DNA of 36,580 bases from a virus. The DNA is taken from the IMG/VR virus record IMGVR_UViG_3300048904_000094, positions 1-36,580 of that record. One strand, written 5' to 3'. This document shows positions 1 to 36,580 of the stretch, piece by piece (positions within the stretch are counted from its first letter, which is position 1; each line of letters starts with the position of its first letter). The position numbers and the translations under genes are program-made. The notes beneath the pieces are model-generated. The model made no database searches. It was not told the origin of the DNA and was given only the letters and a program-made list of their open reading frames with translations.

Positions 1-9
1 CCGCTGCAA
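1..9. repeat. Terminal overlap: first nine bases equal the last nine (36572-36580)
   Basis: ccgctgcaa occurs at 1-9 and at 36572-36580. Joining the ends through this overlap keeps the tail-fibre frame open (VASGG then CSGSKSSGG), so it marks a circular map or assembly join rather than a biological end. Confidence 0.8.
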
Positions 10-989
10 CCCCCACTTGCTACAACGCCACGATGTTTCAAATACCCAGGAGGTTTCGTCCAAGTTCCACTTGCAAGGAATCGAGTACGATATGGCTTAA
101 GAACAAGCGAAATTAATTGCGTGCCATCACATTGGAAATCACGTGCTTCGCCTGGATACATGATCCAGTTAGTGAGCCCATCAGAAGATGGAATAGTGAT
201 ATTGCCTGTGCTTGTATTCCAAATACGAATCCACCAGTTGGCACCTAGATTTGCAAAGGTATCGAATGTCTGAGTAAATCCGCCTGCACCAGTAATACGA
301 ACAAGCTTACCTGCATCAACAGCAACAAGCTGTGTATTTGTTGTTCGCGAGTCCAATACCATATTCGCACCGAGCAAAACATTCCTGTCAGGCATCGTAG
401 CTGTGCGTGTTTGTCCTGTTGAAATACCACTCAAAACAAATTGTAGACGTTTGCTAGTATCTGTTGAATCAGCTACTCGAATCGTTGCTGCTTTTAGCAG
501 ATTGGACCAAGATGCAACAGATCCATTGTTTGTAACAAAGAAATCAGTTACAGGCGCTGTAATACCTGGGAGAGCAGCTTGAAATGATAAAGCTGTAGCG
601 AAAGCTGTGGATGCAGCGTTATTTGAATTATCTCCAGCAGCAACCGTCGGAACCGTTACAGAAGTAGATGAGCCAAAGTTAATTACGCCGGTCCCAGTAA
701 TATTTACAAATGTTGCAGTTCCTGAAAAGGTAGGATTTGTGAATACTTGCTGATAATTCACAGAATCAGTAGGTTGTGCACCAATTCCAAGATTTGTAAT
801 TTTGAATCCACCAGCAGGAATATTGTTAAGCCAAGGCGATTGACCATCACGCGTTACGCAATTAGTCAAACCTGACGCAATATCATTACTATCAGTATCT
901 GTGCGAGTTGCATCAACAAAAATGCCGTTTGCGGCATCTTGTACCCATTGATAAACACGTTGGAATACTCCTACGCCGTTATATGGCAT
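1..989 (-). CDS. Tail fibre protein, N-terminal part (continues at 36571 across the window junction)
   Basis: This frame opens with ATG at 989 (product starts MPYNGVGVFQRVYQ) and stays open for 329 codons to the left edge. Because the first and last nine bases of the window are identical, it continues in frame into the glycine-rich segment at 35959-36571, giving about 533 residues. The N-terminal part (QWVQDAANGIFVDATRTD, then GGFKITNLG) is of the kind found at the virion-attachment end of podovirus tail fibres. A GTWTKP-type motif just before the Gly-rich end is typical of fibre tips. It probably binds the host receptor. The ribosome site is weak (GAGAA). It lies at the end of the late operon after three ejection-type proteins and before the lysis genes. 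Confidence 0.8.
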   Translation of the reverse strand, partial: MPYNGVGVFQRVYQWVQDAANGIFVDATRTDTDSNDIASGLTNCVTRDGQSPWLNNIPAGGFKITNLGIGAQPTDSVNYQQVFTNPTFSGTATFVNITGTGVINFGSSTSVTVPTVAAGDNSNNAASTAFATALSFQAALPGITAPVTDFFVTNNGSVASWSNLLKAATIRVADSTDTSKRLQFVLSGISTGQTRTATMPDRNVLLGANMVLDSRTTNTQLVAVDAGKLVRITGAGGFTQTFDTFANLGANWWIRIWNTSTGNITIPSSDGLTNWIMYPGEARDFQCDGTQLISLVLKPYRTRFLASGTWTKPPGYLKHRGVVASGGCS

Positions 990-1045
990 GGCATTTCTCG
1001 CTTTCTTTGCTAAACTGCATTCATTGTAATTCTAAAATAAAATAT

Positions 1046-1213
1046 ATGGAACCTTGGATTATTGCTTTGCTTCTTCGACCATTTATTGCGCTGATAGTTC
1101 TTGGTTTTATCACACTTCCCATAAAATTAATGGTTGAGCGATATATGAAGCCATGCAAACTCAAGTCATTTTTATTGCTGTCCCTGAATCAAGGCCGGTA
1201 CAGCAAACGCTGA
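1046..1213 (+). CDS. Small membrane protein, antisense to the late operon
   Basis: A 55-residue product starting MEPWIIALLLRPFIALIVLG, with one strong hydrophobic segment (residues 4-27) and a basic C-terminal half. The pattern resembles a small membrane protein that I recall from Burkholderiales phages, but its function is unknown. It lies on the plus strand between the third ejection gene and the tail fibre, and its last 42 bases overlap the 3' end of the ejection gene in a convergent arrangement. No good Shine-Dalgarno precedes the ATG (AT-rich TAAAATAAAATAT), which lowers confidence. In-frame upstream starts would lie antisense to the fibre start and look less likely. Confidence 0.5.
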   Translation: MEPWIIALLLRPFIALIVLGFITLPIKLMVERYMKPCKLKSFLLLSLNQGRYSKR

Positions 1214-2953
1214 TCCTTGAGCCCCCATTCGTAGAATCTCTGCTATCTTGCCAGGCGGTATACCAGAATTTTGAAGGGCCGCAGCTGCCTTTTGTGGATC
1301 ACGTAAAGTATCTGCGAGAATATTTTTCATAGCATCATCGCTTTGTCCATATAGGAAGTTACCGGCAGCTTTCAGATATCCGCCTGGCACACGGGCAACA
1401 GAGCCAATCCAACTTGGCAGGCCAGCCTCATTGATAAGATTAGACATTGCCATTTTCTGCACAGTATCTGATCCAACTCCACGGCCTGCACTCTGAGCAG
1501 CAGCACGCATCGCTGCATCAGAAGCTACTCCCTGTAATATTCCGACTTGTTCTGGCGTCATGATATCGGCAAGTTTTGCATTCTTCATTCCAGTAACATT
1601 TTTTGCCAACTGATCACCATTACGAAGCGCTTGTGTAAAAGCATCAGCACGGGATTTAAATGGTACAGAACCAGTGTCAGCAAGCGCTGGAACAAAACGG
1701 TTATATAGCTCTTGTCCAATATCTTGCTGATTAATTGGCTTGCTCATTTCGGCAAATGTTTGACGTGCCTGTCCATATTCAGGAATCTGAGCCTCGAGTT
1801 GCTGCAGGAATTCTTGACGTGTAGCATCAGCAGCCGCTTTTTTCGCCCCCATGAATCCTTGTTGTGGGTCCATAATGGCCGTATCAAGACCCATCTTTAG
1901 ATCATGCAAAGCTTGTCCGGTATATCCTGGCTGGCCATTAGGCAGCGTTGCGCCAAAGCTACCGCCTCGCTCTGCGGCTAGATCCGAAGCAGCACGGCTT
2001 GCTGCTTGCATGGATGGTCGCTGCATCAACGCTTCAAATTCTGGAGTAGGATTGAATGTCGCATTGGTAGCAGCTTCATATAAAGGAGCAGTCGCAGATT
2101 CGCGTGCAGCAACTGCAGCAGCACGTTGTTCAGGAGTGCCAGCCACACCACGCAAAGCATTAACCAATGCTGCCTGTTGACCTATATCTACTGCACCATA
2201 TTCTGCCGGTTGAATGGCCCTTGCAGTGCGTTCAAGCGAAGCCAAACCGGCATCATCTGCAAGTTGTCCTGCAGTAGCTTCGAATCCAGGCGTTGCAGCA
2301 GTCCGAGTCATTAAATTCTGTGCAGCTTGTTCTGGATTAGATGCTGCTCGACGTAAAGCTGCAGCTACGATACGATTTCGGCCAGCATCTGTGATTGGAT
2401 CGATCAAAGCAGCTTTTGCGATCTTTCCAGATTTCACAGCCGCTGGCACAGCAGCTCCAAATGCAGCACCAGTTCCGATGTTCTGCAAGCGACTATCACG
2501 CTCTCCGACAGGTTGAAGAGCGCCTTGTGCTGCTCCAAGCAATGCAGCACCCCCAATCGTATTAGCTCCGGGGATAAATGCTGCTGGTAACGCGGCTGCG
2601 ACAGATCCGCCGACATTACCAATTACACCGGCTCCAGTGCGCATCAATGGGGCATCTAATCGGCGCGATTCTTCGATATCTGCAGTTGTAGGCAATCCCA
2701 AAGCATTTGAAGTAGATTCTGGCAAAACTTCACGTGCAAGCTGCCCTGCTCCTCGTCCAAGATCAACGAAAGCTTTACCGGCGCCAGCAAGTATCTTTTG
2801 AGTAGTAGACATCCCCTCAGTCGGATCAATCGGCTTTTGCGCTGAAGATCCTTGCATGCTTCGAATAGCCATCGCAATCTGTTGCGCAGCTTGTGCATCT
2901 CCAGCAGCATCAGCATTACGCAGGGCAGTTTCAAGTTGTGCAAGAGTCGCCAC
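1172..2953 (-). CDS. Ejection / internal virion protein (P22 gp16 position)
   Basis: A 593-residue, Ala-rich, largely helical protein. A Gly/Ala-rich stretch at about residues 105-150 (GGSVAAALPAAF, GGAALLGAAQGAL) looks able to enter a membrane. The remainder has long amphipathic helices, and no enzymatic motif is visible. Size, composition and position (last of three large proteins before the fibre) fit a podovirus DNA-ejection protein that enters the host envelope during infection. It starts with GTG at 2953, overlapping the TAG of the preceding gene by one base (TAGTG), and has a strong GGAGG six bases upstream. The family assignment is by context and composition, not by a diagnostic motif. 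Confidence 0.65.
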   Translation of the reverse strand: MATLAQLETALRNADAAGDAQAAQQIAMAIRSMQGSSAQKPIDPTEGMSTTQKILAGAGKAFVDLGRGAGQLAREVLPESTSNALGLPTTADIEESRRLDAPLMRTGAGVIGNVGGSVAAALPAAFIPGANTIGGAALLGAAQGALQPVGERDSRLQNIGTGAAFGAAVPAAVKSGKIAKAALIDPITDAGRNRIVAAALRRAASNPEQAAQNLMTRTAATPGFEATAGQLADDAGLASLERTARAIQPAEYGAVDIGQQAALVNALRGVAGTPEQRAAAVAARESATAPLYEAATNATFNPTPEFEALMQRPSMQAASRAASDLAAERGGSFGATLPNGQPGYTGQALHDLKMGLDTAIMDPQQGFMGAKKAAADATRQEFLQQLEAQIPEYGQARQTFAEMSKPINQQDIGQELYNRFVPALADTGSVPFKSRADAFTQALRNGDQLAKNVTGMKNAKLADIMTPEQVGILQGVASDAAMRAAAQSAGRGVGSDTVQKMAMSNLINEAGLPSWIGSVARVPGGYLKAAGNFLYGQSDDAMKNILADTLRDPQKAAAALQNSGIPPGKIAEILRMGAQGSAFAVPALIQGQQ

Positions 2954-4515
2954 TATCGACCTCCATATTTATTCAATAAGTCATCAAGGCTTGGCTGTTG
3001 TGGCCCTTGTCCACGTGTGGCATTAAGTGCTTTAGTAGCCATACTTTGCGCATTTTGAGAAAGATATTTCTGGTTGATACGCAAGATTGTATCAGCGGCT
3101 GCTTGTTTGACTTCTGCTGGAACTGTCGGATCACCAATTCGTCCAGCCATTTCACGATAAAGCTGCACATCTTTATCGGACTGAGGACCGGACATTTTAG
3201 GCATTTTAGACACAAGTTGGCCGCCAATGGCAGCAAGACGAGCTGCATCTTGTCCGGCATTAGTCGATCGACCGACAAATTCCAAAGCTTTATCTCGAAT
3301 GTTCCCTGCAGTACTGCTTGTAGCACTTTGCAAATACGGTGATGCTTCATTGAGAAGCCCAATCACAGATTGGGCATCTGAGATACGCTGCTGTGCTTCA
3401 GGAGATTGAGCTTTTTCTGCCAAATCCTTCGCTAAAGCGACAGCATTTTCTGCTTGTCCAACTTGCATTGTTTCCTGCGCTTTAGACATTAATGGAATAC
3501 CTGGCTGCCGAGGCTGTCCACCACTATTCATCCATTCATTGACAGCTTGTATTACCTGCGGATCGCGACTCGCTTGAGCGGCTTGGATGATTTGCTGAGG
3601 AGTTTTGCCTGACAAGTTGATAGATACGCCATTTGATGCCTGGAAATTGACTGGCGCATTAGCTTGTGGTTGACGATCACCGCCAGCCATTTGTGCTGCC
3701 TGTTCTTCTGTAAGCAGAACCGGGCCATTTGGTGTATTAACCGTGATGGTATTGTAACCTGCACGTCCTTGGGCTTCAGCTCGGGCTTTCTCGCCAGCGA
3801 TTTGAGGCAGAATATCAGATCCTGCAATACGGCTAACTTGCGGTTGTCCGTTCGGACTAAAACCACCCTGTACACCATTAGCGAAATCAGGAGCTGCAGC
3901 AACAAATTGGCCGGTTTGTGGATTAAATACACTAGTTCCGGCGGCTACATTCGTAACTCCACCTGCCACTTCTTTGCCTAGGCGTGCTTTACCAAATGCT
4001 GTCGGATCGATACCCTGTGCAATAAGATTGCGCGTTTCTTCTGGTGTCGTTACTTCGTTTTCCAGTAATTTTTTCGCCAATCCCGGATCATATGAATTGG
4101 CTGCCAGGATCTTAGCCCATCGATTTTTTGTCGCTTGATCTACTTTTGGGATTGGCGGTTCTTCAGTCAGACCATTTCCCAATTGGATTGGTTCTTGAGC
4201 TTGATCAAATGTCCCAGAAGGTGCCAATGCACGCAGGGCTGCAGCTTGGCGCTGAGCAGATGCTTGCCCAAGAGCGGCTTCATCTGCCGCATTTTGTGAT
4301 TGCGCTTGATTCGCTAATCCAGCCTGGGCGAGCTTAATAGCTCCCAGCCAAGGACTAGTAGGAACAACCCGGCCCGAAACCATTTGAGATTCGATAGGAG
4401 CAAGAGATTGCGCACGCAATGCATCAGCAATTTGTTGACGGCGTGCGAGATCAATCTGTTGAGCCTGCAGATCCTGCTGGCTTGGTCCGAAACTAATTGT
4501 ATTGACATTAGCCAT
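2953..4515 (-). CDS. Ejection / internal virion protein (P22 gp20 position)
   Basis: A 520-residue Ala/Gln-rich protein (MANVNTISFGPSQQDLQAQQ). The helical N-terminal third is rich in Gln and Ala, the middle is Pro/Gly/Asn-rich, and the C-terminal third is helical. No catalytic residues are recognisable. Gene order and composition fit the second of three ejection proteins carried inside the virion. It starts directly after the stop of the 381-residue gene, with GGAGGTC upstream. Its TAG is shared with the GTG of the next gene, so translation is probably coupled. Confidence 0.6.
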   Translation of the reverse strand: MANVNTISFGPSQQDLQAQQIDLARRQQIADALRAQSLAPIESQMVSGRVVPTSPWLGAIKLAQAGLANQAQSQNAADEAALGQASAQRQAAALRALAPSGTFDQAQEPIQLGNGLTEEPPIPKVDQATKNRWAKILAANSYDPGLAKKLLENEVTTPEETRNLIAQGIDPTAFGKARLGKEVAGGVTNVAAGTSVFNPQTGQFVAAAPDFANGVQGGFSPNGQPQVSRIAGSDILPQIAGEKARAEAQGRAGYNTITVNTPNGPVLLTEEQAAQMAGGDRQPQANAPVNFQASNGVSINLSGKTPQQIIQAAQASRDPQVIQAVNEWMNSGGQPRQPGIPLMSKAQETMQVGQAENAVALAKDLAEKAQSPEAQQRISDAQSVIGLLNEASPYLQSATSSTAGNIRDKALEFVGRSTNAGQDAARLAAIGGQLVSKMPKMSGPQSDKDVQLYREMAGRIGDPTVPAEVKQAAADTILRINQKYLSQNAQSMATKALNATRGQGPQQPSLDDLLNKYGGR

Positions 4516-5661
4516 TTATAGACCTCCAGACAGAAGCAATGAAGAAAGTCCTTTGGAAATACCGCCAAAATTACCAAGTGCCGCTGATCCAAGACCAAAT
4601 AGACCACCAGTCAACGCATTATTTCCTGCTTGCTGAGCATTATAGTTTGCCAATTGACCTTGATATTGTTGATTATAAAGATTTGCAATATCAGTATTTC
4701 CAACTAAAGCTTGTGGAACACCCGAAAATTGAGGAGACGTAACTTGCGAACCAGATCGCAATGCATTCAATTCATTAAGCGGCTGTTGGCGCAAATAATT
4801 TTGCTCATTGATATACTGATTTCGGCCTTGATTCTGCAAATTGGCATTTGCCATAGATTGATTAAATGCAGAATTTTGATTATATGCAGCTTGTCCAAAT
4901 CCTTGTTGTTGCGCTGCATTATGAAACTGAGCATTTTGCAATGCTTGATTATATGCATTTTGATTCGATGCTAGACCAATATTGAAGAGACGCGATTGTT
5001 CCGCGCCTCCGCCTGTAATAGCACTATTACGAGCATTGTTATAAGCAAATTCCTTATTGCGACTAAAATCGCCTGTGGCACGATTCCAAGCATCAGAATT
5101 TTGTGTAATACCTTGAGCGATTAATTTGTTCTCAAGGTCAGATTGATCTTGTTTCCATTGCGGATCAAGAAAAGCCGCTTGTTGGTTATAAAGTGCATCA
5201 CGCTGAGTTTGCAAATCTTTTACAAGATCATTACCGCCAATCAATTTAGGAACATTTGCTGTATTGATGTCTTGTTGAATACTACCAAATGAAACAGGAT
5301 TGTAATTACCAATAGAATTAACTTGGCTAGGTGCGCCATTATAGTTAAAATCCTGCCCCAATTTATTTGTTACCGATCCAAGTTGACTCAATCCAAGATT
5401 GGATAATGCTTGGCTAATACTATTTTGACTATCCAATAGCTTTTGTTGATCTGGCGATAGATTGACATTCTGAGTGTATTTTGGAATACCATTTGCATCT
5501 ACGCCATTTTGAGTATAAGTTAGGCTTCCCCAAGGAGTAACCTGGTCAATACGATTAAGGGCAGCATTAGCGATCGCCGTATCTTTATTTTGCTGCGTTT
5601 GAGCAGCAGCAACTACATTAGGATCGGGTGGTGTTGGCGCTTTCGGAGAACTCTTACCCAT
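4516..5661 (-). CDS. Asn/Gln-rich ejection / internal virion protein (P22 gp7 position)
   Basis: A 381-residue protein starting MGKSSPKAPTPPDPN. Residues about 180-340 are extremely rich in Asn and Gln (NQNAYNQALQNAQF, AAYNQNSAFNQSMANAN). The C-terminus is a hydrophobic Gly/Leu-rich segment (GGLFGLGSAALGNF), possibly membrane-active. This start and composition recall proteins near the tail in many podoviruses, sometimes called tail or internal core proteins. Its base composition is AT-richer than its neighbours because of the Asn codons. It overlaps the GNAT gene by eight bases. The function is inferred from position as the first of the ejection trio. Confidence 0.55.
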   Translation of the reverse strand: MGKSSPKAPTPPDPNVVAAAQTQQNKDTAIANAALNRIDQVTPWGSLTYTQNGVDANGIPKYTQNVNLSPDQQKLLDSQNSISQALSNLGLSQLGSVTNKLGQDFNYNGAPSQVNSIGNYNPVSFGSIQQDINTANVPKLIGGNDLVKDLQTQRDALYNQQAAFLDPQWKQDQSDLENKLIAQGITQNSDAWNRATGDFSRNKEFAYNNARNSAITGGGAEQSRLFNIGLASNQNAYNQALQNAQFHNAAQQQGFGQAAYNQNSAFNQSMANANLQNQGRNQYINEQNYLRQQPLNELNALRSGSQVTSPQFSGVPQALVGNTDIANLYNQQYQGQLANYNAQQAGNNALTGGLFGLGSAALGNFGGISKGLSSLLLSGGL

Positions 5662-6091
5662 GGCTATCCCTTTCTATCCATTTGCATTCTTCGCGCAGCA
5701 TTCCATATACTACGCAATCATCATCTATAAATCCTTTACGCATAATTCCTTCTTGCGTAAAACCAATTCCATTCAAAAATTTTCTGGTATGCGTATTTTT
5801 AAATGGGGTAAGTGCTGTAACTCTATTACAGTTCAATTGTTTGAATGGATATGCAAATATCGATTTTAATACGCTTTTGTTTAACCACCTACTATTATCG
5901 GCTGCACAGGACATTTGTATATCTTTATCTCTGAAATCGTGATAAACGACTGCTCCCATAGGAGTCCCATCATTCGACATGATACCGATTGTCGTCATAT
6001 TTTCAAAAGACGAAACATGAGGAATCCTATCTGCAACCCAATCAGCAATCTGTTGATGGATTTCAGTTTGAGTGGCAATAAAAATCCTCAC
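5654..6091 (-). CDS. GNAT-family acetyltransferase in the tail operon
   Basis: A 145-residue protein with GNAT-like order: a central beta strand (GAVVYHDF), a helix leading to FAYPFKQLNCNRVTALTPF, then the FLNGIGFTQEGIMRKGF stretch typical of the C-terminal acetyl-CoA side of the fold. The substrate is unknown; phage GNATs of this kind may modify virion or host proteins. The start is GTG at 6091, overlapping the TGA of the upstream tail gene (GTGA), which indicates translational coupling and hence co-expression with late structural genes. A slightly later ATG is possible but would remove the first strand. Confidence 0.7.
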   Translation of the reverse strand: MRIFIATQTEIHQQIADWVADRIPHVSSFENMTTIGIMSNDGTPMGAVVYHDFRDKDIQMSCAADNSRWLNKSVLKSIFAYPFKQLNCNRVTALTPFKNTHTRKFLNGIGFTQEGIMRKGFIDDDCVVYGMLREECKWIERDSHG

Positions 6092-8985
6092 AGCACACCA
6101 CCTACACGGAAGACATATGTAACAGCCTGCCAGTTGGTTGCACTAGCATTATTTACAATCCTCATATGCAAAGCACCAGCATTTCCAACGCCAGTAACAC
6201 CTTGCCAATCAGTTTTTGTGCTAATACCTGGACTCCATGGAAATGTATTCCACAGCTTTGTATTCCATAATGTGCCACCTGTATTAGAGAATGTCGGCGT
6301 AGCAATTGGGTAGTTGTCGCTAAAATCCATATCGATAGCAAGCGCCGCTGACATATTTCCTGTCAAATTGAAAACAGGCTGAGCCATTGTGATATGTTTT
6401 TTGAAGCCAGGAGACCCGAAATATTGGAAAGCCGTCTTAGCTTCACCGAAAATATAACCTCCATCATCAGAATAACCTGTATCAGCTTTTGCCACAAAGG
6501 CTGTTCCAGATACTACATTCGATCCAAAATAAAGGTCATTTTCTTTAATCTCAAATACATTGGCATTCCAATTCGTGAATTTGCACCATGAATTATTAAC
6601 CACATTCATCACATATTGGTACTGCAAACTATTTTGTACTTGAGGAATGTTGATCAATATCTTATTCCCTGTTGGATAATATAGAGCTTGGAATCCAAAA
6701 TTATTGAAATAGTTTTCAGTGTCAGCATTTACAAGAATTGCAATCTTATCGCTCAAGGCGTCTCGAAGTTGCGACCTATCGGTAAGCAAAGCTTTAGACA
6801 AAGCTGAGAATCCATCGGTCGTAAGCAAAACAATATCTGAACCAAGTCGGGTAAAGAATCGTCGTCCAGGTGGACGGCCAATAAAGAAGTGACCAGCTTT
6901 GAACCAGCTAGAAGCATTCCCCGGATCAGTCCCGGTATACATCAAAATCTCACCTTCACTGGAGATAAAACAGATGTATTCTTGGATTCCAGCGGCATTA
7001 TCGATAGTCCATGTCACAGCCGCTTGCAGAGTACCTCCAAGCGTCATCAGAGGCCCAAGATCAAACTGTAGAGCTGTTCCGCCAATGGCATTAGCAGGCA
7101 AATACCATGCAACTAATGTTCCTACTTCGACAAAGAAGATCCTGTTTGCATATAGGGTAAGCTGAATAGCCTTCTTCGGATCAAGTCCCAATAAAGTAGG
7201 GGAAATGATCATCGTACCTTGTGTAGTGGCATTGCCAGATGGCGTAGTAGCCATCGTATAAGTGAAAGTCGTTGGACCGGTCGGAGTGACGAAGAAAGTC
7301 CCGTTATAATCAGACGGAACAGCATTAATGATCGTCACTTGATTACCGGCTATTAGACCGTGCGGATATTGTGTCGTTACCGTTGCGGTAGTACCAACGT
7401 TAGTCATGCTTAAAATGCGCTGACTAACAGTATAACTTCCGAGAATAGTAGCATTATTGCTTGGAATACGGTTAAAAGATCCCACGACCGTAGCATTTCC
7501 GCCTGGATCTGATCCGGTCACATAGGTAAATGTAAGAGGATCTATTACGGTAACAGGGAATTGTCCGTTATATGCGCTTGGAGTTGCCCCAGTTACCTCA
7601 ACTGAGTCGCCAGTTACCAAGTTGTGAGGCCACTGTGTGACAAGGGTGGCGGTTGTAATCGAGCTGCTAATGCTTACTGTCCGCTGGAACAGGGAATAAT
7701 CGCCGACGACAGTTGCATTAGCCGCCAATACTCGCCCTTGAGTGCCTACCACAGTCGCATTGGATGCTGGAGTGGTATTCATCGTGTAGGTGTAGACGGT
7801 CGGGCTGCTCACAGTCACGACATAAGTACCATTGAAATCAGCAGGCGTAGCCCCGCTAATCAGCGCAGAGTTACCTGTCACCAGATTGTGTGGGGTCGTA
7901 GTAGTAAGCGTGGCCAGGGTTCCCACACGAGTAATGCTCGATGTGACGATATTTACAATATACGAACCTAATACGGTCGCGTTATTTGCTGGCGTGCCAC
8001 CCATCGTATAGGTAAAAGTAGTCGGGCCAGTCACAGTGATTGTGAATGTGCCGTTAAATTGTGCTGGAGTAGCGCCGGACACCGTGACACTATTGCCAGT
8101 CGAAAGGCTATGCGGCGAAGCAGTAGTCAGTGTCGCAGTTGTCGTGACAAAGGTAATTGTCGAAATGGCAGGCAGGTTGACGTTATAGCTGAACGTGTTT
8201 GCTCCTAAAACAGAGACCAAAAATGTCCCGTTATACAGAGCTTCCGTATTGCCAGATGTGGTAACCGCAGTACCTGTGCTAAGACCATGAGCTGATCCAG
8301 TAGTCACAATCGCATTGGCATTATTCTTGATGATGGTCGAGATAGCCATAACTCGCGTGTCATAGCTATAACGCACAGAATCGATCACTGTGACTTTATG
8401 CGCGCCATTGTAGACAGATGGCGAGAACCCGCTTAGCACGACCGTAGAGCCCGTAGAAAGGCCATGAGGTGCGTATGTCGTAGCCGTAGCTGTAAAACTC
8501 GAGTAAGTAATGCCTGTGACGATCTGAGAGCCGACAATAGATGGCGTAATCCAATTAGTGCCATCATAGATACGAGCGAAATCAGTACCGTTGACGGTAT
8601 AAAGGAATTTTCCACCTGGTGTAGCTACATTTACATGCTGCCAGCGAGCATTAGTCAGACCAGTGACAACAGGAGCGCCTACCGCTCCCTGGTTAGTAGC
8701 ATCATAAAAAGATGTGCCGGATGCCGCGATGAGCTTGCTGGATGCCCCATTGTTGTAAGACATTAGGCTTTCAACGGCAGCTGGATAGCCAGTGGACCAA
8801 CGTACATATCCCTTACGTAGTTCTACACTTGTTGTATTAGGGAAGAAATTGGTCAGGATCGTCGCATCAGTCGGCGGCATAGCGGCCAAAGCATCCCGCG
8901 CATTTAATCCGCCCGTAGGAGCTGGAAGCGTGAGGGTTTGCGCTGGAGGTTGCTGAGGCGGTCGTTTTTGGCGAGGAATGAACAT
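6088..8985 (-). CDS. P22 gp10-like tail accessory protein with an internal beta-repeat array
   Basis: A 965-residue protein. The N-terminus (PAPTGGLNARDALAAMPPTD, then TNFFPNTTSVELRKGY) is characteristic of podovirus tail-hub or packaged-DNA stabilisation proteins that sit under the portal. Residues about 156-595 are six degenerate copies of a 60-90 residue module (TATLTT..PHGLSTGNSVTVSGATPS.YNGTF.VTV..PTTFTYTM). The C-terminal third resumes the beta-rich tail-protein sequence (LGLDPKKAIQLTLYANRIFF, PPGRRFFTRLGSDIVLLTTD). P22 gp10 is about 470 residues, so the array accounts for most of the excess length. SD GGAG lies in the arm of an inverted repeat at 8995-9005. The gene follows the connector-like gene except for an inserted HNH gene. 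Confidence 0.7.
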   Translation of the reverse strand: MFIPRQKRPPQQPPAQTLTLPAPTGGLNARDALAAMPPTDATILTNFFPNTTSVELRKGYVRWSTGYPAAVESLMSYNNGASSKLIAASGTSFYDATNQGAVGAPVVTGLTNARWQHVNVATPGGKFLYTVNGTDFARIYDGTNWITPSIVGSQIVTGITYSSFTATATTYAPHGLSTGSTVVLSGFSPSVYNGAHKVTVIDSVRYSYDTRVMAISTIIKNNANAIVTTGSAHGLSTGTAVTTSGNTEALYNGTFLVSVLGANTFSYNVNLPAISTITFVTTTATLTTASPHSLSTGNSVTVSGATPAQFNGTFTITVTGPTTFTYTMGGTPANNATVLGSYIVNIVTSSITRVGTLATLTTTTPHNLVTGNSALISGATPADFNGTYVVTVSSPTVYTYTMNTTPASNATVVGTQGRVLAANATVVGDYSLFQRTVSISSSITTATLVTQWPHNLVTGDSVEVTGATPSAYNGQFPVTVIDPLTFTYVTGSDPGGNATVVGSFNRIPSNNATILGSYTVSQRILSMTNVGTTATVTTQYPHGLIAGNQVTIINAVPSDYNGTFFVTPTGPTTFTYTMATTPSGNATTQGTMIISPTLLGLDPKKAIQLTLYANRIFFVEVGTLVAWYLPANAIGGTALQFDLGPLMTLGGTLQAAVTWTIDNAAGIQEYICFISSEGEILMYTGTDPGNASSWFKAGHFFIGRPPGRRFFTRLGSDIVLLTTDGFSALSKALLTDRSQLRDALSDKIAILVNADTENYFNNFGFQALYYPTGNKILINIPQVQNSLQYQYVMNVVNNSWCKFTNWNANVFEIKENDLYFGSNVVSGTAFVAKADTGYSDDGGYIFGEAKTAFQYFGSPGFKKHITMAQPVFNLTGNMSAALAIDMDFSDNYPIATPTFSNTGGTLWNTKLWNTFPWSPGISTKTDWQGVTGVGNAGALHMRIVNNASATNWQAVTYVFRVGGVL
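7201..8520. repeat. Six tandem protein-level repeats (PHGL-type beta modules)
   Basis: On the minus strand the motif P-H-(G/N/S)-L recurs at about 8465, 8290, 8113, 7890, 7627 and 7360. Spacing grows from about 60 to about 89 codons because later copies carry extra NNATV(V/L)GSY segments. DNA identity between copies is modest, so the array is old or fast evolving. Such modules usually fold as small beta or Ig-like domains on the virion surface. Confidence 0.75.
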
Positions 8986-8994
8986 TTAATTGCG

Positions 8995-9039
8995 CTCCAT
9001 ATTTTTATGTGGAATAATTCCTCTACCGAAAATATGGAG
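8995..9039. promoter_or_regulatory. Inverted repeat carrying both divergent Shine-Dalgarno sites
   Basis: CTCCATATTTT at 8995-9005 is the exact reverse complement of AAAATATGGAG at 9029-9039, with a small palindrome (GGAATAATTCC) in the loop. The left arm contains the GGAG for the minus-strand tail gene starting at 8985, and the right arm contains the GGAG for the plus-strand HNH gene starting at 9046. An RNA hairpin on either strand would bury the ribosome site. Confidence 0.65.
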
Positions 9040-9045
9040 ATTAAT

Positions 9046-9531
9046 ATGACCGAGACTTGGCTCCCTGTGGTTGGCTACGAAGGAATTTACGAAGTTTCTG
9101 ATCATGGCAATGTTCGAACTATAAAAACTGGATTGCTTAAAAAACCTACTCCAAACAAGAAAGATGGGCGCCTTAGCATTATGCTTTGGATTGATAATCA
9201 ATGTAAGCTTTTGAAAGTTCATCGCCTTGTCGCTCGTGCCTTTCTTGGAGAACCACCCCCAAAATATGAATGCTGTCACAATGATGGAAATCCAGCCAAT
9301 AATCATGTCTCAAATCTTCGTTGGGATACTGCTGCTGCTAATCAAGCTGATCGCGTAAAGCATGGCACAAGTAATCGTGGCGAACAATGTGGTACTGCAA
9401 AGCTTACTACTGCTCAAGTAATCGCTATTCGTTCTGATAATCGATTACAGCGTGAAATTGCGGCTGATTATGGTGTTCGTGAAAACACAATTTCTAGAAT
9501 TAAATCTGGAAAACGATGGGCACACATCTAG
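9046..9531 (+). CDS. NUMOD4/HNH homing endonuclease, inserted antisense
   Basis: 161 residues. The NUMOD4-type N-terminus (WLPVVGYEGIYEVSDHGNVR) is followed by an HNH_3-like core (VHRLVARAFLG, then CCHNDGNPANNHVSNLRW) and a C-terminal helix-turn-helix (REIAADYGVRENTISRIKSG). This is the classic layout of phage homing HNH nucleases that cut DNA and bind it through the C-terminal HTH. The start was chosen at 9046 because GGAGA lies five bases upstream. It is the only plus-strand gene between the connector-like and gp10-like genes. Its stop interlocks with the stop of the minus-strand neighbour at a shared CTAG, so it was probably inserted into an operon that was once continuous. Confidence 0.85.
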   Translation: MTETWLPVVGYEGIYEVSDHGNVRTIKTGLLKKPTPNKKDGRLSIMLWIDNQCKLLKVHRLVARAFLGEPPPKYECCHNDGNPANNHVSNLRWDTAAANQADRVKHGTSNRGEQCGTAKLTTAQVIAIRSDNRLQREIAADYGVRENTISRIKSGKRWAHI

Positions 9532-10427
9532 TTTCCGTAGTTGCTGTCAGGCAAATTCTCCCATCCAATCAATGTGTTAAGTGGATCAGGAGCCATATGC
9601 AGCGTTGCACTACCTGAGTCATTCGCCTTAGCGATCGACCAGAGATTTTCAAACTCAGATGTGTACTGATCCCCGAAACCTTTAGCTTGGTAATACGCAT
9701 TCTTCAATCCGACAATCATCAGCCCATCAGGGAAGATGCAAGTATCGCTATCAGCAGTGAAATACTGCTTACGAGTGCCGGTTGAATCCAGCACTACACC
9801 ATTACTGATGTATTCGAAGCCGAGATATTCTGGCGAACTGACAGCAGGCCATATCTGGAAGAATCCACCGAGATATGTCCAGCGAATACGAGGACCAGTC
9901 GAGATATAACCAGACTTCAGCCATTGCCATTGCTGAGGCGTTTCAGGACCGAGCATTTCCCAATGCTTCGACTTATCCCATTGAGTACGATCGATAGGCC
10001 TGTCAAAATCAGCAGGCATTGTATATTTTGTCTTGCAAAACGTAATTGGAATATTCGTACCGGATGCGCTCGCTGCCTGGGTCATAGTAACCTGAGTGGC
10101 TGAATCCTTGGTTTGAATATAGGTGTCGTTATTTACGCCAGTTGCAACGATTTGATATGTATTATCCAAACCAGTCGTGCTAGCAATATTAGTAATGACT
10201 GGACTATTAGCCGACACATTGCCAGTAGTTTGAAGAAACTGCGTAGTAAAACGATATTCAGTGCGAAGGCTTTGCCAGATGTAATCACGCTGCAAATCAC
10301 TCAAAACTCGATTCAGCAATGCAAATAACTGAATAGTATCTGTGGAAGTTGATCCTGCTACAAGGATAGGAACTGGAATTGCCAGTTCCTGTGCCGCAGC
10401 CTGGATGATTTGCAGCATGGTTTTCAT
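9528..10427 (-). CDS. Head-tail connector / tail accessory protein (P22 gp4 position)
   Basis: A 299-residue protein (MKTMLQIIQAAAQELAIPVP) with a helical N-terminus (LFALLNRVLSDLQRDYIWQSLR) and a beta-rich middle, then PADFDRPIDRTQW and a C-terminal helix (GLKNAYYQAKGFGDQYTSEF). This is the pattern of head-completion or adaptor proteins that extend the portal in podoviruses. It lies between the capsid genes and the gp10-like gene, as expected for an adaptor. AAGGA lies about ten bases before ATG, and three bases separate it from the upstream stop. Its own stop overlaps that of the antisense HNH gene. Confidence 0.6.
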   Translation of the reverse strand: MKTMLQIIQAAAQELAIPVPILVAGSTSTDTIQLFALLNRVLSDLQRDYIWQSLRTEYRFTTQFLQTTGNVSANSPVITNIASTTGLDNTYQIVATGVNNDTYIQTKDSATQVTMTQAASASGTNIPITFCKTKYTMPADFDRPIDRTQWDKSKHWEMLGPETPQQWQWLKSGYISTGPRIRWTYLGGFFQIWPAVSSPEYLGFEYISNGVVLDSTGTRKQYFTADSDTCIFPDGLMIVGLKNAYYQAKGFGDQYTSEFENLWSIAKANDSGSATLHMAPDPLNTLIGWENLPDSNYGN

Positions 10428-10430
10428 AAT

Positions 10431-11096
10431 TTAATTTTCCTTTGGCGGACGCCCACGTCGAGGACTTTCTACTTCTTCAGATTTTACTTCTTCCACTGGT
10501 GTTTGTTTAGCCATTGCAGCAAATTGAGCCTGCATTTGTGCCATTTGATCTTTCAATGCCTGATTATCTGCTTCTACCGCTTTCACACGTTCATCGCTTT
10601 TTTGAGCGGCAGATTCATCAGCTGCCAATCGCAAGAATCGTTGTGCCGCTTCACGGAATGCATATGGCGACATACCAGCAATCATGCCAATAGATTGAAG
10701 GCTAGTATCGGAAGCATTGGCCACATCTTCTACAGATAGGAATTTCAATGCACGAAGTTCTTCCGCCTGACCAGCAGTAATGCGTGGCCATTGATTAATC
10801 GGAGTTTTACCTGCCAATCGTTGATCGCCTTGCATCTTGTTCTGGTAATGCGCCCATTGAAGCGGGAAACGTCGCTTATGATCTTCGCGCACAAATGTCT
10901 CTACGATATTTTTATCATCACCAGGGACATAGATTCGCACCATATCGCAATCATCAAAAATTGGACGGCCTTCCTGTTCGCTTTTGAAATTATTCTGCAA
11001 TGGTTTGCTGAAAAATTGTACAGAAAGACGTGAATCTGGATTGGTTGCGCCTACAAATTCAGGATTATTCAGATCAGAAGCCAGCATGTTACTCAT
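10431..11096 (-). CDS. Virion-region protein with coiled coil and AT-hook-like tail
   Basis: 221 residues. The N-terminal two thirds are mixed (VRIYVPGDDKNIVETFVRED, INQWPRITAGQAEELRALKF). Residues about 165-205 form a heptad-like coiled coil (VEADNQALKDQMAQMQAQF), and the protein ends in SPRRGRPPKEN, close to an AT-hook core (RGRP) that grips the minor groove. No enzyme motif is seen. It sits between decoration-like and connector-like genes, so it may be a virion or assembly factor touching DNA. AAGGGA precedes the ATG at 11096. Confidence 0.6.
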   Translation of the reverse strand: MSNMLASDLNNPEFVGATNPDSRLSVQFFSKPLQNNFKSEQEGRPIFDDCDMVRIYVPGDDKNIVETFVREDHKRRFPLQWAHYQNKMQGDQRLAGKTPINQWPRITAGQAEELRALKFLSVEDVANASDTSLQSIGMIAGMSPYAFREAAQRFLRLAADESAAQKSDERVKAVEADNQALKDQMAQMQAQFAAMAKQTPVEEVKSEEVESPRRGRPPKEN

Positions 11097-11130
11097 TTTT
11101 GATTCCCTTCAAGTAATTGAGGTAGTCAGT

Positions 11131-11157
11131 TAAGAAAATGGGGAGCGTACTCCCCAT
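11131..11157 (-). terminator. Intrinsic terminator-like hairpin after the 124-residue gene
   Basis: On the minus strand an 8-bp perfect stem (ATGGGGAG / CTCCCCAT) with a 4-nt loop is followed by TTTTCTTAA. It begins four bases after the stop of the upstream gene. It probably lowers expression of the downstream tail genes relative to capsid genes. Confidence 0.65.
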
Positions 11158-11160
11158 CAA

Positions 11161-11535
11161 TTAGGAACTAATATTGGCGAAGTAATTGCCATCACCACGG
11201 GCCACAAATTCTCCCGCTTTACCTGCTGGGATCGATACCGAACCGTTTATAGCAGTCGTACCGATTTTGAAACCGACAGGTGGATAGACAGATAGTGCAT
11301 TGGCACCATTGTTCACAATATAAAGCGCATCATTTGCAGTAATACGCAGCACTGGAAGAATTGCACCCGTACTAGCAGCTACAGTAGTAAATTCAGTGGT
11401 GCTAGCGGTAACTGCAAACGCTGTAGCTTGACTATTGCCTGTTGCGGTTTGGCTCAATTGAATCGAACCAGCGATAGAAGCGGCAGTACCGGGAGCAACC
11501 CCAGTACCGCACATATCCTGTTGAAAACCAGACAT
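11161..11535 (-). CDS. Small beta-rich virion protein, decoration-like
   Basis: 124 residues starting MSGFQQDMCGTGVAPGT. The C-terminal half (ITANDALYIVNNGANALSVY, then SVSIPAGKAGEFVARGDGNY) is beta-rich and resembles small capsid or virion surface proteins. The 108-residue protein at 18965-19291 has a similar pattern (LRVVNEGTSAVFI, then SIPADSAKFV), suggesting related folds. The start at 11535 was chosen because AAAGGAGA lies seven bases upstream. It is flanked by two similar hairpins. Confidence 0.5.
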   Translation of the reverse strand: MSGFQQDMCGTGVAPGTAASIAGSIQLSQTATGNSQATAFAVTASTTEFTTVAASTGAILPVLRITANDALYIVNNGANALSVYPPVGFKIGTTAINGSVSIPAGKAGEFVARGDGNYFANISS

Positions 11536-11553
11536 ATTGCTCTCCTTTGAAAG

Positions 11554-11571
11554 ATGGGGCCGAAGCCCCAT
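11554..11571 (-). other. UUCG-capped hairpin between two capsid-region genes
   Basis: On the minus strand a 7-bp stem ATGGGGC/GCCCCAT closes a TTCG tetraloop, followed by CTTTC and then the SD of the next gene. It begins three bases after the preceding stop. The T tract is poor, so it may act as an RNA-stability element or a partial attenuator. Confidence 0.5.
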
Positions 11572-11574
11572 TCA

Positions 11575-12069
11575 TCAGGTGATCTGACCTTGGTGGAATG
11601 GACGAGAAATCTGAATCACGCCAAGACCAGTGCCGGGAGTGCCGGTAGTGGTCGATACTTTGGCGTTCAGGATCTGTTCTCCAGCCACCGCCGCATCATC
11701 CACGGAGCCAGGAGTTGCAGCCAGGGAGAACACTTCAGCGCCAGGAGTCATTGCATTAGGCGCTTTGACCACAGCAGAGCCAGTAATCTGATACCAGCCA
11801 TACTGATTAGCCACATTAGCTGACATAGCAACAGCAACCATGCCAGTGCCGCCAGTTGCAGGCGACAGAGCAGTAGTGCCAAGGTATTCGTCGTAATCCA
11901 CCATGGAGCCAACCACAGTAGAGCCGATGCCCTTCAGATAGATGAATTCGCCACCACCATAGACAGGATCAGTGGCACGAACAACATAGCCGAGTGCATG
12001 ATTCTGTACGGTATCAGTGACTGCAATAGGCTGGAAGCCAGCCAGGGAATTTTGAATGGTGTAAGCCAT
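11575..12069 (-). CDS. Capsid decoration / stabilisation-like protein
   Basis: A 164-residue protein starting MAYTIQNSLAGFQPIAVTD. The phrase LGYVVRATDPVYGGGEFIYL and the following small beta-rich stretches are typical of small proteins encoded immediately after podovirus and siphovirus coat genes. The start is at 12069; AAGGAG of its ribosome site lies within the 3' end of the HNH gene inserted just upstream. A longer frame to 12150 is open but would overlap the HNH coding sequence and lacks an SD. Function as a capsid-surface protein is inferred from position. Confidence 0.6.
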   Translation of the reverse strand: MAYTIQNSLAGFQPIAVTDTVQNHALGYVVRATDPVYGGGEFIYLKGIGSTVVGSMVDYDEYLGTTALSPATGGTGMVAVAMSANVANQYGWYQITGSAVVKAPNAMTPGAEVFSLAATPGSVDDAAVAGEQILNAKVSTTTGTPGTGLGVIQISRPFHQGQIT

Positions 12070-12070
12070 G

Positions 12071-12523
12071 TTATTTCTCCTTGAATTTAGTAGTCTTTTC
12101 CAAAACAATGCGGCTAATTGTAGTCTGATGTACTCCATATGCTTCAGCAATTACAAACTGAGAAAATCTATTTTTAGCCATTTCTTTGATTTCCTCTACT
12201 TGCGCATATGTTAGTTTGCTTTTTGTGCCTCGCCTTTGTTTTATATCCATGTCCTTAATGTTGTCTTGCAAAGAACCAACACTCAAATGATTTGGATTAA
12301 CACAAATCCGATTGTCGCATTTATGCATAACCACCTTACCATCAGGTATCTCTCCTAGATAAAGTTGATACGCAACTCTATGGGCGGACTGACTTCTTCC
12401 TTCGTGATGAAATCTTCCGTAACCATCACGTTTTATCTGTGACCGCCATTCATGACAACCGGAAGGCATAATTTCTACCTTCTTTTGAAATCTCACATAT
12501 ATATCAGACCTTGGGCGCGCCAT
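12071..12523 (-). CDS. HNH endonuclease between coat and decoration genes
   Basis: 150 residues with an HNH_3-type core (SAHRVAYQLYLGEIPDGKVV, MHKCDNRICVNPNHLSVGS) and a C-terminal HTH (FVIAEAYGVHQTTISRIVLE). The HTH resembles the tail of the plus-strand HNH gene at 9046-9531 (DYGVRENTISRIKSG). AAAGGAGG stands just before the ATG. It lies in the same direction as the late operon and separates the coat gene from the decoration-like gene, so it is probably a homing insertion that kept the downstream ribosome site intact. Confidence 0.85.
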   Translation of the reverse strand: MARPRSDIYVRFQKKVEIMPSGCHEWRSQIKRDGYGRFHHEGRSQSAHRVAYQLYLGEIPDGKVVMHKCDNRICVNPNHLSVGSLQDNIKDMDIKQRRGTKSKLTYAQVEEIKEMAKNRFSQFVIAEAYGVHQTTISRIVLEKTTKFKEK

Positions 12524-12578
12524 ATAACCTCCTTTATTTAAGAGATTACATGGTACATTCCCGCATTGTTTTAAGCAA

Positions 12579-13580
12579 TCAGCTCAGCAAGACACCTTGG
12601 AACTGAGAACCCGACACAGTCAGATTGCCAGCCCAGCCATACAGACGCACGATTGCATCCTGATTGACGGCTTGACGCTCGCCACCGATTGGCACGAAGT
12701 TACGGTCCTTGTGCGGACGGAAGAAGATGTATTTGGTGTTCAGGAACCACATATGATTAGCGGTCGCTGCAGCACCGATACCACCGTCCAGAACCACATC
12801 AGCCGAAGTGCCGCCACCGTAAAACTTCAGAGTTGCGAAACCAGCGCCAGCATCGCCCGAGCCATCCGAAGTTACACGTTGAATAGCTTGCAGGGAGTTG
12901 GCATACAGAGCGTAATAGTTGGTATCTGCAACGATCAGATCGGGCATATCCGTGCCGCGAACCAATTGCAGAGCCAGCTTGGTCATGTATTGCTGAATGT
13001 TCGCTACCGAAATAGCAGCGCCGCCATCGGTCACGCCAGAGAACTTCTTAGGCTGCCAGAAGGTCCAAGTCGCACGGTCGATGCCGCCATAGGTACCAGT
13101 GGTCGGCACGTCAGGAACAGCAGCGGCTAGACCAGTGATGTTCTTACCACCATTACCAGTACCATCCTGATAGATGTCCGAACCGATACGATTCAGCAGA
13201 CGGGCTTCGGAAACCATCATACGACCGTCCAGCAGGTCAATGATTTGTTCTTTGCCGCTGTTTTGCAGCATTTCAAGGCCGGACATGGTCACAGCATCGG
13301 CATATTGCTTAATGCTGTATTGTGCAGCGGAAATCGGGCTATCCGGCGAAATATTAATTGCTTCATAGCCGGAATAAGATGCGCTGTTATCGGTTGCTGG
13401 ATCGTTATACATGATCTCTTCCAAGATCACATTACCACCCGAGAATGGACGAACATTGCCACGTGCTTTCAGGCGACGCAAGAGCGCATTGTTGTTAGTC
13501 AAGTTGTCGGCCAGTTCACCAGAGCGGCTCTGGATCGTGGTCGCGATAATATCGGTAATTTGAGAGTTGGCGAAAGCCAT
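12579..13580 (-). CDS. Major capsid (coat) protein
   Basis: 333 residues starting MAFANSQITDIIATTIQSRS. The pattern includes SGELADNLTNNNALLRRLK, VILEEIMYND, YSIKQYADAVTMSGLEMLQN, RLLNRIGSDIYQDG and a C-terminal KDRNFVPIGGERQAVNQDA. It matches an HK97-fold-like coat family frequent in podoviruses of Proteobacteria. It lies directly after a scaffold-like gene and the portal, as expected. AGGAGAAA precedes the ATG. There is no separate protease gene nearby, consistent with scaffold-based rather than proteolytic maturation. Confidence 0.85.
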   Translation of the reverse strand: MAFANSQITDIIATTIQSRSGELADNLTNNNALLRRLKARGNVRPFSGGNVILEEIMYNDPATDNSASYSGYEAINISPDSPISAAQYSIKQYADAVTMSGLEMLQNSGKEQIIDLLDGRMMVSEARLLNRIGSDIYQDGTGNGGKNITGLAAAVPDVPTTGTYGGIDRATWTFWQPKKFSGVTDGGAAISVANIQQYMTKLALQLVRGTDMPDLIVADTNYYALYANSLQAIQRVTSDGSGDAGAGFATLKFYGGGTSADVVLDGGIGAAATANHMWFLNTKYIFFRPHKDRNFVPIGGERQAVNQDAIVRLYGWAGNLTVSGSQFQGVLLS

Positions 13581-13604
13581 AATATTTCTCCTGTTTTAGA
13601 CAGA

Positions 13605-14633
13605 TCAAACCCGGCCTGGCTCGACGGAATCAAAAGCTTCCATCAATGCGCCACGCCTATCCTTTGCGGTTGGGACTGGAATCATTGTGCTAGGAGTAGC
13701 ACTCTTCACTTGTCCACCACTCGCTTTCGCTTTAGCTACAGATACTGCTTTCGCCTGTTGCTGGCTTTGCATCGTGGTCTGTGCAATTCGATCTTGCTCA
13801 GCCTTCCATGCATCATCAGACAGACGTACAGCCTTCGCATAAGCGTCATCAAGGTCTTGGGCACGACCTGCCTCTAGTAATAGAGCCATGTCCCCGCGTA
13901 CCTGCTCAAAGTGCGGATACTTAGAGGTATCCCCGAACTTTGCCAATTCTTGGTGTACTGCCGCTTGCTCTTGTTGCTCGCGCCAGTTAGCCACACCACT
14001 AACCTGCTGCTTAATCATTTGAAGCTCTTGCATCAATTGCATGGCAACTGGATCTACTTGACCTTGTTGCGCTTGATGAATAGCCGCCAAAGGAACACCA
14101 TATTCCTGTGCAAGCTGGCTAAACATCTGCAATTTTTGCTCTGGCGAACCCATCACTAGAGTGCGATGAGCATTGCCAAGATTCTTAATCCATGTTGCCG
14201 GTTGAATGTTATTCTGCTGAAGAATCGGCATGAACTCATTCATTACATTAGTCAACTCGCGAGCTTGTTCAGCTTCGCCTTTAAACGCCGCTACGCCACT
14301 AGCGTATTGCTTCTCGCGCTCAAAGTTGTATTCGTACAATTTACGTGCTTCATCAGCGCTCAGCGCCTCGCCACGGCCCAATTTATCCTGAAGTGGACGA
14401 TATTCCTTGCGCCAGGTCGTCAGCTCTCGCTGAGTCATTTGCTGTTCTTCAGGCGTAAGCGGATCTTTCTGTGCTTCTACCTTTGGCGTTTCAGGGGCAA
14501 ATTTTCCCTGCTCATCCCTAGCACGGTCGATTACCGGCTTTGCCTCTGGTTGCGCAGTTTCAATATCATCAAAACTTGCGGCCAACATATCACGCCGAGA
14601 TTCCGGCTGACTTACTTCAATTTCTTCGTTCAT
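13605..14633 (-). CDS. Scaffolding protein
   Basis: 342 residues, very polar and helical: an acidic N-terminus (MNEEIEVSQPESRRDMLAAS), Gln/Glu-rich coiled regions (LTPEEQQMTQRELTTWRKEY, QLMQELQMIKQQVSG), and a C-terminus with basic residues (AKDRRGALMEAFDSVEPGRV). Location between portal and coat plus this composition indicate the internal scaffold that guides procapsid assembly and leaves before or during packaging. GAGAGGATTAA precedes the ATG. No catalytic triad is seen, so it is not a scaffold-protease fusion. Confidence 0.75.
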   Translation of the reverse strand: MNEEIEVSQPESRRDMLAASFDDIETAQPEAKPVIDRARDEQGKFAPETPKVEAQKDPLTPEEQQMTQRELTTWRKEYRPLQDKLGRGEALSADEARKLYEYNFEREKQYASGVAAFKGEAEQARELTNVMNEFMPILQQNNIQPATWIKNLGNAHRTLVMGSPEQKLQMFSQLAQEYGVPLAAIHQAQQGQVDPVAMQLMQELQMIKQQVSGVANWREQQEQAAVHQELAKFGDTSKYPHFEQVRGDMALLLEAGRAQDLDDAYAKAVRLSDDAWKAEQDRIAQTTMQSQQQAKAVSVAKAKASGGQVKSATPSTMIPVPTAKDRRGALMEAFDSVEPGRV

Positions 14634-14661
14634 TTAATCCTCTCAAGTAATCGAGAAAGAG

Positions 14662-14991
14662 TTATTTCAATTTGTCATTTACCGTGCGGATAAGAGTATC
14701 TTTTAATCCAGTCGGCGGCGCAATATGTTTCTTTGGTGCTTCTACTTTTTCATTGCCGACTTCAATTACATTATGCTGTTTTAAATGCGCTTTATGTTGA
14801 GAACGACTAGTAATCCAACTACCATCGCACATACTCTGATAGGGTTGAATATCAGCGGCTACCATTGGAGCGATTATTTTACGCTGCATTGTAATACCAC
14901 AATGCTTTGGTAAATCATCATTCATCTTAGAGATAGAACGATAAATATCCTCTTCATGTCCACATTGGCAAATCATGGCGTAAATAGGCAT
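14662..14991 (-). CDS. FmdB-like zinc-ribbon protein
   Basis: 109 residues. It starts MPIYAMICQCGHEEDIYRSI, with Cys8 and Cys10 followed by a further Cys/His pair (KHCG), as in the short CxCG zinc ribbons of the FmdB type found beside portal genes in many podoviruses. The C-terminus is basic. Its role in the virion or assembly is not established. The ATG overlaps the portal stop by one base (TAATG), so translation is coupled to the portal. Confidence 0.65.
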   Translation of the reverse strand: MPIYAMICQCGHEEDIYRSISKMNDDLPKHCGITMQRKIIAPMVAADIQPYQSMCDGSWITSRSQHKAHLKQHNVIEVGNEKVEAPKKHIAPPTGLKDTLIRTVNDKLK

Positions 14992-17165
14992 TATTGATTC
15001 ACCTCATCATCAGCACTTTCAGCAGCATTAATCTGCTGATTAGTCAAAGTAGTTTGAGCAGCAATTTGCGCCTGTTCCAATCGTGCCTCATTATTCATCG
15101 AAGCAATAAGCACTTGAATTTGACCGCGCATCGATTCCAGTTCTTTAGAATTGGCTTGCCGCTGTGCTTCCAATTGAGCCTGCAATCTAGAATCCATTTC
15201 TGCACGCTGTGCTTCCAATTGATTACGTAATTGATTCTCCTGCGCCTGGAATTGTTGGCGAGCCAGTTCAAGCTCTTTTTCAGCCTGAATCTCACGATCT
15301 TTGAGCATTGCCTGCAATTGAGCCTTTTGCTGCTCTTGCTGCATGCTCGCTTGTGCCGCCATTTCTTCCTTGCTCGGCTTAGGCTGTGGGTTTTGTGCCT
15401 CTTGCGTCAATTGGTCAATCATTTGATCAATTGCACCTTCTACAGTCTTTCCGACTTTGAATCCACTTACGCCATATTTGAGAAGGAGAGCAGATAAGGG
15501 AGCAAGTTGGGGAGCTTGCTGAACAGCAGCCATGGCATCACGCAGGAAGCCAGAAACGGCCCCCAAAAATTGAACACGGTCATTTTTTTCCTGTTCCTCA
15601 TTCATCTGCACCATGGAATCACTTGAAACTTCGATGCGGAAGCCCATTAATGGACCTTCGCGAGTCTCAACTTCTGGATTCATAGCACGATCACCCATTA
15701 GCAATTGAATTGCCTGAGTGATCATTTGTTGATCTGTTGGCTGAATTTGGTCAGCGGCTGCAATCTTGAGGAAGTTTTCAGGTTGGAAATGTTTACAGAT
15801 AATCTGTGCTTTTATCTGCAATAGCTCAGTAGCAAACTTGACAACGGCTTCTTGATTGGAGCGCAGACGCATACTGCCATATTGGCCTTTAAGCTTCTGT
15901 GCGCCGTAAGTCTCTTGCGGATCAGAAGACCCACGAACGATATCCGAGATACCCATCAACTCGTAAATCTCGTTCTTGACCGCTTCCATGGCCTGATAAG
16001 CCTCGTTCAGCGCTGCAACGATAGGAGCAATGTCAAAGATATCGATAGAGCCTTTTAGGCCCGCTTTCTCTGAGAAGTTCTGGAAACTCTTGACCGGGAT
16101 CAAATCGCCATTGCCAGCCTCTTTAAACAGGCGCGCAAGTTCAGGAATTGCAGCATCATAGACGCCTTTCACTACGAGCATCTTAATCAGGCCATCAATG
16201 CGAACAGCCAGTTTGTTAAGCTGCTGAGCCTGATCCTGATATTGTTTATAGTCTGGGACCGGGACTAATGTATCGCTGGTCAATGTGGCATACAGAGGGC
16301 GAGGGCATGGGAAGAAGTTTTCAAGGCCAAGGGGATCAGGGCGCTCATCAATGATCTGTTTCAGTGTCTTGGAGAACCAAATGGCCTTCTGATTCTCTTT
16401 ATCCCAAATCTCATAGATGCAAGCCTGTGATTTTGTATCTTGGCTGCTATTCTGTGTGAAATTACCGTTATTGATCGCATCAGGCTTGGTATCCAGAGGA
16501 ATGCGGTAGGCAATCTCCTCGCCAAAGCGCTTAATTAGCGCATCACGGTTCATATATACCTTACGCCATACTGCCGGGACTTCTTCCCATGTACGCGCCA
16601 CTACATGCCCGAAATCCTTCCAGTGGACATAATCCACGGGGCAGCACTCGTATTCAATCTCTTCGATCTGCTCGCCTTCGACTCCTGCGTCAGCATCGTC
16701 AGTAACTTGCAGACCATCCTCAGGCTCACCTGGCAATGCAACAATATGCGGTTCATAGCGAACCCATGCCTGACCACGGCCACCTAGGAAACGATCACGC
16801 ACGCAGTTTTCCATTGCAGCGCCGTAATCGGGATAGTGATCAACTTCAAAACAAAGTGCGCGCTCAAGCAAAAGCGCAGCTACTCGGCCAACAGGATCCG
16901 TATCACGATAGCGCCTGGAAACGTCAGGCTTAGGAAGGCGGGAGAAGACAGAAGGGAGCAGTGTTTGAATATTCGACCAAAGGATATTGAAATTGACCGC
17001 TTGAGTGTTTCGATTATCAGCATTGCTGTCGAAATCACGATAAATCTTAACGATCTTCTCTGAGCGATTCTCCCATTTCTTGAATTCGCGCTCATAAGAT
17101 GCAATGGCTTCCACCCATTTTTGGGATGGACTAGTAACAATATCTCGATTATCAGTAGTTGCCAT
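14991..17165 (-). CDS. Portal protein (P22-type)
   Basis: 724 residues, nearly the length of the P22 portal. N-terminal WVEAIASYEREFKKWENRSE and NFNILWSNIQTLLPSVFSRL are characteristic of the P22-portal family. The middle includes PDYKQYQDQAQQLNKLAVRI and GSSDPQETYGAQKLKGQYGS. Residues from about 585 on form a long Gln/Glu coiled region (KDREIQAEKELELARQQFQA), like the C-terminal barrel of P22. It forms the dodecameric vertex through which DNA enters and leaves. The ATG follows the terminase stop with no gap. Confidence 0.9.
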   Translation of the reverse strand: MATTDNRDIVTSPSQKWVEAIASYEREFKKWENRSEKIVKIYRDFDSNADNRNTQAVNFNILWSNIQTLLPSVFSRLPKPDVSRRYRDTDPVGRVAALLLERALCFEVDHYPDYGAAMENCVRDRFLGGRGQAWVRYEPHIVALPGEPEDGLQVTDDADAGVEGEQIEEIEYECCPVDYVHWKDFGHVVARTWEEVPAVWRKVYMNRDALIKRFGEEIAYRIPLDTKPDAINNGNFTQNSSQDTKSQACIYEIWDKENQKAIWFSKTLKQIIDERPDPLGLENFFPCPRPLYATLTSDTLVPVPDYKQYQDQAQQLNKLAVRIDGLIKMLVVKGVYDAAIPELARLFKEAGNGDLIPVKSFQNFSEKAGLKGSIDIFDIAPIVAALNEAYQAMEAVKNEIYELMGISDIVRGSSDPQETYGAQKLKGQYGSMRLRSNQEAVVKFATELLQIKAQIICKHFQPENFLKIAAADQIQPTDQQMITQAIQLLMGDRAMNPEVETREGPLMGFRIEVSSDSMVQMNEEQEKNDRVQFLGAVSGFLRDAMAAVQQAPQLAPLSALLLKYGVSGFKVGKTVEGAIDQMIDQLTQEAQNPQPKPSKEEMAAQASMQQEQQKAQLQAMLKDREIQAEKELELARQQFQAQENQLRNQLEAQRAEMDSRLQAQLEAQRQANSKELESMRGQIQVLIASMNNEARLEQAQIAAQTTLTNQQINAAESADDEVNQ

Positions 17166-18599
17166 TTATATGCGCCCTTGTTCTCTTTTAGGCGTAGATG
17201 CCCACATTTCTTCTAGTGTAACATTATTTTTATTGATACCGACGAATATACCGCGCATATCTTCAGGTTTAGGTGCTGGCGGTTCGGCTTGCTGCATTAT
17301 CTGACAGCCATAACTAAATCCATCGCCATCATGGGAAGACCAATCGTGAACCGGATCAGAGCCGAATATCTTTGCCTCTTCGTCATATTCGTACCGCCAG
17401 TTACGCAATCCATCTAATCCACGCTCGCATTTAGTCTGATTGAACTTGATTTTACCGATCATTACGCGGGCAGCATTAACTCTGTCTGCAATAGAAGATC
17501 GCGGAACCATGGCAACATGCTTTGTTCCGAATTTCTCAATAAAGATTTCAACAGCACTATGCTTGGCGCTGAACGTCTTAGCTCTCGCATCATGCGGCAT
17601 CCAAATTCGGCCTAATGCTGGCTTGCCATCGCTATTTTTATATGACTCAAGCATATTCGAGAGCTTATAACACCATTCCTCAGCATCAATCGCCCATCCG
17701 CTTGCATAATCAATGATTTGATAGCCGCCAATCTGAGGTTGCCAGAACCACCAAGTAGCTGTATCACGTCGGCCCAAATCACAAGTAATCTCGATTGGTG
17801 CGCCATATGGATCATATTGCACGTCATCACTGACTCTGCCTTCTTTCTCAGCCGCAGCGATAGAGCGTGCCAAGATTGCGCCCATGATTGCGGCATCGAA
17901 GGAGCATAGATATTCCTGCTCAAACTTCGCCCTACCGTAATCCTCACCGAATGAATCGATATATTCCTTGAGTTCAGCTGCTAATTGGGCTGGCGTCATC
18001 GTTCTCACGTCATATGCATCCAGACGCTGAGCAAATACGTCCAATCCTGCACGCATGTTCTTTTCTGCTGCCGCGAATGTCGTATAGGCGTGATTCCTGC
18101 CACGTGGAGTCGTGATAAACGCTTGCCAACCGTTGTTTTCAGCGATAATTGGACGTAAGTAAGCCCTCACATTCGGATTAGATAGCGCCCATTCGGAATA
18201 AACGATACCAGCTGGAGTTGTACCGACCAAACTATCAGGATTATCCGAGCCAACTACCTGCCACGTGCTGCCATTGACAAACTCAATGGTCATTTTGGTG
18301 TTATCTACTCGGCGGCGCAATTCATGTGGAAACGCCTCATCGATGCGTTTCTTGCCAGTTGTCGGATTGACTGCATCCCAAATCGCTTTGCGTGCCTGGC
18401 TATACTCCGGGAGCATGTGCCAATAGTTGGCGATACGCTCAAACGATGCACATGCGGCCCAATGAAGGCAGACCGCGTCTTTGCCAGCCCTTCGCGGCCA
18501 GATCAATTCAGCATGTCGCCCACCATTCTCCAGATATGACCATGCGGCCATCTGGTATTCACGTGGCCGCCAATTGTTCGGTAGCTGGATTGTTGCCAT
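17166..18599 (-). CDS. Terminase large subunit
   Basis: 477 residues. ATPase half: Walker A-like PRRAGKD at residues 35-41, Walker B IVYSE with Glu136, and coupling motif TTPRG at 163-167. Nuclease half: RNase H-like CDLGRRD (Asp274), MPHDA (Asp337) and SSHDGDGFSYG (Asp424/Asp426). The motor pumps DNA into the procapsid through the portal encoded next and cuts concatemers. It starts directly after the stop of the preceding gene and runs straight into the portal start, so the two are co-translated. All key residues are present. Confidence 0.92.
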   Translation of the reverse strand: MATIQLPNNWRPREYQMAAWSYLENGGRHAELIWPRRAGKDAVCLHWAACASFERIANYWHMLPEYSQARKAIWDAVNPTTGKKRIDEAFPHELRRRVDNTKMTIEFVNGSTWQVVGSDNPDSLVGTTPAGIVYSEWALSNPNVRAYLRPIIAENNGWQAFITTPRGRNHAYTTFAAAEKNMRAGLDVFAQRLDAYDVRTMTPAQLAAELKEYIDSFGEDYGRAKFEQEYLCSFDAAIMGAILARSIAAAEKEGRVSDDVQYDPYGAPIEITCDLGRRDTATWWFWQPQIGGYQIIDYASGWAIDAEEWCYKLSNMLESYKNSDGKPALGRIWMPHDARAKTFSAKHSAVEIFIEKFGTKHVAMVPRSSIADRVNAARVMIGKIKFNQTKCERGLDGLRNWRYEYDEEAKIFGSDPVHDWSSHDGDGFSYGCQIMQQAEPPAPKPEDMRGIFVGINKNNVTLEEMWASTPKREQGRI

Positions 18600-18965
18600 T
18601 TATGGAGGAGTGACAGTCAAATGAACATAAGCTTGAGGACTAGCAGCTACGCCCAAAACATTCACGCCTAGAACAGATACAGAGGTAGTTTTGGTAATTT
18701 GGACGGTTACGCTCGTATTGCTCACTGCCGTAATTTGCTGATTCCAGATGGCGCCCGCTGTGCCATCTTCCACAGAGATTTGGACATTAGGAATAACGCC
18801 AGCGCCGTAAGCACTCGGGAATGTCCAGGTGAGCATGCCCGATGTATTAGTTTGTGCTCGCGTGCGCTGAATCTCACAGACGTTCGGCCTATTGAGAATT
18901 TGCGATGGGCCGGCATTCGCTTGCCAGTCAGCATTGCAATGCCCGCTTCGATTAGCGGCATTCAT
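18600..18965 (-). CDS. Small beta-rich protein of the packaging region
   Basis: 121 residues starting MNAANRSGHCNADWQANAGP. The C-terminal two thirds are beta-rich with many Thr/Val/Ser (VIPNVQISVEDGTAGAIWN, VTVQITKTTSVSVLGVNVLG), resembling small virion or decoration domains of phages. No enzyme motif. Its start overlaps the upstream stop by one base (TAATG) and it abuts the terminase start. A structural role is inferred; it could alternatively be an accessory tail component. Confidence 0.55.
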   Translation of the reverse strand: MNAANRSGHCNADWQANAGPSQILNRPNVCEIQRTRAQTNTSGMLTWTFPSAYGAGVIPNVQISVEDGTAGAIWNQQITAVSNTSVTVQITKTTSVSVLGVNVLGVAASPQAYVHLTVTPP

Positions 18966-19291
18966 TAGCTCGATTCCCCGGCGTAGAATTCGACCGTAGC
19001 CGTCCCCGATCGAGTAATAGCACTTACAAATTTTGCGCTATCTGCTGGAATAGAGAAGTTAACATCAGCATTTGGAGCAACATAGCAGCTAGTCGTAAGC
19101 CCATTGCTCGGCAGTGTTGCAATCGCTGTAGCCGCAGTATCACCTACAGCTATAAATACTGCGCTAGTTCCTTCATTCACCACTCGCAGCGTATTGCCAG
19201 CATTCGATAGCTGAACAGGCGTAGGCGCGCTAGTGGTAGCTGCGAATGTGGTTACTTTGGACTGGGCGCTAAATAGATTTGCAGTTTGCAT
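18965..19291 (-). CDS. Small beta-rich virion-like protein
   Basis: 108 residues starting MQTANLFSAQSKVTTFAATT. The core (NTLRVVNEGTSAVFIAVGD, FSIPADSAKFVSAITRSGTA) has the alternating pattern of a compact beta protein and resembles the C-terminal half of the 124-residue protein at 11161-11535. It is one of three probable virion proteins encoded between the small and large terminase genes. GAGGAC lies before the ATG. Confidence 0.55.
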   Translation of the reverse strand: MQTANLFSAQSKVTTFAATTSAPTPVQLSNAGNTLRVVNEGTSAVFIAVGDTAATAIATLPSNGLTTSCYVAPNADVNFSIPADSAKFVSAITRSGTATVEFYAGESS

Positions 19292-19298
19292 AATGTCC

Positions 19299-20105
19299 TC
19301 AATTTGTATAGAGATGGCCTTCCCAATCCATGCTCACAATCATTGAATTATTGCTTGTTCCAACGCATTGTGGAATGAAATTGAATCTTTGTGCCACACG
19401 AATCTTTGTTTCTGCTCTAAGAGTAAATGGACCCATGTCAGTGCATGTAATCGCTTTAGGTGCTGAGACTGAACCATTTGGATTACGGAAGTTTAAACGG
19501 AAATCTGCCCCGCGTGGAGTGCCGGTTAATCCAGAAGATAGAATCTTGGCCTCCATGGAGAATATCTCCAATGTTTTACCAATCGGCACAGTATAAACAG
19601 CATTGGAAAGATTGCCAGTGAATGCAGGAATAATACCGCGTGTTTTCGTGTTATCTCCAACGCCACCAGTTACGCGAATAGTGATATCGCCTTGGTTCTT
19701 TATTCGCTGAGCATTAGAGTTGATCCGGCCAGTAGTTGCACCATTTAGCCATGCATATGCAGCAGCATTAGGAAGCGTTACAGGCGTTGTGCCGTTGAGA
19801 TTAACTGTGAAGGCTGCGATTTCGTTGTAGCTGAAATCGAGAATAGTGAATGTGACAGTTTCTGAGCCAGAACCGCCTACTGTGTCATTGGGGCTACTAG
19901 AGACAACTTCCCAAGACTCGTTAGCAGTCGGGAAAGTCATTTCATTATTCACTCCGGCCCAAATATCTTGAGCCGCCGATAGGCTAGAGAATGCTGTAGC
20001 GATCGATCTAGTACAGAGAGCATTTACCCTTGCTACTCCCGAGACTATATTACGGCTTACATCTGCTGTGAAATCTCGTTCAATGCCCCCGCCAGATCGG
20101 CTCAT
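19299..20105 (-). CDS. Beta-rich virion-like protein between the terminase genes
   Basis: 268 residues starting MSRSGGGIERDFTADVSRNI. The sequence is beta-rich and Thr/Asn/Ser-rich throughout (ETVTFTILDFSYNEIAAFTV, VYTVPIGKTLEIFSMEAKIL) and ends VSMDWEGHLYTN. The segment VYTVPIGKTLEIFSMEAKIL followed by RGADFRLNFRNPNG resembles domains in capsid-surface or tail proteins of other phages. No catalytic motif is recognised. It lies four bases from the small terminase and is followed closely by two small beta proteins. Confidence 0.55.
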   Translation of the reverse strand: MSRSGGGIERDFTADVSRNIVSGVARVNALCTRSIATAFSSLSAAQDIWAGVNNEMTFPTANESWEVVSSSPNDTVGGSGSETVTFTILDFSYNEIAAFTVNLNGTTPVTLPNAAAYAWLNGATTGRINSNAQRIKNQGDITIRVTGGVGDNTKTRGIIPAFTGNLSNAVYTVPIGKTLEIFSMEAKILSSGLTGTPRGADFRLNFRNPNGSVSAPKAITCTDMGPFTLRAETKIRVAQRFNFIPQCVGTSNNSMIVSMDWEGHLYTN

Positions 20106-20108
20106 GAT

Positions 20109-20423
20109 TTACTCTCGTTGTGGATTTAGCCCATATCGGACAATTTCAACGCGAAGCGGTTCATCTTTGTCACCTGCTACCGTGAGGGGCAGCAATTTAG
20201 GGTAGATGCTAGTCCAGAATGCACGCTCATTTAGTGGATCTTCCTTGGCCCATTCAACCAGCCGTTCAGGGCCGCCAAGATCATTTGCCGCTTTAGCGAT
20301 TGCATCCTTAACTGATGTTGTCATCTTATTTGGGATGCCTTTTGGCCTACCTGGGCCCGCACCACCTGGAAATGACCGTTTCGGTTTTTCGTCAGTTTCT
20401 TTAACTTTGTTGCTCATTCTCAT
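20109..20423 (-). CDS. Putative terminase small subunit
   Basis: 104 residues (or 102 from the second ATG at 20417). The N-terminal GGAGPGRPKGIPNKMTTSVK is the GRPKG-PNK motif common in small, DNA-binding terminase-like proteins. The rest is helical (AIAKAANDLGGPERLVEWAK), with a C-terminal segment like those that contact the large subunit. As first gene of the late structural block it is in the expected place to select DNA for packaging. AAGGTG precedes the first ATG. Annotation rests on motif and context. Confidence 0.6.
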   Translation of the reverse strand: MRMSNKVKETDEKPKRSFPGGAGPGRPKGIPNKMTTSVKDAIAKAANDLGGPERLVEWAKEDPLNERAFWTSIYPKLLPLTVAGDKDEPLRVEIVRYGLNPQRE

Positions 20424-20450
20424 TCACCTTAGTAATTAGGTGCTTAGGAA

Positions 20451-20470
20451 TTGATATTGGTTGATATTCT
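20451..20470. repeat. Tandem TTGATATT repeat upstream of the small terminase
   Basis: TTGATATTGG at 20451 is directly followed by TTGATATTCT at 20461: two 8-base identical units in 10-base register, one helical turn apart, 28 bases before the terminase start codon. It could be a protein-binding site (late regulator or packaging recognition). No firm promoter hexamers are visible here. Confidence 0.4.
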
Positions 20471-20474
20471 ACTG

Positions 20475-20621
20475 CTATTTTGTTGACTTGTGGTTTTTCT
20501 GTTCTGCCTCTCGTTTTACTGAGTAGGCAATGGCTAATGCTTGGTCCTTTGGCTTGCTCCTGAGTTCCTTAATCAGGTTCTCTTTGAATGCCTTGGATGA
20601 TTTGGAATGAATGAGAGGCAT
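20475..20621 (-). CDS. Small conserved phage protein (DUF6496-like)
   Basis: 48 residues starting MPLIHSKSSKAFKENLIKEL and ending in a Lys-rich tail; SKPKDQALAIAYSVKREAE matches the common small phage protein pattern MPL-x-K-S-x-x-AF...K-Q-(A/S)LAIAYSVKR. Function unknown. The start at 20621 is supported by GGAG shortly upstream. The same frame stays open further upstream, but only by reading backward through the terminator and the tRNA-like element, so that extension is spurious. It is the first gene after the terminator at 20634-20672. Confidence 0.7.
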   Translation of the reverse strand: MPLIHSKSSKAFKENLIKELRSKPKDQALAIAYSVKREAEQKNHKSTK

Positions 20622-20633
20622 GATGACTCCGCT

Positions 20634-20672
20634 TAAAAAGAACCCGCTGCTGGCGCATATGTCCAGAGCGGG
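20634..20672 (-). terminator. Intrinsic terminator between early-left and late genes
   Basis: On the minus strand CCCGCT-CTGG pairs with CCAG-(c)-AGCGGG (10 bp, one bulged base, 9-nt loop), followed by TTCTTTTT. It lies downstream of the tRNA-like element and upstream of the 48-residue gene and small terminase, so late genes need either a promoter beyond it or read-through. Confidence 0.8.
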
Positions 20673-20710
20673 CGAACTAGGAGGGTGAAGCAGGATGAAA
20701 CAAAGGAAAC

Positions 20711-20783
20711 TGGAGCGGGCGGAGGGAATCGAACCCTCTGTGTACACCTTGGAAGGGTGTTTGCCTGCCTCAGGCACGCACGC
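20711..20783 (-). tRNA. tRNA-Gly(TCC)-like gene with a compact D-arm, possibly degenerate
   Basis: Reading the minus strand, a T-arm GAGGG-TTCGATT-CCCTC (20738-20722), acceptor 3' strand CGCCCGC, discriminator T and encoded CCA (to 20711) are textbook. The anticodon arm ACACC-CTTCCAA-GGTGT (20760-20744) gives anticodon TCC, glycine, with T33 and A37, and a 5-base variable loop follows. The 5' acceptor strand GCGTGCG pairs at six of seven positions. The D region is odd: only three or four D-stem pairs (TGCC/GGCA) with a 7-base loop containing GG, leaving one or no bases for positions 8-9. The element is 73 nt with CCA, slightly short. It may be functional, a decaying tRNA, or a tRNA mimic. Confidence 0.6.
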
Positions 20784-20830
20784 TTATGCCGGACTTCCAC
20801 CGGCTTTGTCTGTATAGCGGACTCGCTCAC

Positions 20831-20902
20831 TTACACGACATTGGCCATCGCTAAGCCATTATAGATCAGAAATGTCTCTGAATCTACTGCATGTTTATTC
20901 AT
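20831..20902 (-). CDS. Possible 23-residue peptide
   Basis: ATG at 20902 opens a 23-codon frame (MNKHAVDSETFLIYNGLAMA plus three residues) behind an exceptionally good ribosome site (AAGGAGG seven bases upstream, overlapping the end of the preceding gene). It ends 48 bases before the tRNA-like element, and a TATAAT lies within it. It could be a true microprotein, a leader peptide, or chance. Confidence 0.3.
   Translation of the reverse strand: MNKHAVDSETFLIYNGLAMANVV
20858..20863 (-). promoter_or_regulatory. TATAAT -10 element upstream of the tRNA-like gene
   Basis: A perfect TATAAT on the minus strand, about 75 bases before the tRNA-like 5' end. The -35 region 16-18 bases upstream (around TAGATT) is a poor match, so an activator would be needed. 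Position relative to the terminator at 20634-20672 recalls lambda pR'/tR'. Confidence 0.4.
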
Positions 20903-20904
20903 TC

Positions 20905-21033
20905 CTAATCCTCCTTATCGTTCTTATCCTTACCAAAGTATTCCTCTGCCAGATATTCAGCTAGAGCAGCAAATAGAAACGCAATGCCAAGCAGCATGAG
21001 AAACGTTCCGATGTCGTTTTGAATATTAGTCAT
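20905..21033 (-). CDS. 42-residue single-span membrane protein
   Basis: MTNIQNDIGTFLMLLGIAFL begins a short protein with one hydrophobic helix (residues 8-26) and a charged C-terminal tail (YFGKDKNDKED). Its ATG overlaps the TGA of the zinc-ribbon gene (ATGA), implying coupled translation in the early-left operon. Function unknown. Confidence 0.6.
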   Translation of the reverse strand: MTNIQNDIGTFLMLLGIAFLFAALAEYLAEEYFGKDKNDKED

Positions 21034-21215
21034 TTCCATCCCTGTTCTTTGAAATATTCAGACCAATTAAATCTGCATTCCGGGTTCTGGCACATCAATT
21101 GATTTCCCTCGAATTGCAATGGATGCACTTTGCCGGATTGTCCTTGCGGAGGGAGACATTTAGCACATGCAGTGAAAACACTGTTCTCATCCACTTTATA
21201 TTGTTCCTCGCTCAT
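21030..21215 (-). CDS. Small zinc-ribbon protein
   Basis: 61 residues with CAKC at residues 17-20 and a second pair (CQNPEC at 42-47), i.e. four cysteines placed like a zinc ribbon: FTACAKCLPPQGQSGKVHPL then MCQNPECRFNWSEYF. Likely binds nucleic acid or protein. It overlaps both neighbours by ATGA-type junctions. It lies just before the proposed late-control region, where lambdoid phages keep their antiterminator, but there is no sequence evidence for that role. Confidence 0.65.
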   Translation of the reverse strand: MSEEQYKVDENSVFTACAKCLPPQGQSGKVHPLQFEGNQLMCQNPECRFNWSEYFKEQGWK

Positions 21216-21469
21216 CTCTTTTCCCTTTCAGCCATCATTTTCTTTGCTTTATATCCCTGTTCAAGCTCTTCAATATCCAATCCAAATAAATACCGTCCTG
21301 TGTCTACACGAAACCATGATGCAACACCTACGCGCCTAGCGACATCAATTGTTTTCTTCGTCCGCGACCTAAATAATCTTGTTGTAATCAAATCAACTTT
21401 TGCGAAGTGGAAATCATCGTCTTCTTTCGCTTGTTTATAATCCCTGAAATTTTCTGCGTAAGTTGTCAT
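21212..21469 (-). CDS. Hypothetical early protein, 85 residues
   Basis: Starts MTTYAENFRDYKQAKEDDDF. A basic middle (TTRLFRSRTKKTIDVARRVG) is followed by RVDTGRYLFGLDIEELEQGY and a Lys/Glu-rich end. It has no recognisable domain. The ATG lies three bases after the wHTH gene stop, and its own stop overlaps the zinc-ribbon start (ATGA), so it is part of the same transcript. Confidence 0.6.
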   Translation of the reverse strand: MTTYAENFRDYKQAKEDDDFHFAKVDLITTRLFRSRTKKTIDVARRVGVASWFRVDTGRYLFGLDIEELEQGYKAKKMMAEREKR

Positions 21470-21472
21470 ATC

Positions 21473-21805
21473 TCACCCAATAGAAGCAATAGCCATACGC
21501 TCGCCCATGATGCGCTCAATGATAGCCTTGTGCTGCGGTCGTGGCGCTAAGGGCCGTATAATCGGTTTCTCGGCCTGTTCTGCGGCAAGCTGGGATGCGC
21601 TCGGGATGTAATAGCGTTTGCACTTGCCCAATGGCTCTTTGCGGATGATCTTGTCGCGCTCCATGTTCTCCAATACGAGGCGCAGAGCTGGAAGTCCAAT
21701 GCCAAGCTTTCGGCTCATCATCATGTCAGAGTAGCCAGCAGATTCTTTTGCCAGCAGGCGCATGACTTCTTGGCGTGCAAATGCTTCTGTATATTCTTTA
21801 GTCAT
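21473..21805 (-). CDS. Winged-helix-like DNA-binding protein
   Basis: 110 residues from ATG 21805 (GGAG seven bases upstream); a longer frame exists but lacks an SD. The N-terminal half reads as a winged helix: AFARQEVMRLLAKESAGYSD, recognition-helix-like RKLGIGLPALRLVLENMERD, and wing KIIRKEPLGKCKRYYIP. The C-terminus (IIRPLAPRPQHKAIIERIMG) could mediate oligomerisation. A transcription regulator acting on late or early genes is plausible; the target is unknown. Confidence 0.6.
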   Translation of the reverse strand: MTKEYTEAFARQEVMRLLAKESAGYSDMMMSRKLGIGLPALRLVLENMERDKIIRKEPLGKCKRYYIPSASQLAAEQAEKPIIRPLAPRPQHKAIIERIMGERMAIASIG

Positions 21806-21962
21806 TTTTCTTCTCCACCAATTTGCATTCAAATACTTTTTCCGACAATCTAAACTGTTTCATTAATCTGCAATCTTTATCAATTGATCCAGTGTAGAAT
21901 GATCCAGCAACGCCAAATCCAATAATCAATCCAATAATTGCAGCAACAATAATTTCAAACAT
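21798..21962 (-). CDS. 54-residue membrane-anchored protein
   Basis: MFEIIVAAIIGLIIGFGVAG gives one N-terminal membrane span; the rest is a short charged domain with two cysteines (DKDCRLM, VFECKLV), possibly periplasmic. AGGAGA lies six bases before ATG, and the stop overlaps the start region of the wHTH gene. The layout, one span plus a small Cys-containing domain, suggests an exported factor, but no family is recognised. Confidence 0.6.
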   Translation of the reverse strand: MFEIIVAAIIGLIIGFGVAGSFYTGSIDKDCRLMKQFRLSEKVFECKLVEKKND

Positions 21963-21977
21963 TTCTTTCTCCTAGTT

Positions 21978-22865
21978 TTACTTAAGTTGGTAACGCATGG
22001 GTATTGCACTTCTGTTGTCCAAATACTGTTGAGATGCGGGTTCAAACCAAAAGCCAAACCGCCCTTCAAACTCTCCATTGCGCTGCTTTTCGCAAATCAA
22101 ATTTGCATTAAACATAGCCGTTTCATCGTCCTCAGCCTTTTTATCTCGCCAAACGATAAAGACGTTATCTACCTGATCCGTGATTGCGCCAGCCCCCTTA
22201 ATATCGAATTTTCCAGGTGCTTTATGCTCACTCTCGCCTTTGCGAACGTGGTGAACCAAGTGAACGTGTACATTGTGTGCATGAGCAAATGCGCATAGCT
22301 CATTCACAAAATCCTTCTGTGCGTTGTAATCGTCCTCTCCCTTCACACATTTCATCAGACTATCGATGACGAAATGCTCAATTCCAAAATTCTTCTTTGC
22401 GTACCGCATAACTGCGATAACCTTACGCCACTCTGCTGCTCCGATATAGTCATACAGCCATAGCCTGTCATCAGACCATTGAGCCATACGATTCAGAAAC
22501 TCAATGCTTGGCTTACTATCCCCATATGCTTGACGACTCATGCGCTGCATTTGACGCACAGGCTTCATTTCGAAAGATGCCACCATGACGCGCTGGCCCT
22601 GTTGACAAAGATCCAGCGTCACTTGAGACAGGAGCATGCTTTTCCCGTGTCCGTTGACGCCAGCCCATAAGGATACTTCAGCAGGTCGAAAATGGACTCT
22701 TCCATGCGTCTTAGTCCAGAGCATAGTCGGAGCCTTAGCTTCTGGAGTTTCAGAATGAAATGAGTCAATCGTTTCTTGCAGCCAATGTGATGCTGGGAAA
22801 ACGGAGTGCTTCTCCGTCTCTTCCATGTATTGCGAAAAATCAATATCATCAGGAATGATGTTCAT
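21978..22865 (-). CDS. DnaB-type replicative helicase (helicase domain only)
   Basis: 295 residues with a RecA-like motor: Walker A GVNGHGKS at 69-76, VMVASFEMKPVRQMQRMSRQ (motif H1a region), a Walker B-like HFVIDSLMK, then LVHHVRKGESEHKAPGKFD and GAGAITDQVDNVFIVWRDK as in DnaB/Twinkle-like proteins. It is shorter than host DnaB and has no primase or large N-terminal domain. It probably unwinds DNA 5'-3' at the fork or loads host replication proteins. The start overlaps the upstream stop by one base (TAATG), tying it to the two preceding replication-region genes. Confidence 0.82.
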   Translation of the reverse strand: MNIIPDDIDFSQYMEETEKHSVFPASHWLQETIDSFHSETPEAKAPTMLWTKTHGRVHFRPAEVSLWAGVNGHGKSMLLSQVTLDLCQQGQRVMVASFEMKPVRQMQRMSRQAYGDSKPSIEFLNRMAQWSDDRLWLYDYIGAAEWRKVIAVMRYAKKNFGIEHFVIDSLMKCVKGEDDYNAQKDFVNELCAFAHAHNVHVHLVHHVRKGESEHKAPGKFDIKGAGAITDQVDNVFIVWRDKKAEDDETAMFNANLICEKQRNGEFEGRFGFWFEPASQQYLDNRSAIPMRYQLK

Positions 22866-23293
22866 TAAAAAAGCACCTTGTTGTGACGAATAAAAACGCC
22901 GTTGTCTTCTTCATGGAAATTGCTGAAATCCATTCTCCAATACCACCCGCACGAAAGAACCATCCCTTCTGTATTCTTAGCCTCTCCAGCAACGCATACC
23001 GGTTGCCACAGAATCTGTGCTCCACGGTTGCTGTCCACATCCCAGATGCACAGATACCGTGGATCGGCCTGCTTTATTTCCATCGCTGTATTTCGCCAAT
23101 CAACAGTAGCATTGATGAAAATTGCAATATCTAGCCCCTTAACCCACCTCCAATCGTACTTCACGCTGCGCTCGGGCAGCGCTTGGGGGTTATCGACTTC
23201 GACCCTGCCAACTAGGGAAACTACTATCGTGTCTGTAGGGCGATATCCCTTCAGTCTCGTTTTCAGAATTCCTTCAGATCCAGGAGCGATCAT
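22865..23293 (-). CDS. Conserved hypothetical protein next to the helicase
   Basis: 142 residues starting MIAPGSEGILKTRLKGYRPT. I recall proteins with this opening and the VSLVGRVEVDNP and YDWRWVKGLDIAIFI phrases beside replication genes in Burkholderiales phages, but no function is known. The C-terminal half contains LCIWDVDSNRGAQILW and WYWRMDFSNF, rich in Trp. Its start overlaps the end of the replication-initiator gene by four bases and its stop overlaps the helicase ATG, so the three are made together. A helicase loader or cofactor role is only a guess. Confidence 0.6.
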   Translation of the reverse strand: MIAPGSEGILKTRLKGYRPTDTIVVSLVGRVEVDNPQALPERSVKYDWRWVKGLDIAIFINATVDWRNTAMEIKQADPRYLCIWDVDSNRGAQILWQPVCVAGEAKNTEGMVLSCGWYWRMDFSNFHEEDNGVFIRHNKVLF

Positions 23294-24039
23294 AAAACCT
23301 GCTCCCTACGTGGGATCTTCACCAATTCAGGCTTTTGCCCCCCACGCTTAATCGAGAGTTGATCCCATTTCGCCCTAAGCTTTGCTGGAGACAGGATATT
23401 GCTTCGCCAGAATGAATCGTTCATAGCCCATTGAAACAATTCGCACATTTCCCGATGTGTTCTGTTGTCCCTTTCCCGCATAAGCCTTATTTCGTTTGCC
23501 CAACTATTCCAGTTCGGATCGATTGCAGAAGGGCAGACCTTCAGCTTGCAATCAAAAATCCACTTCGCTGCGACGTAGTCCTCATCCGAAGGTTTTGCCT
23601 TCAAGGCGCTAGCCGACAAGGTTTTATTCTTCTCTTCTCTAGTCAACTTTTTGTCCGCTTCGTTTGCGGACAGATTGCGGACAGATTCTGGACTATTTCT
23701 CTCGTTCCTTTTCCGTTTTTGATCCTCTGCACGACGCTTGCCAGACTTCCCGTTATGTTCATCAAACTCAGGCAGGATAAGGGCTTCTTCGCCGTCGCAT
23801 GCTAGCCAACCCACTGCAATCATTGCATCTGCAAAGCCAGTCCAACCGATCACATGGTCAAGAGTTTCGGGAGTGTAACCAGCGAGCCGCCCATCAACCG
23901 AGTGCGTGTCGAACACACTCCAAACCGCATGCAGTCCACCAATTGCGCGAAATTTGTCCGATTTGGTTGCGGACAAAATGCGGACAACTTTCGGATGCGT
24001 TTGCAGATCGAGGCGCATCTTGATCCAGTCGCCAGCCAT
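23290..24039 (-). CDS. Phage replication initiator-like protein (lambda O position)
   Basis: 249 residues. The N-terminal domain (DWIKMRLDLQTHPKVVRILS, AIGGLHAVWSVFDTHSVDGR, MIAVGWLACDGEEALILPEF) is the winged-helix type found in phage replication proteins. A Lys/Arg/Asn-rich linker (QKRKRNERNSPESVRNLSAN) follows. The C-terminal part (WIFDCKLKVCPSAIDPNWNS, CELFQWAMNDSFWRSNILSP) resembles DnaT/O-type domains that contact helicase. Two copies of a repeat module occur inside the gene, one in each domain. GAGGTGAAG precedes the ATG, which overlaps the upstream stop. It probably opens the origin and hands over to the helicase encoded two genes on. Confidence 0.72.
   Translation of the reverse strand: MAGDWIKMRLDLQTHPKVVRILSATKSDKFRAIGGLHAVWSVFDTHSVDGRLAGYTPETLDHVIGWTGFADAMIAVGWLACDGEEALILPEFDEHNGKSGKRRAEDQKRKRNERNSPESVRNLSANEADKKLTREEKNKTLSASALKAKPSDEDYVAAKWIFDCKLKVCPSAIDPNWNSWANEIRLMRERDNRTHREMCELFQWAMNDSFWRSNILSPAKLRAKWDQLSIKRGGQKPELVKIPRREQVL
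23650..23685. repeat. Iteron-like module B inside the initiator gene
   Basis: TTTGTCCGC (23650-23658) faces two direct copies of GCGGACAGA starting at 23666 and 23677, 11 bases apart. The same three sites in the same spacing occur 303 bases away (module A). Candidate binding sites for the initiator, hence origin. Confidence 0.65.
23953..23987. repeat. Iteron-like module A inside the initiator gene
   Basis: TTTGTCCG (23953-23960) faces GCGGACAA at 23969 and GCGGACAA at 23980. Distances between GTCCG and the first and second GCGGACA (13 and 11 bases) match module B exactly. The encoded peptides also match (VRILSATKSDK versus VRNLSANEADK). Confidence 0.65.
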
Positions 24040-24218
24040 TACTTCACCTCTGAAGATTCATGTTTTGCCTGCTCGTCGTTAAGAAAGCGAGCCTCTTCCT
24101 GTGCTAAGTCTTCAGACTCGCAGCAACCGACAGAGCTATGAACATTGGTTCCAGGGACTTTGTAGAGAACGTGGTATAGGCTATCAAACGGGCCTGCCAC
24201 AATAAAACGCTGGGTCAT
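24039..24218 (-). CDS. 59-residue protein upstream of the initiator
   Basis: Starts MTQRFIVAGPFDSLYHVLYK and ends in an acidic, helical stretch (CCESEDLAQEEARFLNDEQA). The stop TAA overlaps the initiator ATG by one base. AAGGAAC precedes the ATG, and a strongly structured leader (24237-24366) lies 18 bases further upstream. The FIVAGPFD...YHVLYKVP opening looks like a small beta-hairpin domain; no family is recognised. Confidence 0.65.
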   Translation of the reverse strand: MTQRFIVAGPFDSLYHVLYKVPGTNVHSSVGCCESEDLAQEEARFLNDEQAKHESSEVK

Positions 24219-24236
24219 TTTTGTTCCTTTTCCAGA

Positions 24237-24366
24237 CGCATGAGGCTGGGTTCTTGGCGGAACCCTGCAATCTGGTCAGGGGGATTATCTTTTGAAAATC
24301 CACCCAGCCTCATGCGCCCCAGATGTTGCAGTAATCCTCACTCGATCCGCCAAGATTTTTGTGAGG
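24237..24366 (-). ncRNA. Structured leader RNA candidate (nested stems plus pseudoknot)
   Basis: In minus-strand RNA: P1 CCTCAC/GTGAGG (24366-24361 with 24341-24336) presents TCTTGGCGGA (24355-24346) in its loop. P2 is a 15-bp perfect stem CGCATGAGGCTGGGT (24316-24302) with ACCCAGCCTCATGCG (24251-24237). Inside P2 are P3 GGATT/AATCC and P4 CCCTG/CAGGG. The 10 bases TCCGCCAAGA (24261-24252), immediately before the 3' arm of P2, complement the P1 loop exactly and would make a pseudoknot. An alternative hairpin GGGTTC-CGCCAA-GAACCC (24265-24248) excludes P4 and the inner end of P2. No convincing gene lies here. It ends 18 bases before the start codon at 24218. Confidence 0.6.
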
Positions 24367-24388
24367 TGCTTAGGCATCATCGCATTGC

Positions 24389-24410
24389 GCGATAACACGA
24401 CTATTATCGC
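24389..24410. other. Hairpin GCGATAA / TTATCGC
   Basis: A 7-bp perfect inverted repeat with an 8-base loop between the end of the 51-residue gene and the structured leader. There is no T tract on either side, so it is not a canonical terminator; it may be part of the same structured RNA or a protein site. Confidence 0.45.
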
Positions 24411-24443
24411 TCAGAAATCAATTCCGGCCAAGAAATTTTGCAA

Positions 24444-24599
24444 CTACCATAAACGTAGTTGTTGCTCTGACGTGAGCGCCCATACAGCAACTACTGGTAT
24501 CCAGCAAGCTAGTGCTAGTAGCCATCCCATGATGCGAGGCCAGGAACGCCGACGTTCAATGCGATAGCATGTATGTGGGTAGCCATGGAATGCTTTCAT
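24444..24599 (-). CDS. 51-residue membrane protein after NinG
   Basis: MKAFHGYPHTCYRIERRRSW is a basic N-terminal segment, followed by one membrane span (GWLLALACWIPVVAVWAL) and a short tail. The positive-inside rule predicts a cytoplasmic N-terminus. It starts two bases after the NinG stop. Its stop lies in a small hairpin (CAACTAC/GTAGTTG at 24441-24461). Function unknown. Confidence 0.6.
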   Translation of the reverse strand: MKAFHGYPHTCYRIERRRSWPRIMGWLLALACWIPVVAVWALTSEQQLRLW

Positions 24600-24601
24600 G
24601 A

Positions 24602-25186
24602 TTAGCTCTCTTTCAGTTGTTTTAGCTTTAATCGGTAGTGATCACGGATTTCTTGCAACTCTTCGACCGTCCACTTCTTAATCGAATTATCTGATTCCAA
24701 TCGCTCGACACGGGTTAGGCCGATTCTAGCGATAAGACCGATGCGATAATCCACGGCGCGGCCTGAATCGTACCGATTACACTTCTTGCATTGCCCATGA
24801 GCATTGTCCTCATGGAAGCGTAAATGAGGGGCGGATCCGACGGAGCGCCAATGACCGCAGTCCATTCTCCCTCCGAGTACGCCATCATTAAAAGAAGCTC
24901 CGCACGAGATACACGTTTGATTGGAATCACGCAATCGAACGTAGGCGTTGAATGCAATTTGGGCCTCCTTGATATAGTCCCGCTTCGTTTTAAGCGCCTG
25001 CAGCCCTTTCTGGCGTTCCTGGCGATCTTTCTTTGCCTGCTCTTGTGCGACATACTCTTGTGCGCATTCTGGACCGCATGCCTTCGCAAAGCTTGAGCGT
25101 GGCGTGAAATACTCGCGGCATACCTTGCACTTTTTCGATCGGATCTTAGGCGCTGGTTTCATAGGCTTGAACTCACTTGGCCGCAT
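24602..25186 (-). CDS. ninG: NinG (Rap-type) recombination protein
   Basis: 194 residues. An N-terminal zinc-binding cluster (Cys20, Cys23, Cys37, Cys41: KKCKVCREYF, KACGPEC), a Lys/Arg-rich helix, then CISCGASFNDG, MDCGHWRSVGSAPHLRFHED and HGQCKKCNRY, the HNH-like core of NinG. In lambda this protein (Rap) is a structure-specific endonuclease that resolves recombination intermediates. The start overlaps the upstream stop (TGATG). Together with NinB upstream and ERF/SSB in the opposite operon it completes a phage recombination set. Confidence 0.88.
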   Translation of the reverse strand: MRPSEFKPMKPAPKIRSKKCKVCREYFTPRSSFAKACGPECAQEYVAQEQAKKDRQERQKGLQALKTKRDYIKEAQIAFNAYVRLRDSNQTCISCGASFNDGVLGGRMDCGHWRSVGSAPHLRFHEDNAHGQCKKCNRYDSGRAVDYRIGLIARIGLTRVERLESDNSIKKWTVEELQEIRDHYRLKLKQLKES

Positions 25187-25395
25187 CAGATTTCCTTATC
25201 GGACTTCGGACAAGCTTGAGCCAGTCGAGCCAGCGTAGTACGGCCACGCAGATCCATCAGCGCATAGTTAGCCACAATGGACTGCAGAAGTGGATCATTG
25301 AGAATGTTCGACATAATCGCATCATCCAGGCGCCGTTGATTGCTGCGTTCTTTCCATAGGCCTATTGCTGCCAGCATTTGAGCATCGTGTTTCAT
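25186..25395 (-). CDS. 69-residue hypothetical protein between NinB and NinG
   Basis: Start chosen at 25395 because its ATG overlaps the NinB TGA (ATGA) with GGAG six bases upstream. The product is helical (MKHDAQMLAAIGLWKERSNQ, IMSNILNDPLLQSIVANYAL) with basic residues. No domain is recognised; it sits in the nin-like region where phages often carry small variable genes. Confidence 0.6.
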   Translation of the reverse strand: MKHDAQMLAAIGLWKERSNQRRLDDAIMSNILNDPLLQSIVANYALMDLRGRTTLARLAQACPKSDKEI

Positions 25396-25856
25396 GGTTG
25401 ACTCCATTGAATGTTAAGTTCACTTCCGAAGGCATACAGCCACTCTATGAAAATCGCGGCCAGCTTTACTGGGAATCGTCTTGTCTGTACTCCAAATACA
25501 ACAACTCCTGATCCATCCAAAGACGGCGCCATTTCAACCTGATCCACCGATTGCCAGAGCTGTGCAATGTCTGGATCTTTGAACGTGTCTCGACGGAATT
25601 GATCCACGAGCAAACGTTTCATGTCTTCCGCCGACCAAGTCTTGCCGCAATGTTCAAACTGCCTTGCAATATCGCCGATCATCGCGTGATATTTTTCCTC
25701 TTGCTCACGGCTTTTCTTTGGCAACGGATCATCGATCATGATACGCAATGGACGTTCTTGATCCAGCGGCAGGTCGCAGATATAGCGAAGCACGCGTTCT
25801 CGCTGTTCTTCGGTTCGAAGCATGAAAATGCGTGGATTGTATGGTGAACGGTTCAT
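25392..25856 (-). CDS. ninB: NinB recombination mediator
   Basis: 154 residues from ATG 25856. The core matches NinB (Orf): PLRIMIDDPLPKKSREQEEKYHAM (shown here only in part), ARQFEHCGKTWSAEDMKRLL, VDQFRRDTFKD, and the C-terminal VVVFGVQTRRFPVKLAAIFI followed by EWLYAFGSE. In lambda, Orf binds single-stranded DNA and replaces host RecFOR in loading recombinase. A longer open frame to 25922 overlaps the regulator gene and is less likely. The SD is weak; translation may be coupled to the regulator, whose stop lies one base before this ATG. Confidence 0.85.
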   Translation of the reverse strand: MNRSPYNPRIFMLRTEEQRERVLRYICDLPLDQERPLRIMIDDPLPKKSREQEEKYHAMIGDIARQFEHCGKTWSAEDMKRLLVDQFRRDTFKDPDIAQLWQSVDQVEMAPSLDGSGVVVFGVQTRRFPVKLAAIFIEWLYAFGSELNIQWSQP

Positions 25857-25857
25857 C

Positions 25858-26049
25858 TCAATCTGCCAGCGACTTGAACACATCATAGAGCTTCTGAACC
25901 GTGGAAGCGGTCGGATCTGCAACCTTCCCGCTCGCGATATCCAGCAGCGTATTAGGCCGAAGCTTTGCGCGAGCTGCGATCACGCTTTGCTTGTAGGCGC
26001 CATCATTCAGCTTGCGCTTCACATACTCCAGCATGGTTTCTTGTGTCAT
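25858..26049 (-). CDS. Small HTH regulator (Cro/CI-like)
   Basis: 63 residues from ATG 26049, with AAGGA seven bases upstream and a promoter at 26077-26105. MLEYVKRKLNDG is helix 1; VIAARAKLRPNTLLDIASG is a clear helix-turn-helix, followed by PTASTVQKLYDVFKSLAD. It is the first gene of the leftward early operon and the only phage repressor-like protein seen. It probably binds the dyad between the divergent promoters. Upstream in-frame ATGs would lie in or before the -10 box and cannot be used by that promoter. Confidence 0.75.
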   Translation of the reverse strand: MTQETMLEYVKRKLNDGAYKQSVIAARAKLRPNTLLDIASGKVADPTASTVQKLYDVFKSLAD

Positions 26050-26076
26050 CTGAATTCCTTTCGTTTGGATGATTGA

Positions 26077-26105
26077 ACTATACTCCATCACAAACACTTG
26101 CGCAA
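26077..26105 (-). promoter_or_regulatory. Leftward early promoter
   Basis: On the minus strand TTGCGC (26105-26100), 17-base spacer, TATAGT (26082-26077), about 28 bases before the regulator start codon. It drives the HTH-NinB-NinG-replication operon. Confidence 0.75.
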
Positions 26106-26113
26106 TATATTTT

Positions 26114-26129
26114 TATCGGCATAGCGATA
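26114..26129. promoter_or_regulatory. Operator-like dyad TATCG-N6-CGATA
   Basis: TATCGGCATAGCGATA is a 16-base dyad between the two divergent promoters, overlapping neither -10 box. Its size fits a dimeric lambdoid-type regulator such as the neighbouring HTH protein. Only one clear copy is seen. Confidence 0.55.
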
Positions 26130-26135
26130 TTTCTG

Positions 26136-26164
26136 TTGACGGCGATTTTCGGTAGGACTATGAT
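26136..26164 (+). promoter_or_regulatory. Rightward early promoter
   Basis: TTGACG (26136-26141), 17-base spacer, TATGAT (26159-26164): a near-consensus sigma70 promoter 46 bases before the HNH gene start. It drives the plus-strand early operon through at least the terminator at 28942-28965. Confidence 0.85.
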
Positions 26165-26210
26165 TCATCCATAAGCAGCGCATTCTGCGTTGCAACTACT
26201 GGAGAAGAAG

Positions 26211-26657
26211 ATGAAAACAACCCTGAATGAAATTCGCGAACACAGACCATGCGGCTGTGGTTGCGGCCAGCAAGCACCAAAAATCATGCGCACCAATGCA
26301 GCCAAAGGACATGTGAAGGGTGAGCCGCATAAATTCGTATCAGGTCACAATGTCCGGTTGCTTTCTTCGCTTGAAAGCATGATGAAATCTGTTGTTAAAA
26401 AATCAGTGGATGAGTGCTGGAATTGGTCTGGCAGACTGAACAAAAAAGGCTATGGTGAAATTCAGGTACGTGGTGTAAAGCACTTGGCTCATCGTGCCAT
26501 CTATCTTGCTCATGGCCTATCTATCCCCGATGGACTTCATCTGGATCACCTTTGCCGCAATAAGACCTGCGTGAATCCGGCGCATTTGGAGCCTGTGACA
26601 AACTCTGAAAATGTACGTAGGCAGCATGCATCCAGACGCCTGGAGAATGCAGCATGA
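26211..26657 (+). CDS. HNH endonuclease, first gene of the rightward operon
   Basis: 148 residues from ATG 26211 (GGAGAAGAAG directly upstream; an in-frame ATG at 26190 has no SD). N-terminal PCGCGCGQQAPKIM and YVSGH-like KFVSGHNVRL form a zinc/AP2-like lead segment. The HNH_3 core follows: ECWNWSGRLNKKGYGEIQVR, LAHRAIYLAHGLSIPDGLHL, then HLCRNKTCVNPAHLEPV. It lacks the C-terminal HTH seen in the other two HNH proteins. Its place right behind the early promoter means early, strong expression. Confidence 0.8.
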   Translation: MKTTLNEIREHRPCGCGCGQQAPKIMRTNAAKGHVKGEPHKFVSGHNVRLLSSLESMMKSVVKKSVDECWNWSGRLNKKGYGEIQVRGVKHLAHRAIYLAHGLSIPDGLHLDHLCRNKTCVNPAHLEPVTNSENVRRQHASRRLENAA

Positions 26658-26764
26658 GCCGCCATATTCCTACAAAGCGCCGCCATCTGAATCCAGGTTC
26701 ATGGCTGTTTATCCTGATCGTTGCTGGCTCTGTAGCTGGCTGGGCGGTGATGGCATGGGCGTGA
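26654..26764 (+). CDS. 36-residue membrane peptide
   Basis: MSRHIPTKRRHLNPGSWLFI then a hydrophobic span ending VMAWA. A basic N-terminus plus one span indicates an N-in membrane peptide. ATG overlaps the HNH stop (ATGA), so it is translationally coupled. Function unknown. Confidence 0.55.
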   Translation: MSRHIPTKRRHLNPGSWLFILIVAGSVAGWAVMAWA

Positions 26765-26946
26765 TTCAAGAGCGCCAGGATCGCGTAGCTGAAGAATGCG
26801 AACTGGCATGGTATGAAGCTTATGCGCTAGCTAAATGGCTAGCATGGTGCGAGTTTGATGAGCAGTTTGGAGGCAATTCAGCATTCAAGTTCCGTCCTCA
26901 CTCGATTGAGATTTATCATGAAGCGCAGCGATTGCTGCATGGATAA
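26755..26946 (+). CDS. 63-residue hypothetical protein
   Basis: Starts MGVIQERQDRVAEECELAWY; helical, with Trp/Tyr/Ala-rich repeats (EAYALAKWLAWCEFDEQFGG) and a C-terminal IEIYHEAQRLLHG. The chosen ATG lies inside the last codons of the preceding membrane peptide with GGTG upstream. Longer in-frame starts run through the HNH 3' end and are less likely. Confidence 0.5.
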   Translation: MGVIQERQDRVAEECELAWYEAYALAKWLAWCEFDEQFGGNSAFKFRPHSIEIYHEAQRLLHG

Positions 26947-26956
26947 GGAGAAGAAA

Positions 26957-27349
26957 ATGAGCAAATTGCGCGTTTTTAGTGGGAAGTGCTGCCTATGTGA
27001 TGTCGGACATGAAGTCAACGCCAAGGACTATATGGGTGAGCCAATTCATACTGGTGACATCGTTATGATCTGGCATGGCGAATACATCGACACTGAGTCC
27101 GAATGCTGGTATCCAGCTGGAGGCCTGACCGTCGTTGTGAGCGATCAATATAGCTCTGTTGGCGATGGCCGTACCATCATTCACAGAGAAAAAGAAGGTC
27201 AGCCAGATCCATTTGTAATGGGGATTAAAGGCTGCGGCTTCAATGACCCATCCTGGCAAGTGCATATCGTGAAGAAGCATAGCGATGTGATAGACGGCGA
27301 ACATTGGCCTGCTTATGGTTTCAGCTACCAGAAAGCAACTGGCGAATAG
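26957..27349 (+). CDS. 130-residue hypothetical protein with Cys-rich N-terminus
   Basis: From ATG 26957 (AAGGAGAAGAAA upstream). MSKLRVFSGKCCLCDVGHEV has CCLC, later GDIVMIWHGEYIDTESECWY and a beta-rich middle (GGLTVVVSDQYSS). The cysteines may bind zinc. No known family is recognised; it is expressed with the HNH and recombination genes. Confidence 0.6.
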   Translation: MSKLRVFSGKCCLCDVGHEVNAKDYMGEPIHTGDIVMIWHGEYIDTESECWYPAGGLTVVVSDQYSSVGDGRTIIHREKEGQPDPFVMGIKGCGFNDPSWQVHIVKKHSDVIDGEHWPAYGFSYQKATGE

Positions 27350-27374
27350 CCTTAACAACTAACTAGGAGAAGAA

Positions 27375-27533
27375 ATGACTCTCACCGAGCTACAGCAAGT
27401 AAAGAAAGACATCGACAACAATGTGATCGTGAGCAAAGAAACCTGGCTCAAAGTCCTCGAACTTGCAACACGTTACGCATATCAGGATCTTGCTGACCAA
27501 GTATGCAACAAGATGAAGGAGGGAAACGAATGA
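27375..27533 (+). CDS. 52-residue hypothetical protein
   Basis: MTLTELQQVKKDIDNNVIVS followed by a single helical segment (WLKVLELATRYAYQDLADQV). AGGAGAAGAA precedes the ATG, and the stop overlaps the next start (ATGA). Probably a small all-helical protein; function unknown. Confidence 0.6.
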   Translation: MTLTELQQVKKDIDNNVIVSKETWLKVLELATRYAYQDLADQVCNKMKEGNE

Positions 27534-27694
27534 TCCAGATTCTTCCAATCGATGAAGCCCGTAAGCGCCAACTTCATGCTGAATACTTAGAGCGCTTATT
27601 CCCCATGCCAAAGAACATCTGGCGACCAGAGTTGACTGAAGAACAGCAGAAAGAGTACGAAAAGCAGTTAGCCGAAGGAACGGTCCAGTTTTGA
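27530..27694 (+). CDS. 54-residue hypothetical protein
   Basis: MIQILPIDEARKRQLHAEYL, then FPMPKNIWRPELTEEQQKEY. It starts inside the end of the preceding gene with GGAGGG upstream. Charged, helical and soluble; no domain is recognised. Confidence 0.55.
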   Translation: MIQILPIDEARKRQLHAEYLERLFPMPKNIWRPELTEEQQKEYEKQLAEGTVQF

Positions 27695-27721
27695 GGACCG
27701 CACAACACTAAAGGAAACGTC

Positions 27722-28300
27722 ATGTCGAAGCAAAAAGCCTATGCGGCCTTCATCGCCGCCCAAAAGGAGTTCTCTCCTGCCCTGAAAAGCTCTACAAACG
27801 CTCATTTTAAAAGTCTCTATGCCGATCTGGCTGCATGTATTGAGGCCGTGCTAGACGCTTTGAATAAAAATGGCCTGGCAGTTATGCAGCGTCCATTGCT
27901 GGATAATTCTGGAGTTACCATTCACACAGTTTTTCTGCACGATTCTGGAGAAGAAATTGACGGTGGCACGCTCCATGTGCCAGCTACCAAGAATGATGCT
28001 CAAGGATATGGATCTGCCATCACCTATTGCCGTCGATATGGACTGATGGCTGCATGCGGGATTGCGCCAGAAGACGACGATGGCAACGCGGCATCGCAAA
28101 ATAAGCCGTCTGGAAAACAAAGCACAACGCAATCGTCTGGCTCTCAGTTGGAACCAGATTCGAAGATCGTTGACCAGTTCAATGCGGCCGAAGATGTTCC
28201 TGCACTAACTAAGGTTATGAATTCCCTGCCAAACGATCAGAAGCGGCTCTATACCGGCCATTTCAACTCCCGCATGACTGAACTCAAGAAAGCGAATTAA
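27722..28300 (+). CDS. erf: ERF-family single-strand annealing protein
   Basis: 192 residues. The N-terminal ERF domain is clear: [60 protein letters not shown], then the conserved [20 protein letters not shown] followed by EDDDGNAA. A variable linker and short helical C-terminus follow. ERF anneals complementary single strands for recombination-dependent replication or genome circularisation. AAAGGAAAC precedes the ATG. It is paired with SSB directly downstream. Confidence 0.9.
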
Positions 28301-28302
28301 TC

Positions 28303-28644
28303 ATGGCAAGCGTCAATAAAGTGATCATCGTCGGCAACCTGGGCCGAGATCCGGAGCTGCGTTATACAGCTGGTGGCGATCCTATCGCAAACATCGCGGT
28401 AGCTACCTCCTACAAGAGCAAAGACCGCAACATTGGCGAGCAGAAAGAGCAGACCGAATGGCATCGCATTAGCTTCTTTGGCAAGTTGGCTGAAATCGTC
28501 GGACAGTACCTGAAGAAAGGTTCTTCCGTTTACATCGAAGGTCGCCTTCAGACCCGCAAATACACTGATAAAGACGGCGTAGAGAAATACGCGACTGACA
28601 TCATCGCTGAACAGATGCAAATGCTTGGAGGAAAGGCAGAATAA
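28303..28644 (+). CDS. ssb: Single-stranded DNA-binding protein, short form
   Basis: 113 residues of typical SSB OB-fold: [75 protein letters not shown] and the closing [13 protein letters not shown]. It lacks the Gly/Pro linker and acidic DDDIPF-like tip found in host SSB, so it should not recruit host repair proteins through that tip. It starts just after ERF and its stop overlaps the next gene. Confidence 0.92.
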
Positions 28645-28937
28645 TGGATATCTCATCTATTCCGCAAGATTTGCTGATCGCCAGGGGAGCGTATAGCTCC
28701 GTGCGAGCGGCTCATGAAGACGAACTCAAGCGCCTGCAAATCCTCACGGGCCAGCTCTCTGCATTCGGCTCTCAAGTTCTGCGTTGGATGCAACCTGCTG
28801 ATGGTCAGCCAGAAGACATAAGCGGATTGCTGAAGGATGCGCGACTTGTGATTGATCACATTGAGCAGTGCTCAGCAACGATTCGGGAACTTGCAGAGCA
28901 GCGGGCCGAGTTGAAGAAAACGGCTTGGCCGAAATAA
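28644..28937 (+). CDS. Hypothetical helical protein after SSB
   Basis: 97 residues starting [20 protein letters not shown]. Mostly helical with a coiled-coil-like C-terminus (HIEQCSATIRELAEQRAELK). Its ATG shares a base with the SSB stop (TAATG). It ends five bases before a strong terminator, closing the first plus-strand transcription unit. Confidence 0.6.
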   Translation: MDISSIPQDLLIARGAYSSVRAAHEDELKRLQILTGQLSAFGSQVLRWMQPADGQPEDISGLLKDARLVIDHIEQCSATIRELAEQRAELKKTAWPK

Positions 28938-28941
28938 CAAC

Positions 28942-28965
28942 AAGCCATCTTCGGGTGGCTTTTTA
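28942..28965 (+). terminator. UUCG-type intrinsic terminator
   Basis: AAGCCATC pairs with GGTGGCTT (8 bp, one G-T) around a TTCG tetraloop, followed by a short T run. It ends the ERF-SSB unit just before a new promoter. Confidence 0.85.
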
Positions 28966-28978
28966 TTGTAAATAGTTC

Positions 28979-29006
28979 TTGCAAACGCAATTGCATATGA
29001 TATGAT
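28979..29006 (+). promoter_or_regulatory. Sigma70-type promoter of the accessory gene block
   Basis: TTGCAA (28979-28984), 16-base spacer, TATGAT (29001-29006). It lies between the terminator and the 53-residue HTH gene, so the block from 29054 onward can be expressed independently. Confidence 0.7.
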
Positions 29007-29053
29007 TCTCATCAAGGCAAAGCGATCTGCTGAGCCAATACAGGGAGAATGAA

Positions 29054-29215
29054 ATGCCATCCAATCCGACCGCAGCAGTTCAGGCGGCAATGCGCGAATA
29101 CAGCAAAGCTCCAGCTGATGCTAAGCCTAGCGATGCTGAACTAGCGAAGAAACACAAAGTAAGTCCATCGACCATTTATCGCGCTCGTAAGCGTTTGACT
29201 CAGGAGGCGAAATGA
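29054..29215 (+). CDS. 53-residue HTH protein
   Basis: MPSNPTAAVQAAMREYSKAP then DAELAKKHKVSPSTIYRARK: a compact helix-turn-helix (ELAKKHKV-SPSTIYRARKR). The first gene behind the promoter at 28979, so possibly an autoregulator or a regulator of the accessory block. GGGAGA precedes the ATG and the stop overlaps the next start (ATGA). Confidence 0.65.
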   Translation: MPSNPTAAVQAAMREYSKAPADAKPSDAELAKKHKVSPSTIYRARKRLTQEAK

Positions 29216-30003
29216 GCTTCGACAAATACAGCGACAAGGCAGCCGAAGCAATCGCACTGATCCGCGAGTTTGCGAAAGTGGAATACTGGGACTTCTTCAA
29301 AGGCGATCCTGAACAAGCTTTGGAAGCTTTCTGCGCAATGCAGGATGCTGCAGAAGAAATGGGCCGGATGAAAGCTCAAGATAGCGCCGCCCCGCAAGAT
29401 AACGTGCCAGGCGTATCTGAATTGCCACCGTTTCCTAAGCCGTCAAGTATTGAAATGCTCACCTATCCGCATGGCTTCGAAGGTTACTCTGCCGGTCAGA
29501 TGCAGGAATACGCTCGCGCCGCTCTCCGCGCATACGGACAGCGAGCAGTAGTACCGGTGGCCACCAAATGGGCCATCTACTACGACAATTTGGGGGAGCA
29601 GCTATATACCAGCGGATGGATGACCGAATGGCATCTTTATGATTCTGAGGAAGATGCCCGCACACAAATCGCTCACTTCACTTTCGGAAAGCATTACATA
29701 CCAAAGAAGGTTGAAGTGTACTTGGCTAACGCCACCCCATCCCAGCCCCAGCAAGAAGCAGTACCGGCAGAGCCGAGCGAGCAGGACAGGATCGACGCGG
29801 CTCGCTACCGATACCTGCGCGATACCGAAACGCTGGATACGGCTGTCTGGGAAGCGCTAGAGGGCAGCGGCAGCGTGACTGACGAGGGATTCGACCAAGC
29901 CGACTACCGCGTTGGTTTTGACCGCGCCATTGACGCCGCTATCGCCATGAGTGCAGCGAAGGAGCCGGGCGATCAGAAAACGGAAGGAAATGCAAATGTG
30001 TAA
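29212..30003 (+). CDS. Mosaic accessory protein, 263 residues
   Basis: The N-terminus (IALIREFAKVEYWDFFKGDP) and a low-complexity middle are followed by WAIYYDNLGEQLYTSGWMTE and the C-terminal block DRIDAARYRYLRDTETLDTA with FDRAIDAAIA. That last block is a module I recall in many unrelated phage proteins of Proteobacteria. The gene is GC-richer than the structural genes, consistent with reshuffled accessory origin. No function known. Confidence 0.6.
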   Translation: MSFDKYSDKAAEAIALIREFAKVEYWDFFKGDPEQALEAFCAMQDAAEEMGRMKAQDSAAPQDNVPGVSELPPFPKPSSIEMLTYPHGFEGYSAGQMQEYARAALRAYGQRAVVPVATKWAIYYDNLGEQLYTSGWMTEWHLYDSEEDARTQIAHFTFGKHYIPKKVEVYLANATPSQPQQEAVPAEPSEQDRIDAARYRYLRDTETLDTAVWEALEGSGSVTDEGFDQADYRVGFDRAIDAAIAMSAAKEPGDQKTEGNANV

Positions 30004-30478
30004 CTACTGGCACGGTGGCACCATCGAGTGTCGTGGCGACGGGTTCATGTGGGACGCGGATTGCGATTGCTACGATCCAGACGACCACAGCATGCCATGC
30101 CCGGAATGCAACACCCTGGCATGGCTCGAAAGTGCGAAGGAAACAGCGGAAACGACCACGTATATGTCGAGCTATTGGGGTGGGCTGACTGGTGAACAGG
30201 TATGGCGCAATGCGGTGGTCATTGCTGTGCGCGCGAACCCGGTAGATGCACCAGGCATCGTGCGCCGCTTCGGTGTGGTGCGGCCGATTATCGATCACCC
30301 TACGGATCGGGCGGCATGGATCGAAGTTATCTGCGATCACCGCAACGAGCGCCTGTGCACGTCGCGCAATAAGCGCGAAGGCACCTATTCCGACCGGCGC
30401 AAACGTCTGGCGCAGCGCGATTTCGATAAGGCTATGGCCCACCATGACGCGCTCATGGAAGAACGTTACGCCGACTAA
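29996..30478 (+). CDS. Cys-rich accessory protein, 160 residues
   Basis: Start at 29996 (AAGGA seven bases upstream). The N-terminal half holds several Cys and Asp (MCNYWHGGTIECRGDGFMWD, CDCYDPDDHSMPCPECNTLA), including CPEC, so it probably binds zinc. The C-terminal half is basic (CTSRNKREGTYSDRRKRLAQ). Possibly nucleic-acid binding. It overlaps the preceding gene by eight bases. Confidence 0.6.
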   Translation: MCNYWHGGTIECRGDGFMWDADCDCYDPDDHSMPCPECNTLAWLESAKETAETTTYMSSYWGGLTGEQVWRNAVVIAVRANPVDAPGIVRRFGVVRPIIDHPTDRAAWIEVICDHRNERLCTSRNKREGTYSDRRKRLAQRDFDKAMAHHDALMEERYAD

Positions 30479-30485
30479 AACGACC

Positions 30486-30506
30486 CCGCCTCCCACACAG
30501 AGGCGG
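30486..30506 (+). other. 7-bp intercistronic hairpin
   Basis: CCGCCTC pairs perfectly with GAGGCGG around a 7-base loop, followed by ATAAAGG (the next SD) rather than T's. Not a terminator; it may protect the upstream transcript or limit translation of the next gene. Confidence 0.5.
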
Positions 30507-30522
30507 ATAAAGGAGTAAATAC

Positions 30523-30831
30523 ATGAAAAACGCAATTCTCGAAGAAGTAATCGGCACTTGGGAAGTGATGGCCGAGATGGAAGACGCCGCTAAGCCGGGA
30601 CGCCGCGAAACGCTGCGCGAGTGCGCTGACCTGCTGCGCATGATGATTAGCGCCGATGCGTCAGCCGTTCGATAACGGGAGCTTGAGGCATTGCTGCGCT
30701 CAGCCTGCGCCATCGCTGAACGCAAAGGCGAGAGTACGGCATGGGATCGCTTCGTCGCCAGCGTGCACAAAGTAGGACTGAACGGCGTAACTGCGCGAAC
30801 TTACCGCATTTTGCCCTCTGACCCAAAGTAA
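30523..30831 (+). pseudogene. Gene split by an in-frame TAA (50 + 51 codons)
   Basis: ATG 30523 with AAGGAG upstream opens a 50-codon frame (MKNAILEEVIGTWEVMAEME ... CADLLRMMISADASAVR) that stops at TAA 30673-30675. The same frame then continues with clear protein-like sequence (RELEALLRSACAIAERKGES, WDRFVASVHKVGLNGVTART, YRILPSDPK) to a second TAA at 30829-30831. No ATG/GTG with SD serves the second half. A single G-to-T change (GAA to TAA) in an ancestral VRERELEALL would explain it. Either a recent nonsense mutation, a read-through product, or two genes whose second start was lost. Confidence 0.6.
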
Positions 30832-30856
30832 CCGCCCACACCCACCAGGAATAATC

Positions 30857-31669
30857 ATGAGCAATGAAAAAGAAGTGTACGAACTGGAAATACACCGCAA
30901 CGCCGAAGGCAGCAAACTTGCCTTCATGAGTGTGAGGGGCGAAGGAAGCGGTTACCGCATCTCCGGCCCGAAGGCGTTGGGCGGAAGCCGGAAGTTGGAA
31001 GGAACCGAGATCAGGCAGGACGACTTGGTCGAGTTCATCAAGTCTTACGCGCCGAAAGCGCTTGCTGAATTGCAGGCCCTCGCCGAGCGCACCTCTTCCG
31101 CAGGCTCTGCTGTGGTGATGAGCGATGAGCAAATTCTTCAAACGTGGGCGCAATACAGGGCATCAGCGGTGGGAAAAGGCGGAATGGTGCCCGATCCCAT
31201 TGAATTCGCCCGCGCCATCCTTTCCGCTGCCGCAGCACAGCCAGCACAGAAACCCTATGGCTGGCTGACTGGCGAAAGCACCGGCCATCGCCAAGGGCAA
31301 CTTGAGCACGTGACCAACTACGAGTTTGCGAAAGAGATTTGTGAAGAGAACAACAAACTCAACCGTCAATACGATCCGGAGCACGTGGACGTTCAGCCCA
31401 TTCCACTCTATGCCGCTGCCCAAGCAAAACAGTCCTTCGAAAATATTGAAGAACTGGTGGAGCGCATGCGTGATGCGCTGGCCGAAGTACTGGGCGAAGC
31501 GATGGACTGCACACGCGTCTGGTCGGCATGGGGTTACGGCACGATGAGCCAGGATGATTTCCAGGTAATCGCCAATGACGACGACCGACTTGACGAAATC
31601 GCACGTGCTGCTGTCGCAGTTCTGACCACTAATGGCGATGCCGCCATAGGAGATAAGGGAAATGAATAA
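30857..31669 (+). CDS. Mosaic accessory protein, 270 residues
   Basis: Starts MSNEKEVYELEIHRNAEGSK with a small beta domain (GEGSGYRISGPKALGGSRKL). A widely shared phage module follows (QPAQKPYGWLTGESTGHRQG to QPIPLYAAAQAKQS), then a C-terminal helical part (ENIEELVERMRDALAEVLGE). GC-rich and modular like its neighbours; function unknown. CAGGAATAATC precedes the ATG. Confidence 0.6.
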   Translation: MSNEKEVYELEIHRNAEGSKLAFMSVRGEGSGYRISGPKALGGSRKLEGTEIRQDDLVEFIKSYAPKALAELQALAERTSSAGSAVVMSDEQILQTWAQYRASAVGKGGMVPDPIEFARAILSAAAAQPAQKPYGWLTGESTGHRQGQLEHVTNYEFAKEICEENNKLNRQYDPEHVDVQPIPLYAAAQAKQSFENIEELVERMRDALAEVLGEAMDCTRVWSAWGYGTMSQDDFQVIANDDDRLDEIARAAVAVLTTNGDAAIGDKGNE

Positions 31670-32288
31670 TATGAAGCAAAGCGAAATGTATCGGTCATGG
31701 TCCGCCGTTAGATGGACATCCAATGAGGTTACATCCGTGGTCATAGATGACGCCGCTGCTTTAACTGGAAAGCGTGTTATTGCCGAATGCGATTCAGAAG
31801 ATGAAGCCAGACTTATTGCTGCCGCACCTGATCTCCTAATGGCCTGCGAACGGCTATTTAATGAGGTCCAGTGGGAGTCAATGCGCGCAGATATCGTAAC
31901 TGATGAAGCACGCGCAAATTTGGTATTTGCCCGAGAAGCTATGCGGAAGGCGACGGGGCGGCCAGAAATCCTTTCCAACTATGTTTGCGACCCATGGGGT
32001 GAAGTGTTGAAGAACGCCCGCATCGACGGTTGGGCGGATTATGACGAAGCGCTAGCAGCCGCATGTATTGAGGTTGGAATTCCCGATGCTCAGTATGAGT
32101 CGCTATGCGTAGCATTGGAAGCAATGCAAGAGGCAAAGCCGCCAGTCAATCAAGCACAAAACTCTAAGCGCTATAACTGGATTCGCGCGCCAGAAAACGC
32201 AAACTTAGTCTACGCCATGATAGGTGCAGGTGAGTGTGAGACGAATCTAGACAGCGCTATCGATGCCACAATGGGTGTTCAAAAATGA
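31662..32288 (+). CDS. Accessory protein with phage RLIAAAPDLL motif
   Basis: 208 residues. Residues about 40-70 (VIAECDSEDEARLIAAAPDL LMACE-type) are the common phage motif found in many small accessory proteins. The C-terminal half is helical, with YDEALAAACIEVGIPDAQYE. It overlaps the end of the preceding gene; start 31662 or 31671 (second Met) are both possible. Function unknown. Confidence 0.6.
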   Translation: MNNMKQSEMYRSWSAVRWTSNEVTSVVIDDAAALTGKRVIAECDSEDEARLIAAAPDLLMACERLFNEVQWESMRADIVTDEARANLVFAREAMRKATGRPEILSNYVCDPWGEVLKNARIDGWADYDEALAAACIEVGIPDAQYESLCVALEAMQEAKPPVNQAQNSKRYNWIRAPENANLVYAMIGAGECETNLDSAIDATMGVQK

Positions 32289-32506
32289 ACACCCCTCGTA
32301 ACCCACTTCCAGGTATCCCGAATCCATTCTCAGTGACCGTAGATGGACGAGTATGGAATTTGTTCTCGGCGGATTTCCTCGCCGATGGTGGAACATACTC
32401 GATTCATTTCTACGCGATCAGCCATGAGCATGCATTGCATATTCTGGATGACATCAAAAGCACAGCGAAGCTCTCAGGCCAATGCCTGGAAGCCTACAAG
32501 GAATAG
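32285..32506 (+). CDS. 73-residue hypothetical protein
   Basis: MNTPRNPLPGIPNPFSVTVD, then YSIHFYAISHEHALHILDDI: a small alpha/beta protein. ATG overlaps the upstream stop (ATGA). The phrase FYA-IS-EHA-LD-IK is seen in small phage proteins of unknown role. Confidence 0.55.
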   Translation: MNTPRNPLPGIPNPFSVTVDGRVWNLFSADFLADGGTYSIHFYAISHEHALHILDDIKSTAKLSGQCLEAYKE

Positions 32507-32531
32507 CCGCCCCACCCCACTCGGAGAGAGC

Positions 32532-32840
32532 ATGACCAGCATAATTTTTTACACTGGAGCGATTGTATGGGGCGTGGTGTGCCTATTCGTTTTATACCTA
32601 ATGGGTGAAGTTTTGCTCGCTGTGGTCAGCAGCATTAGCTATCACCGCTGGTGCTATGAATGCGCCAAGGCGCATGGGTATTTGCACACACTGAAATGGC
32701 TGCGCCTGCCATGGTCGCTGGCAAAACAGGCATGGCGACTACTCTTTCATCGCAATGGCGCAACTCGGTATTTCAATGACTCTGGCGAATGGAATGGCAT
32801 TGGAGATTGGAAAGTTTTTAAGGCTAAAGGAGCCGACTGA
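32532..32840 (+). CDS. Membrane protein, 102 residues
   Basis: MTSIIFYTGAIVWGVVCLFV LYL gives one long N-terminal membrane span, followed by a basic, aromatic-rich cytoplasmic or membrane-surface part (HRWCYECAKAHGYLHTLKWL). GGAGAGAGC precedes ATG; a longer open frame has no SD. It abuts the Lar-like gene. No family is recognised. Confidence 0.6.
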   Translation: MTSIIFYTGAIVWGVVCLFVLYLMGEVLLAVVSSISYHRWCYECAKAHGYLHTLKWLRLPWSLAKQAWRLLFHRNGATRYFNDSGEWNGIGDWKVFKAKGAD

Positions 32841-33494
32841 ATGAACGATACGACTAAACCCGCTGCCGCGCTGGAGCGTTGCCCGTTTTGCGGATGCCAA
32901 GCGCGTATCGAGAGCAACCGCGACTGGCACAAACTGAAAGGCGATCATGACGATGATTGCGTTTTCTTCGCGGAGGAAATGATGGTTGTTCCCGCCACTG
33001 AAGATCAGCTCCAGGCGATGATTAAGGACTGGAACCGCCGAGCACCACAAGCAGAGGAAGCGCCAGCCTTACCGACCGTCGAAGAATTCCTGGCGCGCCT
33101 GTTGCCACCGCCTGGATATGAAAGCCACAAGGTCATAGAGCGGGACGGAAAGCTGATGTTCTGCCTGCCGGCTGACATTCAGCCAACTGACGGCTTGTGC
33201 TTCTATGACGGCGATATGCGCGATGTGGTGAAGCCGGACACCGCTCCTAAGCGCGTACAGCCAAGCATCGACACATCTGAATTTCGAACAATAACATATG
33301 GTATTCGGCCAAAAGATTACATTGAAATTGTCGCTTACATCGACGCCAAGCTGACCCAGGCGCGCATTGAAGTAAGACAAGAATCTGTAAATCGTCGTCT
33401 TGCACTCGAACATCGATTGGCAAAAATGGAAGATAGAGCCATCGCCGCTGAAGAGAAGCTGGCCAGCATACGAGCAGCGCTAGACAAAGAATAA
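32841..33494 (+). CDS. Lar-like restriction-alleviation zinc protein with coiled-coil tail
   Basis: 217 residues. The N-terminus LERCPFCGCQARIESNRDWH, acidic DDDCVFFAEE and closing MIKDWNRRAP match the Lar-type zinc-finger pattern (CPFCG ... W-N-RR). The C-terminal third is a coiled coil (RRLALEHRLAKMEDRAIAAE). Lar proteins reduce host type I restriction; many phage relatives are untested. It starts immediately after the preceding stop. Fusion of the small finger to a longer body is common in such accessory genes. Confidence 0.6.
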   Translation: MNDTTKPAAALERCPFCGCQARIESNRDWHKLKGDHDDDCVFFAEEMMVVPATEDQLQAMIKDWNRRAPQAEEAPALPTVEEFLARLLPPPGYESHKVIERDGKLMFCLPADIQPTDGLCFYDGDMRDVVKPDTAPKRVQPSIDTSEFRTITYGIRPKDYIEIVAYIDAKLTQARIEVRQESVNRRLALEHRLAKMEDRAIAAEEKLASIRAALDKE

Positions 33495-33551
33495 CGATTG
33501 TGTTTTAGTAATACCGTCCTGGCGGTTCCAGGTTAAAACTAGGGAGCAATT

Positions 33552-33965
33552 ATGAAGAAAGTAATTTTTGCAGTAATCAGTATGATCGCGATGGTATCGG
33601 CATTCGCCGGTACGCCCACCAGCGTGAAGGATGCAAACGGCATTGTTTGGGGAACCGAGCAGGCGCTGTCGGTCGAGAAGGACACCAGCTCCGGCAATCG
33701 AGTGAAGATCAAATATTCGTCCGGCTTCCAGTACGCTGTCGACAATGCAGCCTGGTCCGTCTATGCTGCGCTGAAGGCTGGCCTGACCAAGCCTGTGGAT
33801 GTGCCATCGAGCATTACCGGCCTGTCCTACGACATCGCCAAATCCAACGGCATCGGCTGCAATCTGAGTAACGCCAGCACCATCTCCTGGCCGAATGTCT
33901 CGATGGGCGAAAGCGTGGCTGATAACTGCGGCTTCCGAACAGCGGCGCAGGCTGCATCGAATTAA
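33552..33965 (+). CDS. Secreted/periplasmic moron-like protein
   Basis: 137 residues with a clear signal peptide (MKKVIFAVISMIAMVSAFAG, cleavage after AFA). The mature part contains two cysteines (IGCNLSNAS, VADNCGFRT) that could form a disulfide. GGGAGCAATT precedes ATG. It sits alone between the accessory block and a strong terminator, the usual place for lysogenic-conversion or superinfection-exclusion genes. No domain is recognised, so the exclusion role is inference. Confidence 0.65.
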   Translation: MKKVIFAVISMIAMVSAFAGTPTSVKDANGIVWGTEQALSVEKDTSSGNRVKIKYSSGFQYAVDNAAWSVYAALKAGLTKPVDVPSSITGLSYDIAKSNGIGCNLSNASTISWPNVSMGESVADNCGFRTAAQAASN

Positions 33966-33983
33966 CCAGCGCCAGCACAGCAG

Positions 33984-34008
33984 AAGCCGCCACGATGGCG
34001 GCTTTTTT
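33984..34008 (+). terminator. Terminator ending the rightward operon
   Basis: AAGCCGCC pairs with GGCGGCTT (8 bp, 5-base loop), followed by a run of T's to 34008. It lies where plus-strand and minus-strand operons converge. Confidence 0.88.
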
Positions 34009-34435
34009 ATTTCGCTACGCCTTTGACTTTTTCTACTGTCCTGTAGGCTCCCAACCCAAGCAATCCAAATAGAAGTTGCAATGTCAAATCGGTGTTAATA
34101 ACTGGGAACGAACCTGAATAATGCAGCGTAACAACAGCGATAAATCGTGCAAATGGCTCAATTAGGGCCGCATACAGCAAAGAGAAGCCACAGATCCACA
34201 TGATGAAAGGGCGAGCGCGGCTAGTGAACTTATCGGAACTGCCAGCTTCCACCGCATTAACTCCGATTTGTGCTTTAGCTATCTCAAATGCTTGATCCAT
34301 TTCCTTGAATTCACCTGCTTGCTGGGCTTTGAAAAGCTCAAGTTTCGCAGCATCCCTTTGTGCTGGATCCGGCCAAAGTCGATCAATGATCTTGGAGCCG
34401 AAATCTAGGACGGAACCAATTCCTGTAATATCCAT
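34007..34435 (-). CDS. 3-TM holin-like protein
   Basis: 142 residues. An amphipathic N-terminal half (IIDRLWPDPAQRDAAKLELF, AFEIAKAQIGVNAVEAGSSD) leads to FTSRARPFIMWICGFSLLYA and further spans (LTLQLLFGLLGLGAYRTVEK), the layout of the 3TM holin family (PF11351). It follows endolysin with overlapping stop/start (TGATG) and a strong GGAGG inside the endolysin end. It may be a second holin or an antiholin/pinholin partner. Confidence 0.75.
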   Translation of the reverse strand: MDITGIGSVLDFGSKIIDRLWPDPAQRDAAKLELFKAQQAGEFKEMDQAFEIAKAQIGVNAVEAGSSDKFTSRARPFIMWICGFSLLYAALIEPFARFIAVVTLHYSGSFPVINTDLTLQLLFGLLGLGAYRTVEKVKGVAK

Positions 34436-34917
34436 CAGTACACCTCCATATTTCGCAACAATCGATCAGTCCAACCACCAGCATTTGCAGCCCAATTCTT
34501 CAGCCCTCGAAGATATGCACCACGCCTACGCGTGAATTGAATCACCAGTTCTGGTGAATTAGCGGCTCTACAAGCTGCGATCGTTTTTGGGCCTGCAATG
34601 CCATCAACAGCAACGTTTAACGCATCCTGGAGCCATCTAATAGGGCTGCCGCCATGATATGCGGTATCGAAGACATGGAAGGCAATTGCAGGAGGAAGCT
34701 GATCGCAATAATATGGCGTCCAGTAGTGCTTTCGTGCGATGTCTTTCGCGGTCTGAAGCGGCAAATCTTTCATCGGACCGAGATAGCCCCATTCGCGAGC
34801 AACTTTGAGAGTCACGCCATACATCGTCTCCCCACCAGGATCATCTGTTGAAGATCGATTCGAATAGCCACCCTCGTTCACCATCAAACGCGAGAATGCA
34901 TCATCGAAGTTGAGCAT
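34435..34917 (-). CDS. Endolysin, glycoside hydrolase 108 with PG-binding domain
   Basis: 160 residues. The N-terminal catalytic motif VNEGGYSN (Glu15) and DDPGGETMYGVT are GH108 hallmarks; IARKHYWTPYYCDQLPPAIA and FDTAYHGGSP follow. The C-terminal part (LQDALNVAVDGIAGPKTIAA) is a peptidoglycan-binding type 3 domain. It cleaves the glycan backbone of the cell wall. It lacks a signal peptide, so it needs a holin to reach the wall. AAGGA lies seven bases upstream of ATG. Confidence 0.9.
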   Translation of the reverse strand: MLNFDDAFSRLMVNEGGYSNRSSTDDPGGETMYGVTLKVAREWGYLGPMKDLPLQTAKDIARKHYWTPYYCDQLPPAIAFHVFDTAYHGGSPIRWLQDALNVAVDGIAGPKTIAACRAANSPELVIQFTRRRGAYLRGLKNWAANAGGWTDRLLRNMEVY

Positions 34918-34919
34918 AT

Positions 34920-35009
34920 TCAGTCCTTCAGCAACAGAAAATTCATAAGAATGAGCAGTTCAGGATGATCCTCAGCTAGTTTCTTCATCCATTGCTTGAT
35001 CCGATTCAT
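34920..35009 (-). CDS. Possible 29-residue lysis-region peptide
   Basis: MNRIKQWMKKLAEDHPELLI then a hydrophobic end. The SD context (AAGGACTGA then ATG) is nearly identical to that of the endolysin directly downstream, suggesting duplication. It fills the gap between holin and endolysin genes exactly (two-base gaps). Could be a regulator of lysis or a non-functional remnant. Confidence 0.4.
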   Translation of the reverse strand: MNRIKQWMKKLAEDHPELLILMNFLLLKD

Positions 35010-35011
35010 GA

Positions 35012-35254
35012 TCAGTCCTTTAGTTTGCGATATTCTTTGACTTCTCGGATCAACTTGAGGATCTGGATTGCCAAGACTACCGCAGCAGTACAAAGACCAA
35101 TTGCAACGCTTCCTCGCGCCATCCAGCCTGTAATAATATCCAATTGCGCAGCAGCACCGGCAGAAGCGGCCCCTGCGCCTACGGCAGTGGCTACTTTTGG
35201 ATTGCTAGCCGCTGCGGCTATAGCTTCCTTGACGCTTTCTGTTTGCTCGTTCAT
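35012..35254 (-). CDS. Holin
   Basis: 80 residues: soluble Ala-rich N-terminus (SVKEAIAAAASNPKVATAVG), Gly/Ala segment, one or two membrane spans (ARGSVAIGLCTAAVVLAIQI) and a charged C-terminal tail (KLIREVKEYRKLKD). Size, topology and position before endolysin fit a small class II/III holin that opens the inner membrane. SD is weak (GGAAA). Confidence 0.65.
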   Translation of the reverse strand: MNEQTESVKEAIAAAASNPKVATAVGAGAASAGAAAQLDIITGWMARGSVAIGLCTAAVVLAIQILKLIREVKEYRKLKD

Positions 35255-35372
35255 ATCGTTTCCGTTTTACGATGAGCCTAAGCCCTGACACTACTAGCGC
35301 CAGGCACCATAGCGCGCTCGTGATAATCAGCATCATAGCGGCCCACGTATAAAAGTCGTAGATATTGCACAT
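35205..35372 (-). CDS. 55-residue membrane protein overlapping its neighbours
   Basis: From ATG 35372 (GAGGGA eight bases upstream): MCNIYDFYTWAAMMLIITSA leads into a single span and a very basic tail (LIVKRKRYERANRKRQGSYS). It overlaps the 131-residue gene by 95 bases and the holin gene by 50 bases in other frames. Overlapping small membrane genes are common in lysis cassettes, but this one could be chance. Confidence 0.5.
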   Translation of the reverse strand: MCNIYDFYTWAAMMLIITSALWCLALVVSGLRLIVKRKRYERANRKRQGSYSRSG

Positions 35373-35673
35373 ACGAAAGTCCCTCAATCAGATGGTTATA
35401 AACATCTGGCGGGGCGTAGGCCATGTATGCGCAGAATCCTGCGAAATTAACGATGATCGAGGCAATGCATGAGGCCTGGATATCGTCACAAAGTCGCCCA
35501 GAAATCAATTTGGGCGAGCTATATAGCAACAACCAATCGACGGCACTCGCACTCCCATGATAAAAAGCTAACGCTTCAGGATTATTTGGAAGCGAAGCAG
35601 TTGCATGAGCATGAATCCATGAACTGATCAGAAAAATCAGAATCAAGGAAATGCGCGAGCGCCATCCATTCAT
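35278..35673 (-). CDS. Multi-span membrane protein of the lysis region
   Basis: 131 residues. A signal-like N-terminus (ISLILIFLISSWIHAHATAS) is followed by further hydrophobic stretches (SAVDWLLLYSSPKLISGRLC, ASIIVNFAGFCAYMAYAPPD, LIEGLSYVQYLRLLYVGRYD). I recall similar membrane proteins upstream of holins in Burkholderiales phages; the role is unknown. ATG overlaps the stop of the 35-residue gene (ATGA). Confidence 0.6.
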   Translation of the reverse strand: MNGWRSRISLILIFLISSWIHAHATASLPNNPEALAFYHGSASAVDWLLLYSSPKLISGRLCDDIQASCIASIIVNFAGFCAYMAYAPPDVYNHLIEGLSYVQYLRLLYVGRYDADYHERAMVPGASSVRA

Positions 35674-35777
35674 TTCTGTTTCTTCGTCGGAGTCGTTTTC
35701 ACAGGAACCGAGGATTGCTTTTCATCTGGTGGACGTTGTTGACCGCCACCGCCTGTTGCCATATTCAGTTGTTTCAT
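35670..35777 (-). CDS. 35-residue basic peptide
   Basis: MKQLNMATGGGGQQRPPDEK then a Lys/Thr-rich end. AAGGAAG lies right before the ATG and the stop overlaps the following gene. Low complexity (Gly, Gln, Lys); function unknown. Confidence 0.5.
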   Translation of the reverse strand: MKQLNMATGGGGQQRPPDEKQSSVPVKTTPTKKQK

Positions 35778-35797
35778 TTTTCTTCCTTTGTTATGGC

Positions 35798-35962
35798 CTA
35801 TTGGCCGATTGATAAATCTTCAGATGGTTTTGCGAATTGTTGACCATCCCATAAATCACCAATGGCACAATTTTCGCCATCTACTAAATTTGGGAAGACG
35901 TTTAAATCATCAACCACAATGCGATTGATTACAATCCCATTTTCAATAATCGCTGCGATCAT
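35798..35962 (-). CDS. Small tail-fibre-associated protein
   Basis: 54 residues: MIAAIIENGIVINRIVVDDL, then GENCAIGDLWDGQQF. The (Y/A)AIIENG-V-N-(V/I) opening with a following IG-(D/G)xWDG is a hallmark of small proteins encoded after tail fibres, often fibre-assembly helpers. ATG overlaps the fibre stop (ATGA), so it is coupled to the fibre gene. Confidence 0.7.
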   Translation of the reverse strand: MIAAIIENGIVINRIVVDDLNVFPNLVDGENCAIGDLWDGQQFAKPSEDLSIGQ

Positions 35963-36580
35963 ACCGCACCCTCCACATCGACATATCCATTAGCTCCAGC
36001 TCCAGATTGAGCACCAGTTTGAGTAGCTCCACCACCACCGCATGGGAAACTACCAGCGGTTCCATTACCAGCCGAAGATGCAGCACCACCATTGCCAGCC
36101 AATCGGGAAACGCCAGGCGCTCTGACCGTACCTGCTGCAGCAACCGAACCACCGGCAGCCCCGCCATAAAGTGAATTCCCCGAATTGTTGGCGCCTGCAT
36201 TATCACCTTTGGAGCCGGACCAGATGCCATCAGATGCACCGCTTGCTGCAGTAGTTGCAGTAGCTGCTTCAAAACCAGTCGCTCTTGATGCAGAGCTAGC
36301 AACAAGAGTGGTTCCTCCTAACGTTACGGCTACCGCTCCGCCAATGGGACCACCTGCACCCGGCGCAGCAATCCCACCAATTACAGAAACCCAATTACCA
36401 AAAGAACTTGTTCCACCTGAATTACCATCCGTAGATGCTACGGTTTGTGCTACACCTCCAGCACCAACCGTCACAGTTTCTGTAGCTCCGAGAACTGAAT
36501 CTGCAATCTCAAATGGGAATGCGCCACCGCCTGGGCCGGCAGCTGCAAAAGTACCTCCAGAACTTTTAGATCCGCTGCAA
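35959..36580 (-). CDS. Tail fibre protein, Gly-rich C-terminal part (joins 1-989)
   Basis: The frame is open from the right edge to TGA at 35959-35961. The product is glycine- and alanine-rich (GTFAAAGPGGGAFPFEIADS, ATETVTVGAGGVAQTVASTD, GSFPCGGGGATQTGAQSGAG) and ends VDVEGAV. Gly-rich tips of this type resemble polyglycine receptor-binding domains and are often variable between close relatives. A GTG at 36474 would give 171 residues, but the frame is open upstream and joins the N-terminal part through the nine-base overlap. Confidence 0.8.
   Translation of the reverse strand, partial: CSGSKSSGGTFAAAGPGGGAFPFEIADSVLGATETVTVGAGGVAQTVASTDGNSGGTSSFGNWVSVIGGIAAPGAGGPIGGAVAVTLGGTTLVASSASRATGFEAATATTAASGASDGIWSGSKGDNAGANNSGNSLYGGAAGGSVAAAGTVRAPGVSRLAGNGGAASSAGNGTAGSFPCGGGGATQTGAQSGAGANGYVDVEGAV

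Follow-up and report, generated by a model that had tools for sequence, protein, structure and literature searches.

A double-pseudoknotted RNA in the leader of phage replication genes, a probable cis-acting 5'UTR element

The window, the whole stretch of 36,580 nucleotides of the IMG/VR virus record IMGVR_UViG_3300048904_000094 analysed here, carries on its minus strand a structured RNA of ~160-170 nt, modelled at 24226-24395 with covariance model R1, in the leader of the replication genes. The best reading of the sequence comparisons is that it belongs to a previously undescribed phage 5'UTR RNA family, and we consider it probable that it represents a new cis-acting element of phage replication genes. 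A structured RNA with a possible pseudoknot had been proposed here by a sequence-only reading; this proposal, with a true pseudoknot, is strongly supported. From 5' to 3', the promoter is followed after 6-7 nt by P0, UGCCUAAGCA, P1 with P4a in its loop, AUUACUGCAA, P3a, P2a, the hairpin H and P5 with P3b in its loop, and subsequently by a U, P4b, P2b, UGGAAAGG and the AUG, thus the RNA occupies the entire 5'UTR. Features of the RNA and the adjoining genes, all on the minus strand, are given below.

24403-24431, minus strand: predicted promoter, -35 TTGGCC (24431-24426), 17-bp spacer, -10 GATAAT (24408-24403)
24226-24395, minus strand: whole RNA, 5'UTR element spanning predicted transcription start through Shine-Dalgarno region; R1 score 194.3 bits in the window
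24377-24395, minus strand: P0, 7-bp 5' hairpin (24395-24389/24383-24377), loop GCAAU
24336-24366, minus strand: P1, 6-bp hairpin (24366-24361/24341-24336), 19-nt loop containing P4a
24346-24355, minus strand: P4a, pseudoknot strand inside the P1 loop, UCUUGGCGGA, from covariation
24319-24324, minus strand: P3a, strand of the second pseudoknot, AUCUGG, immediately 5' of P2a, from complementarity to the P5 loop
24302-24318, minus strand: P2a, 5' arm of the 16-17-bp stem, from covariation
24282-24301, minus strand: H, variable hairpin immediately 3' of P2a, 4-5 bp in all homologs despite differing sequence and length
24263-24281, minus strand: P5, 5-bp hairpin CCCUG/CAGGG (conserved as CCCYG/CRGGG), loop containing P3b
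24270-24275, minus strand: P3b, partner of P3a inside the P5 loop, CCAGAU, from complementarity to P3a
24252-24261, minus strand: P4b, partner of P4a, immediately 5' of P2b, UCCGCCAAGA, from covariation
24235-24251, minus strand: P2b, 3' arm of P2, its 3' end 16 nt from the AUG in the window
24216-24234, minus strand: UGGAAAAGG, Shine-Dalgarno region and first-gene AUG; UGGAA, then a purine-rich run, directly 3' of P2b in all homologs
24039-24218, minus strand: 59-residue ORF, first gene after the RNA, 40-41% identical to the ORFs of L015 and L017
23290-24039, minus strand: replication initiator (O-like / DnaD-like), PHROG 2509, E = 1.5e-56
21978-22865, minus strand: DnaB-like helicase, PHROG 239/19, Pfam DnaB_C

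The minus strand folds at -80 kcal/mol, compared with -58.9 +/- 4.3 in dinucleotide shuffles (z = -4.9, beating 200 of 200), and the weaker value of the plus strand (z = -3.45) is expected because the stems are shared between strands. The P1 pairing of CCTCAC with GTGAGG was located in the 6-bp hairpin listed above, and the perfect 15-bp P2 (24302-24316/24237-24251) was found to be extendable to 17 bp (24318-24302/24251-24235). The two hairpins predicted within P2 correspond to H (24301-24297/24286-24282) and P5 (24281-24277/24267-24263), and the pairing of the P1 loop (24355-24346) with 24261-24252, here P4, is real, forming a true pseudoknot with strong support from covariation. A second pseudoknot, P3, which was absent from the sequence-only reading, pairs the P5 loop with the strand preceding P2a. 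The pseudoknots are quasi-symmetric, as each ties a hairpin loop to the strand immediately 5' of one P2 arm, and the comparison of predicted pairings shows that the two loop-to-strand pseudoknots clamp both ends of the 16-17-bp P2. The conserved unpaired stretches are UGCCUAAGCA, AUUACUGCAA and AAAA.

Covariation was checked in the relatives, where the arms do not diverge without compensation and every arm covaries. In alignment A5, standard pairs occupy 99.6% of the cells of P0, P1, P4 and P2 taken together, a value that falls to 35-43% when partners are slid by 1-3 columns, and 13 pairs are changed on both sides. The covariation score is 0.40 versus 0.15 in shuffles, and 0 of 500 shuffles reach 0.40, although such counts are not probabilities, the sequences being related. 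P0 is 100% paired across seven distinct sequences, with both sides changed in two pairs and an invariant GCAA[U/G] loop, P1 is likewise 100% paired, with three of six pairs changed on both sides and four stem versions, and P2 is paired in 99.1% of cells, with both sides changed in six pairs. P4 forms 10 of 10 pairs in every homolog, in three matched versions (..CGGA, ..CAGA, ..AGGA) and with one G-U; its covariation is independent of the alignment fit, since the model behind the alignment contains nested helices only and lacks P4. P3, P5 and H were counted by hand, their loops being unaligned. Six sequence versions of P3 each match their own P5 loop with 6-7 contiguous pairs (in L387 7 of 8 pairs, with a single mismatch), whereas cross pairing between versions mostly gives 3-5 pairs; the background of six contiguous pairs is 28 of 976 windows. 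P5 is CCCUG/CAGGG in the window, L015 and L387 and CCCCG/CGGGG in L017, L407, L416 and L420, that is, one pair changed on both sides, and it appears in the nested folds of most homologs. G-U pairs occur in P0, in P1 of L017, in P2, and in P4 of L420; these would become A-C mismatches on the plus strand and thus suit only an RNA transcribed from the minus strand.

The sequence-only reading had further proposed a possible switch between two exclusive folds through a competing 6-bp hairpin (24248-24265). This hairpin exists on paper only and the switch is unsupported, because the invariant GGGUUC is explained by P5 and P4 and there is no covariation specific to the competing hairpin; in GGGUUC/GAACCC, P5 takes the GGG as its 3' strand, and P4b and P2b account for the remainder. 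A lower P3 stem (CUG/CRG) was replaced by P5, which also covaries. An HDV-like ribozyme was rejected as well: the strand order P3a-P2a-H-P3b-P2b is similar, but there are zero nucleotides between P4b and P2b, and P2 has 17 bp.

The RNA was found in at least nine IMG/VR loci besides the window (L015, L017, L019, L020, L387, L407, L411, L416, L420), with one copy per homolog record. Together with the window these comprise seven distinct RNAs, all from uncultured viruses, with L019 and L020 carrying the same RNA as L017, and L411 the same as L387. L015, L017, L019 and L020, which have the same leader, were reached through IMG/VR relatives of the window's initiator gene, L387 and L407 by a pseudoknot descriptor (P1, P4, P2) over the fetched sequence, and L411, L416 and L420 by conserved-core patterns. 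R1, built from four sequences with nested helices only, scored 127-171 bits (E <= 1.3e-33) on L387, L407, L411 and L416, which were outside model building, and over ~2.7 Mb it yielded nothing convincing beyond the homologs. With the P1/P4/P2 descriptor, a P2-like stem of at least 17 bp was detected in 7.0 Mb on both strands only in the homologs and in one repeat-rich locus (L229). Among partial covariance-model matches, that in L333 proved on inspection to be due to chance and those in L320, L358 and L400 were weak (14.7 bits, E about 0.1); 42 further stretches gave no additional homolog by covariance model. Neither a covariance-model search of three small proteobacterial samples that overlap (369, 385 and 398 genomes, under 1,152 once duplicates are discounted) nor blastn against phage and plasmid records returned a convincing match, the former returning none at all. 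Genomes were scanned once, with a single exact motif (AAGCACC...), a pattern that L416- and L420-type variants escape. Pattern matches to the P2 arm alone, to the 5' motif (among the matches listed) and to GGATTACTGCAA were mostly due to chance. In Rfam 15, only the tRNA-Gly of the window reaches the gathering threshold, and permissive searches of the window stretch and six homolog loci returned tRNAs and otherwise sub-threshold matches, over the RNA a chance match of 12.7 bits. Literature searches of incomplete coverage returned no description of this RNA.

A consensus scan of 23.9-25.3 kb found the promoter listed above as the only sigma70-like site. TTGnnn-N17-nATAAT (CAAAAT in L416) lies at an equal distance, 6-7 nt 5' of P0, in all homologs; the -35 is weak and in most relatives falls under the scan threshold. 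A 7-bp hairpin at 24389-24410 had been proposed as a further part of the structure. The inverted repeat is present in the DNA, but it is not part of the RNA and is absent from relatives: with 24410-24404 as its 5' arm it reaches into the predicted -10 box and therefore lies upstream of the likely transcript, and the conserved 5' hairpin at the predicted transcription start is P0. Most homologs also carry a GCAAAA-N4-5-CTTGnG element that overlaps the -35 region (24403-24450 in the window and the corresponding upstream regions) and may be an activator binding site. The promoter regions of L420 (2850-2970) and the window (24395-24510) are nearly identical, and since their RNA stems differ and their initiators are unrelated, a mosaic boundary falls at the RNA or close to it.

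The genes behind the RNA vary. In the window, L015, L017, L019 and L020, the RNA is followed by a gene of the 59-aa family and the O-like initiator, in L407 by a 58-aa gene and a different initiator, in L416 by a 56-aa gene and a DUF1376 initiator, and in L387, L411 and L420 directly by a DUF1376 initiator. The 59-residue ORF has relatives in L407 and L416 and is missing in L387, L411 and L420. Proteins of 56-61 residues with the pattern FIVVGP..H..Y..PGT..S...LN lie between the RNA and the initiator in the window, L015, L407, L416 and L017; the presence or absence of this family is independent of the RNA, and no Pfam or PHROG match was obtained for it, the 59-residue ORF of the window included. 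Among 80 relatives of the window's initiator, the RNA was found only in L015, L017, L019 and L020, thus its association with this initiator is not obligate. NinG is common to most records, whereas the window's portal protein was found in one of nine (several of these are fragments; L015, L017 and L411 come from 33-36-kb records), which indicates that the RNA is part of a replication/recombination cassette in phages with different virions. Between the initiators of L017 and L019/L020, and between those of the window and L015, the N-terminal half is shared and the C-terminal domains differ although the RNA ahead of them is the same, a pattern suggesting that the cassette recombines frequently. 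Within the initiator gene, 0.25-0.75 kb downstream of the RNA, the window carries iteron-like TGTCCGC/GCGGACA repeats (23639-23703 and 23953-23995), a candidate replication origin with a lambda-O-like layout. A tRNA-Gly(TCC) gene (20711-20783) lies between the replication and packaging genes, and L420 has two similarly placed tRNA matches.

While initiators, first genes and virion genes differ, the RNA always ends next to the first replication gene's ribosome-binding site, with a gap of 11-16 nt between P2b and the AUG in all homologs, independent of the gene behind. This placement at a fixed distance speaks for a leader that acts in cis, and control of replication-gene expression is, judged from position, the best reading. 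The RNA would act in cis on the mRNA of the replication operon: its compact fold would form while the RNA emerges and would then set the use of the adjoining ribosome-binding site and the lifetime of the mRNA. A route to altered translation is not visible from the predicted fold, in which the Shine-Dalgarno region is unsequestered. Any signal would be a factor of the host or one shared by these phages, and probably not the initiator itself, because the initiators behind the RNA come from different families. It is also conceivable, though rather unlikely, that the element belongs to a new class of sensing RNAs, riboswitch-like or responding to a host factor, that gate phage DNA replication; a ligand or host factor would then decide on the use of the adjoining ribosome-binding site, whichever initiator gene follows, with the two kissing-type pseudoknots clamping P2 at both ends. 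Riboswitches and ribosomal-protein leaders are likewise compact, covarying, pseudoknotted 5'UTR elements with conserved unpaired nucleotides, whereas for this RNA there is no Rfam 15 match, and neither a ligand nor an expression platform nor a terminator can be seen.

Since it heads a transcript with ~24 kb of same-strand genes downstream, the RNA would also suit a role as a processive antiterminator that stays bound to RNA polymerase as nascent leader and allows read-through of the long operon, as does putRNA of HK022; there, putL comes shortly after PL and does not depend on a phage protein (PMC9378689). We consider this unlikely. Both are structured phage RNAs at the transcript start, putRNA acting without a dedicated phage protein; however, putRNA consists of ~70 nt with two stem-loops and is present in two copies in HK022 (PMC9378689), while this RNA is ~165 nt long, double-pseudoknotted and found once per record. 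No terminator-like site is present on the minus strand in 17-24.2 kb, and numbers elsewhere are at shuffle level. Moreover, antitermination, which in the HK022 case works through the beta' zinc domain of RNA polymerase, does not require a fixed gap to the start codon, to which putRNA, unlike this RNA, is not tied. An intrinsic terminator or attenuator was also not found, as 23.9-25.3 kb contains no terminator-like site and P2b is followed by UGGAAAAGG with no U run.

The position next to the start codon would also fit an RNA that is processed out of the leader and works in trans, for example as an infection-time decoy for a host protein or RNA. With its elaborate fold, its conserved unpaired stretches and a 5' hairpin at +1, it resembles a self-standing RNA, and it occurs in phages with differing virion genes. 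Yet its 3' end has no terminator, it is fused in every case to the ribosome-binding site that precedes the first replication gene, and in the homologs it is never found away from a replication initiator, so we regard a trans-acting product as quite unlikely.

Autoregulation would mean that a protein encoded in the downstream operon attaches to the pseudoknot and thereby represses translation of its own mRNA. T4 gp32 is a precedent, its binding site being a pseudoknot in the leader ahead of gene 32 (PMC3014915). That pseudoknot, built of two coaxial stems and located 67 nt before the start codon, is where gp32 binding nucleates; few pseudoknotted phage mRNA leaders are known, and according to a 2010 review it may be the sole viral pseudoknot in translational autoregulation (PMC3014915). 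Here too, a pseudoknot lies in a phage mRNA leader upstream of a DNA-replication gene. In contrast to T4, this RNA has two pseudoknots and at least six helices directly at the ribosome-binding site, and the 59-aa ORF is absent in three homologs and the initiator families differ while the RNA core is unchanged. With differing first genes and initiators, the operons have no downstream protein that all of them share, which makes autoregulation decidedly improbable.

A plasmid-like switch of the IncI/IncB repZ type, where a pseudoknot activates the initiator unless an antisense RNA to the hairpin loop intervenes, follows the same logic of parts, with an initiator mRNA leader and a hairpin loop pairing near the initiator. 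IncI-alpha/IncB repZ likewise has an initiator-leader pseudoknot formed from a UUGG-containing hairpin loop, and the window's loop contains UUGGCG, the loop motif named for ColIb-P9 in a title cited in PMC10724649. The loop does pair with a downstream leader strand, the 10-bp P4 of all homologs. However, the homologs have UUGGC(G/A) or, as in L017, UUGGAG, so that UUGG alone is conserved, and no conserved antisense promoter across the P1 loop was found in the seven sequences by consensus scan. Leader-peptide control was rejected, as the short ORF MPKHxSKILxD has no start codon in L015 and L416 and its stop position varies in others. Compared with repZ, this RNA shows no conserved antisense promoter and no conserved leader peptide, and the initiator start lies outside the pseudoknot; such a switch is very unlikely. 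Taken together, the negative results for antisense promoter, leader peptide, terminator and second copy argue, at the level of sequence, against IncI-type, attenuation and put-type schemes. A part of the origin, as a cruciform or primer RNA, is hardly credible despite the iteron-like repeats downstream inside the initiator gene, as G-U pairs and pseudoknot covariation suit an RNA made from one strand rather than a DNA cruciform, and a primer RNA would not be expected to be fused to a start codon.

T4 gene 32, repZ and HK022 putRNA are the nearest functional analogues, and the RNA shares only general features with them. It is more complex than many riboswitches and has been retained ahead of replication genes despite differing initiators and virion proteins. 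If the RNA controls these genes, there would be a shared RNA step in the start of phage DNA replication, and the conserved unpaired nucleotides would be direct targets for finding the sensed factor.
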